From NCBI RefSeq assembly GCF_002163855.1, contig NZ_CP019332.1, positions 785,145 to 849,144 of the forward strand: DNA of 64,000 nucleotides, written 5' to 3'. Below, piece after piece: positions 1-64,000 of the stretch; the first letter of the stretch is position 1, and every line of letters starts with the position of its first letter. The notes below the pieces were generated by a model. The model did not search any database and was not told the origin of the DNA. It saw nothing but the letters and a program-made list of their open reading frames with translations. Origin of the DNA: Winogradskyella sp. PC-19. GTDB taxonomy: Bacteria > Bacteroidota > Bacteroidia > Flavobacteriales > Flavobacteriaceae. The translations under genes and the position numbers were made by a program.

Positions 1-32
1 ATTGAAACAGTTAGTAATAACTTAATAATTTC

Positions 33-40
33 TAATTTTG
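33..40 (+). promoter_or_regulatory. -7 promoter element for the SDR gene
   Basis: TAATTTTG matches the Bacteroidota -7 consensus TAnnTTTG exactly and ends 17 bases before the ATG at 58. No convincing -33 TTG at the usual spacing was seen. Confidence 0.5.
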
Positions 41-57
41 ACCTTTAAGTTTTAACT

Positions 58-849
58 ATGGATTTTACAAATAAAGTAATTTGGATAACTGGTGCATCAA
101 GTGGTATCGGGAAGGCTTTGGCTATTAAGCTATCTCAATTAGATTGTAAACTTATTTTATCTTCTAGACGTGAGACGGAATTAAACCTTGTGAAATCTCA
201 ATGTCATAATCCAGAAAATATTGTAATACTTGCTTTTGATTTGGCAAACTACGATATGATGAAACCCATAGCTGAAAAAGCTATTTCCAAATTTAAAAAT
301 ATCGATATCTTAATAAATAACGGTGGTATTAGTCAACGTTCACTGATAATCGATACTGACATTTCTGTTGACAAAAAACTAATGGAAATCGATTATTTAG
401 GTACTGTTGGTTTGTCAAAAGCATTATTACCACATTTTATAACTAATCAAAATGGACATTTTGTAACAGTTACAAGTCTAATGGGAAAATTTGGTTCACC
501 ATATCGTTCTGGATATTGTGGTGCCAAACATGCGCTTCATGGTTTTTTTGATGTTCTGCGTATGGAACATGAAAAAGATAATATAAAAGTTACTCTGATT
601 TGCCCTGGTTTTGTAAATACTGATGTGTCCAAAAATGCACTTACTGGTGATGGTTCAAAATTAGAGACATTAGATAAAGCGACAGAAAATGGTTTATCAG
701 TTGAAGCGTTTGCTAAGCGAATGCTTAAAGCCATTTCAAAGGGAAAATTTGAAGCCTACATAGGTAAAAAAGAGACTATAGGTGTACTATTAAAGCGGTT
801 CTTTCCTAAATTACTACACAAAACTGTAATGAAAAGTGAAGTGAGATAA
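58..849 (+). CDS. SDR family NAD(P)-dependent oxidoreductase
   Basis: This is a classical short-chain dehydrogenase/reductase of 263 aa. The Rossmann cofactor motif TGASSGIG lies at residues 11-18. The NNAG motif appears as NNGG at 87-90. The catalytic residues are Ser140 and the YxxxK pair Tyr153/Lys157. The overall pattern resembles the DHRS7-like subgroup of soluble SDRs. The substrate cannot be told from sequence. It has its own promoter and is convergent with the DUF2490 gene, with one base between the two stop codons, so it is not part of the men operon that follows on the other strand. Confidence 0.9.
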   Translation: MDFTNKVIWITGASSGIGKALAIKLSQLDCKLILSSRRETELNLVKSQCHNPENIVILAFDLANYDMMKPIAEKAISKFKNIDILINNGGISQRSLIIDTDISVDKKLMEIDYLGTVGLSKALLPHFITNQNGHFVTVTSLMGKFGSPYRSGYCGAKHALHGFFDVLRMEHEKDNIKVTLICPGFVNTDVSKNALTGDGSKLETLDKATENGLSVEAFAKRMLKAISKGKFEAYIGKKETIGVLLKRFFPKLLHKTVMKSEVR

Positions 850-850
850 A

Positions 851-1534
851 CTACAACTTATGATGCATACTAAACTGTAATTGTCCTTTACCCCATGTAT
901 TAGTTTTCTGGTTCATCCAACCAAATTGAAAACGGATATTACTATTTATTACATAGCCCAATCCAAGATAGGTACGATTACGGTCAAATAGTTCAACTTC
1001 TCTACCATCACCAATTTCTTGTTGACCATTAATAAACAATTCGTTATATAACGCTGCATAGATTGTTTTTGGACTTAGCGCCTTATTATTAATTGGGATA
1101 TTTAAAAAAAGGTTATAGCGGTATCGAGTTCTAAAATCTTGATTTTCAACAAAACGTTGTTCATACCTAAACCTATGTGTTAGCAAAAAGCGTCCAAATT
1201 TTGATGAAAATAATGCTTCTTGATAAATACGACTCTCATTAGATGTGTCGTTGTTAGCTCCTGGAACACCTGAAGTGATATTTGCGTAACCTAAAGTAAA
1301 TTTTATACTTGTTTCTTTTGGTGTGTATGTAAAACCTGAACGAAGTAATAATTGCTCCTTATCACCTAAGCCTTGCCAATCACGGTATTGAAAATCACCT
1401 TGGATTCCAAATTGACTATCTTTTAATTGATGAGTAAAAAAATACATGTACCATGCTCCTGTTTGTGATTGATCTACTTGAGCAATTGACAAAAATGTAG
1501 CAAAACAAAAAACTAGTAATAGTATAAATCTCAT
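851..1534 (-). CDS. DUF2490 domain-containing exported protein
   Basis: The 227 aa product has a signal peptide at residues 1-19 ending at AQ. The rest is short alternating-polarity strands rich in Tyr, Phe and Arg (for example YRDWQGLGDKEQ and HRFRYEQRFVENQ), typical of the DUF2490 family, which is predicted to form a small outer-membrane-type beta barrel. The family has no known function. It follows menA on the same strand with a 15-base gap, so it is probably the last gene of the menB-menA transcript. A role in quinone metabolism does not follow from that. Confidence 0.8.
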   Translation of the reverse strand: MRFILLLVFCFATFLSIAQVDQSQTGAWYMYFFTHQLKDSQFGIQGDFQYRDWQGLGDKEQLLLRSGFTYTPKETSIKFTLGYANITSGVPGANNDTSNESRIYQEALFSSKFGRFLLTHRFRYEQRFVENQDFRTRYRYNLFLNIPINNKALSPKTIYAALYNELFINGQQEIGDGREVELFDRNRTYLGLGYVINSNIRFQFGWMNQKTNTWGKGQLQFSMHHKL

Positions 1535-1549
1535 TTCAATTATGTGTTT

Positions 1550-2455
1550 TTAATAAAGTAAATAGCCTATTCCCAATAAGATTGAAAATAAAAATGTAGT
1601 TAAAGCCAATACCTTTAGTTGACTATCGAAGTCGTTAGGATATTTGGCTTGTTTAATTTTTTTCAGATGAATTACTAAAGGAATGAAACTCAGAAGAAAA
1701 ATAAAATTATAAGGTTCTACATAATATAGAATGCTGTAGGTCAGTGCAGTTAACATAGCACCTATTACTAAAAAATAATGATAGTTCTTAGCTCGTTTAG
1801 CGCCAAGTTTAACAGCTAATGTTATCTTGCTAACTTTTGCATCTTCTTCTCTATCACGCATGTTGTTTAGATTTAAAACAGCAACACTTAATAGGCCTAA
1901 TGCAGTAGCAGGTAAAAACACAATATGGTCTATGGTTTTGACATTCAATAAATATGTTCCTAAAACACTAATAAAACCAAAAAACACAAAAACAAAAACA
2001 TCTCCTAAAGCACGGTAACCATAAGGAGAATCACCCATTGTATAATTTATAGCTGCGTATATTGACAAACTACCTAGAACTATAATAAGTAAAGTATACA
2101 GGAAATTTTGATGACCAAATGCAACATATACTAACGATATAGTTAAAGCTATAACAACAAGAATATTCTTCTTTATAGCCTCAAACATTTGTTTAGGGGT
2201 AATTTCTCCACTTTGTATGGCGCGTTGAGGACCAACTCTATCTTCGTTATCGGTTCCTCTTACACCATCTCCATAATCATTTGCTAGATTAGAAAGGATT
2301 TGTAAGCTCACCGTGGTTAACAAAGCCAAAACAAATACAAAGATGTCAAATCTTCCATTATAAGCCGCTAAACAAGTGCCAATTATGATTCCTGATACTG
2401 ATAAAGGCAGTGTGCGCAATCGCATAGCAGAAAGCCATGGTTTTAATTTACTCAT
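1550..2455 (-). CDS. menA: 1,4-dihydroxy-2-naphthoate polyprenyltransferase (MenA)
   Basis: MenA attaches the polyprenyl chain to 1,4-dihydroxy-2-naphthoate at the membrane, giving demethylmenaquinone. The 301 aa protein has about eight hydrophobic segments. The UbiA-family Asp-rich motif NDYGD is at residues 59-63, in the MenA-type context NDYGDGVRGTDNEDRVGPQRA. The second Asp cluster, NMRDREED, lies near residue 200. Length and motifs are normal for the family. It lies 14 bases after menB and is probably translated from the same mRNA. Confidence 0.95.
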   Translation of the reverse strand: MSKLKPWLSAMRLRTLPLSVSGIIIGTCLAAYNGRFDIFVFVLALLTTVSLQILSNLANDYGDGVRGTDNEDRVGPQRAIQSGEITPKQMFEAIKKNILVVIALTISLVYVAFGHQNFLYTLLIIVLGSLSIYAAINYTMGDSPYGYRALGDVFVFVFFGFISVLGTYLLNVKTIDHIVFLPATALGLLSVAVLNLNNMRDREEDAKVSKITLAVKLGAKRAKNYHYFLVIGAMLTALTYSILYYVEPYNFIFLLSFIPLVIHLKKIKQAKYPNDFDSQLKVLALTTFLFSILLGIGYLLY

Positions 2456-2469
2456 AAATTTCTATAGAT

Positions 2470-3309
2470 TTATGGAATCCATTTTTTATCAAAATTGGGT
2501 TTACGCTTTTCTAAAAATGCGTCTCTACCTTCTTTAGCTTCGTCTGTCATATAGGCTAATCGTGTAGCTTCACCTGCAAAAACTTGCTGTCCAACCATAC
2601 CGTCATCTGTAAGATTCATTGCAAATTTTAGCATTTTAATAGACGTTGGTGACTTAGCTAATATCTCTTGTGCCCATTCGTAAGCTGTATCTTCTAATTC
2701 TTGATGAGGAATTACTGCATTTACCATTCCCATTTGGTAAGCTTCTTGTGCAGAGTAATTTCTTCCCAAGAAAAAAATTTCTCTAGCCTTTTTTTGACCT
2801 ACCATTTTAGCTAAATATGCTGAGCCATAACCGCCATCAAAACTAGTTACATCTGCGTCAGTTTGCTTGAAAATTGCGTTTTCTTTACTTGCCAATGTTA
2901 AATCACAAACTACGTGTAAACTATGACCGCCACCTACTGCCCATCCAGGAACGACAGCAATAACTGCTTTAGGCATAAAACGAATTAAGCGCTGTACTTC
3001 CAATATATTTAGTCTGTGATAACCATCTTCTCCAACATAGCCTTGATGTCCTCTTGCCTTTTGGTCACCGCCAGAGCAAAAACTCCATATACCATCTTTA
3101 GTAGATGGTCCTTCTGCACTTAATAGTACTACACCAATGTTAATGTCTTCATTGGCATCATAAAATGCATCATAAAGTTCTGATGTAGTCTTTGGTCTAA
3201 AAGCATTTCTAATGTCTGGTCTATTAAAAGCTATACGAGCTACACCATTACATTTTTTATAGGTGATATCTTCATATTCCTTAGCTACTTCCCATTTTAT
3301 TTTACTCAT
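2470..3309 (-). CDS. menB: 1,4-dihydroxy-2-naphthoyl-CoA synthase (MenB)
   Basis: MenB is the crotonase-fold enzyme that closes the naphthoquinone ring from o-succinylbenzoyl-CoA. The start chosen is the ATG at 3309, giving 279 aa. An in-frame start eight codons upstream would place the -7 promoter element almost against the start codon and adds residues unlike the family. Visible motifs are the oxyanion-hole region FCSGGDQKARGHQGY, the loop GWAVGGGHSLHVVCDLTLAS and the MenB-specific TDADVTSFDGGYGSAYLA. It is the first gene of menB-menA-DUF2490. The partner menD/menF/thioesterase operon lies 2 kb away on the same strand. Confidence 0.96.
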   Translation of the reverse strand: MSKIKWEVAKEYEDITYKKCNGVARIAFNRPDIRNAFRPKTTSELYDAFYDANEDINIGVVLLSAEGPSTKDGIWSFCSGGDQKARGHQGYVGEDGYHRLNILEVQRLIRFMPKAVIAVVPGWAVGGGHSLHVVCDLTLASKENAIFKQTDADVTSFDGGYGSAYLAKMVGQKKAREIFFLGRNYSAQEAYQMGMVNAVIPHQELEDTAYEWAQEILAKSPTSIKMLKFAMNLTDDGMVGQQVFAGEATRLAYMTDEAKEGRDAFLEKRKPNFDKKWIP

Positions 3310-3330
3310 ATAATCAATCAATTTGAAAAA

Positions 3331-3338
3331 CAAAAATA
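3331..3338 (-). promoter_or_regulatory. -7 promoter element for menB
   Basis: Read on the minus strand this is TATTTTTG, a full match to TAnnTTTG, 21 bases before the menB ATG. It supports the downstream start choice for menB. Confidence 0.55.
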
Positions 3339-3467
3339 CGCATAAATTATATTTAATTTTTTTTAGATTTTTAATAATTATTGAAGTTTTATTTAGCGCT
3401 TATCAAATTTATAAACATTCGAAAACGATGTAGTGATTTTTACATAAAACACTAAAAATCATATTGT

Positions 3468-3481
3468 TTAGTAATTACTAA
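3468..3481. repeat. Perfect 14-bp palindrome TTAGTAATTACTAA
   Basis: This perfect palindrome sits in the 312-base divergent gap between menB (3309) and the gene at 3622. The same gap holds an 8-bp hairpin (TGATTTTT 3434-3441 with AAAAATCA 3454-3461). It could be an operator. In such AT-rich DNA a chance origin is also possible. Confidence 0.35.
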
Positions 3482-3578
3482 TTTATTCGTAACTTAATTA
3501 TCAATATCAAGATAAATCAAACAAAACATTCTTTAATTATTCTTAAAAAAGTTAAAGTCATTTAATCAGTATTAAAAA

Positions 3579-3594
3579 ACTATGCATGCATAGT
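3579..3594. promoter_or_regulatory. Candidate operator palindrome ACTATGCATGCATAGT
   Basis: This is a perfect 16-bp palindrome that runs directly into the -7 element TACTTTTG at 3594-3601, so a bound protein would block the promoter of the gene at 3622. The same ATGCATGCAT core recurs at 23927-23936, inside an 18-bp palindrome on another promoter. Confidence 0.55.
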
Positions 3595-3601
3595 ACTTTT
3601 G
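3594..3601 (+). promoter_or_regulatory. -7 promoter element for the STAS/SEC14-like gene
   Basis: TACTTTTG fits TAnnTTTG exactly and lies 20 bases before the ATG at 3622. It is overlapped by the palindrome at 3579-3594. Confidence 0.6.
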
Positions 3602-3621
3602 TAGTCCGAAAAAAATAAAAT

Positions 3622-4032
3622 ATGTCTATAACTGATTACGAAAATATAACCAATATAATTGACTACAAGGAAGTTAAAATTGGAAAACTCTTTTTTTTTG
3701 ATAGATATGTAGTCACTGAATTTAATGAAGGTGTTCATATAGATTTTGAATCTTTTAAAGAGACTAAAGATGCAATTTTAAAGTTTTTTGGAGAGAAGGA
3801 CTTTGGTGTCATTACTAATAGGACTAATACGTATTCTTTGGACTTAAATGATGCAAAACGATTTAATGAAAGTTTTCCTAACCTCAAAGCTTATGCTGTA
3901 GTCTGTAATACCTTGTTCGGCAAAGGTATCTTTGAAGTTGAAAACCAATTCTTTACCTATAACAGAAAAATATTCAAAGTAATAGAGGATGCTATTCCGT
4001 GGGTTGAAGAGATTCTTGAGTCTGGTAATTAG
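3622..4032 (+). CDS. STAS/SEC14-like small cytosolic protein
   Basis: The 136 aa product has no signal peptide or membrane segment. Its alternating strand/helix pattern, ending in KAYAVVCNT...FFTYNRKIFKVIEDAIPWVEE, resembles the small SpoIIAA/STAS-SEC14-like proteins common in Flavobacteriia. Members of that group have no assigned function in this phylum. It is monocistronic and convergent with the CvfB gene, four bases apart. Regulation is the notable part: a perfect ATGCATGCAT palindrome sits on its promoter. The family assignment is moderate and rests on overall pattern only. Confidence 0.65.
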   Translation: MSITDYENITNIIDYKEVKIGKLFFFDRYVVTEFNEGVHIDFESFKETKDAILKFFGEKDFGVITNRTNTYSLDLNDAKRFNESFPNLKAYAVVCNTLFGKGIFEVENQFFTYNRKIFKVIEDAIPWVEEILESGN

Positions 4033-4036
4033 AGTA

Positions 4037-4867
4037 TTATTTTAAATAAATACCATCTTCTTTAATTTCAATTTTTCGGTCTTTGTACAGTGAACCAATA
4101 GCTTTTTTAAAACTCTTTTTACTCATTTGTACTGTATCTTTTATATCATCAGGTGCAGATTTATCATTTAATGGTAAAAACCCATTGTTATCTCCCAAAA
4201 CAGTTAAAATGGTTTGTGCATTTGGCTCTATAGCTCTATAACTTGTCTGACTCAATGAAATATCTAATTTATTTCCTGGTCTAATTTTTTTAACAATTCC
4301 CTTTAACTTATCACCAACACTTATGTCTTTAAAGATTTCGTCTTTAAAGACTAGTCCAAGATGGCGGTTATTTACAATAACATTCATACCAAGGTCGGAT
4401 GGATGAGACACTATTAAATCTACTTCTTCGTAGTGCTCGACAGTCAATTCTTTGTTATCTAAAAAACGATTAGTTTTACTTGACGCGACAAGACGTTCGG
4501 ATTCTTCATCTAAATAGCAATGCACCAAATACCAGCCTCCAGCTTTCATCTTAAATGCTTGCTCTTTAAATGGGCAAAATAATTCTTTAACTAAACCCCA
4601 ATCCAAAAAAGCACCAAACTTAGTCACTTGATTACAACGTAATAAAGCAAAATCACCTCTCTTTATATAAGGTTTGTCAGTGATGGCAACTGGTCGTTCT
4701 TCATTATCTAAATAGGCAAAAACTTCTATCTTATCACCAATTTCGAATGTCTCAGGAACATATCGATTTGGCAAAAGAATTTCATTTTCTTCATTATCAC
4801 CTAAAAAAAGTCCAGGTTCAGTATCTCTTAAGATGGTAAGTGTGTTATAATCGCCTATTTGTATCAT
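4037..4867 (-). CDS. cvfB: CvfB-type S1 RNA-binding protein
   Basis: The 276 aa protein matches the CvfB/YitL family. It has an N-terminal OB/S1-like domain (about 1-65), a second S1-like unit (about 68-140, with RCNQVTKFGAFLDWGL), a third (about 145-215, ending KLDISLSQ) and a C-terminal winged-helix segment (about 220-276, with FKKAIGSLYKDRKIEIKEDGIYL). CvfB in Staphylococcus binds RNA and affects virulence gene expression. In this phylum its role is unknown. The start is the ATG at 4867. It follows the DUF2853 gene but is separated from it by a terminator. Confidence 0.88.
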   Translation of the reverse strand: MIQIGDYNTLTILRDTEPGLFLGDNEENEILLPNRYVPETFEIGDKIEVFAYLDNEERPVAITDKPYIKRGDFALLRCNQVTKFGAFLDWGLVKELFCPFKEQAFKMKAGGWYLVHCYLDEESERLVASSKTNRFLDNKELTVEHYEEVDLIVSHPSDLGMNVIVNNRHLGLVFKDEIFKDISVGDKLKGIVKKIRPGNKLDISLSQTSYRAIEPNAQTILTVLGDNNGFLPLNDKSAPDDIKDTVQMSKKSFKKAIGSLYKDRKIEIKEDGIYLK

Positions 4868-4906
4868 ACCGCAAAGTTATTATTATTAATGTTTGTAGCT
4901 AAAAAA

Positions 4907-4938
4907 AGCGCTAATATTCTCAATGAAATATTAGCGCT
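4907..4938 (-). terminator. Rho-independent terminator after the DUF2853 gene
   Basis: A 12-bp perfect stem (AGCGCTAATATT with AATATTAGCGCT) with an 8-base loop is followed, on the minus strand, by a run of T. It ends the DUF2853 transcript before the CvfB gene. Confidence 0.8.
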
Positions 4939-4960
4939 AACTTATATAGATTATTTTATT

Positions 4961-5299
4961 CTAATAAACAGACTCTTTTTTAAAGTGCTTAGTAAGCATA
5001 TAATAAATTACAGCTCTATACTTGTTACGATTAGAACGTCCGTAAGTTTCGATAACACTATCAATAGCTTTATCTAAATCAGCGCTATCACTAAGTCCTA
5101 ATTTCTTAATTAAAAAGTTATTTTTAACTGTAGCTAACTCTTTATCGTCAGAACCTGAAACTGTAGCAGCATCTGCATTATAAATAGATGGTCCTAAACC
5201 AACAGTTACTTTTGTCAACAAGTCCATGTCTGGATTCATACCACATTTGTCTTTTAAGTCTGCAGCATATTTTGCAATTAAGTCGTCTCTTTTGCTCAT
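4961..5299 (-). CDS. DUF2853 family protein
   Basis: This is a small cytosolic protein of 112 aa, mostly helical. It carries the KYAADLKDKCG start region, a TVGLGPSIYNADAA segment, and the ending SNRNKYRAVIYYMLTKHF. The pattern matches DUF2853, whose structure is known but whose function is not. It is monocistronic, with its own promoter at 5336-5343 and a strong terminator at 4907-4938. It lies between the menD operon and the CvfB gene without obvious linkage to either. Confidence 0.85.
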   Translation of the reverse strand: MSKRDDLIAKYAADLKDKCGMNPDMDLLTKVTVGLGPSIYNADAATVSGSDDKELATVKNNFLIKKLGLSDSADLDKAIDSVIETYGRSNRNKYRAVIYYMLTKHFKKESVY

Positions 5300-5335
5300 T
5301 TTATTTATTTTTTCAATTAATAATCAACAACGATT

Positions 5336-5367
5336 TAAATATAGTAAATTTTACCTTTAAAAGTCAA
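5336..5367 (-). promoter_or_regulatory. Promoter for the DUF2853 gene
   Basis: On the minus strand TTG (5367-5365) is followed after 21 bases by TATATTTA (5343-5336), one mismatch from TAnnTTTG. It is one of the few places in the window where both the -33 and the -7 elements are visible. Confidence 0.5.
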
Positions 5368-5393
5368 GTGGTTATAAATTATTCGGTATTTTA

Positions 5394-7154
5394 TTACTTA
5401 ATAAACTCGAAGTAATTGAGTAAAATCTCATCATTGATTTGAGAAGGTGTGAAAACTTCTAGTAATTTTGGTTGATTAGAATCATCATAAAATGATGTTA
5501 GTTCTTTTTTCAACGCTTCATTTGAGTCTGCTGATTGATATTCAAAACCATACATTTTTGACAAATCTGAAGCATTAAGATTATGCTTCGTCTCAAAATA
5601 AGTGTCGAAATTATCAGTGTTTTTATGACCAGGTAATATCCTAAAAATACCGCCACCACAATTATTTAGTACTATTATTCTGAAATTTTTTGGTATATAA
5701 TTATTCCACAACGCATTACTATCGTAAAAGAAACTCAAATCTCCAGTAATAAAAGTCACTCGTTCTTTTGAAATAGATGCCGACCCTAATGCTGTACTTG
5801 TACTACCATCAATACCGCTTGTTCCTCTATTACAAAATACAGATATATCCTGTCTAAGTTGAAATAATTGAGTATACCTAATCGCAGAGCTGTTACCTAC
5901 TTGTAGCTGACTATTCCTCGGAATACTATTCAGGAAATAATCAAAAACTGTAAAATCCGAATACGGAATTGTACTTAAGTAGTCATCGTGTAGCTTTCTT
6001 CTTCTCTCTCTGATAGATAACCAATATTGCTTATAATCACTTTTAACGGCATCTTTAATCTCTGGTAAAAATGATTCAAAAAAAGTATTAGGACTTAATT
6101 TTATGTGCTTGTCTAATGCAAAAAAAGTATCATTAGCATTGTACTTATCTATATGCCAGTGATAATTGGGTTTGTAATCTCTTAAAAAGCGTTTTACTTT
6201 TTTAGAAACTATCAAACCGCCTAAAGTTAATAATACTTCAGGTTGTAATTTCTGAAAATCTTCTTTATCTAATGGCGCTATAAGTTTATCTATTCCAGGA
6301 AAAACATCTTGATGGTATAAATTTGATGTTGTTTCAGTTAAAACAATCACACCTTCATCTTTTACCAATTGGTCTAAAACATTTTGCTCCACTGAATTTG
6401 GCTGAAGTACTCCAACCAAAACTAATTTTCGTTTTGAATTTTTCCAGATATTAGAACACTCTTTGATAACGGAGTCTTCAATATTCTTTTCAATATTTGG
6501 AAGTTTGAAAGGTTTTGGACTTATGGTCAATTCATCAACTCTACCATATAAAGGTTCGTCAAAAGGAACGTTAATATGTACTGGTCCAGAATTTATAACT
6601 GCACTATTTAACGCTTTATGGATTTCTTTTTCATTCTGGGATTGAATGCCATCTTGTAAACCTAAAATTTTCTCGACTTTATTTTCTAAATTTTTGAAAA
6701 TTGGAACTTCCTCTTTTGGTGGTTTATGTGTTTCTTCTCTTAAATCTAGTTTAAGATTCGCACTATAAAAAACGTGTTCCCCGAAAACATTCTTTTGTTT
6801 TATGGTTTGTCCGTCGCCTATATCTATAAGATGTTCTGGTCTATCAGCAGATAAAACAACTAATGGAATACGACTGTAATATGCCTCTGAAACTGCTGGG
6901 TAGTAATTGAGTAAAGCACTACCAGATGTACAAACTACAGCAGTTGGCTCTTGATTTTGTTGCGCAATACCCATTGCAAAAAATGCAGCACAGCGCTCAT
7001 CTACAATACTATAACATTTAAAAAAATCATCGTGTGTAAAACCAATAGTTAAAGGTGCATTTCTACTTCCAGGAGAAATAACAATATGCTTAATATTATG
7101 CGTTTTGCATAAGGTAACAACTGTCTGTGCTAAAGGAATTTTAGAGTAGTTCAT
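5394..7154 (-). CDS. menD: SEPHCHC synthase (MenD)
   Basis: MenD is the thiamine-diphosphate enzyme that joins 2-oxoglutarate to isochorismate, the first committed step to menaquinone. The ATG at 7154 gives 586 aa. A GTG two codons upstream is less likely. Visible features are the start KIPLAQTVVTLCKTHNIKH, the Glu-containing ISPGSRNAPLTIGF, the FAMGIAQ..VCTSGSALLNYYPAV segment, and the ThDP-binding GDLSFFYDSNALWN...NCGGGIF near residues 475-505. It is the last gene of the thioesterase-menF-menD operon. Confidence 0.96.
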   Translation of the reverse strand: MNYSKIPLAQTVVTLCKTHNIKHIVISPGSRNAPLTIGFTHDDFFKCYSIVDERCAAFFAMGIAQQNQEPTAVVCTSGSALLNYYPAVSEAYYSRIPLVVLSADRPEHLIDIGDGQTIKQKNVFGEHVFYSANLKLDLREETHKPPKEEVPIFKNLENKVEKILGLQDGIQSQNEKEIHKALNSAVINSGPVHINVPFDEPLYGRVDELTISPKPFKLPNIEKNIEDSVIKECSNIWKNSKRKLVLVGVLQPNSVEQNVLDQLVKDEGVIVLTETTSNLYHQDVFPGIDKLIAPLDKEDFQKLQPEVLLTLGGLIVSKKVKRFLRDYKPNYHWHIDKYNANDTFFALDKHIKLSPNTFFESFLPEIKDAVKSDYKQYWLSIRERRRKLHDDYLSTIPYSDFTVFDYFLNSIPRNSQLQVGNSSAIRYTQLFQLRQDISVFCNRGTSGIDGSTSTALGSASISKERVTFITGDLSFFYDSNALWNNYIPKNFRIIVLNNCGGGIFRILPGHKNTDNFDTYFETKHNLNASDLSKMYGFEYQSADSNEALKKELTSFYDDSNQPKLLEVFTPSQINDEILLNYFEFIK

Positions 7155-7187
7155 CAACACACAAAGATAAGGAATTTCTCAGTGGAC

Positions 7188-8303
7188 TTAGCTTAATATA
7201 TTCCCAATAGTTTTAGCTTTATTTTGGGTTTCTTCCCATTCTTTTTCAGCAACAGAACCTCTGGTAATACCACCACCAACATAAATTGTTGCAGTATTGT
7301 CTAGAATCTGCATACAACGCAAATTAACGTAGAAATTTGATTGTGTTTTTACAACACTGTAAGCGTTATTCTCAATATTTCGTCTATTGGTGTTACGCGT
7401 TTTTGCGATTTTAAAGTTTAATTCACCAAGGAAACCTGTGTAAAACTGACGATTATAGCCTTCGCTTTTTAATATAAATGTCTTGGCTTTTTCTTTTGGA
7501 AAACCACAAACAGCAGGTGTTGGGTGCAACGCTTCGATAATAGATTTTAACTCAGATTTACTATCTATACGGCTAATCAATCGAGTTTTGAGATGCCATA
7601 AATTTCCAGCACGAATCGTTTCTACTTCAGAGATTTTAGTATTTGTAGTATATGGCGAAATCTGATTTGCTAAAAAATCAGTAACGATTTGTTGCTCTTC
7701 TAATTCTTTTTTTGTCCAGTTTGGAATACCTTCAACGCTATAAGGTTGTGTTCCTGCTAGCGAAATTGTGGTCAACTGCTGACCTTCGACCTTAAATAAT
7801 AACTCAGGTGTTGCGCCTAACCATAAGCCTACTTTTGGATGATACCAGCAATAAACCATCGCATTTTTATAAGTATTGAATAGGCGTTTAAAAATAGTAA
7901 TCGGATGTTCAGAAACTGGCTGTTTTTCAGAACGAGATAGTACTACCTTTTCTAATTCTCCATTTTCAATAGCATCTATTCCTTTATTGACTAGATTTAT
8001 ATGAAATGACTGACCGGAAGAATTAATTTTAGAATCTGAATTTAGAGACTTATCCACTTTTAAGTTAGATATTTCTAATACTTGATGTTCACATTCATTT
8101 TGTGGTAAAATAACTGCAGAAGATTCTAAATTGAAAGGTGAAAACACAAATCCACTTTCTTTAAAATCTTGTGTTTCGTACAACTCATCATCTTTTTGCA
8201 ACCAATATTTTATGATAGAATTTATTGGACGACTATATACAACAAAAGGTGATTTTTTGTCATATTGTTGTTCTAAATTCTGAAAAAAAGAGGCTTCGGT
8301 CAT
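7188..8303 (-). CDS. menF: Isochorismate synthase (MenF/EntC type)
   Basis: This 371 aa chorismate-binding enzyme converts chorismate to isochorismate for MenD. Motifs seen are EKVVLSRSEK, GATPELLFKV, SLAGTQPY, HPTPAVCGFPKEKA, FYTGFLGE and the C-terminal YVGGGITRGS..EKEWEETQNKA, all typical of the isochorismate synthase branch. The N-terminal 100 residues are less conserved, as usual. It abuts the thioesterase gene end to start and lies 33 bases before menD. An EntC role in a catecholate siderophore is less likely, because no such genes are near. Confidence 0.93.
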   Translation of the reverse strand: MTEASFFQNLEQQYDKKSPFVVYSRPINSIIKYWLQKDDELYETQDFKESGFVFSPFNLESSAVILPQNECEHQVLEISNLKVDKSLNSDSKINSSGQSFHINLVNKGIDAIENGELEKVVLSRSEKQPVSEHPITIFKRLFNTYKNAMVYCWYHPKVGLWLGATPELLFKVEGQQLTTISLAGTQPYSVEGIPNWTKKELEEQQIVTDFLANQISPYTTNTKISEVETIRAGNLWHLKTRLISRIDSKSELKSIIEALHPTPAVCGFPKEKAKTFILKSEGYNRQFYTGFLGELNFKIAKTRNTNRRNIENNAYSVVKTQSNFYVNLRCMQILDNTATIYVGGGITRGSVAEKEWEETQNKAKTIGNILS

Positions 8304-8729
8304 TTACTTTTTCTTAGGCAAAGTAATTGTAGATAAACGGCAAATAGAAATCAAATTATCGTCCTGGTCAGTGACTCTAATATCCAATAATTGCGTTGTA
8401 CGTCCACGATGCAAAAAAGATGCTTTTGCATAGACATAACCTTCTTTTGCACTTTTTAAATGGTTGGCTGTAATCTCTAAACCACGCACAAAAAACTCGT
8501 CAGTGTTTGTAAATATATGTGATGCAAAACTCCCTACACTTTCTGCTAAAGCTGCTGTTGCGCCACCATGCAAAACGCCGTCTGGCTGATGTACTTTTGG
8601 TGTCACTGGCATTCGGGCTGTAAGTGTGTCTTCGGTAAAATCAACAATCTTGATATCTAAGGTTTCCATTAGTGTATCTTTACTTGCCGCATTTGCTTTT
8701 TGTAGTAATTCTTCTTTAGAGATTTGCAT
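8304..8729 (-). CDS. menI: Hotdog-fold thioesterase, probable DHNA-CoA hydrolase
   Basis: This is a PaaI/YbgC-type hotdog thioesterase of 141 aa from the ATG at 8729. A longer frame starts 16 codons upstream but would run across the promoter element. The motif HQPDGVLHGGATAALAESVGS carries the HGG and the catalytic acidic residue of the family. Being first in an operon with isochorismate synthase and menD, it very likely releases 1,4-dihydroxy-2-naphthoate from its CoA ester for MenA. The reaction is inferred from context; the fold is clear. Confidence 0.85.
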   Translation of the reverse strand: MQISKEELLQKANAASKDTLMETLDIKIVDFTEDTLTARMPVTPKVHQPDGVLHGGATAALAESVGSFASHIFTNTDEFFVRGLEITANHLKSAKEGYVYAKASFLHRGRTTQLLDIRVTDQDDNLISICRLSTITLPKKK

Positions 8730-8757
8730 AGTTATACCTACTTTTAGAGTCGGAATG

Positions 8758-8765
8758 CAAAAATA
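8758..8765 (-). promoter_or_regulatory. -7 promoter element for the menI-menF-menD operon
   Basis: Read on the minus strand this is TATTTTTG, a full match to TAnnTTTG, 28 bases before the ATG at 8729. It also argues against the longer thioesterase frame. Confidence 0.55.
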
Positions 8766-8783
8766 CTGAAAGTACAAGGAATA

Positions 8784-9422
8784 ATGAATACGACCGAAAA
8801 AGAAATCACTTATACAACAAGCAATTCATATGCTACGCTTAACCAATTAAACAAAGACACCAAAACTATTTGGCTCGTCTTTCATGGTATGGGTTATTTA
8901 AGCCAATATTTTCTGAGATATTTTAAAAATTTAAATCCCAATGAAAACTATGTTATAGCACCGCAGGCACCGAGTAAATATTACATTCAACCAAAAATGC
9001 ATGTTGGCGCCAATTGGTTAACACGTGATAATACTGAAGTTGGAATGCAAAATATCATGAATTATATAGATGCTGTGTTAGAAACTGAAGGTATTCCAAG
9101 TGACAAAAACCTTATTATATTCGGATACTCTCAAGGTGTTAGTATTGCCACACGTTACGTAACAAGACGTCAATTACAACCAACAAAATTGGTACTACAT
9201 TCTGGAGGCATACCAAAAGAATTGAGCTCTAAAAATTTTCAGTACTTATCTGAAACTTGTAAAGTGAAATTGATTTACGGTACTAAAGATGAGTATTTAG
9301 ACGAAGTTAGAATTGAAATCGAACGTAAACGCGCTAACGAATTATTTGGGAAACGATTAGCAGTCTTACCATTTGAAGGTAAACATGTTGTTAATGTAGA
9401 TTATATAAATAACTTGGTATGA
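8784..9422 (+). CDS. Alpha/beta hydrolase, phospholipase/carboxylesterase type
   Basis: This 212 aa cytosolic serine hydrolase resembles the carboxylesterase/YpfH group. The oxyanion region is WLVFHGMGYL, the nucleophile elbow GYSQG lies near residue 118, the acid is probably in YGTKDEYLD, and the His is in FEGKHVV. The substrate is unknown. The gene is divergent from the men operon. Its stop overlaps the start of the acetyltransferase gene (ATGA), so the two are translationally coupled. Confidence 0.85.
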   Translation: MNTTEKEITYTTSNSYATLNQLNKDTKTIWLVFHGMGYLSQYFLRYFKNLNPNENYVIAPQAPSKYYIQPKMHVGANWLTRDNTEVGMQNIMNYIDAVLETEGIPSDKNLIIFGYSQGVSIATRYVTRRQLQPTKLVLHSGGIPKELSSKNFQYLSETCKVKLIYGTKDEYLDEVRIEIERKRANELFGKRLAVLPFEGKHVVNVDYINNLV

Positions 9423-9997
9423 AGTCACCAACATTAGAAAACAACCGCGTAAAACTAAGCTTAATCGATTTGAGTAATTATGAGCAATTACAGACAATAG
9501 CTCAGGAAAAAGACCTCATCCACTACTCACCTTCTGATATATCTACACCAGATAAATTACGTGATTATGTACAATTAGCTGTAGATGGCTATTACCACAA
9601 AACTATTATTCCTTTTATTGTTTATGACAAGCAAAAGCAAGTCTATGCAGGTTCAACAAGATTTGGACTTATCAACTGGAAAAATAAAGTCTTACACATA
9701 GGTTGGACATGGATTGGGCACGAATTTCAAGGCACAGGTCTAAACAAAAATATGAAGTTTTTAATGATGCAATACGCTTTTGAAACTTTAGAATTCGAGA
9801 AAGTAGAATTTAGAATTGACGAGCGAAATCTAAAATCAAGACGTGCTGTCGAAAAAATTGGCGGAACACTTGAAGGTATCTTACGTAAAGATACTATTAT
9901 GAAAGACGGTTTTAGACGTAGTACTTGTTGTTATGGTATACTTTTGGATGAATGGAGAAATACTAAGCAGAATTTATTAAAAACTTTAAATAATTAA
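9419..9997 (+). CDS. GNAT family N-acetyltransferase (RimJ/RimL-like)
   Basis: This 192 aa protein has the layout of the RimJ/RimL acetyltransferases: VKLSLIDLSNYEQL at the N-terminus, the acetyl-CoA binding segment WIGHEFQGTGLNKNMKFLMM (A motif), and FRIDERNLKSRRAVEKIGGTLEG near the C-terminus. Protein N-termini or small amines are the usual targets in the family. It overlaps the hydrolase gene by four bases. Confidence 0.88.
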   Translation: MKSPTLENNRVKLSLIDLSNYEQLQTIAQEKDLIHYSPSDISTPDKLRDYVQLAVDGYYHKTIIPFIVYDKQKQVYAGSTRFGLINWKNKVLHIGWTWIGHEFQGTGLNKNMKFLMMQYAFETLEFEKVEFRIDERNLKSRRAVEKIGGTLEGILRKDTIMKDGFRRSTCCYGILLDEWRNTKQNLLKTLNN

Positions 9998-10028
9998 ATA
10001 TTATTGCAACCAAATTGCATTAAATATT

Positions 10029-10036
10029 TATATTTG
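10029..10036 (+). promoter_or_regulatory. -7 promoter element, only four bases before a GTG start
   Basis: TATATTTG matches TAnnTTTG exactly. A TTG at 10004-10006 could be the -33 element with a 22-base spacer. The element ends four bases before the GTG at 10041, so the transcript may have almost no leader. Confidence 0.5.
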
Positions 10037-10040
10037 ACAC

Positions 10041-10343
10041 GTGAAGAAAGATATAAATAAAAGAATTATAAACCTTTTTTTTACGGTAATCCTAATGCTA
10101 CCAATGGTACTAAGTGCTCATGCCTTAGACCATATAAGCGATGATGATACCAATCCATGTGAACAATGCGATTTTTTAGCAGAGTCTTACGAGCTAGATT
10201 TTATTAGCACTACTAATAGCTTTGTAGAAATTGAGCCATGTCTTGTACCAAATTCATTTGTGTTATTCACAAGTTATCAAATCTCTAAAGAAACAATAGT
10301 TTTACCAGAATTTGTATACAACAAACCTCCTCCTAAACATTAG
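10041..10343 (+). CDS. Small secreted CxxC protein at head of TonB-receptor locus
   Basis: The 100 aa product starts with GTG and has a hydrophobic signal segment at about residues 10-26. Next comes a short acidic/His stretch HISDDDTNPCEQCDF with a CxxC pair, and the protein ends in NKPPPKH. I recall small periplasmic proteins of this build (acidic/His stretch, Cys pair, Pro-rich end) upstream of metal-related TonB receptors in Flavobacteriia, but I do not recognise a named family. The GTG sits almost at the predicted transcription start. An alternative in-frame ATG about 15 codons on would cut the signal peptide. It may bind metal; that is an inference. Confidence 0.6.
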   Translation: MKKDINKRIINLFFTVILMLPMVLSAHALDHISDDDTNPCEQCDFLAESYELDFISTTNSFVEIEPCLVPNSFVLFTSYQISKETIVLPEFVYNKPPPKH

Positions 10344-10345
10344 AG

Positions 10346-10508
10346 GAATATTCTTGACTTTTTTTTTAAAATAATATGCTATTTAATTATTTATAGCAGC
10401 ATTAATTCTAACATTTTTTTTTAAACAAATAATTTATTTTCTTTTTTGAAATTGATAGAACTCAATTTACAATAGATATATTTTATTTTTTCAAAAGAAT
10501 ATTCTTGA
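10346..10508. repeat. Paired GAATATTCTTGA direct repeats in an intergenic gap
   Basis: The 12-mer GAATATTCTTGA, containing the palindrome GAATATTC, occurs at 10346-10357 and again at 10497-10508, bracketing the gap between the small secreted protein and the ABC ATPase. A regulator-binding role for the downstream operon is possible. No such site is known to me. Confidence 0.4.
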
Positions 10509-10513
10509 TTCTA

Positions 10514-10530
10514 TTACGGGTTGTCCGTAA
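10514..10530. promoter_or_regulatory. Inverted repeat TTACGG-N5-CCGTAA upstream of the ABC operon
   Basis: A 6-bp perfect inverted repeat with 5-base spacing lies 36 bases before the ATG at 10567, where a -33 region would be expected. A near -7 element (TACATTTT) follows. It is a candidate operator for the ABC/TonB-receptor operon. Confidence 0.4.
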
Positions 10531-10566
10531 CCAATACTAATTACACAAACCTTTACATTTTTACAT

Positions 10567-11262
10567 ATGCTTGAAGCAGTAAATCTTACCAAAACTTACG
10601 GTAAGCAAAATGCGCTTGATGCGCTAAATCTGTCTGTAAAAAAAGGAGAAATCTTTTGTTTACTTGGACAAAATGGAGCTGGAAAAACAACAACAATAAA
10701 TCTATTTCTAGGTTTAATCGAAGCTACTAGTGGTGAAGCCTTAGTAAATGGAATTTCAATTAAACCTAATCAGAATAGTACAACTAAAATGATAGCATAC
10801 ATTCCTGAAGTTGTACAGCTATATGGTAATCTTTCTGGAGTTGAAAATCTTGATTTCTTTAGCAGATTAGCAGGATTTAAATATCAAGCAAATGATTTAT
10901 CTGAATATTTATTAAAAGCTGGTCTTGAAGAAGAAGTTCACCATAAAAAATTAGCGTCTTACTCCAAAGGAATGCGACAAAAAGTAGGTATAGCAATAGC
11001 ATTAAGTAAAAATGCAGATTATATTTTTATGGATGAACCAATTTCTGGTCTAGACCCAAAAGCCACTTTAGACTTTACTAAAATATGTAAAGAGCTAAGT
11101 CAACAAGGTAAAGCTATTTTTATGGCAACGCATGATATTTTTAATGCCGTAAACGTAGGTACACGAATAGGTATCATGAAAAAAGGACAATTGGTACACA
11201 CCGCAAATACCAATCAAATCAATGCGGAAGAACTTCAAAATTTATATTTAAAAACTATCTAA
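10567..11262 (+). CDS. ABC transporter ATP-binding protein
   Basis: This 231 aa ABC ATPase of the ABC-2 (CcmA/NatA-like) type has Walker A GQNGAGKT at 34-41, Walker B YIFMDEP, the D-loop SGLDP and the switch His in ATHD. The signature is YSKGMRQK, the variant seen in ABC-2 ATPases rather than LSGGQ. It is the first gene of a tight plus-strand operon with a TonB-dependent receptor and two membrane proteins (13780, 15225) that must be its permease partners. Whether it drives import or export cannot be read from sequence. The ABC-2 class is usually an exporter. Confidence 0.92.
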   Translation: MLEAVNLTKTYGKQNALDALNLSVKKGEIFCLLGQNGAGKTTTINLFLGLIEATSGEALVNGISIKPNQNSTTKMIAYIPEVVQLYGNLSGVENLDFFSRLAGFKYQANDLSEYLLKAGLEEEVHHKKLASYSKGMRQKVGIAIALSKNADYIFMDEPISGLDPKATLDFTKICKELSQQGKAIFMATHDIFNAVNVGTRIGIMKKGQLVHTANTNQINAEELQNLYLKTI

Positions 11263-11274
11263 TAAACAACTAAA

Positions 11275-13776
11275 ATGAAATTATTTAAATCATTAACAAA
11301 ACTATTAATACTTCTATTTAGTATTACAGTATTTGCTCAATCTAAAGTCACAGGAACAGTAGTTGACGAAAAAGGTATACCAATCAATACTGCTACTATT
11401 GTCCTAAAAAACTCAAATGGTAAACTAGGGGAAATCACAGATGAAGAAGGTAAGTTTACCATAACTACAACAGCCGGCACTTACAATATTGAAATAAGCT
11501 ATTTAGGATTTCAACTTTATAAATCAACTATCGATATTACCGATAATGAGACTAAGAATATTGGCACAATTACCTTATTAGAAGGCACTGAACAACTACA
11601 AGGTGTAGAAATTTTAGGTCGTGTAAGAAAAGATTACAATAGTGATTACTCTTTCTCAGCTACAAAAACATCTATAAAAAACAGAGAGTTGCCTCAGTCA
11701 GTAGCAACTGTTACCAAAGAGCTTATCGATGACCGTGTGGCTTTTCAACTACCAGAAGCTGTTAGGACAGTAAGTAACGTTGCACTTACTGGTTTATATA
11801 ATCATTACAATATCAGAGGTATTACACAAGCAGACGATGGTCAAATGCTTAATGGTATGCGTACACGTCAGTACTACTTTTTACAACCGATTACATCACA
11901 TCTAGAACGTGTAGAAGTTATTAAAGGTCCATCTTCGGTAACTTTTTCTAGTGCAGATCCTGGCGGAACAGTAAATATGGTAACTAAAAAACCATTAACT
12001 GAGAAAAGAAATTCGGTAAGCTTAACAGCAGGAAGCTTTGGTACTCTTAGAGCCACAGCAGATTTCACTGGACCTTTAAACGAATCTAAAACCTTATTAT
12101 ACCGTTTTAATGCAGCATTTCAAGAAGCAGATTCTTTTAGAGATGTTGTAAATAACAACGCCATTTTACTAGCGCCATCTATAAGTTTTGTTCCTAATGA
12201 AAACACTTCACTTAATGTTGAGATGATTTATAATGATGCTGAAGGGAACTTAGATAGAGGTCAGCCAATTTTTGGGGCTATAAATGGTGAATTTGATTTG
12301 AATAGCACGCCTATTACAAGAAATGTTGGTGCTTCTAATGACCATTACAAAAATAAGGAGGTGATTTTAATGGCTAACTTTACTCAACGATTTACTAAAA
12401 GTTTTGCGTTTAATGCGCAGTACATGAAGCAAACTTGGGATGAAGATTTGGCTGAGCACCGTGTTGATGGTACTGCTGTAGATATTGATGGCAATGTAAT
12501 ACCAACTCTCGCAAGGTTAAGATACGATAGAAGACAGCAATTTTGGGAAACTGATAATTTTAGTGCTTTCTTTACTTACGATATAGAGAAAGGTAACATT
12601 ACTAATAAATTTTTAGTAGGCTATGATGCCACACGTTGGGAAAGACAAATTGGTGCAGGTTTTCTTAGAGCCAGAAGATACTTGACAGTTAATGGCGGAC
12701 AAGCAAATTACGACCCAAGTAACCCTGGGAACTTTCAGCAAATGACAGTTGATGGTGTTACTATGCCAGTACCAGCAGTACCCCATTTTAATCTAGAAGA
12801 CCCTTTTAATGGTGCAAGAAATACAGACAATTACAATCTTGCCACATTATCAATTCCAGCTAACTTAAATACTTCTAATGGTATCTATATTCAGAATCAA
12901 TTTAAAATTGGAAAATTATCTGCTTTAGTAAACTTAAGATACGAATGGTTTAAAGACATCTTTGATTACAAGAGTAATGACGAACAAGAATTTACAACAA
13001 GTGCATTTGTACCAAGACTTGGTTTAACTTACGAAGTAAATGATAATATTAGTGCATACGCTACATATTTAGGCGGATTTCAACCACACACTAACACAGT
13101 CTCTTTATCACCAACTGCCGAAGGTTTTTTCTGGGCAGCATCACCAGGTAGATATGACCCATTAGAAAGTAGTTTAGTTGAGGTTGGTGCCAAAGGTGAA
13201 TTTTTAAATGGAAGAATTTTTGCTAATCTTGCGATATTTAATATAACACAGAAAAACATTCTTTTAGGTGATACTTACGATTTAGATACGTTAACAACGA
13301 GAGGTGAGCAACGCAGTAGAGGTTTTGAGTTTGATATTTCGGGTTACGTATCTAATAATTTTCAATTAATGGCATCATATGGATTTAATGATGCAACTAT
13401 TGAAGAAGATGCTATTGAAGAATTTATCGGAGAAAGAATTGGTGGAGCTCCAAAACATAATGCAAATTTCTGGGGTAGATATAACTTTAATTCTACATCT
13501 ACTTTTAGAGGATTAGGTGTTGGTTTGGGTGCGCAATATGTAGACGAAAGGTTTACATGGTACAATCCAACTTATTCTACTGATAGAGTTTTATTACCAG
13601 ATTATACGGTTTTTGAAGGTGCAGTATATTACAAACCAAGTGGTATAAATATGCAGTTGACTTTAAAGGTAAATAACCTATTTAATAAAACATATTGGTT
13701 AGGTGGACTTAATCCTTCTAGATTAGGACCTGGTGCACCTCGAAATGTATTACTTAACGCTACTTATAATTTCTAA
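11275..13776 (+). CDS. TonB-dependent receptor, siderophore type
   Basis: This 833 aa outer-membrane receptor has a signal peptide (1-21), then a carboxypeptidase-regulatory-like domain (about 22-105, with GTVVDEKGIPINTATIVL). The plug (about 125-240) contains LPQSVATVTKELIDDR, YNIRGI and the VEVIKGPSSV..PGGTVNMVTKKP motif typical of ferric-siderophore receptors. The barrel ends in aromatic TYNF. Such receptors import iron chelates using TonB. It is placed between the ABC ATPase and its permeases, 12 bases after the first and 3 bases before the next gene. No SusD partner is present, so a glycan role is unlikely. The ligand is unknown. Confidence 0.93.
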   Translation: MKLFKSLTKLLILLFSITVFAQSKVTGTVVDEKGIPINTATIVLKNSNGKLGEITDEEGKFTITTTAGTYNIEISYLGFQLYKSTIDITDNETKNIGTITLLEGTEQLQGVEILGRVRKDYNSDYSFSATKTSIKNRELPQSVATVTKELIDDRVAFQLPEAVRTVSNVALTGLYNHYNIRGITQADDGQMLNGMRTRQYYFLQPITSHLERVEVIKGPSSVTFSSADPGGTVNMVTKKPLTEKRNSVSLTAGSFGTLRATADFTGPLNESKTLLYRFNAAFQEADSFRDVVNNNAILLAPSISFVPNENTSLNVEMIYNDAEGNLDRGQPIFGAINGEFDLNSTPITRNVGASNDHYKNKEVILMANFTQRFTKSFAFNAQYMKQTWDEDLAEHRVDGTAVDIDGNVIPTLARLRYDRRQQFWETDNFSAFFTYDIEKGNITNKFLVGYDATRWERQIGAGFLRARRYLTVNGGQANYDPSNPGNFQQMTVDGVTMPVPAVPHFNLEDPFNGARNTDNYNLATLSIPANLNTSNGIYIQNQFKIGKLSALVNLRYEWFKDIFDYKSNDEQEFTTSAFVPRLGLTYEVNDNISAYATYLGGFQPHTNTVSLSPTAEGFFWAASPGRYDPLESSLVEVGAKGEFLNGRIFANLAIFNITQKNILLGDTYDLDTLTTRGEQRSRGFEFDISGYVSNNFQLMASYGFNDATIEEDAIEEFIGERIGGAPKHNANFWGRYNFNSTSTFRGLGVGLGAQYVDERFTWYNPTYSTDRVLLPDYTVFEGAVYYKPSGINMQLTLKVNNLFNKTYWLGGLNPSRLGPGAPRNVLLNATYNF

Positions 13777-13779
13777 AAC

Positions 13780-15228
13780 ATGAAATGGGCTAACATTCGG
13801 CTATTTGTATCACACTTTTGGCGTAATACAAAGTCACTAAAAACATTTTACATCCTTTACATCGTTTTTATATTACTAACAGCTTATGCAGCTTTTAGTG
13901 GTATACAAAACCATACAATCCAAAATAATATAAGGGAAGCACATCAAGTGGAAGCGAGACAGAGTTGGGAAGCTAATCCTGACAAGCATCCACATCGTAT
14001 GGCGCATTTTGGGACATTTGCCTTTAGAATCAGTCCTGTTCTATCGGCATTTGACTATGGTATTGAAAGCTATACAGGAAGTACGGTGTTTTTAGAAGCC
14101 CATAGACAAAATAGTGTTAATTTTTCAGAAGCTACATTTGCTTCAGGTGCCCTAAGGTTTGGCGAATTAAGCTTGGCCTTACTACTGCAGTTAGTGTTGC
14201 CTCTGATTTTATTTTTTATAGGATTTTCCAGTATATCATCAGACAGAGAAAATAATACACTAAAAATGTTATTATCTCAAGGCGCCACGTGGAAAGACAT
14301 GCTTTTTGGGAAATCTCTTGGACTATTTTTTATAGCACAACTGTTTTTTATACCCGTTTTATTAGTCGTTGTTTTTACGCTTCTTATTGTTGACAATCAA
14401 CTAGCAAGTACTTCTGATTGGTTAAGGTTATTGATTATTAGTTTAGGATATTCTATATTCTTTTTTATAGTTTCTGCATTAACTATTGTTATCTCAGCAA
14501 GAAGTCATACTTCAAAAAGCGCCTTGTTACGTCTTTTGGGTATTTGGCTACTATTTGTAGTATTGTTACCCAAATCAGCACAAGCATTAGGAAATTATTG
14601 GTTTCCTACACCAACAAAACTAGCATTTCAATCTGCTATAGAAGCAGATGTTATTAAAAGAGGTGATAGTCATAATCCTGATGACCCACATTATAATAAG
14701 TTACGAGACTCTGTTTTAACAGTTCATAAAGTTTCAGATGTTACCGATTTACCTTTTAACTATTCTGGCTTTGTAATGCGAGAAGGCGAAAAAATATCTT
14801 CGCAACTCTATAAAAAACATTATAAATATTTAGTAGCTACCTATAACAATCAGAATAATATTACTCAGCTTTCAGCTTTGGTAAATCCATTTACAGCGAT
14901 TAAACAGCTCTCCATGACAATATCTGGAACTGATTTTTCCTCATATATCGATTTTCAAGAACAAGCTGATGCCTATCGCTACAGTTTAGCACAAACCATG
15001 AATAATTTGCAGATGGAATACATTAGTTCAAAAGCTACAAGTTCCGAAGGGAAAGTTAATGTTATTGGTCATGAACATTGGGAAGAATTTGAAGATTTTA
15101 AACACCGACCTATACCTCTTGATTCTTCAATTAAAAATTCATTTTTAGCATTATTATCCATTCTATTATGGGGAATTTTAGCGTTTAGTTTAATCCTATT
15201 CACTTCAAAAAGAGCAAAAGCACTATGA
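13780..15228 (+). CDS. ABC-2 type permease, DUF3526-like
   Basis: The 482 aa membrane protein has TM1 at about 22-42, a large extracytoplasmic loop (about 43-125), four or five TMs between about 127 and 262, a second large loop (about 270-450) and a last TM near 455-475. The first loop contains HPHRMAHFGTFAF, AFDYGIESYTGSTVFLEAH and NSVNFSEA, the pattern of permeases annotated with DUF3526. The His-rich parts (HPHRMAH, HNPDDPHY, KKHYKY) suggest metal or ligand contact, by inference. It is coupled to the next permease through an ATGA overlap. Confidence 0.85.
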   Translation: MKWANIRLFVSHFWRNTKSLKTFYILYIVFILLTAYAAFSGIQNHTIQNNIREAHQVEARQSWEANPDKHPHRMAHFGTFAFRISPVLSAFDYGIESYTGSTVFLEAHRQNSVNFSEATFASGALRFGELSLALLLQLVLPLILFFIGFSSISSDRENNTLKMLLSQGATWKDMLFGKSLGLFFIAQLFFIPVLLVVVFTLLIVDNQLASTSDWLRLLIISLGYSIFFFIVSALTIVISARSHTSKSALLRLLGIWLLFVVLLPKSAQALGNYWFPTPTKLAFQSAIEADVIKRGDSHNPDDPHYNKLRDSVLTVHKVSDVTDLPFNYSGFVMREGEKISSQLYKKHYKYLVATYNNQNNITQLSALVNPFTAIKQLSMTISGTDFSSYIDFQEQADAYRYSLAQTMNNLQMEYISSKATSSEGKVNVIGHEHWEEFEDFKHRPIPLDSSIKNSFLALLSILLWGILAFSLILFTSKRAKAL

Positions 15229-16574
15229 TTAAATTATATAAGTTATTATTTCAACAATGCATTAGGTCCAAAGAAGTTTGGATGAGTTTGTCATTAATAT
15301 TTATACTCGGTATAGTAAGTATTGTTATTGGAAGCAAACATCTTGAAAGACAAAAAACTGAAATTGCAGAAGTAGAAGCGCATCAAAAGCAACATTTTGA
15401 GCGTCAGGTAAATTTACATAATGAAGATTTAGGTCTACTACTATACTATGCGAAATTTGCGCATATTAATACACTAAATCCACTAGCTGGTTTATCTATT
15501 GGGCAGTCAGATGTTAACCCAACCGTTAAAAGGATTACCATAAAAACATTTGAAGCGCAACGCTTTGATACCGACTTGATAAATGCTATGAGTCTACAAT
15601 CAGGGAATTTAGACCTTTCTTTTATTATTATTTACTTATTTCCTCTACTAGTCATTGTATTAAGTTTTAATGTCGTTTCTGAAGAAACTGAAACCGGTAC
15701 TTGGTCGTTAATAGCTGTGCAAGCAAAATCAAAATTAAGATTTATAATTTCTAAGCTTGCCATAAGATTTACGTTATTACTTGTAGTTTTATTACTACTA
15801 TTTATAGTAGCCGTTTTGGTTATGGACATTTCCTTAACTACAACTTTTATCACCATCGTGACCTTAGCAATACTTTATCTTTTATTTTGGTTTGCATTAA
15901 CTTTTTTAATCATAAGCCTTAAAAAGTCATCTGGATTCAATGCGCTTCTATTGTTATCAGGTTGGTTAGTACTTTTAATTTTACTTCCGGCTAGTATCAA
16001 TGCCTACGTTGCTTTAAAATATCCTGTTCCAGAAGCATTGACTACTACAATCGCACAACGAGATGGATATCATGTAAAATGGGATACAGATAAAAAAGCC
16101 ACGATAGAAGCATTTTACAAACATTATCCACAATTTAAAACATATGGTTATCCTACAGATGGTTTTAATTGGTTATGGTATTATGCCATGCAACAAATGG
16201 GTGACGACGAATCACAACCTCAACAAAATGCATTAGATAAAAAAATTAGATTACGTGATAAAGCGAGTAATTCAGTATCTTATGTAATCCCTAATATGCA
16301 TTTACAATTGGCATTTAACCAATTGGCAGGAACAAGTACACGTCAGCATATGGAATATTTGAATGAAACTGAAGCTTTTCATGAGGAATTACGTTTATTC
16401 TTTTATCCTAAAGTATTTAAACAAGAGCATGCTGATACTGTAAACTGGGATGATATTAAACCAAAATTTCATGAAACTAAAGTCGAAACATCAGCTTTAA
16501 AAAACATATTACCAATACTTGTAATAATATTAGTGATTTTATTTATAGCTGTACCGAAAGCGAAACGTCTTTAA
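15225..16574 (+). CDS. Second ABC-2 type permease, DUF3526-like
   Basis: This 449 aa permease has the same architecture as its upstream neighbour: TM1 (about 18-37), a His-rich loop (HLERQKTEIAEVEAHQKQHF), the family segment LAGLSIGQSDVNPTVKRIT, a TM block (about 130-255), a second soluble loop, and a last TM near 425-443. It probably pairs with the 13780 product as a heterodimer served by the 10567 ATPase. It overlaps the upstream gene by four bases and is the last gene of the operon. The next gene is convergent. Confidence 0.85.
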   Translation: MIKLYKLLFQQCIRSKEVWMSLSLIFILGIVSIVIGSKHLERQKTEIAEVEAHQKQHFERQVNLHNEDLGLLLYYAKFAHINTLNPLAGLSIGQSDVNPTVKRITIKTFEAQRFDTDLINAMSLQSGNLDLSFIIIYLFPLLVIVLSFNVVSEETETGTWSLIAVQAKSKLRFIISKLAIRFTLLLVVLLLLFIVAVLVMDISLTTTFITIVTLAILYLLFWFALTFLIISLKKSSGFNALLLLSGWLVLLILLPASINAYVALKYPVPEALTTTIAQRDGYHVKWDTDKKATIEAFYKHYPQFKTYGYPTDGFNWLWYYAMQQMGDDESQPQQNALDKKIRLRDKASNSVSYVIPNMHLQLAFNQLAGTSTRQHMEYLNETEAFHEELRLFFYPKVFKQEHADTVNWDDIKPKFHETKVETSALKNILPILVIILVILFIAVPKAKRL

Positions 16575-16595
16575 GAAAATATGTGTTTTTAATAT

Positions 16596-17642
16596 TTACT
16601 GAAGTAATCCAATACTAAAAATAGTTTCATCCTTATTGATAGGTGGTGTCCCAATCATGTAAAGTATGATACCATCATTTTGTGCTTGTACATCTTCTAA
16701 TTTGTTTCCAAAAAAATCTGTTATGTATCCTAATGTCTCACCTTTATTAACCATTTGCCCTGCCCGTTTTGAGCTATAAAAAATACCTGTAGATTTACTT
16801 TTTATACTGTATCGCTTAGAAATTATAGTTGTATCGCTTTTAGGGTTTATTAAAGAGGTTTCAATCATATCAAGATGATTGAATAATAAAACCATCGCAT
16901 CTACGATACGAGTAACACTATTATCATCAGTGAGACCAAGTTTACCACATTCTATATCAACAGACGGAATCTTTCTATGAAATGCTTCTTGAGAACAATA
17001 TATACTTGCCGATTTAAGTCGTTCTTCGGGTATTTTAAAAATAATAGAATAATCAAAACCCATAGCAAGTGCCATATCTCTGCCTTTTTGAGACACTTTT
17101 GGCAATGCGTCACTTTGATACCAAGCGTTATAAGCTCTTAAATCTTCAGGAGCATCTCCAGCGTGGATATCAACAAAATAATCTGATTTTGAAATCACTT
17201 CTGTTGTTATAAAATGTGCGATTCGTTCGGTTAGAGAACCTTTCGCTTTGCCAGGAAAGGAACGGTTTAAGTTTTTATCGTCCAGTGGATTTAAATATGG
17301 TGACCTTCCAAGAAAAGCAGGAACATTAGCCACCTGCACTAAAATAATTGTTCCTTTTAGTTGAATTGGATTAATTTTTTTATTCAGTTCTTGTGCAGCT
17401 AGTATTGGCGGATATTCATAACCATGTACACCAGCTGTAATACCTAAAGTTGGTCCAGGCTTTAAACCATGAAATACGGTGACAGGAATATTTACGGTAT
17501 CCGTTTTATGCGTAATAGGAATTAAAAAATGACTTTTAGTACCGCGCTTTACAGTAGTATTTTTGAAAGTAAAAGTGCTTTGAGCAATTATTTTACAACT
17601 AAAAAGCAGCAAAAATAGTATTCCGAATCGAAACAGTTTCAT
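16596..17642 (-). CDS. Exported succinylglutamate desuccinylase/aspartoacylase family protein
   Basis: This 348 aa M14-type zinc deacylase has a signal peptide (about 1-21), so it acts in the periplasm. The zinc ligands appear as HxxE in GVHGYEYPP (His73, Glu76) and His in VDIHAGDAPED. An Arg/Asn substrate segment is LDDKNLNRSFPGK, and the catalytic Glu is probably in VDIECGKLG. The C-terminal domain resembles a biotinyl-lipoyl hammerhead (GQMVNKGETLGYI). Substrates of this exported branch are not known. It has its own promoter at 17662-17669. Confidence 0.85.
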   Translation of the reverse strand: MKLFRFGILFLLLFSCKIIAQSTFTFKNTTVKRGTKSHFLIPITHKTDTVNIPVTVFHGLKPGPTLGITAGVHGYEYPPILAAQELNKKINPIQLKGTIILVQVANVPAFLGRSPYLNPLDDKNLNRSFPGKAKGSLTERIAHFITTEVISKSDYFVDIHAGDAPEDLRAYNAWYQSDALPKVSQKGRDMALAMGFDYSIIFKIPEERLKSASIYCSQEAFHRKIPSVDIECGKLGLTDDNSVTRIVDAMVLLFNHLDMIETSLINPKSDTTIISKRYSIKSKSTGIFYSSKRAGQMVNKGETLGYITDFFGNKLEDVQAQNDGIILYMIGTPPINKDETIFSIGLLQ

Positions 17643-17661
17643 GTTTAAAAGTTTTGATATT

Positions 17662-17669
17662 CAAAAATA
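17662..17669 (-). promoter_or_regulatory. -7 promoter element for the aspartoacylase-like gene
   Basis: Minus-strand TATTTTTG matches TAnnTTTG fully, 19 bases before the ATG at 17642. Confidence 0.5.
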
Positions 17670-17714
17670 ATAAGGCTTTATGTAAAAGCTAAAATAATTT
17701 GCTCTAAAATTAAA

Positions 17715-17738
17715 ATGGCCGACTATTAAGTCGACCAT
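17715..17738 (-). terminator. Terminator after the YtxH gene
   Basis: A 10-bp stem with one mismatch (ATGGCCGACT with AGTCGACCAT) and a 4-base loop is followed by T-rich sequence on the minus strand, 63 bases after the stop of the YtxH gene. Confidence 0.55.
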
Positions 17739-17761
17739 CTTTAAAGATTTTTAGTATTTGA

Positions 17762-17787
17762 AGTTCTCGACTGCGCTCGAACGGACA
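17762..17787. repeat. Copy of the dispersed 26-bp repeat (CTCGACTGCGCTCGA core)
   Basis: This 26-base sequence is identical to the one at 47282-47307 inside pabB, and its core is shared with 44637-44663. It lies between the YtxH gene and its terminator. The core CTCGACTGCGCTCGA is much richer in G and C than its surroundings. Confidence 0.75.
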
Positions 17788-17800
17788 AAATTTAAAACTT

Positions 17801-18121
17801 TTAGCTTGTTTGCTGTAATGTCTTATTCTTCTCTTTTAGTATAGCCAATTGCTTTTCTAAAAACGTAATCGCTTTTTCTGCCTTTTGGCTTGCTTTAATT
17901 TTTAAATCTTCAATGTCTTCGTTTAGCTTTTCTTTACCTGAAACTGCAGCTTTACTAACATCTTCTTTTACGTCTTTAAAGTCCGAAACTATTTGGTCTT
18001 TAACATCCAAACCTTCTTTCTTTAATTTATCTCTTGTATCGCTTCCTTTTTCTGGAGCGATTAACATACCGATACCAGTACCAATAGCTGTACCTAACAA
18101 TAATGCTGGAATATGAATCAT
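17801..18121 (-). CDS. YtxH domain-containing protein
   Basis: The 106 aa product has one N-terminal membrane segment (about 3-20, with GTAIGTGIGMLIAP and the GSDTR/K turn of the YtxH domain). A charged, helical, coiled-coil-like tail follows (about 30-105). YtxH proteins are associated with general stress responses; the mechanism is not known. It is followed by a terminator at 17715-17738. Confidence 0.88.
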   Translation of the reverse strand: MIHIPALLLGTAIGTGIGMLIAPEKGSDTRDKLKKEGLDVKDQIVSDFKDVKEDVSKAAVSGKEKLNEDIEDLKIKASQKAEKAITFLEKQLAILKEKNKTLQQTS

Positions 18122-18177
18122 AACTTTTTCTTTTTTTAATTGTTGTGTATCTATATGACTACTAATGAAACGATTTG

Positions 18178-19167
18178 TTACAAAATAAATGGATTATCTG
18201 CCTCAATAATATGTTTTACATTAATCGTGGATTGTTTGGCTGTTAAGTCTTTAAAGCATTATCATCAAAAATCTGCCTTTCAAATTTATTGTGAATTATG
18301 ATTATAAACAAACCAAAAATTACTGCTGCTATAATCAACAACGTACTGATTAATCCACTAACACCAAAAGACATTCGAATTAAAATAGTAGAAACTATAA
18401 ATCCTGAATTACGGATAATCTTGTGAAACTTGTCCGTGTAGAAAAAAGAGATTAGCAGTAAAACCACGTCTACCAAAATTAGTACCGTAAAAAACTCATC
18501 AAAAAAGAGATTATTTATACTTTCAAAAGACGGTAAATCATTTGAGGAAACTGATACCTCAGATAGCCAATTAAAAAGCGTTGTAATTGCCATTAGAAAA
18601 AATAAGGGCACTAAAACTAAAGCAATTATCCGCTTTCGACCTATAAATTTTTCGACTTTTAAATCTATTCTAGGTTTTTGAATATTGATACGTTTCCCTT
18701 GTTTTTGAAATTGATATATCAAATAAAAGAGAATGATTGACGCCAAAATATCATAGGTGAATTGTAAATCGCCTTTAATATCAAACCAGTTTGTTGTTAA
18801 TTCTAGCGACGCTAAATCCTTAAATAATTTGCGAATTATTATAAGTGTAATAATCTCGTATTGTTTGGTAATGTAAGTAGTAAAAGACTTAGGTAAATAA
18901 TAGATTAACAAATACACTTCATAGATAAGTATAAACGAAAATGGTGTATAAATAGCAGATATTGGATTTTTGAGTAGATCTGATTGGTAAGAAAGATTCA
19001 GAATGTCAAACTTCGTCAGGTATATCAAACTTAAATGCACAAAAAAACTAATCAAAGCAACATAGAGAATAAGTTTCTCTATGCGTTTTTGGGAGTTTTC
19101 TGAAAGAAAAAATGTGTAAAGTTTTTTGATAATATCAATTTTTAAAATATCATAACTGAATACTCTT
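18178..19167 (-). pseudogene. Membrane protein gene, probably frameshifted at both ends
   Basis: The uninterrupted part (19055 down to 18243, 270 aa from a TTG) encodes a hydrophobic protein with about six membrane segments and no recognised domain. The same frame stays open upstream to 19167 without any ATG, GTG or TTG, yet reads as convincing protein (KIDIIKKLYTFF, SENSQKRIEKL, then LYVALISFF). An ATG at 19153 lies in another frame just before a TTTT/AAAAA stretch. Downstream, another frame continues past the stop as FKDLTAKQSTINVKHIIEA and stops at 18178. Two single-base indels would give one gene of about 320 aa. Real decay and sequencing error cannot be separated here. Confidence 0.6.
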
Positions 19168-19180
19168 TAGTGTAGAAAAG

Positions 19181-19345
19181 CTAAAGATTGTTAGATTCTT
19201 CATAACTCTCATTTATTTCTTTTTCGGTAAGGTTTGGATAATGGTTTTCTTTCTGTTTTTTGTGGGAATTAAAAATATTCCAAAACGTGAAGTATATATA
19301 TACAGCAAATATTATACCTCCAATAATTAAAAAGCCCTTATTCAT
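19181..19345 (-). CDS. Small membrane protein, 54 aa
   Basis: ATG at 19345 to TAG at 19181. The product starts MNKGFLIIGGIIFAVYIYF, one membrane helix, followed by a polar tail (NSHKKQKENHYPNL, EKEINESYEE). The start overlaps the stop of the 56 aa gene upstream by the ATGA arrangement, a strong sign that both are translated. It precedes the damaged membrane-protein gene by about 27 bases. No family is recognised. Confidence 0.6.
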   Translation of the reverse strand: MNKGFLIIGGIIFAVYIYFTFWNIFNSHKKQKENHYPNLTEKEINESYEESNNL

Positions 19346-19512
19346 GTCGTTCTTCGTTGTCTAATTGCAATAGCAAATAACAGAATTGTTCCTGGCCAGT
19401 GTGCTGAGTACTGAGCTTCTTCTGTCATACCTGCTAATTCCAAACCTACAGAATATAGCAAGCATATAAATGCTAAAATAACAGGGTACCATTTTAAAAT
19501 AATTTTTTTCAT
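19342..19512 (-). CDS. Small membrane protein, 56 aa
   Basis: ATG at 19512 to TGA at 19342. After MKKIILKWYP comes a hydrophobic segment (VILAFICLLYSVGLEL), a short polar link (MTEEAQYSAHWP) and a second hydrophobic segment (GTILLFAIAI) before RQRRTT, so two membrane helices are likely. It is coupled to the 54 aa gene by an ATGA overlap. No family is recognised. The 248-base stretch above it (19513-19760) is AT-rich and holds nothing else that I can support. Confidence 0.6.
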   Translation of the reverse strand: MKKIILKWYPVILAFICLLYSVGLELAGMTEEAQYSAHWPGTILLFAIAIRQRRTT

Positions 19513-19760
19513 TTTATAAGTGTTTATTATTTTGTTTAACTAAAATTACAAAATATTAAACAAAACAACAAAAAACATGTGTTCCTTAATCAATAATTTA
19601 AAAAAATTATAGTTTATAAAACATTAAATGTTAAAATAAAAAAAGGGCTTTTTCTTCTGAATTAGCGGGTTGCTAAAAAAAATGAATATATAATTTTTAG
19701 ACTATCACAAAGTTTAGTTAATATCATTCTCTTGCATACAAATTATATTGAATAAATAAA

Positions 19761-21140
19761 TCATTTATCTTTATCAAAAACAAAGGTTTGTCCGTTTTGA
19801 GTGAAAATTATAGTATCATTTTCGGTATTAAAAATCATAGATATTTTTGCTTGGTCAAATTTAAACGTGTGGTCAGCATAACTATCTAAAGGAAAAGCAC
19901 CTTGACCATCGCCTTGACCCATTAATATACCATCGCGTACAAAAAACCCAATTTTTATAGGAAAGTTTTCGTTAGAGTAAATGCCCGTGTATTTATCTAA
20001 TTCCTTTTCTGAGAGCTTAATTGTTCTTGGTATGACAAAACCTTCATTATTTAAAATCTTACGTACCTTTTTATTCGGCAATTCAGTTAATCCAGTTGTA
20101 TTATTCTGAAGGATAATAAATGTCTTATCATTATCTAGTTGTCGTTCTATAAATGTTAGATTTCCTGCCCAAGAACCAGAGTGATTTACAATTTTACCAT
20201 AGGTTTCTGAATCAGAAATACCCCAACCAAAACCGTAACCAGAACCTTTTCCGTCTTTGGTCTCAGCAGAACTAAAAATCAAAGCCTTATCCACATCATT
20301 AACAAGTTTGTCTGTATATAACGCTCTATCCCATTTTAGCAAATCGTCTAAGGTAGAGTTGACCATACCATCACCAACGATACCATCGAGGTAATAGAAC
20401 GGAATTTCCTTGTCTAAATCTTCTGGGCGTATTTTGTTACCGCTATTATCTGCGATGTAACCTAGAGCGATATTATCGATATCTCTAGCTTCGTATCTAC
20501 TGCGATACACAAAGGTATTCTTCATACCTAAAGGCTTAAAAATTGTTTCTGCGAGATAGTCCGTAAATGATTTACCTGATGCTTTCTCAATAATAGAAGC
20601 TAACAAGGCGTAACCTGTATTACTGTACTCAAACTTTTTTCCTGGTTTAAAATTGGCTTTTGGCTTATACTCTGCTAAAAGTTTTATTATATCGTCATTG
20701 GTAGCAAATTTAGATTTGTCCCAATGCTTTTGAAACAAGCCCATATAGTCTGGCAAACCACCAGTATGATTTAGTAAGTTACGCACAGTAACATTTTCAT
20801 AAAAAGCCAATTCTGGGATATATTTTGAAATCTCATCGTCATAATTTAATCTCCATTGTTTTTGAAGCATTACAATACCAATTGCCGTAAATTGTTTTGA
20901 AACGGATGCTAGCTCAAAAATGGTTTCGGTATTTAGTTTTTGCTCAGGTATTTCTACAGCGTTACCATAACTCTTTTTAAAAATAACTTCTCCTTTATCA
21001 GCTACCAAAACGTTACCATTAAACATTTTCTTAGCATACAATGATGAAAACAAACTGTCTAATCGTTGTGGTTGATTGTTTTGTGCTAAAATGGTTAAGG
21101 AGGAAATTAATGCAACTAGAAGTATGACATATTTTTTCAT
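19761..21140 (-). CDS. Exported class C beta-lactamase-fold serine hydrolase
   Basis: The ATG at 21140 gives 459 aa with a clear signal peptide (MKKYVILLVALISSLTILAQ). A longer frame from 21188 would cross the promoter. The catalytic SxxK is SVSK in LASVSKQFTA, and the Tyr motif is YSN in YSNTGYALL. NHTGGLPDYMG and GDGMVNSTLDDLLKWD are typical of the AmpC/PBP4*-like family. A C-terminal beta-rich domain follows from about residue 350. Substrates may be peptidoglycan peptides, D-amino-acid peptides or esters. Antibiotic resistance is not implied. Confidence 0.88.
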   Translation of the reverse strand: MKKYVILLVALISSLTILAQNNQPQRLDSLFSSLYAKKMFNGNVLVADKGEVIFKKSYGNAVEIPEQKLNTETIFELASVSKQFTAIGIVMLQKQWRLNYDDEISKYIPELAFYENVTVRNLLNHTGGLPDYMGLFQKHWDKSKFATNDDIIKLLAEYKPKANFKPGKKFEYSNTGYALLASIIEKASGKSFTDYLAETIFKPLGMKNTFVYRSRYEARDIDNIALGYIADNSGNKIRPEDLDKEIPFYYLDGIVGDGMVNSTLDDLLKWDRALYTDKLVNDVDKALIFSSAETKDGKGSGYGFGWGISDSETYGKIVNHSGSWAGNLTFIERQLDNDKTFIILQNNTTGLTELPNKKVRKILNNEGFVIPRTIKLSEKELDKYTGIYSNENFPIKIGFFVRDGILMGQGDGQGAFPLDSYADHTFKFDQAKISMIFNTENDTIIFTQNGQTFVFDKDK

Positions 21141-21185
21141 AGAAATAGTATATGTTTGATTGTTGAACAAGTTAAGAAATTCGAG

Positions 21186-21193
21186 CAAAAATA
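21186..21193 (-). promoter_or_regulatory. -7 promoter element for the serine hydrolase
   Basis: Minus-strand TATTTTTG is a full match to TAnnTTTG, 45 bases before the ATG at 21140. Confidence 0.45.
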
Positions 21194-21218
21194 TTTTTAT
21201 AAATTATTAGTAATAGCA

Positions 21219-21739
21219 CTATCTTTTTTTATAGAGACTATTATACTTCTCAATCATATACTTAATATTTTTTTCTGTCTCGACCAATGAATCAAACTCT
21301 TTTAAAATAGTTGGATTATCAATAAACAAAGGTCTTATTCTTAAATGGGATTCCTTTCTGCCATTAAATCCACAAAATCATTTAACCGAATCTTAGAGCC
21401 ATCCTTTGAGGTATAAAAAATAACGCCATCAAGTAGTTGGTACACTTTTATTCTACCATCAATAACTAGTCTTATATACCATTCATCATAAATAGTTTTT
21501 ATAATAGACTGACCGTCCACGCATTTAAGAGACTTTATAGTTTCAACATCTTCAGGAAGTAAGGTTTTCTTATCTCCATTTATAGCTTTAAATTTAATCT
21601 TAGACGGATTTAAAAAACTAGTCGCTCTTGTTACCTTTCCGTAAATCGTATCGCCTTTTTTTGTAACTAAATACTCATGCTCTTGAGCAGTACAAACTGC
21701 GAAAATGAATAAGTTAAAACAGAGTAGGATTGTTTTCAA
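21219..21739 (-). pseudogene. Small exported protein gene, probably frameshifted near the 3' end
   Basis: The intact frame (21739 to 21341, 132 aa from TTG) has a signal peptide (LLCFNLFIFAVCTAQ) and a domain with KKGDTIYGKVTR and PSKIKFKAINGDKKTLLPEDV, like small exported Flavobacteriia proteins of unknown function. It stops abruptly after DLMAERNPI. A neighbouring frame continues as HLRIRPLFIDNPTILKEF, then LVETEKNIKYMIEKYNSLYKK, and stops at 21219. That ending is in keeping with the preceding sequence. One missing base near the AGGAATCC stretch (about 21350) explains it. Confidence 0.55.
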
Positions 21740-21962
21740 TGTTGAGCTTATTTTTTTAATTATGCTTATCGATTAGATAAAATCCAGTTTTAATTGATTT
21801 TATTGTATGATATGCGAAGTTAGCTTTTCACTTTGTCAAATTAAGATGTCTATAAGTATAAGACTTAAGCTTAAAGTTACATATTCAATGTAATTCTTAA
21901 AAAAAGATTTTACTTATTAAGACTATATCTAAATATTTAGTGCATAACTTCATATCAACTAA
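21740..21962. other. Non-coding gap with a hairpin and GCGAAGTTAG motif
   Basis: This AT-rich stretch contains a hairpin (ATAAAATC pairing with GATTTTAT, about 21776-21804) followed by GATATGCGAAGTTAG (21809-21823). A similar hairpin followed by GATAAGCGAAGTTAG lies upstream of the lipoprotein gene at 54253-54792. No open frame of note is present. Confidence 0.4.
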
Positions 21963-22097
21963 AAGAGGCTGTCCAAAAAGTATTTATTTTGTCACTTCGA
22001 ACGAATGTGAGAAATCTCAATTTTATAATTATCAACAAATTATAACTTCAAAAGATTCTTCATTTCATTCTGAATGACACTTTTTAGACAGCCTCTT
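21963..22097. repeat. Palindromic repeat element of about 135 bp
   Basis: The outer arms AAGAGGCTGTCCAAAAAG (21963-21980) and CTTTTTAGACAGCCTCTT (22080-22097) pair at 17 of 18 positions. Inside lies a second, weaker pair: GTCACTTCGAACGAATGTGAGA and the segment ending TTCATTCTGAATGACAC. It carries no gene and resembles a MITE or REP-type element. Its inner parts are related to the short repeats at 25306-25335 and 44637-44663. It lies 23 bases past the stop of the FISUMP gene. Confidence 0.75.
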
Positions 22098-22120
22098 CTA
22101 GTATTTTTTTTAGTTACAAC

Positions 22121-22870
22121 TTAATCGATTTTAATACATCGTATAGCTGCGCCCAATACTATGGATGTATCAGAATAAAATATTGAATTGTCTTCTGTTA
22201 ATTGTACCCAACGCCTTGTTGTCGAAGAATTATTATCGGTATCTGAAATATTTGTAGTTAACCAAGATGCTATAGCTTCTGATGCTGTAGGAGTACCAAA
22301 TCCAGAAACGTAACCATTAGGCAATCCGTTAAAACTAGACGCATTAGACCCATTACCTGAAAAAGAATCCCATCCGTTATCGGATTTTAAAGCCGCTGCA
22401 ATGTTAGAAGAAAATCCGTTAGCATTTAAATGTTGTTCTAAAGCTATAAAATCCGCTTCTGTTGGTATACGCCATCCATCTGGTGCTAATTTTCCTGTTT
22501 CTACCGCAAAATGATTATACATAGCACCATAAAAATCCTCTGGTAATTCTTCATCATAAATATTATTTAGATCTGCTGTATTGGCAAATTGATAATGTGC
22601 TACTTGATTGTTAATACTTCCCCAATTGCTTCCAAAATCTTCAAATGTATATTTTGTAATTGGTGTACCATCATTTAATCTCGTCACCTCTAGGTTTTCG
22701 GCCATCCATGTCTGGTTTCCTATTTTGATAGTTGAATAAACATTACCATCAATATCTGTAACCGTAAGTGGAATCGGAGTTGGTGATGGACTTGAATCAT
22801 CACTTTCAGAACATTGAAATACTGAGATTGATACTACAAAAATTAAAAGTAAGCGGGTATTTTTTTTCAT
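22121..22870 (-). CDS. FISUMP domain lipoprotein
   Basis: The 249 aa product has a lipoprotein signal (SVFQC, Cys near residue 20) and a Ser/Pro linker (SESDDSSPSPTP). The remainder is a Fibrobacter-type major paralogous domain: VTDIDGNVYSTIKIGNQTWMAENL, LAPDGWRIPTEADF, ALKSDNGWDSF, and a C-terminal GAAIRCIK. The domain is common in surface lipoproteins of Bacteroidota and is of unknown function. Confidence 0.9.
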   Translation of the reverse strand: MKKNTRLLLIFVVSISVFQCSESDDSSPSPTPIPLTVTDIDGNVYSTIKIGNQTWMAENLEVTRLNDGTPITKYTFEDFGSNWGSINNQVAHYQFANTADLNNIYDEELPEDFYGAMYNHFAVETGKLAPDGWRIPTEADFIALEQHLNANGFSSNIAAALKSDNGWDSFSGNGSNASSFNGLPNGYVSGFGTPTASEAIASWLTTNISDTDNNSSTTRRWVQLTEDNSIFYSDTSIVLGAAIRCIKID

Positions 22871-22937
22871 TTAAATTATGATTTAGTTTATATACATAAA
22901 ACAATTAAATGATAAAAACACCTACTCTATAAGCTAA

Positions 22938-23885
22938 CTATTTTATTAAATTAGCTACTATATCTTTAACAGGAAGAATCTGTTTGGTATGCTCAATACT
23001 AGGTCCAGCAACCCAAACGGTTTTATACGTTGCTTTTTTAGCAGCTTTCTCTGTAGCTTTCATACCAATAGAAAAACGAATCATTTTAACCCATTTTTTG
23101 AGTTTCTTGTTTTTATTCAATACAGATTCTAACCACGTTTGTTTAGTTCCTATTTTTTGAACGTAAGGTGTATTAATCACTGTACATGGTGTACCAGAAA
23201 TACGCTCGGTCATAATAATATCTTCTGCACCGTAATCTACGCAAGCTTGTTTATACTCATCAGTAACACCAGCTTCTAAAGATGCGATAAAAGGACTACC
23301 GACAGAAACACCTTCAGCACCATAACTTAACATCTTATCAATATCTGCTTTACAGCCAACACCACCAGCAGAAATTACTGGAATGTTTAATTCTTTATTC
23401 AATAGACTTGTTAATTCTTCAGGTGTCAAATTTCCGCGATGTCCACCGGCTTCATTGTTTACAGCTATAGATGCATCTGCTCCTAATTCTTCTACTTTTT
23501 TGGCAAATCGTAAATCCGTTACATCACAAAACACTTTAATTCCGGCAGCATGTGCTTGTCGTATAGTTTCTTCTGGACTTCCAAGAGATGTTATAATAAA
23601 ATCGCAACCTTCTTCGCATAAAACTTCAAGCTGACCTTTATACTTTACGTTGGATTTATTAACGATTAAATTAAAACCAAATGAACCTCCTTCAACTTTA
23701 TTAGCGTGCAACTCTTTAATAGCTGCTCTTAACTCATCTAACGTTCTGTAATTTAATGCTGGAATACAACCAGCAATTCCTGCTTTCATAGCTTCTGTAA
23801 CCATTGAAACGTTAGACACCAAAAACATTGGAGCTTGAATGATTGGGTATTTTATATTGAGTAATTGAGTAAGTTTGGTTTGCAT
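22938..23885 (-). CDS. Nitronate monooxygenase family flavoprotein
   Basis: This 315 aa FMN-dependent TIM-barrel protein starts with LLNIKYPIIQAPMFLVSN. It has the phosphate-binding segment VISAGGVG, GAEGVSVGSPF, and the motif NNEAGGHRG with the His expected near the active site. It belongs to the NPD/nitronate monooxygenase family, which oxidises alkyl nitronates; true substrates vary. The promoter region carries the perfect ATGCATGCAT-core palindrome at 23923-23940, so it is probably controlled by the same factor as the gene at 3622. Confidence 0.88.
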   Translation of the reverse strand: MQTKLTQLLNIKYPIIQAPMFLVSNVSMVTEAMKAGIAGCIPALNYRTLDELRAAIKELHANKVEGGSFGFNLIVNKSNVKYKGQLEVLCEEGCDFIITSLGSPEETIRQAHAAGIKVFCDVTDLRFAKKVEELGADASIAVNNEAGGHRGNLTPEELTSLLNKELNIPVISAGGVGCKADIDKMLSYGAEGVSVGSPFIASLEAGVTDEYKQACVDYGAEDIIMTERISGTPCTVINTPYVQKIGTKQTWLESVLNKNKKLKKWVKMIRFSIGMKATEKAAKKATYKTVWVAGPSIEHTKQILPVKDIVANLIK

Positions 23886-23904
23886 AATTGTATTTCTTAT
23901 GCTA

Positions 23905-23912
23905 CAAATATA
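23905..23912 (-). promoter_or_regulatory. -7 promoter element for the nitronate monooxygenase gene
   Basis: Minus-strand TATATTTG is a full match to TAnnTTTG, 19 bases before the ATG at 23885. The palindrome at 23923-23940 begins 10 bases upstream and covers the place of the -33 element. Confidence 0.6.
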
Positions 23913-23922
23913 ATTATAATTT

Positions 23923-23940
23923 TATTATGCATGCATAATA
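23923..23940. promoter_or_regulatory. Candidate operator palindrome TATTATGCATGCATAATA
   Basis: This perfect 18-bp palindrome shares the core ATGCATGCAT with the one at 3579-3594. It lies just upstream of the -7 element of the nitronate monooxygenase gene. Confidence 0.55.
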
Positions 23941-23943
23941 GTT

Positions 23944-25176
23944 TCACTCTAAGAATTTATAGTAACCACACTTTAAATAAGCACCTTCAGGAAAAGTGAC
24001 TGGATGGTCTGTATCGTGTTTAGTTTTAAGCATAGTTTCAAAAAGTCGAGATTGCCCATTTAGAACACGTTGATTTAAATCAAAAAAAGATTGTGCTAAA
24101 ATCCTAGAAGAACATGATGCCAAAACCAATAACCCATTTTTTGCTGTTAGCTTCTCTCCTAACTCAGCCAACTGCGCGTATTTCTTTTTTGCTAATTCAA
24201 TTTCTGATTGTTGCTTCGCAAAACTTGGCGGGTCTATAACTACGACATCGTAACGTTTTCCCTTTTGAATTAAAGCCTTCATTTCCTTAAAAGCATCTCC
24301 AGAAATCGTTTTATGAATTCCGTAATAATCATTAAGCTTTCCGTTTTCTCTGGCAATATCTAAAGCCTGTTTACTAATATCTAGACTAGTCACCTCATCA
24401 GCACCATTTGCTAGTGCATGAACTGAAAATCCACCAGCATATGAGAACACATCCAGCACGGTTTTTTTTGAGCTTAACTCACCAACACGTCTTCTGTTTT
24501 CGCGATGATCTAAAAAGTAACCCGTTTTGTGTCCTTTTATAACGTTTGCTGAAAAGTTAACACCATGTTCAATAAATTGTACTACCTCATCTTCTAATTT
24601 ACCGTAGAGCACTTCTCCATCTTTTAGATTATGGTTATTGCTATTTTGAAGGTTGCGACTCAATCGCATAACTACAGTTTCTGCTTTTGAAATCTCTTGT
24701 AAACTATGTAGTATAGTCTCTAAATATGGCAGCCAAATTTCTGAATATAACTTAACAACGAGAACGTTATCATATACATCAGCTATTAATCCTGGAAAAC
24801 CATCATTCTCACCAAAAAGTAATCGGTAACTATTTGTTTTAGTTTCTAATAAATCACTTCGTAATGCAAAGGCTTTTTCAATTTTATAGTGAAAGAATTC
24901 TGCATTAATATCAGCTTTGGTATTTTCAGAGTGAATAATTTTTATTCGGATTGGGGATTTAGCATCGTATAAACCTAGTCCAACTACCTTGTTTTTATTC
25001 TTACTAAAAATTATAGCTAAATCACCTGTCTGCGCATCATCATTAATCTTTACAATACTTTTTGAGAACACCCAAGGATGACCTATAACAATGGACTGTT
25101 CGCCTTTTGCGTTTAGCTTTACAGCTAATCGTTTTGGTTGTTTGGTAGATTTGATTTTAGTTATGAATTGATTCAT
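23944..25176 (-). CDS. rlmI: Class I rRNA methyltransferase, RlmI-like
   Basis: The ATG at 25176 gives 410 aa; a TTG nine codons upstream is less likely. An N-terminal PUA domain (about 15-90, with GEQSIVIGHPWVFSKSI) is followed by an RlmI-type linker (LLFGENDGFPGLIADVY) and a SAM-dependent Rossmann domain. In that domain TVLDVFSYAGGFSVHALANGA is motif I and VVIDPPSFAK is motif IV. The family makes m5C1962 in 23S rRNA. The second Cys expected in the family may be in VLASCSSRI. The specific site is inferred from homology. Confidence 0.88.
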   Translation of the reverse strand: MNQFITKIKSTKQPKRLAVKLNAKGEQSIVIGHPWVFSKSIVKINDDAQTGDLAIIFSKNKNKVVGLGLYDAKSPIRIKIIHSENTKADINAEFFHYKIEKAFALRSDLLETKTNSYRLLFGENDGFPGLIADVYDNVLVVKLYSEIWLPYLETILHSLQEISKAETVVMRLSRNLQNSNNHNLKDGEVLYGKLEDEVVQFIEHGVNFSANVIKGHKTGYFLDHRENRRRVGELSSKKTVLDVFSYAGGFSVHALANGADEVTSLDISKQALDIARENGKLNDYYGIHKTISGDAFKEMKALIQKGKRYDVVVIDPPSFAKQQSEIELAKKKYAQLAELGEKLTAKNGLLVLASCSSRILAQSFFDLNQRVLNGQSRLFETMLKTKHDTDHPVTFPEGAYLKCGYYKFLE

Positions 25177-25262
25177 TAAGCTTTTATTCTTTTTACTAGA
25201 CAAAGAAACGGTTTTATTTTTTTAAACATCCGGTTCTTAAATGTTTGATAATTAGAAAACAA

Positions 25263-25292
25263 AAAACGCAATCCAATTAAGAATTGCGTTTT
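25263..25292 (-). terminator. Terminator after dnaK
   Basis: A 10-bp stem (AAAACGCAAT with ATTGCGTTTT) with a 10-base loop is followed by TTTTTTGTTTT on the minus strand, 54 bases past the dnaK stop. Confidence 0.8.
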
Positions 25293-25305
25293 AGATTCTA
25301 TTTTT

Positions 25306-25335
25306 GAGATTCTTCGCTTACGCTCTGAATGACAA
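25306..25335. repeat. Fragment of the dispersed repeat family
   Basis: GAGATTCTTCGCTTACGC followed by TCTGAATGACA is related to the right inner arm of the 21963-22097 element (AGATTCTTCATTTCATTCTGAATGACA). It lies between the dnaK stop and the terminator. Confidence 0.5.
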
Positions 25336-25345
25336 AACTTTAAAC

Positions 25346-27250
25346 TTATTTCACTTCTTCGAAGTCAACGTCTTCTACATTATCGCCTTCTGCTTCTGGT
25401 TGGCCTTGCGCTCCTGCATCAGGACCTGCAGCACCACCTTGAGCTTCCGCCTGTGCTTTGTACATTTCTTCGCTTGCTACTTTCCAAGCTTCATTGATTT
25501 TCTCTAAAGCTGGTTCGATAACTTCTAAATCTTTAGACTCATAAGCTGTCTTTAATTCTGCTAAAGCATCTTCGATTGGTTGTTTCTTATCATCTGATAA
25601 TTTATCACCAAACTCTTTTAATTGACTTTCTGTTTGGAAAATCATAGAATCTGCTTCGTTTAATTTCTTAGCAGTATCTGCAGCTTTTGCATCAGCTTCA
25701 GCATTTGCTTCAGCTTCTTGCTTCATTTTCTGGATTTCTTCATCTGTTAATCCAGAAGAAGCCTCGATACGAATATCTTGTTTCTTTCCTGTTGCTTTAT
25801 CTTCAGCAGATACTTTGATAATACCATTAGCATCGATATCAAAAGTCACTTCAATCTGTGGTGTTCCTCGTCTTGCTGGTGGAATTCCATCTAAGTGAAA
25901 ACGACCAATAGTCTTGTTATCTACTGCCATTGGACGCTCACCTTGTAATACGTGAATCTCTACCGATGGCTGATTATCTGCTGCTGTAGAAAATACTTGT
26001 GATTTCTTAGTAGGAATCGTCGTATTTGCTTCAATCAAATTCGTTTTAACATTACCCATAGTTTCAATACCAAGAGATAATGGCGTTACGTCTAATAAAA
26101 GAACGTCTTTTACATCACCTGTTAATACACCTCCTTGAATACCTGCTCCTAAAGAAACAACCTCATCTGGGTTTACACCTTTACTTGGCGCTTTTCCGAA
26201 GAATTTCTCTACAGCTTCAACAACTGCAGGGATACGAGTAGAACCACCTACAAGGATTACTTCGTCAATATCTGACTTAGATAAACCTGCTGCTTTTAAT
26301 GCAGTCTGGCAAGGCTCAATTGTTCTTTTTATTAAATCGTCAATTAACTGCTCAAATTTAGAACGTGTTAGTGTACGTACCAAGTGTTTTGGTCCACTAG
26401 CTGTAGCCGTTACGTATGGTAAGTTGATTTCTGTTTGTGTAGAAGATGATAATTCAATCTTAGCTTTTTCAGCCGCTTCTTTAAGACGTTGTAAAGCCAT
26501 CGGGTCTTTACGTAAGTCCATATCTTCGTCAGCGATAAATTCTTCTGCTAACCAATCGATGATTCTTTCATCGACATCATCACCACCTAAGTGTGTATCA
26601 CCGTCAGTAGACAATACTTCGAAAACACCATCTCCTAACTCAAGAATAGAAACATCATGCGTACCACCACCAAAATCAAATACTACGATTTTTTGATCAG
26701 TACCTTTTTTATCCATTCCGTATGCTAATGCCGCAGCCGTCGGTTCGTTAATAATTCTTCGAACTTTTAGACCTGCGATCTCACCAGCTTCTTTAGTCGC
26801 TTGACGTTGTGCATCATTAAAGTATGCTGGAACTGTGATTACAGCTTCAGACACATCTTGTCCTAGGTAATCTTCAGCAGTTTTTTTCATTTTCTGAAGA
26901 ATCATAGCTGATAATTCTTGTGGCGTATATAAACGACCATCGATATCTACACGTGGTGTATCATTGTCGCCTTTAACAACGGTATATGGTACACGTTCTG
27001 CTTCTTGCTTAGACTCAGAATATTTATTACCCATAAAACGCTTAATCGAATAAACGGTTTTTGTAGGGTTTGTTACCGCTTGTCTTTTTGCTGGGTCACC
27101 AACTTTAATTTCACCACCTTCTACGAAAGCAATGACTGAAGGCGTTGTGCGCTTACCTTCTGCATTAGGTATTACAACCGGCTCGTTACCTTCCATTACG
27201 GACACGCAAGAGTTGGTTGTTCCTAAGTCAATTCCAATAATCTTACTCAT
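25346..27250 (-). CDS. dnaK: Chaperone DnaK (Hsp70)
   Basis: Full-length Hsp70 of 634 aa. The N-terminal ATPase signature [13 protein letters not shown], the [14 protein letters not shown] segment and [13 protein letters not shown] are present. The substrate domain contains [17 protein letters not shown]. The lid ends in a Gly/Ala/Gln-rich tail and EEVK. It folds proteins with DnaJ and GrpE, neither of which is adjacent. It stands alone with a strong terminator. On the minus strand a weak -7-like TAATTTTC lies upstream. Confidence 0.98.
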
Positions 27251-27355
27251 AATTTGTTTATAGTTTTAAATATTTCCGTTTAAGCGAAAATTATAATATG
27301 ATTCATTAAATAATTTGATTTGTAATAGGCAATGATTATGCCATCAAAAAAAATG

Positions 27356-27368
27356 TGACATGATGTCA
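27356..27368. promoter_or_regulatory. 13-bp palindrome TGACATGATGTCA
   Basis: A perfect palindrome with 6-bp arms around a central G lies in the divergent gap between dnaK and the lipoprotein gene, 44 bases upstream of the lipoprotein -7 element. It is a possible operator and unassigned. Confidence 0.35.
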
Positions 27369-27412
27369 GATATTCTTTTTTTTAAAAATTTAATCTTCGG
27401 CACAGCATTTGA

Positions 27413-27420
27413 TATATTTG
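27413..27420 (+). promoter_or_regulatory. -7 promoter element for the lipoprotein gene at 27438
   Basis: TATATTTG matches TAnnTTTG exactly and lies 17 bases before the ATG at 27438. It settles the start choice over a longer frame from 27360. Confidence 0.6.
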
Positions 27421-27437
27421 ATAAAAAACATATAATT

Positions 27438-27920
27438 ATGAAACGTATACTTACCCTAATTACCATTTTTGCATTTGCGCTAACAAGTTGCACTACTGAA
27501 GAAATTGTTGAAATACAAAACAACGATTTTGTGTCTTCAAGTTTTGAAATAGTTTTGGATTTCAATAGTGCAAATAACTATGAATTTGTTGAACCCTACG
27601 GATTTAATGTTTTTCCGTCTGATGTAACTTTGGTCTACATTTTATGGGATACCATAAACGGACAAGATGTTTGGAGACTAGTACCACAGACTGTGATTTT
27701 TGATGATGGTAATGATTTGGTCTATAACTTTGATTTTACTCAAGATGATGTTCGTTTCTTCCTTGAAGGTTCAGACTTAGATAATTTGGATTCAGTTTAC
27801 ACACAAAATCAAGTTTTTAGAGTTGTAGTTGTCCCTGCAGATAATGTTGGAAGAATAAATTATTCTGATATAGATACTGTTATAGAACTTTACAATATCG
27901 AAAGTTTTCCGAGACGATAA
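27438..27920 (+). CDS. Small lipoprotein of unknown function
   Basis: The 160 aa product has a lipoprotein signal: MKRILTLITIFAFALTSC, with the lipid-bearing Cys at residue 18. The mature part is Asp- and Phe-rich with many short strands (SSFEIVLDFNSANNYEF, LVYNFDFTQDDVRFFLEG, VFRVVVVPADN). It looks like a compact beta-fold and carries no motif I can name. It has its own promoter and terminator. Confidence 0.8.
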   Translation: MKRILTLITIFAFALTSCTTEEIVEIQNNDFVSSSFEIVLDFNSANNYEFVEPYGFNVFPSDVTLVYILWDTINGQDVWRLVPQTVIFDDGNDLVYNFDFTQDDVRFFLEGSDLDNLDSVYTQNQVFRVVVVPADNVGRINYSDIDTVIELYNIESFPRR

Positions 27921-27939
27921 TTAATCGTCCTTTATATAT

Positions 27940-27967
27940 AAAAGCCTGAATTAATTTTCAGGCTTTT
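27940..27967 (+). terminator. Terminator after the small lipoprotein gene
   Basis: An 11-bp stem (AAAAGCCTGAA with TTCAGGCTTTT) and 6-base loop are followed by a T run, 20 bases past the stop. Confidence 0.85.
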
Positions 27968-28007
27968 TTTTATTTCCTAAAAGGAAACACCATACAAAAA
28001 CAACATC

Positions 28008-28015
28008 TATATTTG
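28008..28015 (+). promoter_or_regulatory. -7 promoter element for sdaA
   Basis: TATATTTG is a full match to TAnnTTTG and ends 24 bases before the ATG at 28040. No clear -33 was found. Confidence 0.55.
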
Positions 28016-28039
28016 TTGCAAAATAAAACGAATACATAA

Positions 28040-29464
28040 ATGGAAAGTATTTCTGTTTTTGATATGCTAAGTATTGGTGTTGGTCCTTCGAGCTCACACA
28101 CACTCGGTCCTTGGCGAGCAGCTAAGCAATGGATTAAATATCTTCAGAGTAGAGAGTTATTCACTGGTGTAGCTTCAGTAAAAGTAGAATTGTTTGGCTC
28201 TTTGGCTCTAACTGGCAAAGGTCATGCTACAGACATTGCTGTTTTAATGGGGCTTTTGGGTACTGACCCTGTGACTTTTGATATTGCTAATATTCAGAAT
28301 CAAGTAGACTTGGTTAAAACTTCAAAAATATTAATGCTGAATTTTGAAAAAGAAATTCCTTTTGATTTTGAAAAAAATATAAAGTTTAATCGAAAGTTTT
28401 TAGAATTTCATCCTAATGGCGTAAAATTTACTGCAACAATGAGAAATGGTAAGAACAGGTCGCAGACTTACTATTCTATTGGCGGTGGTTTTATCGTTCA
28501 AAAAGAACGAAAGCGAGCAAAAATTCAAGTTGAAAAGTTTCAAGCTTTTCCCTTTCCAATACAAAAAGCAACTGAAATCTTAGAGCATTGTCATGCAGAA
28601 AATCTTACGATAAGCGAATTGGTTTATAAAAACGAGTTGTCGCTACGTGACCCAGATAGAATTGATACTAAATTAAAAGCTATTTGGGATGTTATGCTAG
28701 ACAGCATGTATGTAGGTTGTCATACAAAAGGTATTCTGCCTGGTGGTCTTAATGTCACCCGACGCGCTTTCGATAAACATGAAAAACTTAAAGGTAGCAA
28801 ACCTTATAATGATGCTTATGAATGGATTGAATCTATTAGAAGTACTGAAGTAAAGTTTAGAGAAATACTTAAATGGGTGTCGTGCTTTGCATTAGCCGTC
28901 AATGAAGTTAACGCATCTCTAGGTCGTGTAGTCACAGCTCCGACTAATGGAAGTGCAGGCGTTATACCATCTGTTTTAATGTATTATATGGTTATTGAAA
29001 ATCATGATGCAAACTTTGATGATGTTAGAAAATTTTTACTGGTTGCTGGAGAAATTGGAAGTCTCTTTAAAAAGAATGCCACAATATCTGCAGCGATGGG
29101 TGGTTGTCAAGCAGAGATTGGTGTCTCATCTGCAATGGCTGCAGCGGCATTAACTGAACTTATGGGAGGAACTCCTGAACAGGTATTAATAGCTGCAGAA
29201 ATAGCTATGGAACACCACTTGGGATTGACTTGTGACCCAATTGGTGGATTGGTTCAAATACCTTGCATCGAACGTAATGCTATGGGTGCAATAAAAGCTA
29301 TAAGTGCTTCTGAACTTGCATTAGATTCTGACCCAAAAAATGTAAAAGTCCCTCTTGATAAGGTTATACAAACCATGTGGGAAACTGCAAAAGACATGAG
29401 TTCCAAATACAAAGAAACCTCTGAAGGTGGATTAGCTGTTGGTGTTAATATGGCAGATTGTTAA
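28040..29464 (+). CDS. sdaA: L-serine ammonia-lyase (iron-sulfur type)
   Basis: The 474 aa single-chain enzyme deaminates L-serine to pyruvate using a 4Fe-4S cluster. The N-terminal beta domain has [16 protein letters not shown]. The alpha domain has [40 protein letters not shown] and [22 protein letters not shown], which contain the cluster Cys residues. Length is normal. It is transcribed alone and is convergent with the gene at 29467. Confidence 0.96.
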
Positions 29465-29466
29465 AA

Positions 29467-29940
29467 CTAGCTTTTTGAAAGTGCTTTACAACCTTGACGT
29501 CGTCTTGTATCTACCAAATAGATAATCTTCCAATCTTTATCTTCTTTTACTAGCTGAAAAGAATTTACACCGCAATGGCTAAAATTTTCATCAAACCAAA
29601 ATTCATAAGCTGTCCAAGCATTTGCCATTTTTCCATCAATACGAATTTTGAAATCTAGAAGCTTTTCTTCGAACTTTTTATCTTTAGGTATTCCAGCTAT
29701 ATTTTTCATAAAACTACTATAATCATTTTCGTCCAAACGAGTTTTACCTTCTTTGTTGACGGAAATAGATTGCATATTTATGTTTCCCTTAGCCATAGAC
29801 TTAAGCTTAACAGTATCCTGTTTGTGGAATGCTTCAAAAAAATCAATAATTGTTTGTTTCACTTGAGTTTCTTCTTCACTTTGCGTATAGGAAAACGAAC
29901 AGAAACATAGTAATGTTAGGCTAAACAGAAGTTTTTTCAT
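29467..29940 (-). CDS. Exported SnoaL/NTF2-like protein
   Basis: The 157 aa product has a signal peptide (LLFSLTLLCFCSFSYTQ). The remainder follows the NTF2-like pattern: helix EEETQVKQTIIDFFEAFHKQD, central strands, then IDGKMANAWTAYEFWFDE and a C-terminal DWKIIYLVDTRRRQGC. The fold is shared by DUF4440-type proteins. No catalytic function is implied. Confidence 0.75.
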   Translation of the reverse strand: MKKLLFSLTLLCFCSFSYTQSEEETQVKQTIIDFFEAFHKQDTVKLKSMAKGNINMQSISVNKEGKTRLDENDYSSFMKNIAGIPKDKKFEEKLLDFKIRIDGKMANAWTAYEFWFDENFSHCGVNSFQLVKEDKDWKIIYLVDTRRRQGCKALSKS

Positions 29941-30046
29941 GATGAATACTTATTATTTATGTGAATTTAAAAAATGTATTTCTCAATAAAGGTAGATAAA
30001 AGTTAGACAAATCTCATTATTTTTACGACTCACTAATTACAACCGA

Positions 30047-30865
30047 ATGTCAATAGCAAAAAAACAATACAAAAGAATTACTGTAAAGACCTTAGTAGAT
30101 ATGAAATCTAAAGGTGAAAAAATTTCAATGCTCACAGCTTATGATTATACCATGGCAAAAATTGTTGATGGTGCTGGTATTGATGTAATTCTCGTTGGTG
30201 ATTCTGCAAGTAATGTTATGGCTGGTCATGAAACAACTTTACCTATAACACTAGACCAGATGATTTATCATGCATCATCTGTAATAAGGGCTGCTGAACG
30301 CGCTTTAGTTGTTGTTGATTTACCTTTCGGAACATACCAAAGTGATCCAAAAGAGGCACTACGTTCTGCTATAAGAATCATGAAAGAATCTGGTGGACAT
30401 GCCGTAAAGCTTGAAGGTGGAAAAGAAATAAAAGAATCTATTAAAAGGATTTTGAATGCTGGGATTCCCGTAATGGGACACTTAGGATTGACACCTCAAT
30501 CGATATATAAATTTGGGACTTATACTGTTAGAGCCAAAGAAGAACAAGAAGCACAACAATTGAAAGAAGATGCTTTAATGCTTGAAAAAGCAGGATGTTT
30601 TGCTATAGTTTTAGAAAAGATACCAGCTGCTCTGGCAAAAGAAGTTGCAGAAAGTGTTTCGATTCCTGTAATTGGTATTGGTGCTGGTGACGGCGTTGAT
30701 GGACAAGTATTAGTGTTACACGACATGATTGGCATGACACATGAGTTTAATCCTCGTTTTTTACGCCGATATATGAATTTATATGAAGAAATGACGAATG
30801 CAATTGGTCAATATGTAGATGATGTTAAGTCAAGTGACTTTCCAAACGAAAAAGAGCAGTATTAA
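30047..30865 (+). CDS. panB: 3-methyl-2-oxobutanoate hydroxymethyltransferase (PanB)
   Basis: PanB adds a hydroxymethyl group to 2-oxoisovalerate in pantothenate/CoA synthesis. The 272 aa product shows [17 protein letters not shown], the metal-binding [35 protein letters not shown] and [22 protein letters not shown]. All match a full-length PanB. The pseudouridine synthase gene follows 11 bases later. Confidence 0.97.
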
Positions 30866-30876
30866 TCTAAAATTCT

Positions 30877-31575
30877 GTGTCTAAAAAAATAATCTCTAAT
30901 AAATCTAACCTTCAAGTTATCTATGAAGATAACCACATCATAGTTGCAAACAAAAGAGCAGGAGATATTGTACAAGGTGACAAAACTGGAGATAAGCCTT
31001 TAAGTGATGTTGTAAAAGAATATATCGCAGAGAAATATAATAAGCCTGGAAACGTCTATTTAGGCGTTGTACATCGATTAGACCGACCTACAACAGGGAT
31101 TGTCATGTTTGCGAAAACGAGTAAAGCTTTACCTAGGCTAAATAAATTATTTGCTGAAAAGAAAGCTAATAAAACTTATTGGGCTTTGGTAAAAAACCAG
31201 CCACCTAAAACTGAAGATAGATTGGTAAATTGGTTACGAAAGAATCCTAAGAACAATAAATCCACAGCTTACAAAAAGGAGATTGAAAATAGTAAGAAAG
31301 CTATCTTAAGCTATAAGGTTATTAAAGCACTTGACAACTTTTACTTACTTGAAGTTGACTTAGAAACCGGACGACATCATCAGATACGTGTACAATTATC
31401 AGGTATTGGCTGTCCAATCAAAGGTGATTTAAAGTATGGTTTTGACAGAAGTAATAAAGATGGTAGTATAAGTCTTCATGCAAGAACTTTAGAGTTTATT
31501 CATCCAGTAAAAAAAGAACCTATTTTCATTGAAGCGCCTCTTCCAAAAGATGCACTTTGGGATGCTTGTCATTAA
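30877..31575 (+). CDS. RluA-family pseudouridine synthase
   Basis: This 232 aa single-domain RluA-type synthase starts with GTG at 30877. The catalytic Asp lies in VVHRLDRPTTGIVMFAKTSKA, and the KTYWALV and LETGRHHQIRVQLSGIGCPIKGD motifs are present. No S4 domain is seen. It acts on rRNA or tRNA; the site cannot be named. It is probably co-transcribed with panB. Confidence 0.93.
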   Translation: MSKKIISNKSNLQVIYEDNHIIVANKRAGDIVQGDKTGDKPLSDVVKEYIAEKYNKPGNVYLGVVHRLDRPTTGIVMFAKTSKALPRLNKLFAEKKANKTYWALVKNQPPKTEDRLVNWLRKNPKNNKSTAYKKEIENSKKAILSYKVIKALDNFYLLEVDLETGRHHQIRVQLSGIGCPIKGDLKYGFDRSNKDGSISLHARTLEFIHPVKKEPIFIEAPLPKDALWDACH

Positions 31576-31578
31576 TCT

Positions 31579-32427
31579 TTATTCTATTAACTTAAATACT
31601 ATCTTATCCCTTGCTTTTTTTTGACTCAGCAAATTAATTGCTGATTCAGTTAGTTGAAGAACTCTTGGGTAACCACCTGTAGTTTGGCAATCACGCATTA
31701 ATACAATTAATTTCCCTGAGGGTGTTAATTGTACTGTTCCCGGCAAAACTGGTCCTGTAAGTATAGATTCTAAATCATTATCAAATAATGGAGAAAGTTG
31801 ATATGCCATACGACTATAAAGATTAGAAACTTGAAACTCTGAAGACAGTAACACCGATTTTTCTTTGTCAGACAATTTCTCAAATTCTGGACCTTTTAAG
31901 ACATCTAAAAAATTAGATGAATAATCTATTGGCTTTAGCTTAGAAAATGTCTGAGGTGATTTATTAATTAGATTTGATTGCTCTATGCGTAATACATCGT
32001 TGTCCTCAATCTTAGCTTTAGATGTAATAGGACTAAAATAACTTCGACTGTTAAGAACCACATTAGATTTAAAGCCATCTTTAACAGCAACGTAAGCATG
32101 TAAACCTGATTTTAGCACTTTGAAACTAAGGATATCATTACGCTTCACATTATAAACTTTGTTATTATGAATCAAAGAGTCATTAAGATGCGGAGATATA
32201 TTTGCTCCGCTAATTACGATTTGAGTATCAATCATAAATTGAAGCTTTGGACCAATCATGGTTATCTCTAACACAGCATCGTTTACCGCGTTGCTCAACA
32301 AAGTATTAGCCAACTCAAATGAAAACAAATCCATAGCGCCACTTTTAGGAACTCCAAATTCTCCATATCCAAAACGCCCTTTATCTTGAATTGTTGAAAA
32401 TAATCCTGACTTTAAAACCTTAATCAT
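31579..32427 (-). CDS. pxpC: 5-oxoprolinase subunit PxpC
   Basis: This KipA/AHS2 subunit has 282 aa. The start KVLKSGLFSTIQDKGRFGYGEFGVPKSGAMD and the late GTVQLTPSGKLIVLMRDCQTTGGYPRV are signatures of the family. With PxpA and PxpB it cleaves 5-oxoproline to glutamate using ATP. Its start overlaps the pxpB stop by four bases. Confidence 0.94.
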   Translation of the reverse strand: MIKVLKSGLFSTIQDKGRFGYGEFGVPKSGAMDLFSFELANTLLSNAVNDAVLEITMIGPKLQFMIDTQIVISGANISPHLNDSLIHNNKVYNVKRNDILSFKVLKSGLHAYVAVKDGFKSNVVLNSRSYFSPITSKAKIEDNDVLRIEQSNLINKSPQTFSKLKPIDYSSNFLDVLKGPEFEKLSDKEKSVLLSSEFQVSNLYSRMAYQLSPLFDNDLESILTGPVLPGTVQLTPSGKLIVLMRDCQTTGGYPRVLQLTESAINLLSQKKARDKIVFKLIE

Positions 32428-33152
32428 TCTATCAACAGGCTTTTAAGGTTATACGTTTTTGATTCAATATCTTTAGAAATAGATATATATTCTTCCATAG
32501 AAACCGGCAGAAATTTTATTTTATCACCAGCTTTTGCAAAGCATGGATTATCTTTTTTTATATCGAAAAAATTGATTGGAGAATTACCAATAATATGCCA
32601 TCCGCCAGGTGAGTTTTGAGGGTAAATTCCGGTTTGATTTCCACCTATTCCAACAGCACCTTTTTTAATGTTTAAATTTGGTGAAGATTTACGATTAAAA
32701 TGCAGTGATTCATCCAAGCCACCTAAGTATAAAAAACCAGGTAAGAAGCCTATAAAATATACTGTGTAAATTTGCAGATAATGACGTTGGACAATTTCAG
32801 CTACTGGTAACTTTTTCTCTTTTGATAAAGTGACTAAATCTATTCCAAAACAGTCATCATAACAAACAGGAACTTCCCAAATTTTCTGTTTTACTAAACT
32901 GTGTTCTTCTAATTCAGAATATATGGATTTAAGTTCAGAAAACTTACCATAGACATCTTCAATAGTTAAACCATAATTAATTAATATTGAATTATATGTG
33001 TTAATTATATTAACTTTTACTTTAATATACTTGTGAAGTAATTTATTTTTGAAATTTAGGACATCAAATAGCACATTATCATCAATTATTGGTGGCCATT
33101 CAATTAAAATAGAACGCTCATTGAATTGAAAATATTTAAGATTATACTTCAA
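32424..33152 (-). CDS. pxpB: 5-oxoprolinase subunit PxpB
   Basis: This KipI/AHS1 subunit has 242 aa. It contains VPVCYDDCFGIDLVTLS, YTVYFIGFLPGFLYLGGLD, the GAVGIGGNQTGIYPQNSPGGWHIIG signature and a short C-terminal helix. It lies 5 bases after pxpA and overlaps pxpC. Confidence 0.94.
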   Translation of the reverse strand: MKYNLKYFQFNERSILIEWPPIIDDNVLFDVLNFKNKLLHKYIKVKVNIINTYNSILINYGLTIEDVYGKFSELKSIYSELEEHSLVKQKIWEVPVCYDDCFGIDLVTLSKEKKLPVAEIVQRHYLQIYTVYFIGFLPGFLYLGGLDESLHFNRKSSPNLNIKKGAVGIGGNQTGIYPQNSPGGWHIIGNSPINFFDIKKDNPCFAKAGDKIKFLPVSMEEYISISKDIESKTYNLKSLLIE

Positions 33153-33157
33153 ATTAA

Positions 33158-33901
33158 TTATAATATTTTAATAGTATTGGCTTTTAAATTACGGTGTAAA
33201 TATTCTAAAATAACCGAAGCATTTGTTGTATCTCCATGAACACAAACTGTATCAACTATCAAGTCCACCTCTACTCCATTTATGGTATTGACTTTTTGTT
33301 CTGAAATCATCTTAAAGACGTGTTGAAAAACAGTGTCTTTTTTAGTGATTAAAGCGTCTTTTTTTTGACGTGAAACCAGCGACAAATCTTCGTTGTAATT
33401 TCTATCTGCAAAACCTTCAAAAACAACTTCAATATTTTCTTGTTTTGCCAATTTAGAAATAACAGAATTATATGGCGCGTACAATTTTAATGGCTTAGAA
33501 AAAGAGGTTATGACCTCCAAAATTACTTTAGCAATTTCTTCATCTTTAGCTGCCAAATTATATAAAGCGCCATGAGGTTTAATATGGTGCATTTCTAAGT
33601 TTTCGGATTTTAAGACGATTAGTAAATCTTCAACTTGATATTTTAAACTATCAAATAATACTTCCGAAGTCAGCTTCATATCTAAGCGTCCAAAATTCTC
33701 CTTATCAGGAAAAGACGGATGTGCTCCTATTTTTACTTGATGTTTCTTAGCTAATCGCACAACAGCTTTCATAGTCTCAAAGTCACCTGCATGACCACCA
33801 CATGCAATATTACATGAGGATAAATAAGGCATTAAGCTCATCTCATTACCCAAACCTTCGCCAACATCGGCATTGATATCTATTTTTAGATTAGATGACA
33901 T
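33158..33901 (-). CDS. pxpA: 5-oxoprolinase subunit PxpA (LamB/YcsF family)
   Basis: The 247 aa product has the LamB/YcsF signature DINADVGEGLGNEMSLMPYLSSCNIACGGHAGD at residues 7-39, plus VKIGAHPSFPDKENFGRL and HIKPHGALYNLAAKD. It is the catalytic subunit of the PxpABC complex. It overlaps the Nramp gene by 11 bases, so the transporter and enzyme are tightly coupled. Confidence 0.95.
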   Translation of the reverse strand: MSSNLKIDINADVGEGLGNEMSLMPYLSSCNIACGGHAGDFETMKAVVRLAKKHQVKIGAHPSFPDKENFGRLDMKLTSEVLFDSLKYQVEDLLIVLKSENLEMHHIKPHGALYNLAAKDEEIAKVILEVITSFSKPLKLYAPYNSVISKLAKQENIEVVFEGFADRNYNEDLSLVSRQKKDALITKKDTVFQHVFKMISEQKVNTINGVEVDLIVDTVCVHGDTTNASVILEYLHRNLKANTIKIL

Positions 33902-35114
33902 TAAATACGCTTAAGATTGTTTTTGCACCCAAAAAGACGGCTACTGTCAATATTAAAAAACCTAATATATTCTGAAGTGAAGAATTTTTATACTTGCCCA
34001 AAATACTAGATTTATTCATAATCCAAAGTAAAACTCCAGCAATAACAGGCAATAAAAGTCCATTAGCTACTTGTGCGAATTTTATAATTTCAATAGATTT
34101 AAATCCTATAGAAGAAAACAAAACACCTAAAAACAGTATAAAAATCCAAACTAATCGAAACCGTTTTGATTTTAGATCGCTTCCCCAACCTAAACAACCA
34201 GAAGCAACAAAGGCAGCTGCTAAAGGTGCAGTAATAGCACTTGTAACTCCAGCAGAAAACAAACCAATCGCTAAAAAGTATTTCGCAAAATCTCCAAATA
34301 GTGGTTGCAAACCGAGTGCCAAATCTGAAGCATTACTAATCTCTTGAAATGAAACAGACGATGCCGAAATAATAATACACATAGATACTACTCCGCCCAA
34401 AACAACAGCTATAATGGTATCTTTTCTAGCAAAGGATAAGTCGGATTCAGACTTCCATTTTGTTTTTGCTAATGACGCATGCAAGAAAATATTATACGGT
34501 ACTACTGTAGTGCCTATCAAGCCAATTATGGTTAGAATACTATTATCAGGAAACTGCGGCACAAACATACCTTTTAGAACTTCCAAAATATTTGGCTTAG
34601 TTATAACTGCTGTAATCAAAAAAACCAAACTCATGAGTATGACCATAAAAACCAAGGCACGCTCAATGATTTTATAATTCCCAATATACAATACTGTAAA
34701 AGCAATAAGACCAATTATAATTGGCCACACATCGATACTACGACTCAAAACTTGAAACTCTGGTGTACCAAAAAGTGTTTTTACACCTAGAGCACCACCG
34801 GAAATATTTCCTGCTTCATAAGCAGCATTACCAATAACAATAGCAGATAAAATAAGGATTATAATTACAGTTCTTATAATTGGGCTTTTAACCTCTCCAC
34901 GGATCGTCTCTGACAATCCTTTTTGAGTTATAACGCCTAATCGAGCTGACATTTCTTGTAATACGACAGTAGCCAACACAGATAAAACCATCGCCCACAA
35001 TAAAGCATAACCAAAGTTAACACCTGCAATTGTGCATAATGTTACGGTACCTGGGCCAATAAAGGCTGCAGCAACTAAAGGTCCTGGACCAATATTTTTG
35101 AAGAAATCCTTCAT
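33891..35114 (-). CDS. Nramp-family transporter in the 5-oxoprolinase operon
   Basis: This 407 aa protein has about eleven membrane segments. The TM1 motif GPGPLVAAAFIGPGTVTLCTIAG replaces the metal-binding DPGN of true Nramp proteins with GPGT, and the TM6 region NIFLHASLAKTK lacks the usual MPH. It is therefore unlikely to move divalent metals in the classical way. YcsG of Bacillus subtilis, in the kipIA/ycsF operon, is a comparable case. A role in 5-oxoproline or other organic solute uptake is inferred from context. Confidence 0.85.
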   Translation of the reverse strand: MKDFFKNIGPGPLVAAAFIGPGTVTLCTIAGVNFGYALLWAMVLSVLATVVLQEMSARLGVITQKGLSETIRGEVKSPIIRTVIIILILSAIVIGNAAYEAGNISGGALGVKTLFGTPEFQVLSRSIDVWPIIIGLIAFTVLYIGNYKIIERALVFMVILMSLVFLITAVITKPNILEVLKGMFVPQFPDNSILTIIGLIGTTVVPYNIFLHASLAKTKWKSESDLSFARKDTIIAVVLGGVVSMCIIISASSVSFQEISNASDLALGLQPLFGDFAKYFLAIGLFSAGVTSAITAPLAAAFVASGCLGWGSDLKSKRFRLVWIFILFLGVLFSSIGFKSIEIIKFAQVANGLLLPVIAGVLLWIMNKSSILGKYKNSSLQNILGFLILTVAVFLGAKTILSVFNVI

Positions 35115-35115
35115 T

Positions 35116-36225
35116 TTATTCGATTGAATTCAATGCATAAATCGCAAAACTACCAAGCCAATGTCCACCTTCATAACTATCACCGACAATACTTGGTAAG
35201 GAATAATTGATGTGTTTGTTTGCTAAATTTTTCAAATGTGAATATTCGGGTAAATCTTTAGCTATATAATTCAAACTCCATGCACGAGAAAAGTTAACAC
35301 CGTCCAAATGCACTAATTTTCCATCAGTTCTATCTGAAACCTCGCCAACAACAATGTCAAAATTTTTGTTTTTTGCTTCTGGTATAAAAGCTTCGAACCA
35401 AGTTTTAAATTCATCTATTGGCAAAACACGTTTCATGATAGCGGCTTCCTCAAAGCATGGTGATAAAAAATCTGAACCACTCGGCTCCCAACTTAATGGA
35501 CAACTATCATCAGATTTATAAAAATCACGAGCACGTTTTTCAATCATAGATTTTAATTGCTCATTTTTTAATCTAACAGCATAATCAAAGGCAAATGTTA
35601 ACCCGAAAGCAGTATTCGGATGCTCTCCAACGCGTAAAGGATAATTCAGTTTTGGCAAAAACTCAAGGTATTTATCTACAATTAAATCTGTTAAAGGTTG
35701 GAGATTCCCCTCCAATTCTCGTGCAATATCATTATCCCAAATATGAATTTCTTCTGCTAATTTTAATACCCAAGCCCAACCATAGGTACGTTCAAAATTC
35801 TTATTGTTTTTATCATCAAAATACGCCACTTCTTTTAGTATATTTTCTTTTGAAATACTGTTTAGCAACCACGCTTCAATCTCGTCTGCTCGCTTTAATC
35901 CTGGGAATTGACGCAATAAACTAACTAAACTCCAATGTCCATGAACCGCAGAATGCCAATCAAAGCATCCATAGAATGTTGGATGTAATTCGCGTGGTGT
36001 TTTTAAATCATCTACACTACCTAATGTTTGACCTAATCGGTATGGAAATTCTGTACCAACACACGCTAACGGTAAATCTACTAAGCGATTGGCTTGTTCT
36101 AAGTTTAAATTTGGTATTTCTTCTTGAGTAACTTCAACATCATTAGAAGATTCAGCTTTGGTTGATTTTTCATTATTACAATTCAGCAATAATAGAAATA
36201 CAAAAGCAGTAAAAATATTTTTCAT
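35116..36225 (-). CDS. DUF2891 lipoprotein
   Basis: From the ATG at 36225 the product has 369 aa, starting with a lipoprotein signal (FVFLLLLNC, Cys near 17). The domain contains FYGCFDWHSAVHGHWSLV, RTYGWAWVLKLAEE, HPNTAFGLTFAFDYA and a C-terminal SYEGGHWLGSFAIYAL. These Trp/His-rich repeats are typical of DUF2891, predicted to be an alpha-helical barrel like some glycosidases. It is the first gene of the operon that continues with Nramp-pxpABC, one base away. A role with 5-oxoproline is not established. Confidence 0.85.
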   Translation of the reverse strand: MKNIFTAFVFLLLLNCNNEKSTKAESSNDVEVTQEEIPNLNLEQANRLVDLPLACVGTEFPYRLGQTLGSVDDLKTPRELHPTFYGCFDWHSAVHGHWSLVSLLRQFPGLKRADEIEAWLLNSISKENILKEVAYFDDKNNKNFERTYGWAWVLKLAEEIHIWDNDIARELEGNLQPLTDLIVDKYLEFLPKLNYPLRVGEHPNTAFGLTFAFDYAVRLKNEQLKSMIEKRARDFYKSDDSCPLSWEPSGSDFLSPCFEEAAIMKRVLPIDEFKTWFEAFIPEAKNKNFDIVVGEVSDRTDGKLVHLDGVNFSRAWSLNYIAKDLPEYSHLKNLANKHINYSLPSIVGDSYEGGHWLGSFAIYALNSIE

Positions 36226-36253
36226 CAATCTTATAAATTTTAATAGGCTTTCT

Positions 36254-36261
36254 CAAAAATA
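36254..36261 (-). promoter_or_regulatory. -7 promoter element for the DUF2891-Nramp-pxpABC operon
   Basis: Minus-strand TATTTTTG fully matches TAnnTTTG, 28 bases before the ATG at 36225. Confidence 0.5.
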
Positions 36262-36328
36262 CAATTTACATATTATAGCATTTCATATATATTATTTATC
36301 TTTCAATTTAAATTCAGTATGTATATAA

Positions 36329-38482
36329 ATGAGAGAAGAAAAACGTAAAAAAAAGTGGATTAAAACACTTCAATTTCTGGCAGCATATTTGGTAGCTGCA
36401 TGGACATTTTTACAATTTATAGACTGGATACTCAATCGTTATGATATTTCCCCAAATTGGGTGGACTTATTACTTTGGATTTTTATTGGAATCATACCTT
36501 CACTCGTAATTTATTTTTATCATCAAGACCGAATAAACAATGGTATTTTAAAACTACGTGAAAAAATAATATTCCCACTTAACTTAATATCACTAGCAGT
36601 CATTACATATTTTGGATTTGGAAGTAGTGACTTAGGAGCAACCACTAAAGAAATAAGTTATACGAATGATGAAGGGAATCTATCTACACAACTTATTACT
36701 AAAGAAGAATTCAGAATAGGTTTGCCAATTTATCAATTTACAGCCAAAACACAGGACACAGCCTATGCTTGGCTCGATGATGGTATTCAAGAATTGCTAT
36801 ATCAAGATTTATCCCAAGACAAAAATTTGTCTCCCTATTTATCTGATACTGAAGGCACCGTTAATCGTGTATCGGAGTCAAGAATTTTTAATGACTATTA
36901 TCTTGAAGGCACTTTTGACATAAAAGATAGCATCTATAGCATTACACCAATAATTAAAAATGCTAAAAACGGAAAAACTGTTTCTGAGAAAACTTTCGAC
37001 GGTACAGATTTACTTTATATACTTGATGATGTTAGCGTATACGTAAGAGAAAATATAGGTATTACAGAAGACAAAAGAGATTTTTATATTGACTTGAATT
37101 TAAATGAGTTTTACAGTAATTCTTTAGAAGCTATACGTCATAATATTGAAAGTAACTATTACCGCGCACATGAGTTAGATCCAGAATTTTCTATTTCATA
37201 TTTTGAAAATGGGCAACGTAGTATACGTTTTAGTAATGGTGCTGAGGGCGAAAAAGCATTGATTGACAAAGCCTATAAATACAGTAATAAACTACCGTTA
37301 CAAAAGCAATTGCAAATTCGAATATTAAGATATATAGCCTATGAAGAATGGGATTTGGCAGAAAAATTATTAAAACTTCAGTTAGAGATAGACCCTAACG
37401 ATAATTTATATAATAGACTATTAAATGCTGTTTATGGCGAAACAAAACAGATTAAAGCATACATAAAGTATGCAGAAGATAGATACTCTAAGAACAAAAG
37501 TATTGATAATGGAAACAACTTATTAAATGCAAGTCTAGTAAGTGGCGATTACGACAAAGTAATTTCTGCCATAAAAGCCATTGAGGTTGTACAACCCAAT
37601 AATCCTGAGATTTTTGCTCTTAAACTAAGACCTCAATTATTAAAAGGAGATATTGAAAGCGCTCAAAAAACACAAGACCGCGTAAAAATCATTAATACAA
37701 ACTGGATAAATTTTGTAAAACCTGTAGACACAGTAATAGAATACTTAAAAAAGAATAAGCCAACTAAAAGAACATTAGAAAAATTTACAGGAAAATATCG
37801 CTCAGAAAATTCAGAACAAACTCATGAATTTTTTATGGATGATGAGCGATTAATAAGACACGTCTCCAATCAGGAACTAAGCGCTCCAATTTTAGCTGGT
37901 GATGACAAATTAATGACAGGTGGATATAGCTATAGAAATACTACCATTAATGAATTCTTGACTGATAAAAACAGAGATTACTATGCAATAAAACTCCACT
38001 TATACAATTTCAATAGACGAATTAATTATCACTATTGGCGTTACGATGACACTATTAAAAATGCCGAAAAAGCGTTAATGGATGGTGATTACGAAAAAGC
38101 TGAAATGAATTACAAATTAGCAATTGAAGAATATCCTAACCATTATTTTTTGAAACAGGCTCTAAAGCATATCGAATATGTAAAAAACAATAGCAAAGAA
38201 AAGATAGCAGAACAATACAACTCAATTATTGGCAGTTATAACAGTCGTTTGTTTTGGGTGGAAGACGATAAGTTATACTATGAACGCAATGGTTTATCAA
38301 AAATTCATTTATACCCTATAACAGAAGATAAATATATTTCTTTATCACGTTATGCCAACCAATACGCATTTGAAACTACAGAAGACGGTAGACTAGCCTC
38401 AGCGGTATACTCTTATAAACATGACAGTCAAACTTGGGAAAAATTAACTGAAGGTGATAATTATTTTTTAAAAGACGATTAA
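36329..38482 (+). CDS. Membrane-anchored TPR protein of unknown function
   Basis: The 717 aa product has a short basic N-terminus (REEKRKKKW), then three membrane segments (about 12-30, 47-65 and 80-98). A long soluble region follows: first an alpha/beta domain (about 125-235, with DDGIQELLYQDLSQDKNLSPYL), then TPR-like helical pairs (about 255-460). A segment like LEKFTGKYRSENSEQT begins near 485, followed by another TPR (NAEKALMDGDYEKAEMNYKLAIEEYPNH, near 590). The layout recalls membrane proteins that often carry a N-terminal DNA-binding domain, but none is present here. Function is unknown. Confidence 0.8.
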   Translation: MREEKRKKKWIKTLQFLAAYLVAAWTFLQFIDWILNRYDISPNWVDLLLWIFIGIIPSLVIYFYHQDRINNGILKLREKIIFPLNLISLAVITYFGFGSSDLGATTKEISYTNDEGNLSTQLITKEEFRIGLPIYQFTAKTQDTAYAWLDDGIQELLYQDLSQDKNLSPYLSDTEGTVNRVSESRIFNDYYLEGTFDIKDSIYSITPIIKNAKNGKTVSEKTFDGTDLLYILDDVSVYVRENIGITEDKRDFYIDLNLNEFYSNSLEAIRHNIESNYYRAHELDPEFSISYFENGQRSIRFSNGAEGEKALIDKAYKYSNKLPLQKQLQIRILRYIAYEEWDLAEKLLKLQLEIDPNDNLYNRLLNAVYGETKQIKAYIKYAEDRYSKNKSIDNGNNLLNASLVSGDYDKVISAIKAIEVVQPNNPEIFALKLRPQLLKGDIESAQKTQDRVKIINTNWINFVKPVDTVIEYLKKNKPTKRTLEKFTGKYRSENSEQTHEFFMDDERLIRHVSNQELSAPILAGDDKLMTGGYSYRNTTINEFLTDKNRDYYAIKLHLYNFNRRINYHYWRYDDTIKNAEKALMDGDYEKAEMNYKLAIEEYPNHYFLKQALKHIEYVKNNSKEKIAEQYNSIIGSYNSRLFWVEDDKLYYERNGLSKIHLYPITEDKYISLSRYANQYAFETTEDGRLASAVYSYKHDSQTWEKLTEGDNYFLKDD

Positions 38483-40017
38483 CCCAACCAACCTTCTCTA
38501 TCCAAACTTCTGTATTGAATAGCTTCGCTAATGTGAGTACCAGTTAATTCTTTAACACCTTCTAAATCGGCAATTGTACGAGATACTTTAAGAATTCTGT
38601 CATAAGCTCTTGCAGAAAGGTTCAAACGCTCCATAGCAGATTTTAAAAGTTGAAGTGAAGCTTCGTCTAACTTACAGTACTGTCGAATCTGTTTGGTATT
38701 CATTTGAGCATTGTAGTGTACATTTTCTAATTCTAAAAATCTGTTGGTTTGAAGCTCTCTTGCCGCAGTTACCCGCTTCCTTATATCTACTGAAGATTCA
38801 CCTTTACGTTCTTCAGAAAGTTTTTCAAAAGGAACAGGCGTCACTTCGATATGTATATCAATTCTATCTAACAATGGTCCAGATATTTTACCCATATAGC
38901 GTTGCATTTCGGCTGGACTTGAAGTCACAGGTGCATCTGGGTCATTAAAATAACCACTTGGACTTGGATTCATACTTGCCACTAACATGAATGAACTCGG
39001 ATAAGTCACTGTAAATTTTGCTCTAGAAATAGTCACTTCTCTATCTTCTAAAGGTTGCCGCATCACTTCTAAAACTTCACGTTTAAACTCTGGTAATTCG
39101 TCTAAAAACAACACACCATTATGTGATAAGGATATTTCTCCAGGTTGCGGATAACTTCCGCCACCGACTAAAGCGACATTTGAAATCGTGTGATGTGGGC
39201 TTCTAAATGGTCGCTGCGCCATCAATCCAGCATGCGCTTTAACACGACCGACAACTGAATGTATTTTTGTAGTTTCTAAAGCTTCATGTAAAGTCATTGG
39301 AGGCAAAATACTTGGCAAACGTTTTGCTAACATAGTTTTACCAGAACCTGGTGGACCAATTAAAATAATATTATGTCCACCTGCTGCTGCAATTTCCATA
39401 CAACGCTTTATAGATTCTTGTCCTTTGACATCTGAAAAATCAAACTCTGGGAAATTAAGACTCTTATTAAATTCTGCTCGGGTATCTATAATGGTTTGCT
39501 CTAGTGTTTCTCCTTTATCAAAGTAGTTAATGACTTGTGTGATATTATCTACTCCAAAAACTTTTAAATCGTTGACAATTGCTGCCTCTTTTGCATTTTG
39601 ACTTGGTAGAATAAAACCTTTAAAACCTTCTTCTCTGGCTTTTACAGCAATTGGCAAAGCTCCTTTTATAGGCTGCAAGCTTCCGTCTAAAGACAGTTCG
39701 CCCATAATAAGATAATCCTCTAAGTATTCAGCTTTTATTTGATTAGATGCTGTGAGAATACCAATCGCCAAAGTTAAATCATAAGCCGAGCCTTCTTTAC
39801 GCAGATCAGCTGGCGCCATGTTAATGGTAATCTTTTTACCTGGAATTCTAAAACCATTATTCTGAAGTGCAGCAGCAATACGGTAGTTACTTTCTTTAAT
39901 CGCATTATCTGGCAAACCTACCAGATGGTAACCAACACCTTTATCTACATTTACCTCAACCGTAATAGTTGAAGCTTCGACACCAAATACGGCACTTGCG
40001 AATACTTTTTTGAGCAT
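38479..40017 (-). CDS. YifB/ComM family Mg-chelatase-like AAA+ ATPase
   Basis: The 512 aa protein has an N-terminal Lon-protease-like domain (about 1-165), then an Mg-chelatase AAA domain with Walker A GPPGSGKT near residue 220, Walker B GVLFLDELPEF and sensor MLVASMNPSPSGY. The C-terminal domain has the ARAYDRILKVSRTIADLEG motif. ComM, the studied relative, is a helicase promoting branch migration in natural transformation. The gene end overlaps the TPR gene end by four bases, convergently. Confidence 0.93.
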   Translation of the reverse strand: MLKKVFASAVFGVEASTITVEVNVDKGVGYHLVGLPDNAIKESNYRIAAALQNNGFRIPGKKITINMAPADLRKEGSAYDLTLAIGILTASNQIKAEYLEDYLIMGELSLDGSLQPIKGALPIAVKAREEGFKGFILPSQNAKEAAIVNDLKVFGVDNITQVINYFDKGETLEQTIIDTRAEFNKSLNFPEFDFSDVKGQESIKRCMEIAAAGGHNIILIGPPGSGKTMLAKRLPSILPPMTLHEALETTKIHSVVGRVKAHAGLMAQRPFRSPHHTISNVALVGGGSYPQPGEISLSHNGVLFLDELPEFKREVLEVMRQPLEDREVTISRAKFTVTYPSSFMLVASMNPSPSGYFNDPDAPVTSSPAEMQRYMGKISGPLLDRIDIHIEVTPVPFEKLSEERKGESSVDIRKRVTAARELQTNRFLELENVHYNAQMNTKQIRQYCKLDEASLQLLKSAMERLNLSARAYDRILKVSRTIADLEGVKELTGTHISEAIQYRSLDREGWLG

Positions 40018-40044
40018 GGATTTTAATTTGATTAAATCTACAAA

Positions 40045-41004
40045 TTAAAGTTTACTTACAAAATCTAAAGCTCGTTTCTCATTATAATAAAACTCTCCTT
40101 TTTGTATAAACCCAACGTGACCTCCATATTTAGGCATTTCGAAATATAGATTTGGATTCGCTTTTGCCTCTTTTACTGGATAACAATCTGGTGATAGAAA
40201 AGAATCGTTTAGTGCATTGATTAGTAATGATGGCACTTTAATATTCGGTAATAATTGCAGGCTACTCGCCTTTTGGTAATAATCATAAGCGTCTTTAAAA
40301 CCATGAGCTTTAGATGTATAAACGTGATCAAAATCTATTAATGTTTTTATAGATTTATAATCATCTACAGTAATCTTATCAGGAAATTGCTTTAGTTTAG
40401 GTTTTAGCTTTTGTTTTAAATGGTCCAAAAAACGAATGGCATATGCTTTATTTTTTAGACTTAGTAATTCATCACAAGAGCCTTTTAAATCACATGGCGA
40501 TGAAATTGCTATAACTGCTTTGACGGCTTTAGGCAATTCTCTCTCTTCACCTACATACTTTAAAGCCATATTAGCGCCAAGACTAATACCTTTAATGTAA
40601 ATCTCATCGTACTTATCAAGAGAAATAATATGTTTGACAACAGCATCTAAGTCTTCCGTGGCTCCAGAATGGTAACTGCGATATAACAAATTTGGTTCTC
40701 CACTACAACCTCTAAAATTTACCGCACAAGCATCGATATCGTTTTGATTGAATAGCTTAGCTGCACCTGTCAAATACGGACGTTGTGCATGACCTTCTAA
40801 CCCGTGCAAGAGAATTATAACTTTATTACTTTTTGATTCTGAATAACTCCAGTCTAAATCTAAAAAATCATTATCAGGCAATGTTATACGTTCTCTTGAC
40901 TGATCAAGATTGCTGACCTTTCGAGCTAACCCGGAAAATACAGTAGAAACAAAACCACTCTTTGTCCAAAAGAGTGGTTTGTAAGTGGATTCAATAATTG
41001 GCAT
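40045..41004 (-). CDS. YheT-family alpha/beta hydrolase
   Basis: The 319 aa hydrolase has the YheT pattern: VIILLHGLEGHAQRPYLTG, AVNFRGCSGEPN, IKGISLGANMALKYVGE with the nucleophile Ser, the acid probably in NALNDSFLSPDCYP and the His in PKYGGHVGFI. No signal peptide is present. Substrates are unknown; related proteins act on esters. It follows the CocE-like gene by 12 bases. Confidence 0.9.
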   Translation of the reverse strand: MPIIESTYKPLFWTKSGFVSTVFSGLARKVSNLDQSRERITLPDNDFLDLDWSYSESKSNKVIILLHGLEGHAQRPYLTGAAKLFNQNDIDACAVNFRGCSGEPNLLYRSYHSGATEDLDAVVKHIISLDKYDEIYIKGISLGANMALKYVGEERELPKAVKAVIAISSPCDLKGSCDELLSLKNKAYAIRFLDHLKQKLKPKLKQFPDKITVDDYKSIKTLIDFDHVYTSKAHGFKDAYDYYQKASSLQLLPNIKVPSLLINALNDSFLSPDCYPVKEAKANPNLYFEMPKYGGHVGFIQKGEFYYNEKRALDFVSKL

Positions 41005-41016
41005 TAATGCAATTAA

Positions 41017-42915
41017 TTATTTTAAGATTGTAAACTCAATTGAAGAATCGTTATAAACCTTGTGTGTTTGGGCTTTAAAGTCCTCTTCTTTAGCCTTAAA
41101 GATATTATCTACATACGTCTGCGGATTAGCATCTATGTAAGGGAAAAATGTACTCTGTACTTGTACCTGTATCTTATGCCCTTTCTTAAATGTATGAAAT
41201 ACATCTTGAAGCTTTAGGTTAACAGCAGTTTTTTGATTAGGTACAAATGGCTCAGGATTGGTCATACTGTTTCTAAAACGACCTCTTAAAACTTCGCTTC
41301 GTACTAACATGTGGTAATTACTTAGCTTTAAATGGTCTTGGACATCATCTGTATTTTCAGTATCTGCTGGATAAACATCGACTAACTTTACAATCCAATC
41401 GGCTGCTGTACCTGTTGTAGATACATTAAGTTTTGATAAAATATCGCCTGCAAGCGTTACATCGTTTTCTAAAACTTCAGTTTCAAAAGTCAATACATCT
41501 GGACGACGAGATGCAAAACGCTGGTCATCTGTCATGAACTTACGTGGTGTAAACACTACTTTTATATCTTCGGAATATGGCACTGGTTTTTTTGGATCAC
41601 TTATAAAGTCTGAAGTTGCAATCATCCTGTTAGCTCTTTGAGTTAAACGCTCTTCTGGCTGCATAAACCAACTTTCCTTAGTCGTATTTTTTGGCGGCCA
41701 TTGTTCGAATGATTGCCATTCCTTTTTACCTGTATCAAACATGTGCGCTTCAGCTAAACCTGTTTCGCCATTTGCTTCGCCTTTAAGAAAATGATTAAAG
41801 AATTTAGTTTCAATATTTTTCTGAAAATAATCGGATAAACTATCTCCGAAATGAACATTTCCAATCACTTGACGTTCTCTATTTCTTGCCCAATCACCAT
41901 GACTCCAAGGCCCAAAAACGACAGTATTATAATTGTCACTATTAGCTTCAATACTTTTATAAGTATTATAAGGACCATATAAATCCTCAGCATCAAACTG
42001 TCCTCCAACAATCATAGTTGCAGGCTTAATATCTTTTAAGTGTTGAATAATTCCGCGTTTCTGCCAGAACTCGTTGTAGGTTACATTTTCTTCAATTTGC
42101 GTCATAAAAACGTTTTTCTCGTCATAATAATCATCTAACTTACTTAGTGGCATGTTATCTAAAAAGAATTGGTATTGGTCTTCTGTTCCTATATCCGGAA
42201 ACTCATACCAAGCTTCTTTTGTTGGTGTATCTTTCATATAACCAAACACTGATGTCGCTCTCCAATAGCTTAACAAAAATGCACCATTATGGATAAAATC
42301 ATCAAAAAAGAAATCGCCGATACAAGCTTGAGGTGATACTGCTTTTAACGCTGGATGTGAGTCTAACAACGAATATGTTGCATAAAACCCAGGATATGAA
42401 ATTCCGTATGTACCAACGTTTCCATTGTTATTATCAACGTTATTTACTAACCATTCAATGGTATCATAAGTATCACTAGCTTCATCAACTTGGTTACCCG
42501 TTTTATTCGGAATATAAGCACGCATATTATCGTAAACACCTTCACTATTCCATCGTCCTCGTACATCTTGGTACACCATAATATTACCTTCTTCCATCAG
42601 GTATTTATTAGGTCCGATTTTAGATTTAAATTCATTTTCGCCATAAGGTCTGCAACTATATGGTGTACGCATCATTAGCATAGGGTATGTCTTTGACGTA
42701 TCCTTTGGACTGTAAATAGTTGTATGCAATTTAATGCCATCACGCATTTCAATCATCACCTCTTTTTTGGTGTAATTGTCCTTTGCGTAAGTATCTACTG
42801 ATGCAGTAACTTTATTTGCTTCAGTTTCGGCTTCTGTAAGATTGATGTTTTGTGCGTCTTTACAACCTAAAATAAAGATTGAAAACACAACAACTCGGAA
42901 AAGATTTTTAATCAT
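41017..42915 (-). CDS. CocE/NonD family hydrolase, lipoprotein
   Basis: The ATG at 42915 gives 632 aa with a lipoprotein signal (FRVVVFSIFILGC). A longer frame begins 16 codons earlier without support. An X-Pro dipeptidyl-peptidase-type alpha/beta domain has MMRTPYSCRPYG, YQDVRGRWNSEG and the nucleophile elbow GISYPGFYA. The C-terminal jelly-roll domain starts near residue 430. The family includes acylases and alpha-amino-acid ester hydrolases. The exact substrate is unknown. Confidence 0.9.
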   Translation of the reverse strand: MIKNLFRVVVFSIFILGCKDAQNINLTEAETEANKVTASVDTYAKDNYTKKEVMIEMRDGIKLHTTIYSPKDTSKTYPMLMMRTPYSCRPYGENEFKSKIGPNKYLMEEGNIMVYQDVRGRWNSEGVYDNMRAYIPNKTGNQVDEASDTYDTIEWLVNNVDNNNGNVGTYGISYPGFYATYSLLDSHPALKAVSPQACIGDFFFDDFIHNGAFLLSYWRATSVFGYMKDTPTKEAWYEFPDIGTEDQYQFFLDNMPLSKLDDYYDEKNVFMTQIEENVTYNEFWQKRGIIQHLKDIKPATMIVGGQFDAEDLYGPYNTYKSIEANSDNYNTVVFGPWSHGDWARNRERQVIGNVHFGDSLSDYFQKNIETKFFNHFLKGEANGETGLAEAHMFDTGKKEWQSFEQWPPKNTTKESWFMQPEERLTQRANRMIATSDFISDPKKPVPYSEDIKVVFTPRKFMTDDQRFASRRPDVLTFETEVLENDVTLAGDILSKLNVSTTGTAADWIVKLVDVYPADTENTDDVQDHLKLSNYHMLVRSEVLRGRFRNSMTNPEPFVPNQKTAVNLKLQDVFHTFKKGHKIQVQVQSTFFPYIDANPQTYVDNIFKAKEEDFKAQTHKVYNDSSIEFTILK

Positions 42916-43004
42916 GGTGGTTGGTTTTATTTGAAGCCTAAAGATAATTTTTTCTTTACACAAAAGTTTGAATGAAATGTTAACGTGGTTAGATTGTTAG
43001 ATTT

Positions 43005-44627
43005 TTAGATTTCTAGACTCGTGAACTTAAATGAGTCTCCATCAAACAAACCTTTATCACCAAGTTTTAATGATGGAATAACCAGTAATGCCATAAATGA
43101 CAAGCTCATGTACGGTGCGTGAAGTTCACTTCCCAAATCCTTTGCCATTCTATCTAATTCTGAATAAGCTTCACCAATAGTTTTTGCATTTTGGTCACTC
43201 ATGATTCCAGCTATTGGTAATGGTACCACTTTTTCTGAATCGTTTGATATTGCACAGATTCCACCTTTATTATCTATTAAAAGATTAACCGCTTTACAAA
43301 TTGCTTCGTCTGATACACCAACGGCAATAATGTTATGAGAATCGTGACCGACAGAAGATGCTATTGCGCCTTCCTTTAACCCGAAATTCTTAATAAATGC
43401 TATCGATGGCTTCTCATTCTTATAGCGATTCACAACCGTCATTTTAAGAACATCAGTTTCAGTATTAGAAACCAAATTTCCATTATCTGTAGTTGCGTCT
43501 TGTATAATTTCATTAGTTACCAATTCGCCATCTAAACATTCAATAACACGGATTTGATTAGCATCTGATTTGAATTGGAAATCTGAAACTACTTTGCTGT
43601 CTGTATTAAAATTATTCAGAATTTCGAAATCGACGTGCTTGATTTTAGATTCGCCATTACTGAAAACCAATTCACCATCAATGTAGGTTTGAAGCGTTTT
43701 AAAGTCTTTTAAATCCTCAACCACAATACAATCTGCGGTATCACCTTCTTTTAACAGACCCACATCAAGATTGTAATGTTTTACTGGATTAACACAAGCA
43801 GCTTGCAATACTTTAAATACATCAATGCCTTTCGCAATAGCACGTTCACAAAGCTGATTGATATGACCTAACAATAAGTCATCAGGATGTTTATCATCGC
43901 TACAAAACATTATATTCTCAAAATGTTCTGGTAATAAATCAATTAAGGCTTCAAAGTTTTTTGCAGCACTACCTTCGCGAATAATGACCTCCATACCTTT
44001 TTGAAGCTTCTCTAAACCTTCTTCACAGGAGAAACATTCATGATCTGTAGTAATTCCTGCAGAAATATATGTATCTAAATCTTTACCTCGTAAACCTGGT
44101 GCATGACCATCAATAGGCTTATTGTAATGTTTTGCCCATTCTAGTTTTTTATGAACCTCAGCATCGTCAAAAATAACACCAGGATAATTCATCATCTCAG
44201 CCAAGTACTTGATGTCTGGATTTGCCATTAATTGTTTGATATCATCAGAATCTATAATCGCCCCAGCAGATTCAAAAGATGTTGCAGGCACACAACTTGG
44301 CGCACCAAAATTGAATTTAAAAGGTGTTTTCTTTCCATTTTCTATCATAAACTCCACACCTTTTACGCCAAGTACATTGGCGATTTCGTGTGGGTCAGAA
44401 ACTGTTGCAACTGTGCCATGATTAACAGCGATTTTGGCAAATTCAGAAGGCACTAACATTGAACTTTCGATGTGTATGTGAGCATCTACAAAGCCAGGTA
44501 AGATGAAGTGATTTTCTTCGCACGGTTTTTCTTCTATGGATTTTATCTTACCACTTTCGATAGTGATTTCTCCTTTAAAGATGCGACGGTTTTGGACGTC
44601 TACTATGTTTCCTTTTAGTACTTTCAT
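43005..44627 (-). CDS. ade: Adenine deaminase
   Basis: The 540 aa amidohydrolase converts adenine to hypoxanthine. Visible motifs are the metal-binding [56 protein letters not shown] and the C-terminal adenine-deaminase domain with [17 protein letters not shown] and [17 protein letters not shown]. Length is normal. It is flanked downstream by the CocE gene and upstream by a short repeat and tilS. Confidence 0.95.
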
Positions 44628-44636
44628 ATATTGAGA

Positions 44637-44663
44637 CTTCTCGACTGCGCTCGAAGTGACAGT
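44637..44663. repeat. Copy of the dispersed repeat, CTTCTCGACTGCGCTCGAAG
   Basis: The core TCTCGACTGCGCTCGAA is identical to the copies at 17762-17787 and 47282-47307, but the following bases (GTGACAGT) differ and match the left inner arm of the 21963-22097 element. It fills most of the gap between ade and tilS. Confidence 0.7.
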
Positions 44664-44669
44664 TAGTAT

Positions 44670-45983
44670 TTAATGTAACTCTATTTTTAAAATATCTCTT
44701 GTTCTTTCATCAACCTTGAAACGGTTATCGGCACGCATACCAACAACCCAAATAATCTTGTCATCAGAAGTTAAAACCCACGTGTTTTGTTTTTCTGAAG
44801 GTTTTAATTTTTCATCTTTCAGGTATTTGCTGACTTTCTTTTTGCCATTCATTCCACTTGGGTAGAAAATATCTTCGTTTTGCCAAAGTCTTAATTCTAA
44901 AGGAAACTTAAACTTATGTTTGTCGATAAAGATTATATTTTTTGTTGATTCCGAAAGGCTTGAAACTTCTTTAAAGGATATGATTCCTATTGGAGTTTCA
45001 ACTTCGTTCTTATCATTAGAGATTAGCAGAGAGTATTCGCTTTGCTCAAAATGACTTTTATCTGATAGAATTAACAACTCTCGATGTTTTGTTAGTTTAT
45101 GCGAATTTGAAGTGACGTATTTACCTGTTTCAGCATCTAATAAATTGAAAACATCATTCCATTCTGTAAAGCCATAATCTTTGAACATCTCAAACAGATA
45201 TGCTTTTGAATTATTTACTTTCTTGAACTCAGACACTTTAAAGGTGATGCCATTATTATCAATATCTACGATAGCACGTTTAGCAACTGCATTGAGGCTT
45301 TCTTCAACAATATCTGCTGTGTCATTTAAGTTCTCTAAGGTATTCTGAAAGCTATCTAACAGCTGTGGATTGATCTCCTTTAAGATGGGAACCACATCGT
45401 GACGTAACTTGTTTCTAAGGTATTTTTTGCTTTCATTACTACTATCTTCTCGCCAGTTTATATTGTTTTCTTTTGCATATGCTTCAATGACTTGCCTAGA
45501 AAATGGTAGTAATGGACGAATGATATTATCATTAATCATAGGGATTCCCGTTAATCCACTTAATCCAGTTCCCCTAGTGAAATTAATTAAAAATGTTTCG
45601 AGATTATCATCGGCATGATGCGCTGTTAGAATATAATCGAATTCTAATTGTTCTGCCAATTCGTTAAACCAATCGTATCTCAATTCTCTAGCAGCCATTT
45701 GAATAGACAACTTATGCTCACTGGCGTAAACTTTGGTATCAAAATGCTGAATAAAGGTCTCTACATCTAGTTCTTCTCCTAATTTTGAAACAAAGGCTTC
45801 GTCTGCGTCGCTTTCATTTCCTCTTAAGTTAAAATTGCAATGTGCTAATGCAAAATTCAGATTTACTTCTTTGCAAAGTTGTGCTAAAACAACGCTATCA
45901 ATTCCTCCAGAAATGGCAATTAATAGTTTGCTTTCTTTTAGGAAAGGAAGGTATTGGTTTATATGTTGCTTAAATTCTTTCAA
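44670..45983 (-). CDS. tilS: tRNA(Ile)-lysidine synthase (TilS)
   Basis: TilS modifies C34 of tRNA-Ile(CAU) to lysidine. The 437 aa protein has the PP-loop SGGIDS at about residues 24-29, HCNFNLRGNESDADE, LTAHHADDNLETFLINFTRGTGLSGLTG and a C-terminal TilS domain ending in GMRADNRFKVDERTRDIL. All parts are present. Confidence 0.96.
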   Translation of the reverse strand: MKEFKQHINQYLPFLKESKLLIAISGGIDSVVLAQLCKEVNLNFALAHCNFNLRGNESDADEAFVSKLGEELDVETFIQHFDTKVYASEHKLSIQMAARELRYDWFNELAEQLEFDYILTAHHADDNLETFLINFTRGTGLSGLTGIPMINDNIIRPLLPFSRQVIEAYAKENNINWREDSSNESKKYLRNKLRHDVVPILKEINPQLLDSFQNTLENLNDTADIVEESLNAVAKRAIVDIDNNGITFKVSEFKKVNNSKAYLFEMFKDYGFTEWNDVFNLLDAETGKYVTSNSHKLTKHRELLILSDKSHFEQSEYSLLISNDKNEVETPIGIISFKEVSSLSESTKNIIFIDKHKFKFPLELRLWQNEDIFYPSGMNGKKKVSKYLKDEKLKPSEKQNTWVLTSDDKIIWVVGMRADNRFKVDERTRDILKIELH

Positions 45984-46019
45984 TTGAGTAAGAAGTAATA
46001 AGACATAAGTTAAAAGATG

Positions 46020-46373
46020 TTATTGACTAAGTTTCTTGATTAATGTATTCAACATTTTTTCTACTTCAATTGATAAGCTTTTAATTTCTTCCAACTGATT
46101 TACATTAATAAATTCTAAATTGATAGCTATTTCTAGCTGGGTTTGCATCTCATATAAAGAACCTCTAGAGATTTGTAAGAAACGAGAATAATCTTTAGTA
46201 TAATTTCTACCGTAACCTTCAGCTATATTTGAAGGAATTGAAACAGCGCTTCTTTTTATTTGAGAGACTAAAGAGAATCTTTCATCATTAGGAAAAAATT
46301 TTAAGACTGTATAAACCAAAGTAACCATCTTAACGGACTTTTGCCAAACTATTAAATCTCTATAACTTTTCAT
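46020..46373 (-). CDS. Four-helix-bundle (23S rRNA-IVS-type) protein
   Basis: The 117 aa product has the family pattern: YRDLIVWQKSVKMVTLVY at the start, the conserved RSAVSIPSNIAEGYGR and the SRFLQISRGSLYEMQTQLEIA segment. The family was first found in intervening sequences of Leptospira 23S rRNA genes. Free-standing copies are common in Bacteroidota and of unknown role. It lies between tilS and pabB. Confidence 0.9.
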   Translation of the reverse strand: MKSYRDLIVWQKSVKMVTLVYTVLKFFPNDERFSLVSQIKRSAVSIPSNIAEGYGRNYTKDYSRFLQISRGSLYEMQTQLEIAINLEFINVNQLEEIKSLSIEVEKMLNTLIKKLSQ

Positions 46374-46377
46374 TTTT

Positions 46378-46385
46378 CAAATTTA
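46378..46385 (-). promoter_or_regulatory. -7 promoter element close to the four-helix-bundle gene
   Basis: Minus-strand TAAATTTG matches TAnnTTTG, but ends only four bases before the ATG at 46373. If real, the message would be close to leaderless. A chance match is possible. Confidence 0.3.
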
Positions 46386-46436
46386 CAATATATACTTTTT
46401 GCCTTTCACTTATCCCTTTTAACTTATGCCTTATTA

Positions 46437-47780
46437 TCAATCTTCCAAAACCTCACGCATTGCCTTGGCTTTAATCAAGCACTCTTCATATTCTCTTAGC
46501 GGATTGCTTTTGGCTGTAATCGCACTACCTACAGAGTATGATACATATTTTTGAGATTGATTATACAAAATACTTCTGATGATGACATTAAAATCAAAAT
46601 TACCTTCTGGTGTGAAATAACCAACTGACCCAGAATATAATCCGCGTTTTGTCTCTTCTAAGTTTTCGATAATTTGCATTGCCGAAATCTTTGGTGCGCC
46701 TGTCATACTTCCCATTGGGAATGTAGTTCTTAATAATTCAGCTGGACTTACATTTTCTTTTGCTTCAGAAACCACAGTAGAAATCATTTGATGCACCTGT
46801 AAAAAGGAATACACTTTGCAGAGTTCCTCTACCTTAACACTTCCTTTTGTTGCCGTATGCGACAAGTCATTTCGAACCAAATCTACAATCATTATGTTTT
46901 CACTACGCTCTTTTTCATCTGTGGCTAATGCCTTAGCTAATTGCTCATCTTCTATCTTATCTATTGAACGCTTTGCTGTTCCCTTTATGGGTTGAGAGAT
47001 AACATTATTACCTTCTTTTTTTAGATACCTTTCTGGAGAAGCCGATAACAAATATTTAGTATCCGTTTTTAAAAAAGTAGCAAATGGTGGCTTTGAAATA
47101 TCGTTGAGTTTATTAAAAGTTTCTAAAGGTTGAATCTCTATATTTTCAGCATAAAACTCTTGACAAAAATTAGCTTCGTAAATATCACCACGATTAATGT
47201 GCGCTAACATTTGCTCAACTTTATTGAAATATTCGTCCTTGTGAATACGAAGTTTTATTTTTATTTGCTTTGAACTCGGATAGTTCTCGACTGCGCTCGA
47301 ACGGACAGTGCTTCCAATCTGTTCTAAATCTCCTTCAATTTCGTCATCGACCATTCTTAGGTACTGAATTTCAACTTTATCCTCTTTTATAAGGAATAGT
47401 TTTTTTGGCTGAAAGAAATACAAATCTGGAAACTGCAAGCCATCAAAATTATTAGACTGTAAAAGCTCAACATCATTCTTTAAGTCATATGTCAGATAAC
47501 CAAATAACCAATCATTGGTAATAGATTGGTATTCATTTAATTTTTCAAAAGCACCTTTGTAATCAGTCTTTATAGACGTAAAAGCGTCTACTGCCAAAAC
47601 CCCATCATAACTACTGTATTTTGGGTTATGGTTATTAGAATCTAACCAAACAACATCATCGTATTGTTGTGCCCAAAACAATAACTGATGCTTAAAGTTT
47701 TTAATAGATTTCGGCTGGTGATATTTGTGTGTTCTCAATAGAAAATTAATTAGTGCAAAATACCAAAATTTGGTCATCAT
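46437..47780 (-). CDS. pabB: Aminodeoxychorismate synthase component I (PabB)
   Basis: The 447 aa chorismate-binding enzyme supplies 4-amino-4-deoxychorismate for folate. The C-terminal catalytic domain (about 180-447) has GDIYEANFCQEFYAE, SASPERYLK, QPIKGTAKRS, ENIMIVDLVRNDLSHTA, TTFPMGSMTGAPKISAM and GLYSGSVGYF, which fit PabB. Two adjacent ATG codons open the frame; a later TTG could be the true start, since the first 15 residues look atypical. A 26-base dispersed repeat lies in frame in the linker (encoding VRSSAVEN, near residue 163). Confidence 0.92.
   Translation of the reverse strand: MMTKFWYFALINFLLRTHKYHQPKSIKNFKHQLLFWAQQYDDVVWLDSNNHNPKYSSYDGVLAVDAFTSIKTDYKGAFEKLNEYQSITNDWLFGYLTYDLKNDVELLQSNNFDGLQFPDLYFFQPKKLFLIKEDKVEIQYLRMVDDEIEGDLEQIGSTVRSSAVENYPSSKQIKIKLRIHKDEYFNKVEQMLAHINRGDIYEANFCQEFYAENIEIQPLETFNKLNDISKPPFATFLKTDTKYLLSASPERYLKKEGNNVISQPIKGTAKRSIDKIEDEQLAKALATDEKERSENIMIVDLVRNDLSHTATKGSVKVEELCKVYSFLQVHQMISTVVSEAKENVSPAELLRTTFPMGSMTGAPKISAMQIIENLEETKRGLYSGSVGYFTPEGNFDFNVIIRSILYNQSQKYVSYSVGSAITAKSNPLREYEECLIKAKAMREVLED
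47282..47307. repeat. Dispersed repeat copy inside pabB
   Basis: The 26 bases are identical to 17762-17787. Read in the pabB frame they encode VRSSAVEN between the N-terminal region and the catalytic domain, keeping the frame open. Confidence 0.8.
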
Positions 47781-47821
47781 ACGAAACCTTAACTATCCTT
47801 AGTCTACTAATTATGAAACCC

Positions 47822-47829
47822 TATCTTTG
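47822..47829 (+). promoter_or_regulatory. -7 promoter element for the DEAD-box helicase gene
   Basis: TATCTTTG matches TAnnTTTG exactly, 17 bases before the GTG at 47847. Confidence 0.55.
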
Positions 47830-47846
47830 TGCCATAAATTAAGATT

Positions 47847-49202
47847 GTGAATTTTAGAGATTTAAATTTAAACACACCGCTATATAACGCTATTGATGAC
47901 TTAGGTTTTGAAACACCTACGCCAATTCAGGCAGAATCATTTAATGTTGTAGCTTCTGGTAAAGATGTTGTTGGTATTGCACAAACTGGTACTGGTAAAA
48001 CCTTTGCGTACATGTTGCCGATTTTAAAAAATCTAAAATATTCTACTCAAGAGAATCCAAGAGTCTTAGTTTTAGTGCCTACACGTGAGTTAGTTGTACA
48101 GGTTGTAAGCGAAATAGAAAAGCTTTCTAAGTATATTAATAACCGCGTACTTGGTGTCTATGGTGGTACTAATATCAATACGCAAAAACAAGCTGTAGCA
48201 CAAGGTTTAGATATCATTGTGGCAACGCCAGGTCGCTTATATGATTTGGCAGTAAGTCGTGTATTACAATTAAAATCAATACAGAAATTAGTTATTGATG
48301 AAGTTGATGTGATGCTCGATTTGGGTTTTAGACATCAATTGATGAATATTTTTGATATTCTACCAGCAAGACGGCAAAACATTATGTTTTCGGCGACTAT
48401 GACAACAGATGTCGATGAGTTAATCACAGATTTCTTTATTAACCCGACTAAAATATCTATAGCCGTTTCTGGTACACCATTAGAAAACATTACGCAGCAA
48501 CGCTATGATGTGCCTAATTTTTACACCAAAGTTAATCTTCTTGAAGAATTGCTTCATGATAAAGATACTTACTCAAGAGTTTTAATCTTTGTGGCTTACA
48601 AACGAATGGCAGACCGTTTATTTGATAAGCTTGAAGAATTATTCCCTTCAGAAACTTGTGTGATTCACTCTAATAAAACTCAGAATTATAGATTACGTAG
48701 TATTGAGCAATTTAGAGAAGGTGAAAACAGGTTACTTGTTGCTACAGATGTCATGGCACGTGGTTTAGATATTGATGATGTCTCTCACGTTATCAATTTT
48801 GATACGCCAGATTATCCAGAAAATTACATGCACCGTATTGGTCGTACTGGTCGTGCAGAACGTAAAGGACAATCCATTTTATTATCTACAGAAAAAGAAC
48901 AAGAGTCAAGAGAACGTATCGAAGCGTTAATGCAAATGCAAATTGATACTCATGAAATCCCTGAATCTGTTGAGATTTCTAAAGAGCTGATTGAAGAAGA
49001 ACGCAATGTCATAAAAGAACGCTACAACCCTACAAAGCGTAGAGATGAAGATGCACCTGGACCAGCGTTTCACGAAAAAAGCGAGAAAAATCAAAAAGTA
49101 AATCTTGGTGGTAGTTACCGAAGAGAAATTGCGAAAAAATACAAAAAACCAAAAACTCGTGGCGACAAAAACTACAATAAGCGTAATAAAAAACGTAAGT
49201 AA
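47847..49202 (+). CDS. DEAD-box RNA helicase
   Basis: This 451 aa helicase starts with GTG. It shows the Q motif (FETPTPIQAESF), motif I AQTGTGKT, Ia PTRELV, II as DEVD in place of DEAD, III SAT and, in the second RecA domain, IV VLIFVAYK, V ATDVMARGLDI and VI HRIGRTGR. A Lys/Arg-rich tail (about 400-451) probably aids RNA binding. The family includes cold-shock and ribosome-assembly helicases. The DEVD variant keeps the key acidic residues. Confidence 0.94.
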   Translation: MNFRDLNLNTPLYNAIDDLGFETPTPIQAESFNVVASGKDVVGIAQTGTGKTFAYMLPILKNLKYSTQENPRVLVLVPTRELVVQVVSEIEKLSKYINNRVLGVYGGTNINTQKQAVAQGLDIIVATPGRLYDLAVSRVLQLKSIQKLVIDEVDVMLDLGFRHQLMNIFDILPARRQNIMFSATMTTDVDELITDFFINPTKISIAVSGTPLENITQQRYDVPNFYTKVNLLEELLHDKDTYSRVLIFVAYKRMADRLFDKLEELFPSETCVIHSNKTQNYRLRSIEQFREGENRLLVATDVMARGLDIDDVSHVINFDTPDYPENYMHRIGRTGRAERKGQSILLSTEKEQESRERIEALMQMQIDTHEIPESVEISKELIEEERNVIKERYNPTKRRDEDAPGPAFHEKSEKNQKVNLGGSYRREIAKKYKKPKTRGDKNYNKRNKKRK

Positions 49203-49211
49203 TTCGAGGTT

Positions 49212-49619
49212 TTAGCGCTGTTTCAAATCGTCTTCGATATCACTTAAATGGTTATTTAATGCCTTTGCAGAGATTTGTATTTCCCAAATCAAAAAGGCTA
49301 ATGATACCAGAAGAAGTACCAATCCTAAACCAAATACATATACAGCAAGCACATGGTAATCGATGTAAATCAAAAACATGGTCAGTACACAAAGTAATAA
49401 ACTCGTGATGCCAGAGATTTGCATGTAACGTGTTAAATCTAAACGTAACTTTAGGTTTTTGATTTGTTTGATTAATGACGCTTCTTTGCGTTTTAAATAT
49501 TCGTCTCTTAGATTTCTAATCACCGATGCATAGGCCAAAAATCGATTGGTATACGCTAACATAATTAAGGAAATTGCCGAAAATAAAAGTGCTGGTGTTG
49601 TTAGTGTGAGTTCTTCCAA
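49212..49619 (-). CDS. DUF2721 membrane protein
   Basis: The 135 aa product starts with TTG at 49619; no ATG is available nearby. It has an N-terminal membrane helix (about 8-26), a basic cytosolic stretch (RNLRDEYLKRKEASLIKQIKNLKLR), two further helices (about 68-88 and 90-113) and a short tail. This is the DUF2721 pattern. Function is unknown. Confidence 0.85.
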   Translation of the reverse strand: MEELTLTTPALLFSAISLIMLAYTNRFLAYASVIRNLRDEYLKRKEASLIKQIKNLKLRLDLTRYMQISGITSLLLCVLTMFLIYIDYHVLAVYVFGLGLVLLLVSLAFLIWEIQISAKALNNHLSDIEDDLKQR

Positions 49620-49652
49620 AAGCTGTTTTTTAATTACCTCTAAAGATAAAAA

Positions 49653-49676
49653 AAAGCGAACTAAAATGTTCGCTTT
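49653..49676 (-). terminator. Terminator after the second serine hydrolase
   Basis: A 9-bp stem (AAAGCGAAC with GTTCGCTTT) with a 6-base loop is followed on the minus strand by a run of T, 27 bases past the stop at 49704. Confidence 0.75.
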
Positions 49677-49703
49677 ATAAAAATAAAATAACCAAAAACA
49701 CTA

Positions 49704-51026
49704 CTACTTTATTTTCTTAAACAATATAGGTTTATCATTTCCTTTAGTAAACTTCACTACTTCTATTCCTGGATAAAAATCTAATACGATACTTAAATTA
49801 TCATATATAAACTGATGTTGCTTTGTCGCTCTTAACTCTTGTAAATTACTTTGCTCTGGAGCACCCATCAAAACAGTTCCATTAGCCTTGAATATCAATT
49901 TGTAAGGTACTTCCGAACTTGCATATTCGCCTTCATATATTTTTACTTGTTCTTCAGTTAATTGTAACTCTGTAAAAACTGGCATAATGATGGATTGACC
50001 ATTAGTAACTCCTAAAACTGATAACATAATTTGCATTTTACTAAAACTTAATGCGTTTGCTGTAAGCGCAATAGTTACTTTCGTTTTTGGCACATGTATT
50101 AACATGGACTGAAATCCATCAATGCCACCTTCACTAGCATAAATATCTAGACCATCAAGATTAGCATAGAAGATTCCATGACACGTCTCTCCATCATTCG
50201 TCTTTTTCATCGCTTCAAAACTTGAATCAGACATCAGTTTACCAGTAAAAAGCGCGTCCATAAATTTGGTTAAATCTGAAGAGGTAGAAACAATTGCTCC
50301 TGCTCCACCTGGATTTGACATATCGGTTTCTAATTGCTTACTCCACTTTATATTTTCGATAGCATAAGAATGACTTTCATTATTTTCTGAATCAATTTTT
50401 CCACCAAAATAAGTATCCTTTAAGTCTATTTTACTTGTGATTCTTCGCTCTAAAGCTTGTGCATAGATATCTTTATCGATGCTTTCAATAATGTAACCAA
50501 GTAAAATATAATTTGTATTACTATATGCTGTTTTGTCACCAGGATTGAAATCTACATCGTAGGATTTTAATCTCTTTAACATATCAGCTCTTGATGATGA
50601 CCCTAACATCCACTCTCCAAAATCTGAGGCGTTGGTGATATTAAACAATCCACTACTATGATTGAGTAAGTTTGCTATTGTAATCTTTGATGCATTAGGT
50701 ATCTCATTAAAATATAGAGATAAAGGTGTATCTAATGTTAATCGTTTTTCATCTATAAGCTGAAAAATCATAACTGCTGTAAATGCTTTTGTGATAGAGC
50801 CAATTCTGAATTTTGTCTCATTAGTATTTTTTACATTGCTAGAAACATCTGCAAATCCAACGGCTTTATTGTAAAATTGATTTCCGTCTTTTGTAACAGA
50901 AATTGTTGCCATGAGCTTATTATTAGCTTCTAGCACATTCAAATAATCATCGATTTGTTTGGTGTCTTGTGCATTTAAGTTTACCGCATTGCAAAGCAAC
51001 ACGAAAAGGAAAAGTATCTTTTTCAT
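49704..51026 (-). CDS. Second exported class C beta-lactamase-fold serine hydrolase
   Basis: The 440 aa product has a signal peptide (KKILFLFVLLCNAVNLNAQ). The catalytic SxxK is SITK in RIGSITKAFTAVM, and the Tyr motif is YSN in AYSNTNYILLGYI. LNHSSGLFNITN and GGAGAIVSTSSDL are also present. A C-terminal beta domain follows from about residue 335. It differs from the one at 19761 in detail (about 440 versus 459 aa), so it is a separate family member. Probably the last gene of the ExbB-like/TonB-C-like cluster upstream, although an 84-base gap separates them. Confidence 0.88.
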   Translation of the reverse strand: MKKILFLFVLLCNAVNLNAQDTKQIDDYLNVLEANNKLMATISVTKDGNQFYNKAVGFADVSSNVKNTNETKFRIGSITKAFTAVMIFQLIDEKRLTLDTPLSLYFNEIPNASKITIANLLNHSSGLFNITNASDFGEWMLGSSSRADMLKRLKSYDVDFNPGDKTAYSNTNYILLGYIIESIDKDIYAQALERRITSKIDLKDTYFGGKIDSENNESHSYAIENIKWSKQLETDMSNPGGAGAIVSTSSDLTKFMDALFTGKLMSDSSFEAMKKTNDGETCHGIFYANLDGLDIYASEGGIDGFQSMLIHVPKTKVTIALTANALSFSKMQIMLSVLGVTNGQSIIMPVFTELQLTEEQVKIYEGEYASSEVPYKLIFKANGTVLMGAPEQSNLQELRATKQHQFIYDNLSIVLDFYPGIEVVKFTKGNDKPILFKKIK

Positions 51027-51110
51027 AATTGTTTTAAGATTTATAAAGGGTTGATTATTTTACACCTAATGTATACCTATCAGTGTGCTAAATATGTACC
51101 AGTCTACATT

Positions 51111-51740
51111 TTAATTGTTGGGTCTTTCTGGAATATAAACCACATCTACTTCGATATCATTGCCATATTTTAATACCAACGAACATAACACTGAAACGTT
51201 TTTCCCATTGTGATTAGCTGGTTTCATAATTGGCATTTTTCTTAGTACACGCAAGATTTCTGCCTGAATGCTTACTTCTGCATCTCTAACTTTCATCCCA
51301 GTTCGGTTTCCGTTTTCGTCGATGATAAAAAAAGCTTCTACTTGCTTTTGTTCTGCAAGATTTAAATCTTTAGAGAGCTTTAAATTAAACTCTCGTTTTA
51401 TAAATGTTGCCACTTTGGTATTAAAACATGCTTTTGTTTCTTCAGCAGATAGTTCCTCACAACCTTCATACACAGGCGCTATATCAACATCTTTTAATAC
51501 CATTCTGTTATCTGGACTGTAATCGCCTAAACCGTCACTCTTTGATATAATGCTGCATAAACTTAATAGCGCCTGTTCTTCTTCTTCACTTATATTTCCT
51601 TGGACCATTACTTGTTGTTGAACAGCATTGATTTTATTTATCAATTCGCTTTCTGATATATTTGATGATGACTTTTGCTCGCAAGAAAAAACAAGTGCTA
51701 TGACAAGTATTGAAGCTAGTTGCGTCTTTATAGTATTCAT
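51111..51740 (-). CDS. Lipoprotein with TonB-C-like domain
   Basis: The 209 aa product has a lipoprotein signal (SILVIALVFSC). A helical segment lies at about 30-75. The C-terminal part (about 125-205), with VEAFFIIDENGNRTGMKVRD, IQAEILRVLRKMPIMKPANHNGK and VSVLCSLVLKY, follows the layout of the TonB C-terminal domain. Unlike TonB, it has no membrane anchor or Pro-rich region, only a lipid anchor. It lies 13 bases from an ExbB-like gene, so the two may act together. The likeness is by eye only. Confidence 0.65.
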   Translation of the reverse strand: MNTIKTQLASILVIALVFSCEQKSSSNISESELINKINAVQQQVMVQGNISEEEEQALLSLCSIISKSDGLGDYSPDNRMVLKDVDIAPVYEGCEELSAEETKACFNTKVATFIKREFNLKLSKDLNLAEQKQVEAFFIIDENGNRTGMKVRDAEVSIQAEILRVLRKMPIMKPANHNGKNVSVLCSLVLKYGNDIEVDVVYIPERPNN

Positions 51741-51753
51741 AGTAATGTATTGA

Positions 51754-52119
51754 TTACTTGTTATCGCCTGAATTTAAACTCCATTTGTAAGCCAAAATTC
51801 CTATTCTAGCTATAACAAAAGAGAACAATCCAAATGTTATGGTCAATAAAGATACTTTTAGTCCCGCTGAAAAAAGGTCGGGTCTTGTTTCACCAAGAGC
51901 TTCTACCATATCAAATAGTCCAATGATTCCCAATAAAGAACCTAAACAACCAATTACTAAGGATAATAAGCTGGAGTCTACTGCCAAACCAATCATTTTT
52001 TTAGATTGCGTGTTGTCTTTAGCTTTACTCATAAAGGCTTTTAAAATAAAAAATAATGACAATAACAACAGTATTAAAATAATGTACATCATTGGTCCTC
52101 CTTCGTTTAATAATCTCAT
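51754..52119 (-). CDS. Short MotA/TolQ/ExbB-like protein
   Basis: The 121 aa product has three membrane helices (about 9-28, 50-72 and 86-112). The last two fit the ExbB/TolQ proton-channel pattern (LLSLVIGCLGSLLGIIGLFDMVEAL, then LFSAGLKVSLLTITFGLFSFVIARIGILAY). The large cytosolic domain of true ExbB is missing, so this is the short form seen in Bacteroidota. No ExbD is adjacent. A role as a proton channel is inferred. Confidence 0.75.
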   Translation of the reverse strand: MRLLNEGGPMMYIILILLLLSLFFILKAFMSKAKDNTQSKKMIGLAVDSSLLSLVIGCLGSLLGIIGLFDMVEALGETRPDLFSAGLKVSLLTITFGLFSFVIARIGILAYKWSLNSGDNK

Positions 52120-52312
52120 AATTAAGTTTTTTTATGTTAATAATACTCCAAACTTATGCTTAAACTTTATTTCAAAAAATTTTATGCGACTAACTACCAA
52201 TTTTAAACTGGATTTAACTACAGCGTCAAAACGCAAACAAAATCTGTTATTCGTCTATAAAATAATAACACCCACAAAAAATAGATTATTATTGTAGCAA
52301 TATCTTAAAATA

Positions 52313-53371
52313 GTGAGAATAAAAAATAAAATAACTAAACCTTTAATACGCGTACTGCGTCATATTTTGTTTTGGGTTTTTATAGTGTTTTTCTTCACCT
52401 CGATTTTTGGTGTTGGCAACACAATTGATATGAATGTGATTTATTTCTCATTATTTTTAATGCCAGTGACTATTGCTGCTACTTATATTTCTATTTATAA
52501 GTTATTACCCGATTATTTAATTACAAAACGCTACTTTTTATTTGGTCTATACAGTATATACACCTTAATCATCTTAGTGTTTAGCGCAGTGTTTTCAATC
52601 TTTTTTGCATTAGCATTTTTGACAGATTTTAAGTTTGAAAAAATGACTGTTTTAAGCAAGAGCAGTGTTTTTATAATTACTTGTATTTGCTTGGTAGTTA
52701 TAGTTGTAAGTGCTTTTAAACTCTTAAAGTTGAATCTAAAGCAGTCGAATAAGAATACTAAACTCGAAGCCAAAATACTTGAAGCACAACTAAAATTAAA
52801 AGAACAAGAACTTAAGTATTTGAAGATGCAGATACATCCGCATTTTTTGTTTAACACCTTAAATACCATCTATGGATTTGCACTAAAAAAGTCTGAGCAA
52901 ACTCCAGAAATGATTCTGAAACTTTCCAACTTGCTCGATTACTTATTATATCAAGTCGATAAACCATCTGTTAGTTTAGCCGAAGAGATTAACCATATTA
53001 AAGATTACATCAGTCTCGAAGAAACACGTTTTAATGACACTTTAGATATCAGCTTTAAAGAGTCTTCTTGTTCTGAAACATTAACTGTAGCACCAATGCT
53101 CTTCTTGCCGTTTATCGAAAACAGTTTTAAGCATGGTAAGATTATCGATGGTAAACTCTCTATTACTATTGCATTTGTATGTACTGCGAAAAGTATTGAT
53201 TTTACCATTAGTAACTCGCACGAAAAGACATTATCAAAACCTCACGGTATTGGTTTAGAAAACATAAAAAAGCGTCTAGAGTTATTGTACAAAAACCAGT
53301 ATGATTTAAAAATTACGGAAACAAAAAATAATTATAAGGTGCAACTTAAATTGGATTTAAAACATGGCTAA
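52313..53371 (+). CDS. LytS-type sensor histidine kinase
   Basis: The 352 aa kinase starts with GTG. Four membrane helices (about 12-32, 40-62, 72-98 and 115-138) are followed by a coiled-coil (about 145-172). The His_kinase domain contains MQIHPHFLFNTLNTIYG, where the central His is phosphorylated. The ATPase region has LPFIENSFKHG and GIGLENIKKRLELLY. The signal is unknown. It overlaps the response-regulator gene by eight bases. Confidence 0.93.
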   Translation: MRIKNKITKPLIRVLRHILFWVFIVFFFTSIFGVGNTIDMNVIYFSLFLMPVTIAATYISIYKLLPDYLITKRYFLFGLYSIYTLIILVFSAVFSIFFALAFLTDFKFEKMTVLSKSSVFIITCICLVVIVVSAFKLLKLNLKQSNKNTKLEAKILEAQLKLKEQELKYLKMQIHPHFLFNTLNTIYGFALKKSEQTPEMILKLSNLLDYLLYQVDKPSVSLAEEINHIKDYISLEETRFNDTLDISFKESSCSETLTVAPMLFLPFIENSFKHGKIIDGKLSITIAFVCTAKSIDFTISNSHEKTLSKPHGIGLENIKKRLELLYKNQYDLKITETKNNYKVQLKLDLKHG

Positions 53372-54101
53372 AATCGTTTCGTGCATCATAGTAGACGATG
53401 AAGCTATGGCAAGAGATATCATAGCCATGCATCTATCAAAGATGGAGCGCATTAACGTTGTGGCTAAATGTAGTAATGCGGTTGAAGCGTTTAATGCCAT
53501 TAGCCAACATGATATCGATTTGGTGTTTTTGGACATTAACATGCCCGAAATTACAGGTATTGCCTTTGCCAAATCTATTAATAAAAGTATCAAAGTTATT
53601 TTTACAACAGCGTACCGTGATTATGCTGTCGAAGGTTTTGATTTACAAGCTGTAGATTATGTGATGAAGCCTATTTCTTTTGAGCGTTTGTCACAGGCTA
53701 TTAACCGCTATTTTGAAATTGCTGAAACAAGTATACCACCAACGGCAGCAAAGCCTATAGAACTACAAGATTTTATCTTTGTTCGTGCCGACCGCCAAAT
53801 GCAAAAAGTAGATTTTGATAGTATAATCTATATCGAAAGTTATAGCGACTACATTAAAATTTACTTAAAAGATACTTCGACTAAGCTCATTACAAGCAAA
53901 ACGCTAGTTACCCGCGAAACGATAAGCAATATCGAAGCCAAACTCCCAAAGTCTCAATTTTTGAGGATACATCGCTCTTATATTGTTGCTATTAAAGAAA
54001 TAACAGCTTTTACCAATGAGTTTGTTACTATTAGTGACAAAACCTTAACGATTAGTCGAAGTTATAAATCAGAAGCTTTAAAAGTATTGGAAAGGTTTTA
54101 G
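53364..54101 (+). CDS. LytTR-family response regulator
   Basis: The 245 aa protein has a receiver domain (about 1-120): acidic pocket at DDE 11-13, phosphoacceptor Asp57 in LVFLDINMPE, and Lys in VMKPIS. The LytTR DNA-binding domain (about 140-245) has IIYIESYSDYIKIYL and FLRIHRSYIVAIKEITAF. It is the partner of the 52313 kinase. Targets of such pairs in Bacteroidota are not known. Confidence 0.95.
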   Translation: MAKIVSCIIVDDEAMARDIIAMHLSKMERINVVAKCSNAVEAFNAISQHDIDLVFLDINMPEITGIAFAKSINKSIKVIFTTAYRDYAVEGFDLQAVDYVMKPISFERLSQAINRYFEIAETSIPPTAAKPIELQDFIFVRADRQMQKVDFDSIIYIESYSDYIKIYLKDTSTKLITSKTLVTRETISNIEAKLPKSQFLRIHRSYIVAIKEITAFTNEFVTISDKTLTISRSYKSEALKVLERF

Positions 54102-54121
54102 GAGTTACGCTTATCGGTTCT

Positions 54122-54233
54122 GGCTATGGTTTCGTTACGGAATGGTACGCGAGTATCATTCCGCCGTAACCATAAATTTAGCAAAAAGGCTTGAAATTCC
54201 GATTAGGAATTTCAGCCGTAATGAACTATAGCC
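54122..54233. repeat. Large imperfect palindrome with two internal hairpins
   Basis: Outer arms: GGCTATGGTTTCGTTACGG (54122-54140) pairs with CCGTAATGAACTATAGCC (54216-54233), with mismatches and one extra base. Inside lie two hairpins: GTTACGGAATG (54134-54144) with CATTCCGCCGTAAC (54157-54170), and TGAAATTCC (54192-54200) with GGAATTTCA (54206-54214). The GC content is clearly higher than that of its neighbourhood. It lies directly after the stop side of the lipoprotein gene 54253-54792, where a cassette recombination site would be expected. Confidence 0.65.
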
Positions 54234-54235
54234 GT

Positions 54236-54805
54236 TGTTGTACAATGTTTTTTTATTCTATTTTAAACGACTTGATTATGTTTTCAAGTTCGCATAATTC
54301 CTCTTTACCGTATTTGTTTTTTGAAACTGCAAGGTTCAAAGTGTAGAATAAATCATCTGTTGGATGTTCAACTGTTACATATAATCCAATTATTGGAATC
54401 GTATCGAATTTTTCTTCTACGAGATTCCAAATCGCCTTTTTTTCAAAAATGTCCGTTATTCCATTTTCAAGCACGTCATACTTGCTTTCAACATCCTTTT
54501 GTTGCTCCTCAAGATTCATCCAAGGTTTTGCTTTTCCCATTTCTGTAAGTCCGAAATATTTGAAAGCATTCCCATCAAAAATTCCAGCACTTATTCCATT
54601 ATCAGTTATTTCTGGATTCCAGTCATTACTTGGTAATTTAATCGAATAACGATGTTCCATTCCGAACAAAGTAACATCACTATCTAAATTGATTTTTTCA
54701 CATTCGCAGTTTTTTAGAAATTCCGATTTTTCAGAACAAGAAATCAGTAATAAAATTCCAAATATGAATAATGAGATTTTGTTTTTCATCAAATGTTGTA
54801 CAACG
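54236..54805 (-). mobile_element. Cassette-like unit bounded by TGTTGTACAAYG direct repeats
   Basis: TGTTGTACAATG (54236-54247) and TGTTGTACAACG (54794-54805) differ at one of 12 positions. They flank a single gene so closely that only five bases remain at its 3' end and one at its 5' end. With the large palindrome beside it, the arrangement resembles an integron-type gene cassette. No integrase was seen in the window. Confidence 0.45.
54253..54792 (-). CDS. Lipoprotein of unknown function in a cassette-like unit
   Basis: The 179 aa product has a lipoprotein signal (SLFIFGILLLISC, Cys near 19). Next is a short Cys-containing stretch (FLKNCECEKINLDSDV). The mature part has about eight strands and a helical segment (MNLEEQQKDVESKYDVLEN), with YTLNLAVSKNKYGKEEL near the end. 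It looks like a compact PsbP/MOG1-type exported fold, but no family is assigned with confidence. It is a lone gene between direct repeats, with a large palindrome after its stop. Confidence 0.75.
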   Translation of the reverse strand: MMKNKISLFIFGILLLISCSEKSEFLKNCECEKINLDSDVTLFGMEHRYSIKLPSNDWNPEITDNGISAGIFDGNAFKYFGLTEMGKAKPWMNLEEQQKDVESKYDVLENGITDIFEKKAIWNLVEEKFDTIPIIGLYVTVEHPTDDLFYTLNLAVSKNKYGKEELCELENIIKSFKIE

Positions 54806-54809
54806 TTAA

Positions 54810-54857
54810 GATAAACTCAGTTTCAATTGTGTTTATCGATTGATAAGCGAAGTTAGA
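54810..54857. repeat. Hairpin plus GCGAAGTTAG element upstream of the lipoprotein gene
   Basis: GATAAAC (54810-54816) pairs with GTTTATC (54831-54837), and is followed by GATTGATAAGCGAAGTTAGA. The last part is shared (GATAAGCGAAGTTAG against GATATGCGAAGTTAG) with 21809-21823, which lies upstream of the damaged gene at 21219-21739. It may be a second recombination-site-like element. Confidence 0.4.
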
Positions 54858-54919
54858 TTTTTGGTTTCATAAAGTCAATAGCTAAAGCAATTGACTTATA
54901 AACAGTTATAAACAAAAAT

Positions 54920-55750
54920 CTACGTTTTGTAAGCGTCGTATTTAGCCAATTCTATCTCGACAATGGCTTCCCACTTTTCTTGTGTGTCTTTCTTTTCGCC
55001 CTTTTGGGTATCGGCATCATAACGCTCTTGAAATAGCTTGTATTCCTGGAAGGTAGATTCAAAAAGTGCTTTTGCTCTTGTAATGTCTTTGCTCGTTAGG
55101 TTATTATCAAACAATGTTTTGCGTAATTTTCTGGTAAAGATTTCTGTAATATCAAAGTGTATTTGCTCGTGGCGTAATACATAATCGTTCATATGTTCTG
55201 GTATACCCCAACTTTTAAAGGTATTAAACGTGTTATGCACAATAATTTCTGAGGCTTTAAAAGGATTAAAACTAGACTCAATACCAAAACCTGAGTTGGT
55301 TATTGCCAATGTGTTTGGATGCGCCTCTGTGTCTGGTGTGCCTTTAAAATCACTCCAAACTAATCGTCGTTTATCACTCCATTCTATTTTAGTCTCATAC
55401 ACTTTTGGGTCATCGACTTTATATATTTTTCCCCAAATCCTAAAACAACTACTCCACTTACTTGGTTGTTTCTCTTGGGTAATTTTAACCAAGTTTGCAC
55501 CAGAGTTTCTTGCGACTTCCTTGAGGTTATTAATGTTTTGATAATACCCACAATTAACGGAAAAACCGTTGTCTTTGGCACTAACTTCACCAATTAATTG
55601 TCCTTCTATATCTTGATTATCTGTTTGCTCTAAGACCACTATCAATGTGCCTTTTGGCAAAGGCTCTAGCTTGGTTTCGATATTGCTTTTTAGTTTTGGT
55701 GCGCAAGCAAAAACTGAAAAAGCTAATGTTATAAGTATGTATTTTTTCAT
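54920..55750 (-). CDS. DUF922 lipoprotein
   Basis: The 276 aa product has a lipoprotein signal (LITLAFSVFAC). An N-terminal part (about 25-125) resembles small binding domains. The DUF922 domain (about 130-265) has RLVWSDFKGTPD, and LRHEQIHFDITEIFTRKLR, with the HExxH-like HEQIH motif. This domain is thought to be a metal-dependent protease-like fold, not proven. It directly follows the DinB gene by one base. Confidence 0.85.
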   Translation of the reverse strand: MKKYILITLAFSVFACAPKLKSNIETKLEPLPKGTLIVVLEQTDNQDIEGQLIGEVSAKDNGFSVNCGYYQNINNLKEVARNSGANLVKITQEKQPSKWSSCFRIWGKIYKVDDPKVYETKIEWSDKRRLVWSDFKGTPDTEAHPNTLAITNSGFGIESSFNPFKASEIIVHNTFNTFKSWGIPEHMNDYVLRHEQIHFDITEIFTRKLRKTLFDNNLTSKDITRAKALFESTFQEYKLFQERYDADTQKGEKKDTQEKWEAIVEIELAKYDAYKT

Positions 55751-55751
55751 A

Positions 55752-56300
55752 TTATTGATAGAGTACGTATCGTGGTGGATTGATGCCTTTTAATCTTAAC
55801 GAAACCAACATCTGTCCTCGGTGATGGGTTATATGGTCTGATAGTAACATTAAAATCTGGCGTTTTGTTCTATTGGCACCAAAATAATCTAAGCGTTCTG
55901 ATAGTTTATTTACATCATAACTCGAAATCAGCGCGATAGCCCTATCATAAGTATCATTAATAAGTTTTATCATTTGCGCCTTGGATTTACCTGCTGTTTT
56001 AAAAATGGTGTCGGTTTGCCAAACTCTAGCCGCACGACCACCTAACAACGATTGGCTGTGCCAATCCATAGCGTAACCTATATGCAGTAAATTTTCTGCA
56101 AAACTCATAGACTCTGGCGTTGCACGGAAATCGTAATTTTCTTCAAGCATCATATCAGCAACCAGCAAGGTGTATTTTTTGGAATTCTCTAAACGTTCTA
56201 AATACTCTTTTACATAAGTATCTTCTTTTTTCATTTCTTTTTCGGATGTACAACCAAAGCTTAAGATTGAAAGGACTAGAAGTATTGCTATATTTTTCAT
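55752..56300 (-). CDS. DinB-like lipoprotein
   Basis: The 182 aa product has a lipoprotein signal (ILLVLSILSFGC). The mature part follows the DinB four-helix pattern, with the metal-binding histidines visible: His in LLHIGYAMDWHSQSL and the pair in LLSDHITHHRGQML. DinB-fold proteins are often thiol-dependent metalloenzymes. The exported, lipid-anchored form is unusual for the family but common in Bacteroidota. It precedes the DUF922 gene directly. Confidence 0.88.
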   Translation of the reverse strand: MKNIAILLVLSILSFGCTSEKEMKKEDTYVKEYLERLENSKKYTLLVADMMLEENYDFRATPESMSFAENLLHIGYAMDWHSQSLLGGRAARVWQTDTIFKTAGKSKAQMIKLINDTYDRAIALISSYDVNKLSERLDYFGANRTKRQILMLLSDHITHHRGQMLVSLRLKGINPPRYVLYQ

Positions 56301-56313
56301 TACATAAAAGTAT

Positions 56314-56345
56314 AAAAAAAGCGAATCTCAAGATTCGCTTTTTTT
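56314..56345 (-). terminator. Bidirectional-type terminator after the gene at 56367
   Basis: A 14-bp perfect stem (AAAAAAAGCGAATC with GATTCGCTTTTTTT) and a 4-base loop. It lies 22 bases past the stop of the small exported Cys protein gene. Confidence 0.9.
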
Positions 56346-56366
56346 ATAAATAATTAAAGTTCGGTT

Positions 56367-56819
56367 TTATTTACCAGAACCCATGTCATAAAGCACTTTA
56401 AGTATTTTACAAGACGTTTCTTTTCCTAAATACTCCATCAGATACTTGTGTGTATCACTAGTCAAATCATCCGTTTCTTTTTTTAATTCTTCGGTAATAC
56501 CAGATGATTTGTCGCAATTATCAATTTTAGCTCCAAATGCTGGCTCTTGTATTTTTTGAAAAGAAGCCATATATGCCTGTTTTTCTTCATCAGTCATTTC
56601 AGATAATACATTTTGTATATGAGCAGGAAATTTCTCTTGACCGTTTTCTGCTAAATATATAAAAGACTCAAACATCTTTGGATGCAAATCAGTAATTACA
56701 GTATTAACACAGCCACAAATCACATTAGCATAATTATCAATGGCTTTCTTTTTCTTCTCAGTAATCTGTCCAAAAGATAAAAATGGTACTACGAGCAGTA
56801 TTAAAAATAAATTTTTCAT
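56367..56819 (-). CDS. Small exported Cys-containing protein
   Basis: The 150 aa product has a signal peptide (NLFLILLVVPFLSFGQ). The mature part is helical and contains four Cys (ICGCVN, DNCDKSS, TSCKIL), which could form two disulfides. Asp/Glu/Lys-rich segments follow (DEEKQAYMAS, TEELKKETDDL). No family is recognised. It follows lpd by 17 bases and ends at a strong terminator, so it may be read through from lpd. Confidence 0.75.
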   Translation of the reverse strand: MKNLFLILLVVPFLSFGQITEKKKKAIDNYANVICGCVNTVITDLHPKMFESFIYLAENGQEKFPAHIQNVLSEMTDEEKQAYMASFQKIQEPAFGAKIDNCDKSSGITEELKKETDDLTSDTHKYLMEYLGKETSCKILKVLYDMGSGK

Positions 56820-56836
56820 GGTTGTGTATTAAAGGT

Positions 56837-58243
56837 TTATATATGTAATGCTCTATCGTCAGTAGCAGCTAATGCGGCTTCTTTGATAGCTTCTGCAAAT
56901 GTTGGATGTGCATGTGAGTAACGCGAAATATCTTCGGCAGATGCTCTAAACTCCATCGCAGTAACAGCCTCGGCAATTAAATCAGCACAACGTGCGCCAA
57001 TCATATGCACACCTAATACTTCGTCAGTTGTTTTATCTGCTAAGATTTTCACAAAACCATCAATATCTCCAGAGGCTCTTGCACGACCTAAAGCTCTAAA
57101 TGGAAACTGACCAACTTTATAAGCTATACCAGATTCTTTTAATTCTTCTTCTGTTTTACCAACAGCAGCCACTTCTGGCCATGTATAAACTACACCAGGA
57201 ATTAAGTTATAATCGATATGAGGTTTTTGTCCTGCTAACGTTTCGGCTACAAATACACCTTCTTCTTCAGCTTTGTGAGCTAACATTGCGCCTTTAATAA
57301 CATCGCCAATAGCATAAATGTTAGAGGCAGATGTTTGTAAATGTTCATTAACCTCAACTTGTCCTCTATCATTAATTTTTACGCCTGCAGCTTCAGCATT
57401 TAATCCATCTGTGTATGGACGACGACCAACAGATACTAAACAGTAATCACCTTTAAACTCTACAACTTCGCCTTTTTTGTTTTCTGCTTTAACAATAACT
57501 TCATCACCAATACGCTCAACAGATTGTACTTTGTGAGACATCTGCATTTTGCACTTGGCTTTCTTAAAGACTTTGTTAAGCTCTTTAGATAAACCTGCAT
57601 CCATCGTTGGCAAAATACGGTCTTGATATTCAATTACTGTCACCTGACTACCTAGTCGGTAATATACTTGACCAAGCTCTAAACCAATAACGCCACCACC
57701 AATAACAATCATATGTTTTGGAATTTCTTTGAGCTTTAAAGCTTCGGTAGATGTAATGATGCGTTCTTTATCTAATTCTATAAATGGCAGGTTGCTTGGT
57801 TTACTTCCTGTTGCTATGATGATATTTTTACCTTCAATAGTTTCAGTAGAGCCATCGTTTTTAGCAATATTTACGTGAGTCGCATCTTTAAAAGACCCTA
57901 AACCTTCGTAAACCTCGATATTATTTTTCTTCATTAAGAAATCAATACCACCAGTTGTTTGGTCTACAACAGCTTGCTTACGACCAATCATTTTTTCAAG
58001 ATTAACTTTTATATCACCCGGAATTTCAATGCCGTGATCCGCAAAATGCTTTGTTGCTTCTTCGTAATGGTGTGAAGAGCTTAAAAGTGCTTTACTAGGA
58101 ATACAGCCTACATTAAGGCATGTACCACCAAGTGTTGAATATTTTTCGATTATTGCGGTTTTCATGCCTAATTGTGCACAACGAATTGCTGCAACATATC
58201 CACCAGGACCAGAACCTATAACTACGACATCGTATGAATTCAT
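56837..58243 (-). CDS. lpdA: Dihydrolipoyl dehydrogenase (E3)
   Basis: The 468 aa flavoenzyme has an FAD-binding GSGPGGYVAAI at residues 10-20 and the redox pair Cys42/Cys47 in GGTCLNVGCIPSK. The NAD-binding GGGVIGLELG and the FAD segment IYAIGDVIKGAMLAHKA are also present, as is the catalytic His/Glu pair in HAHPTFAEA. It serves the pyruvate and 2-oxoglutarate dehydrogenase and glycine cleavage complexes. No other subunit is adjacent. Confidence 0.97.
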   Translation of the reverse strand: MNSYDVVVIGSGPGGYVAAIRCAQLGMKTAIIEKYSTLGGTCLNVGCIPSKALLSSSHHYEEATKHFADHGIEIPGDIKVNLEKMIGRKQAVVDQTTGGIDFLMKKNNIEVYEGLGSFKDATHVNIAKNDGSTETIEGKNIIIATGSKPSNLPFIELDKERIITSTEALKLKEIPKHMIVIGGGVIGLELGQVYYRLGSQVTVIEYQDRILPTMDAGLSKELNKVFKKAKCKMQMSHKVQSVERIGDEVIVKAENKKGEVVEFKGDYCLVSVGRRPYTDGLNAEAAGVKINDRGQVEVNEHLQTSASNIYAIGDVIKGAMLAHKAEEEGVFVAETLAGQKPHIDYNLIPGVVYTWPEVAAVGKTEEELKESGIAYKVGQFPFRALGRARASGDIDGFVKILADKTTDEVLGVHMIGARCADLIAEAVTAMEFRASAEDISRYSHAHPTFAEAIKEAALAATDDRALHI

Positions 58244-58274
58244 AAGAAGTTTTTTATCTAATTAAATGTAACTA

Positions 58275-58282
58275 CAAAAATA
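58275..58282 (-). promoter_or_regulatory. -7 promoter element for lpdA
   Basis: Minus-strand TATTTTTG matches TAnnTTTG fully, 31 bases before the ATG at 58243. Confidence 0.5.
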
Positions 58283-58341
58283 CAACTTAGAATAACCATT
58301 TGCGAATAGAATACTCCATTTTTTAAGATATTAAAAAATGA

Positions 58342-58381
58342 AAAATGCCTAAAAACAGCATATATGCAGTCTAGGCATTTT
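58342..58381 (-). terminator. Terminator region after the PAS-LuxR gene
   Basis: A 10-bp stem (AAAATGCCTA with TAGGCATTTT) encloses a second small palindrome (GCATATATGC). On the minus strand the distal arm is followed by TTTTTCAT. It lies about 100 bases past the stop at 58483. The other bases of the 238-base gap hold nothing I recognise. Confidence 0.6.
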
Positions 58382-58482
58382 CTATATTTATTATAATTAT
58401 CCCCCAATAATTATAATAAAAATTACTACGTAAAGATGAATTATAATTCAATCATTCACAATACTCAATTTGAGTAAATACA

Positions 58483-59253
58483 TTAAATCATATTTTTATT
58501 AATCATAAGCATACCTACCAATTCTCCTGTTGAAGAAATATTAAGTTTTTTCAAAATATTTCTTCTGTGAGTATCTACAGTGTGGGAACTAATATTTAAA
58601 CGATTTGATATTTGTTTACTGCTTAAATCTTGAACAAGTAAACGAATAACATCTCTTTCTCTATGACTTATTCCCGCTGATAATAATTTTTGCGAATAAC
58701 TATTGAAGAATATAGTTTCATATTCGTCATTAGAATTAAGAATTTTTGCAGATGCCGAAATGTCCATCTTTATGTCCTCGTGTAAAACAGTATAATGTGC
58801 TAATCCTATAATTGGTTTTCCTGTTTTATCAAAAGCTAGAGGCGTTGTGTTTTGAATAATATTTACATATTTGTCTTCGGAATTTTTGAATCTATAATTC
58901 CAAGTATAATTTGCTTTACTTCTATCTTTAGAATTAATATTATTTAATGTAAACTCCATCAATTCGTTTAATGCTGCAAGCCATTTGTCCAAATCCTCTG
59001 GATGTATCCTACTCCAGAAATAACGCATGCCTTGGGTTTTTAAAATTTCAGATTCTAACCCTAAGCAAGATTTAAAATTTTTACTTACATACTCAAATGT
59101 TAGGCTTTGTGTATTTGTTATACAGAAAAATGTAGAACTGTATGGCAAATAAAAATCTAACTCAATGATTTTTTTTATATGCGCCTCAAGAGATGGTTTG
59201 TCATAAGACTTAAATATTAATTTATATAAATCCTTTACTTCTTTGTACTTCAT
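58483..59253 (-). CDS. PAS domain-LuxR-type transcriptional regulator
   Basis: The 256 aa protein has an N-terminal PAS-like domain (about 35-165, with FFCITNTQSLTFEYVSKNF and TQGMRYFWSRIHPEDLDKW). A LuxR/NarL helix-turn-helix lies at about 190-256 (SHRERDVIRLLVQDLSSKQISNRLNISSHTVDTHRRNILKKLN, split across two helices). There is no kinase partner. The PAS ligand is unknown. Confidence 0.9.
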   Translation of the reverse strand: MKYKEVKDLYKLIFKSYDKPSLEAHIKKIIELDFYLPYSSTFFCITNTQSLTFEYVSKNFKSCLGLESEILKTQGMRYFWSRIHPEDLDKWLAALNELMEFTLNNINSKDRSKANYTWNYRFKNSEDKYVNIIQNTTPLAFDKTGKPIIGLAHYTVLHEDIKMDISASAKILNSNDEYETIFFNSYSQKLLSAGISHRERDVIRLLVQDLSSKQISNRLNISSHTVDTHRRNILKKLNISSTGELVGMLMINKNMI

Positions 59254-59348
59254 AAATTACGTTGAATCAAAACTCTAATATAAATATAATTGAATAAAGA
59301 ATACTCATTATATTAAAAGTCTCTAATGGAATGTTGCACAAAATCAAT

Positions 59349-60941
59349 TTACTTTTTCGTTTCAATATCTCCTAAAACCCACTCTAATTCAGGATCAATA
59401 CCATTAAGTCTATCTTGGTATGTTGGACTGATTTCTACATCTGGTTGTACACCATAACCATCTGGTGTGGTTTTATATTTAGAATCAATATGCATCAAGC
59501 CAATTCTTGCTTTTACCTTAGTGTTAGGTAATTCATAAACCTTATAAAATCCTGCAACTGTACCGTTATATGCGCCTCCAGTTTCTTCGCCCACAATAGT
59601 CGCTCTTTTACTGCCTTTTAGTTGTGTAGAGATTACAGAAGATGCCGAAAACGAATTACCATTAACTAAAACATAAACATTACCCTTAAAATTTAATGGA
59701 CTTGGCTCTGTCTCTTTTGCAGATTTAAACTTGTAATACAGTTGCCCATCTTTTTTACTGGTATGAATAAGATTGTGCGTAATAATACCTGGTGATAATA
59801 GCCCAAACACAATTTTTTGTAAAGTAGAAGACGTATTACTCATAGCTGTTTTTAGCATTGGTATTCTACTATTTGTTTCGCTCAGGTTAATCAACTGAAA
59901 ATTCTTGTCCGTGAGATAAGAATACAAATTAGTAATCTCATTTAGTCGCCCACCAAAATTATCTCTTAAATCGATTATTAGATTTTTTGATTTAGCCGAA
60001 TCTATTTTTGTAAAAGCTTCTTCATAAAAAGCTTCGTAATCACCTCTACTAAAGCCTCTAATCTTCATTAAAGCTACAGTACTATCTTTTCCTATAAATT
60101 TTAAATCTCTATTATTAATCTTATTTAGATAGTCGTAGCCATACTTTTGACGTTCTTTAAATAGTTTTTTACGCTTTAGTTTTTTAGCTTTTTTCTCGGC
60201 TTTAGTAAGCTTCTTTTTTGGTTTGGCATTCTTTAGTGAATCAGATTTTAAAGAATCGACTTTTTTCTTTTCTTTTTTGACACGTTTGTATTTTTTGATA
60301 AAAGTTGAGTCAGAATTTTTTAGTGTTAATGAGATGCTATCAAATCGACCTATGTCCTGATTGTAATACCCAAAGAAACGTTTACCTACTACTCTATTAT
60401 AGAATGTTATATTGTAACCATCTGATGCTACTGATTTTTTGAATTTTGTCATCAAGTCCTTAGTCTCTTTACCATCAACCTTTAAGATTATAGCATTAAG
60501 TAATAGTGAATCATTCCCTTTGGCTTTACTGATAATCAATTTGTCCTCGACATATTCAGTTTCTAGATTGTTGATATCAAACTTTTTTAACTTATTAGCT
60601 CTTTTCTCTTTTCGATTAAATTTTACTGAAGGTGGCGAGACTGACATATGGCCTTGACCAACAAACTTCGTAACCTTAGCTAGCTCTTTATGAAATTTTC
60701 GACTGGTCATTGGCGCTTTAATAGCAGTTTTTAAACTATCAAACTTAAAGTCTAAAGTTTCCTTTGGGGTAAACTGATATAATCTTGGGTGTAGGCGTTT
60801 TAATTGCTTGTATACCTTATCGACATCTTCTCGCAAATCCTCTACAGGATGCATCTTAGTTACCGCTTCGTTATAATTAGCAATACTTCCGCATGATGAA
60901 ACAATAATTGTGAATCCGATTAACAGTAAAAATTTCTTCAT
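59349..60941 (-). CDS. S41-family C-terminal processing peptidase, lipoprotein
   Basis: The 530 aa product has a lipoprotein signal (IGFTIIVSSC, Cys17). After an N-terminal helical domain comes a PDZ-like part (about 130-215). The S41 catalytic core has LIIDLRDNFGGRLNE, VYVLVNGNSFSASSV with the nucleophile Ser near 434, and GEETGGAYNG. A strikingly Lys-rich insertion of about 50 residues (about 215-266, with KKEKKKVDS and KKAKKLKRKKL) separates the PDZ-like part from the core. The target is unknown. Confidence 0.9.
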   Translation of the reverse strand: MKKFLLLIGFTIIVSSCGSIANYNEAVTKMHPVEDLREDVDKVYKQLKRLHPRLYQFTPKETLDFKFDSLKTAIKAPMTSRKFHKELAKVTKFVGQGHMSVSPPSVKFNRKEKRANKLKKFDINNLETEYVEDKLIISKAKGNDSLLLNAIILKVDGKETKDLMTKFKKSVASDGYNITFYNRVVGKRFFGYYNQDIGRFDSISLTLKNSDSTFIKKYKRVKKEKKKVDSLKSDSLKNAKPKKKLTKAEKKAKKLKRKKLFKERQKYGYDYLNKINNRDLKFIGKDSTVALMKIRGFSRGDYEAFYEEAFTKIDSAKSKNLIIDLRDNFGGRLNEITNLYSYLTDKNFQLINLSETNSRIPMLKTAMSNTSSTLQKIVFGLLSPGIITHNLIHTSKKDGQLYYKFKSAKETEPSPLNFKGNVYVLVNGNSFSASSVISTQLKGSKRATIVGEETGGAYNGTVAGFYKVYELPNTKVKARIGLMHIDSKYKTTPDGYGVQPDVEISPTYQDRLNGIDPELEWVLGDIETKK

Positions 60942-61026
60942 ATATAATTTTGAATTGATGAATTAAAAGTAAGTCTTTTTATTAAAGACGAAAAAAAAGT
61001 AGAAATGGTTGCCTTCTTAATAAAAC

Positions 61027-61659
61027 TTATGCAGGAAAACCGAGCATTTCACCCATACCAACTGTATATAACCAACAGCCATAAAGTGTGTGTTCTATCA
61101 ATACAAAAAGAGTAGACTTTGTTTTTGAATAGGTAAATGCAAATAACAAACCACCAATAAAAGTGATAAACATTACTAGAGTATTACCAAAAAATAAATG
61201 TCCTAATGAGAACAAACCTGCATTAATTAAAATGAATAAATTTTTGTTTTTAAAAAGTAGCTCGTAACGTTTAAAAAAGAATGTTCTGTAAACCAACTCT
61301 TGTGGAATCACAGAAACTAGTGTATAAACAGCTAAGAAAAACAACCAAACTTTTGTTTTTTCTATAACGACATAATATAATTTCTCAGGAGTTGTTACAT
61401 ATACATAGATTGATAACAATAGTGCTATTACTGAAAATTTAATAGCCGTACCAATAATAAACGGTCTCCATTTTGATTTTGATATTTTTGAGAACGAAAA
61501 ATTATCAACCATAACAGTAATCAGAATAACATACAAAAATGCCAAAGCACCCAAAGTTATTTTAGTTTCCATTGGCCATTGTAATACCAGCGAAACAGGA
61601 AAAAGAACAAATAGCACAAAAAGCTCTAGTGCTCTATATCGTTTAGATTTAAACATCAT
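61027..61659 (-). CDS. CPBP-family membrane protein (Abi-like), altered motif 1
   Basis: The 210 aa protein has about seven membrane helices. The CPBP (CAAX protease and bacteriocin-processing) motifs are recognisable: motif 1 as QELVYR, where family members have EExxxR; motif 2 LFSLGHLFFG; motif 3 LIEHTLYGCW. The first Glu is replaced by Gln, so full protease activity is uncertain. Its start overlaps the Lrp gene end by four bases. Confidence 0.82.
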   Translation of the reverse strand: MMFKSKRYRALELFVLFVLFPVSLVLQWPMETKITLGALAFLYVILITVMVDNFSFSKISKSKWRPFIIGTAIKFSVIALLLSIYVYVTTPEKLYYVVIEKTKVWLFFLAVYTLVSVIPQELVYRTFFFKRYELLFKNKNLFILINAGLFSLGHLFFGNTLVMFITFIGGLLFAFTYSKTKSTLFVLIEHTLYGCWLYTVGMGEMLGFPA

Positions 61660-62114
61660 AAAATAATCGCTGTACTATGTTTGACTTCGTTAATCATAAA
61701 CATACTGTGAGTACTGCCAATATGATTAATATTGGTCAGTTTTTTGACCATAAACTCTCTGAATTCTTCCATATCTTCAACTATAACCTTGAGCAAGTAA
61801 TCGTAATCACCACTAATATGATAACACTCTAATACTTCTTGCAATTTAGCAACTTCTCTTTCGAATTGCACTACGTATTCTTGCGTATGTTGTGTTAGTT
61901 TAACATGGCAAAACGCCACAAAACTCTTATCGACAAGTTCCTTATTTATCAAAGCTACATAATTGCTTATAAACCCTTGATTTTCTAACTTTTTTATACG
62001 TTCGTAAACAGCAGTGACAGATAACCCTAAAATGTTTGACAATGCTTTTGTGGTTTGCTTACAATCATCCTGAAGTAATTGCAGTAAACGTTTATCAGTA
62101 ATATCTAAAACCAT
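61656..62114 (-). CDS. Lrp/AsnC family transcriptional regulator
   Basis: The 152 aa protein has an N-terminal HTH (about 6-55: LLQLLQDDCKQTTKALSNIL, LSVTAVYERIKKLENQGFI) and a C-terminal RAM ligand-binding domain (about 65-150, with CYHISGDYDYLLKVIVEDMEEF). Such regulators sense amino acids. It is divergent from the PLP enzyme gene at 62274, with an AT-rich palindrome in between, so that gene is its likely target. Confidence 0.93.
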   Translation of the reverse strand: MVLDITDKRLLQLLQDDCKQTTKALSNILGLSVTAVYERIKKLENQGFISNYVALINKELVDKSFVAFCHVKLTQHTQEYVVQFEREVAKLQEVLECYHISGDYDYLLKVIVEDMEEFREFMVKKLTNINHIGSTHSMFMINEVKHSTAIIL

Positions 62115-62157
62115 AAGCGTAAAATTTTCATCATTAATTAGCTTTATTCACATAAAA

Positions 62158-62174
62158 TTAGATAAAAAATCTAA
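62158..62174. promoter_or_regulatory. Candidate Lrp operator TTAGATAAAAAATCTAA
   Basis: Perfect 6-bp arms around five A bases form a 17-bp AT-rich palindrome, located mid-way in the 159-base divergent gap. The size and composition suit an Lrp/AsnC site. Confidence 0.5.
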
Positions 62175-62273
62175 ATATTTAATAATTATATGATTTATTT
62201 ACTAAAATAACTTTACTCTATTGTTTTTGATTCTAAATATTATGAATTTTGAATTAAATAAAAATAATATATC

Positions 62274-63476
62274 ATGGCTTTTAAACCTGCAAACAATATT
62301 CAAGATTTACAATATTTTGGTGAATTCGGAGGTGTAAATCCTTCGATTTCAGACTCATCGACTTACACGTTTTTATCAGCAAAAACAATGTTTGATACCT
62401 TTGAAGGTAATGCAGATGGTTGTTATTTATATTCTCGTCACTCGACACCTTCAAACTTATATCTAGGCGAAGCTCTAGCTGCAATGGAAGGCACAGAAAC
62501 CGCGACTGTAACTGCATCAGGAATGGGAGCAATCACACCAGTTTTAATGCAATTATGTGGACAAGGAGAACATATCGTTAGTAGTCGTACAATCTATGGA
62601 GGCACCTATGCTTTCTTAAAGAATTTCACACCACGTATGGGTATCGATACATCGTTTGTAGATATTACAAAATTAGATGTTGTTGAAGCTGCCATAACCT
62701 CAAAAACTAGAGTGTTGTATTGCGAATCGGTAAGTAATCCGCTTTTGGAAGTTGCAGACATTAAAGGTTTGGCTAAACTTGCCAAAAAACACAACTTAAA
62801 ATTAGTCGTTGATAATACGTTTTCACCATTATCAATTTCTCCAGCCGAATTGGGTGCAGATATAGTTATACATAGTTTAACCAAATTTATTAACGGCTCA
62901 AGCGATACTGTAGGTGGCGTTATTTGTGGGTCACAAGAATTTATTGACCAGCTACGAAATGTTAATGACGGTGCTTGTATGCTACTAGGTTCTACGATGG
63001 ATAGCTTAAGAGCGGCTTCGGTTTTAAAGAACCTAAGAACACTTCATATCAGAATGCAACAACATAGCTATAATGCTTCGTATTTAGCAGAAAAATTTGA
63101 AAATGATGGTCTCAAGACTGTATATCCTGGACTTAAATCGCATCCGTCACATGGTTTATTTTCAGGAATGATGAATGATAAGTATGGCTTTGGAGGAATG
63201 CTAACAATAGATGTAGGATCTCTTGACAAAGCAAATGCTTTGATGGAACTTATGCAGGAAAGAAACCTAGGTTATTTGGCAGTAAGTTTAGGTTTTTACA
63301 AAACACTATTCTCAGCACCAGGAAGTTCAACTTCATCAGAAATTCCTGAAGAAGAACAAGCAGAAATGGGCTTAAGCGATGGATTAATACGTTTTTCTAT
63401 TGGACTTGATGCTGATATAGAACGCACCTATAAAATGATGCATAAATGCATGAAAGATTTAAATATTCTTAATTAA
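62274..63476 (+). CDS. Cys/Met metabolism PLP-dependent enzyme, probable methionine gamma-lyase
   Basis: The 400 aa protein is a trans-sulfuration-type PLP enzyme. The cofactor Lys is in HSLTKFINGSSDTVGG, with LVVDNTFSPL and YSRHSTPSNLYLGEALAAMEG also seen. TASGMGAITPVL and CESVSNPLLEVADI are present. It may be methionine gamma-lyase or a cystathionine gamma-synthase/lyase relative. The divergent Lrp regulator favours amino-acid breakdown. The specificity is not settled by sequence. Confidence 0.88.
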   Translation: MAFKPANNIQDLQYFGEFGGVNPSISDSSTYTFLSAKTMFDTFEGNADGCYLYSRHSTPSNLYLGEALAAMEGTETATVTASGMGAITPVLMQLCGQGEHIVSSRTIYGGTYAFLKNFTPRMGIDTSFVDITKLDVVEAAITSKTRVLYCESVSNPLLEVADIKGLAKLAKKHNLKLVVDNTFSPLSISPAELGADIVIHSLTKFINGSSDTVGGVICGSQEFIDQLRNVNDGACMLLGSTMDSLRAASVLKNLRTLHIRMQQHSYNASYLAEKFENDGLKTVYPGLKSHPSHGLFSGMMNDKYGFGGMLTIDVGSLDKANALMELMQERNLGYLAVSLGFYKTLFSAPGSSTSSEIPEEEQAEMGLSDGLIRFSIGLDADIERTYKMMHKCMKDLNILN

Positions 63477-63478
63477 CA

Positions 63479-64000
63479 TTAAATACCTTTTAATCGTCTA
63501 ATCATCGGTCCTAAAACAGATTCAAACGTTGGATTGTCTTCCATCTCAGGTCTATTATTTTTCATATCCCAGCGGTTATTCTTTTTGTGAATTCTGAATG
63601 AAAATAGTGAAGAATTAACGTCATCAGGATTTAATAAAGCATATCTCAAATCTTTATAGATAAACTCACCAAAATCGTCTGCTTTTATAACACGATAATA
63701 GTCGTCGCTAAACCATGTCAATGTAGACAAATCAATATCATTCATTGGGATTATTGGAATTTCTTTAGGAATCACTTTCCAAGTGTCAATACGGTTTCCT
63801 TTATCCAAAAGGGAATAAAAACCAAGATGAAATGCATCGTCTGTCTCAGCGACACCATACCACAATAAGTTGTTTAATATTGTAGGCTGTGTTCTAAATC
63901 TTTGAAACTTTATGTTACTTTCGACTAGTGATTTTTCAAAAACTGAATTGATATAAAATTTATTTACAACTGTAAATAACATATATACTGAGCTTATTCC
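63479..64000 (-). CDS. Partial gene, C-terminal half of a metal-dependent hydrolase-like protein
   Basis: The frame stays open from 63479 to the end of the window (174 codons), so the gene is cut by the window edge; the ATG at 63982 is probably internal. The visible part (NKFYINSVFEKSLVESNIKF, PTILNNLLWYGVAETDDAF, GFYSLLDKGNRIDTWKVIPK) resembles the C-terminal region of the YdjM/DUF457-type integral-membrane hydrolases of Bacteroidota, whose catalytic and membrane part would lie beyond the window. Confidence 0.65.
   Translation of the reverse strand, partial: GISSVYMLFTVVNKFYINSVFEKSLVESNIKFQRFRTQPTILNNLLWYGVAETDDAFHLGFYSLLDKGNRIDTWKVIPKEIPIIPMNDIDLSTLTWFSDDYYRVIKADDFGEFIYKDLRYALLNPDDVNSSLFSFRIHKKNNRWDMKNNRPEMEDNPTFESVLGPMIRRLKGI

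Follow-up and report, generated by a model that had tools for sequence, protein, structure and literature searches.

A conserved TonB receptor and ABC-2/DUF3526 cassette in Winogradskyella sp. PC-19 as a candidate zinc-acquisition operon under a putative nascent-chain sensor

The closest described counterpart of the transport genes considered here comes from Caulobacter crescentus, where znuK (CC1517) and znuGHI (CC1518–1520) supply a TonB receptor, an ABC-2 ATPase and two ABC-2 permeases. According to the portions of that report drawn on here, znuK and znuGHI are repressed by Zur in zinc, Zur binds their common promoter fragment, and the receptor is important under zinc starvation (PMC4176598). 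Small regulatory ORFs offer another comparison. CruR, a DUF2946 protein, is the first ORF of cruR-bfrG/crtA-bp2921 in Bordetella pertussis, as described in excerpts of PMC9426467 and PMC12914433; in DUF2946 the motif lies 45 residues after the CxxC, with a tolerance of one to two residues, and the cruR-bfrG intergenic gap is 162 nt. The list of proteins resembling CutF, of the Rhodobacter capsulatus cutFOG locus, includes many Bacteroidota members, with TonB neighbours (PMC9973294). A literature search for "DUF3526" found no paper. In open-access PMC, searches on Bacteroidota Zur, zinc arrest peptides, ZigA/metal-independent carbonic anhydrase, znuGHI and CutF-like/zinc returned no title or abstract opening that names the system, and "bacteroid" has zero occurrences in the main text of a Zur-regulon review (PMC6103462).

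The window, the whole 64,000-nt stretch of Winogradskyella sp. PC-19 DNA that was analysed, contains the following features.

10004–10020, no strand: operator-like palindrome TTGCAACCAAATTGCAT, in agreement with the consensus TGCAACNNNGTTGCA at 11 of its 12 positions
10041–10343, plus strand: putative leader ORF, GTG start, 100 aa; signal peptide (by eye), HALDH, CEQC and NKPPPKH end
10158–10169, plus strand: CxxC (CEQC) codons; both Cys invariant in 15/15 aligned leaders
10320–10334, plus strand: NKPPP codons, arrest-like C-terminal motif, 50 residues past the CxxC
10341–10355, plus strand: long-range RNA stem, 5' arm, containing the leader stop codon
10495–10513, plus strand: long-range RNA stem, 3' arm, from cross-species pairing
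10514–10530, plus strand: short hairpin TTACGG-GTTGT-CCGTAA, upstream of the ATPase start
10567–11262, plus strand: ABC-2 type ATPase (Pfam ABC_tran 4e-27, over cut-off)
11275–13776, plus strand: TonB-dependent receptor, siderophore type (Pfam Plug, TonB barrel and CarboxypepD_reg, over cut-off)
13780–15228, plus strand: ABC-2 permease 1, DUF3526 (Pfam 4.5e-30), NosY-like fold
15225–16574, plus strand: ABC-2 permease 2, DUF3526 (Pfam 1.4e-26)
16596–17642, minus strand: candidate accessory AstE/AspA-type metallo-deacylase (Pfam; signal peptide by eye)

The genes and spacings given in a first-pass annotation are borne out by the ORF coordinates and a re-reading of the sequence: 12 nt separate ATPase and receptor, 3 nt separate receptor and permease 1, and the permeases overlap at ATGA. 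Its siderophore-type receptor also holds, as the protein passes TIGR01783 (269.1 bits, cut-off 223.5). The best PDB sequences for the receptor are CntO, FoxA, the enantio-pyochelin receptor and FhuA, with CntO, a metal-pseudopaline receptor, tying with FoxA (1.1e-44 and 1.6e-44). Both permeases pass PF12040 (DUF3526; 105.6 and 94.3 bits, cut-off 25), and the fold nearest permease 1 is NosY of the copper-linked NosDFY. The loops that had been called His-rich are only mildly so, with 15 His among 482 residues in permease 1 and 12 among 449 in permease 2. In permease 1, H70, H72, H76, H108 and H298 are invariant across 42 aligned rows (the window and 41 genome loci); once nine plasmid homologues join the alignment, invariance over the 51 rows holds for H76 and H108 alone, and H70, H72 and H298 are each kept in at least 90%. 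The order ATPase, receptor, permease, permease, contiguous and on one strand, is conserved far beyond chance, being present in 61 of 91 records (window included); the loss of order that the annotation had named as grounds against its own reading did not occur.

That annotation saw no textbook counterpart for an outer-membrane importer coupled to an ABC-2 transporter. This was too strong, because znuK/znuGHI consists of just such a TonB receptor, ABC-2 ATPase and two ABC-2 permeases, which adjoin one another in the window too. The two loci are not identical. From its gene number and the shared promoter fragment, znuK seems to be divergent, whereas the window receptor lies inside the operon, and the portions of the Caulobacter account drawn on here include no leader (PMC4176598), whereas the window has a putative one. 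The operator sequences differ as well. Among 14 control genomes, DUF3526 was found only in Caulobacter vibrioides, a genome-level match for which znuH/znuI are candidate assignments. Compared with the copper-linked ABC transporter NosFY(D), the window has two different permeases with DUF3526 in each, and no NosD, NosL or NosZ gene was seen in the cassette.

A start of the operon at 10567, as had been proposed, is improbable, since the ORF that begins at 10041 has the look of a leader, with a putative promoter and operator ahead of it. The CxxC and export signal (by eye) previously noted for this ORF are both present; what had gone unrecognised is that it is probably a regulatory leader of the CruR/CutF type, a putative nascent-chain sensor, judging from its sequence. 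A signal peptide (by eye), LHxxxH, CxxC and the NKPPP end follow one another in this order, the last at fixed spacing. Across 15 aligned leaders little is invariant beyond these motifs, and the linker is conserved in length, not in sequence; the Pro codons of NKPPP vary synonymously in relatives. As in CruR, a small exported ORF with a CxxC and a Pro-type C-terminal arrest motif at near-fixed spacing stands first, ahead of a TonB receptor, and is followed by a long gap, here 223 nt to the ATPase. Unlike CruR, the window leader has NKPPP at 50 residues in place of a RAPP-type motif at 45 ± 1–2, and its Pfam profile search gave no match to PF11162 (DUF2946). Downstream genes are ABC-2/DUF3526 here and PepSY_TM in the CruR system, and the context is zinc-type here, copper for CruR. 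Related leaders scored variously against PF11162 (cut-off 23.7): L009 passes at 28.9, L041 reaches 19.5, and L008 and L011 have no match. Other lineages carry RGPP, RAPP or KGPP at 43 or 46 residues after the CxxC, with spacings of 45 in L004 and 47 in L009. NKPPP is missing from the arrest motifs tested in the literature searched, where "kppp" and "rppp" have zero occurrences. CutF resembles the leader in being a small exported ORF with a Cys pair, a Pro-rich end and a structured downstream gap, but copper turns CutF-controlled expression on, whereas the window's uptake operon would be expected to be off with metal.

The palindrome lies just upstream of the leader; scores of at least 11 against TGCAACNNNGTTGCA occur in 0.8% of 1638 random 350-nt windows. 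Exact sites in relatives adjoin a Fur-family gene in 14 of 22 cases, and the palindrome is common to Fur-family, MerC and ZigA genes. Across the phylum, the exact 17-mer is present in 9 of 148 genomes, with 12 matches against 2 for a reversed control; with one mismatch allowed in four genomes, the 38 matches against 20 are mostly noise. The "Zur" label rests on context, because the score against the Zur equivalog model is 21.4 bits, below its cut-off of 167; the 64-kb window itself yielded no homologue of the Fur-family, MerC or ZigA genes. The same palindrome also lies upstream of DUF6660 leaders heading RND/P-ATPase efflux operons and, in L144, between MerC-like and SCO-like (copper-type) genes (read by eye), and these sites count against a zinc reading. 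TATATTTG at 10029–10036 (plus strand) fits the Bacteroidota −7 promoter consensus, TAnnTTTG, and is a putative promoter. A general consensus scan was uninformative (promoter-like, 44 vs 39.0 expected; terminator-like, 4 vs 4.4). The Caulobacter-type Zur pattern TGTTA...TAACA was dropped: of the 22 of 91 records with matches, just two have one close to the control region (L029 within the gap, L047 ahead of the leader), and the window has none there.

Between leader and ATPase, a duplex permutation test across species supports pairing of the long-range stem that holds the leader stop codon, a result that species relatedness could inflate, although control windows argue, short of proof, against this. 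Folding a MAFFT alignment of 14 gaps recovers the short hairpin alone, because the long-range arms fail to align. The sequence GAATATTC near 10347 and 10498 was considered as a protein operator; the RNA stem replaces this idea because relatives carry different but mutually complementary sequences there.

A CruR/CutF-type leader was found in 49 of 87 scorable records (an earlier, stricter rule gave 46 of 85, including a few chance ORFs, and was replaced). Leader and operator are both absent by the rules used in 24 of 87, although frames of leader type, either overlooked by the rules or devoid of a CxxC, are present in L002, L008, L010, L033 and L035. In some relatives the operator stands before the complete operon and the leader is absent, and in orthologous Aquimarina operons leader and palindrome tend to substitute for one another. 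ZigA-like zinc-chaperone genes are present in 14 of 91 records. In relatives, the leader family also heads a ZnuD-like receptor, as well as an operon that contains HupE, ZigA and a gene resembling metal-independent carbonic anhydrase; for ZigA, ZnuD and carbonic anhydrase alike, the matches fall short of the respective NCBIfam cut-offs. For L195, a second leader-headed receptor, a heme-receptor model is preferred. Among viral contigs, two stretches fit a pattern and neither encodes a relative.

We consider it probable that the cassette is a zinc (or zinc-chelate) acquisition operon that responds to zinc starvation under the control of a Zur-like repressor and a nascent-chain sensor. The earlier suggestion of a metal-chelate or metal-handling system is supported, and gene context in relatives narrows the metal to zinc. 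When zinc is scarce, the Zur-like Fur-family repressor would leave the palindrome, allowing transcription from the leader ORF onwards. The leader would be translated and exported and, when metal-free, its NKPPP end may stall the ribosome at the last codons. We propose that the stem could not then form because the stalled ribosome covers the leader end and stop codon, so that transcription or translation would continue into the ATPase, receptor and permeases. Metal, presumably zinc rather than copper, bound at LHxxxH/CxxC would release the arrest; the ribosome would depart, the stem would form and the operon would be off. Rho access within the gap could be a further or alternative shut-off route. 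The receptor would carry a zinc chelate into the periplasm, and the energised inner-membrane step would fall to the ABC-2 pump, whose fold is NosY-like and whose DUF3526 domains are paired; it would most likely export the emptied chelator or its fragments and less likely act in import. More tentatively, and a little short of an even call, the leader may be a ribosome-arrest peptide that senses zinc, and one Flavobacteriaceae family of such nascent-chain sensors may head several zinc-starvation operons (the ABC-2/DUF3526 and receptor cassette, the ZnuD-like receptor and the carbonic anhydrase-like/HupE/ZigA operon), replace the Zur operator on an orthologous operon and act with a stop-codon RNA stem. 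These proposals would give a testable function to a widespread ABC-2/DUF3526 and TonB receptor cassette, outline a Bacteroidota zinc regulon and suggest CruR-like arrest peptides as sensors of zinc as well as copper.

An alternative is a copper system. The leader would then be a true copper-sensing CruR and the receptor an importer of a copper chelate, with the Zur-like site only a second signal, or the cassette would be a promiscuous chelate system shut by copper against overload. Indeed, the characterised CruR and CutF respond to copper, which counts against zinc; in Bordetella, CrtA (BfrG), the TonB receptor encoded downstream of CruR, takes up Cu(II) in chelated form, according to excerpts of PMC12914433; and the closest fold, NosY, is from a copper-linked system. 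We nevertheless regard copper as unlikely given the relatives' neighbours (ZigA, a Fur-family regulator, metal-independent carbonic anhydrase-like, HupE/UreJ and ZnuD-like genes) and the mutual replacement of leader and palindrome in Aquimarina. Groups such as Bacteroidota are also reported, in the part of PMC12992588 drawn on, to be without upstream ORFs of copper-related genes.

Zinc-starvation-type neighbours and operator likewise make it very unlikely that this is an ordinary ferric-siderophore receptor with an ABC-2 pump that recycles the siderophore, even though the receptor passes TIGR01783 and its best PDB sequences are those listed above. The tie of CntO with FoxA weakens that sequence argument. 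In L009, TGAGAATGATCTCTCA lies upstream and resembles a Fur box. If anything less likely still is that the small protein works as a true chaperone, secreted to bind metal, and not as a regulatory leader. Its signal peptide (by eye), CxxC and first position ahead of the cassette would suit such a role, but hardly anything is invariant except the leader motifs, the linker keeps its length and not its sequence, the arrest-type end is at fixed spacing, the RNA stem takes in the stop codon, and there are relatives with the operator and the entire operon but no leader.

The AstE/AspA-type gene is convergent to permease 2, 21 nt apart, and a homologue is present in 20 of 90 related records.

The cassette is organized as follows, with the ATPase, receptor and permease genes assigned by Pfam and NCBIfam.

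10004-10020, upstream of the leader: operator-like palindrome TTGCAACCAAATTGCAT, 11 of 12 consensus positions
10041-10343 (+): small ORF, 100 aa, GTG start, read as a leader
10341-10355 with 10495-10513 (+): long-range RNA stem, from a computed fold and a cross-species duplex test
10514-10530 (+): hairpin directly after the stem, from a computed fold
10567-11262 (+): ABC ATPase
11275-13776 (+): TonB receptor, siderophore type, with a carboxypeptidase-regulatory-like domain; 12-nt gap after the ATPase
13780-15228 (+): permease 1, DUF3526/ABC2_membrane_2; 3-nt gap after the receptor
15225-16574 (+): permease 2, DUF3526/ABC2_membrane_2; ATGA overlap with permease 1

The genes, coordinates and spacings of the first-pass annotation are right, both gaps and the overlap having been re-read in the sequence. 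Convergent with permease 2 is an AstE/AspA-type metallo-deacylase gene (PF24827; 16596-17642, minus strand), a homologue of which is found in 20 of the 90 related records (L-numbers) and is co-directional in L002, L034, L035, L036, L038, L040 and L084.

A plasmid tblastn search found a permease-1 homologue in 12 records; 10 were examined, two of them lacking annotation. Together with the best 80 of 100 relatives from a genome scan, and the window, these make 91 records. The four-gene order, proposed earlier as a conserved feature to check, is indeed kept: ATPase, receptor and two permeases are contiguous on one strand in 61 of the 91, window included (57 plain, two close to a contig edge, and L037 and L051 with a second set behind). 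Ten records hold ATPase-permease 1-permease 2 without a scoring adjacent receptor, four hold receptor-ATPase-permease 1-permease 2 and three receptor-permease 1-permease 2-ATPase; the others have variant layouts or are interrupted by contig ends. Among the best 80 of 100 genome relatives, the closest are Aquimarina and other Flavobacteriaceae (identity up to 74%). Record titles place the cassette in Chitinophaga, Saprospiraceae, Flammeovirgaceae, Hymenobacter and Spirosoma as well, and in Proteobacteria on plasmids. The receptor gene of Novosphingobium (L003) points away from ATPase-permease 1-permease 2, and the palindrome TGATATGTTGCATCATATCA lies between them. Caulobacter znuK and znuGHI seem to share this layout, because the Zur sites printed in PMC4176598 are mutually reverse complementary.

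The small ORF is best read, from its sequence, as a probable regulatory leader. It has no above-cut-off match in Pfam or NCBIfam, where its top scores are at chance level (E 0.045 to 0.077). We searched stop-to-stop frames on both strands of the 91 records (1.84 Mb) for CxxC followed 30-70 residues on by [RKN]xPP, RGSP or xPPP inside the last 15 residues. This rule, whose end-motif list was fixed after the results of a first, stricter pass, returned 62 ORFs, 51 of them no more than 1000 nt ahead of a cassette gene and spread over 49 records; a leader is present in 49 of the 87 records with sufficient upstream sequence. Among the 51, the NWPP ORF of L040 is an artefact, read in a different frame from the true leader, and one ORF of L032 stands at the head of a second cassette, on the minus strand; further evident leaders (L008, L018, L034 twice, L039) are among the 11 ORFs that lie elsewhere. 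With the artefact removed, the spacing from CxxC to end motif is 43 (n=20), 46 (n=9) or 50 (n=15), six leaders having 40, 44, 45, 47, 51 and 51; the end motifs are NKPP(P), RGPP, KGPP, RGSP, RAPP, RDPP and RPPP. Only M1, H27, H31, C40, C43, Y79, P96, P97 and P98 are invariant in 15 aligned window-type leaders. All-pairs differences among 13 of these number 3472 at third codon positions, 2350 at first and 1551 at second, and the Pro codons of the leader end vary synonymously. The third-position excess and the synonymous changes indicate that selection acts on the leader peptide. Shortened leaders without the spacer occur in L020 (6533-6691) and L021 (6536-6694), and an altered one, CxxC to CxxY, in L033 (6233-6541); all downstream genes were found in each case. 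A MerC-like gene lies directly upstream of the ATPase, at the usual leader place, at L018:6338-6712 and L066:5984-6382, while L035 has a leader-type frame with a MerC-like gene upstream.

According to two reports (PMC9426467, PMC12992588), CruR is a DUF2946-family, copper-responsive upstream ORF, first in a Bordetella TonB-receptor operon. Its CXXC is required for copper control, its RAPP end, at a 45-residue spacing, is required for expression and arrests ribosomes, and Rho-dependent termination occurs in the gap once copper relieves the arrest. Window-type leaders share this anatomy (CxxC, C-terminal Pro motif, near-fixed spacing), although the window leader has no PF11162 match and a spacing of 50 rather than 45. 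The related leader of L009 matches PF11162. Membership in the CruR/DUF2946 class is thus only partial. PMC9973294 lists CutF-like proteins for many Bacteroidota, with TonB-like genes among the class's frequent neighbours; leaders of this class are therefore not new there as such.

In 14 Aquimarina-type loci, the window among them, the sequence at the leader's stop codon pairs with a stretch that precedes the ATPase start, by 54-72 nt in the window. The arms vary by species yet remain complementary (for instance AAGGAATACC/GGTATTCCTT in L017, AAAAGTAC/GTACTTTT in L032). Mean duplex energy is -11.2 kcal/mol for matched and -9.0 for swapped arms (permutation p 0.008 for 14 loci, 0.012 for 11 non-redundant sequences). 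A scan with 20 windows of 30 nt gave means of -10.3, -10.5 and -6.6 for the three covering the arm; the remaining 17 have means no lower than -5.72 and a matched advantage never above 0.5 kcal/mol. In the window, the fold reaches a minimum energy of -31.7, compared with -21.7 for shuffled sequences (z -2.94), and one shuffle in 200 did as well. A PPP-stalled ribosome would abut the 5' arm of the stem, forming a putative switch. Six chosen Allomuricauda/Croceitalea-type loci have a different post-leader hairpin, with compensatory change in 7 of 10 pairs and a small RNAalifold covariation term (-0.13).

The operator consensus TGCAACNNNGTTGCA, at a threshold of at least 10 of 12 positions and no more than 350 nt before the leader or first gene, was found in 35 of 87 records and in 2.2% of 1638 random windows, a count that is partly circular since the consensus derives from some of the scored loci. 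The regulon is the independent test. In 120 genomes from the A. latercula family, the exact 17-mer occurs at 22 sites in 18 genomes, and the reversed pattern at none. A Fur-family gene adjoins 14 of the 22, with a MerC-like gene on the opposite side in 10 of these (PF01475 and PF03203, checked on representatives). Downstream of one site is a gene for a ZigA-type zinc metallochaperone (536.5 bits; cut-off 600), and the site of L126 lies between a Fur-family gene and an ABC ATPase with a DUF3526-type permease; five of the 22 loci (L125, L131, L138, L140, L142) matched no query gene. A looser search of four genomes gave 38 matches against 20 for the reversed control, mostly noise; in A. algiphila (L100), two overlapping hits are 8 nt away from the start of a COG0523 GTPase gene. 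Across a phylum-wide sample of 148 genomes, the 17-mer search yielded 12 matches, spread over 9 genomes, and the reversed control 2; the neighbours were mixed, a MerC-like/SCO-like pair among them. At L155:771-9194 and L156:4-8923, the same operator occurs with a small DUF6660 ORF, a leader that is likewise rich in Cys and ends in PP; the operon they head encodes an RND efflux pump and a P-type ATPase, together with another exported protein and a regulator that by eye resembles the Fur family.

Which metal might these elements answer? ZigA-like genes (at least 50% identity) occur in 14 of the 91 records, MerC-like genes in 19, Fur-family genes in 8 and any of the three in 30; in L042, L082, L083, L085 and L088, ZigA is the gene immediately before the cassette and is co-directional with it. 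A profile of 15 leaders retrieved 29 homologues in 20 of 120 genomes, and the surroundings of 20 homologues were examined. Six head DUF3526 cassettes (L194, L198, L202-L205), and 10 head a protein of ~790-800 aa with a TonB-receptor-like start, L208 a shorter one; all three scanned of these eleven (L190, L195, L208) have a TonB plug domain. The best NCBIfam model for the L190 receptor, which has two DUF4625 lipoprotein-like genes behind it, is ZnuD (145.8 bits; cut-off 950); for L195, a heme-receptor model is best and ZnuD second. The L189 leader stands before an operon with a metal-independent carbonic anhydrase-like gene (135.8 bits; cut-off 350), a DUF6702 gene, a HupE/UreJ-like gene and ZigA (563.7 bits; cut-off 600); two proteins encoded inside this operon, at 1510-2046 and 4242-5069, have no Pfam match. 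According to PMC6103462, Zur regulons commonly hold zinc-free replacement enzymes and COG0523 GTPases. The neighbours of the L193 and L200 homologues matched neither the DUF3526 cassette, TonB-receptor-like nor carbonic anhydrase-like type. Among 22 Aquimarina records with an orthologous cassette, 12 have the leader only, five the operator only, one both and four neither; the window carries both. Leader and operator tend to substitute for each other, which would most simply mean that they answer the same metal.

Every functional statement here rests on homology and context, and several points count against reading the cassette as a zinc-starvation operon under these controls. The leader's characterised relatives are copper sensors, the Fur-family protein fails the Zur score (21.4 bits; cut-off 167), and the operator also precedes DUF6660-leader efflux operons. 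No ZigA, MerC or Fur-family homologue was found within the 64-kb window. By the rules applied, 24 of 87 records have neither leader nor operator, part of these (L002, L008, L010, L033, L035) holding a leader-type frame that the rules missed.

Ten records (L022, L024, L032, L035, L037, L044, L051, L082, L083 and L088) carry an additional DUF3526 ABC set, divergent from the first and close to or adjoining it; in L032 this second set is headed by a separate NKPPP leader on the opposite strand. Upstream of the DUF3526 cassette on the Aureibacter plasmid L005 (1-8069) are CobN, ExbB-like, DUF2149, TonB receptor and DUF4374 genes, another metal-type neighbourhood.
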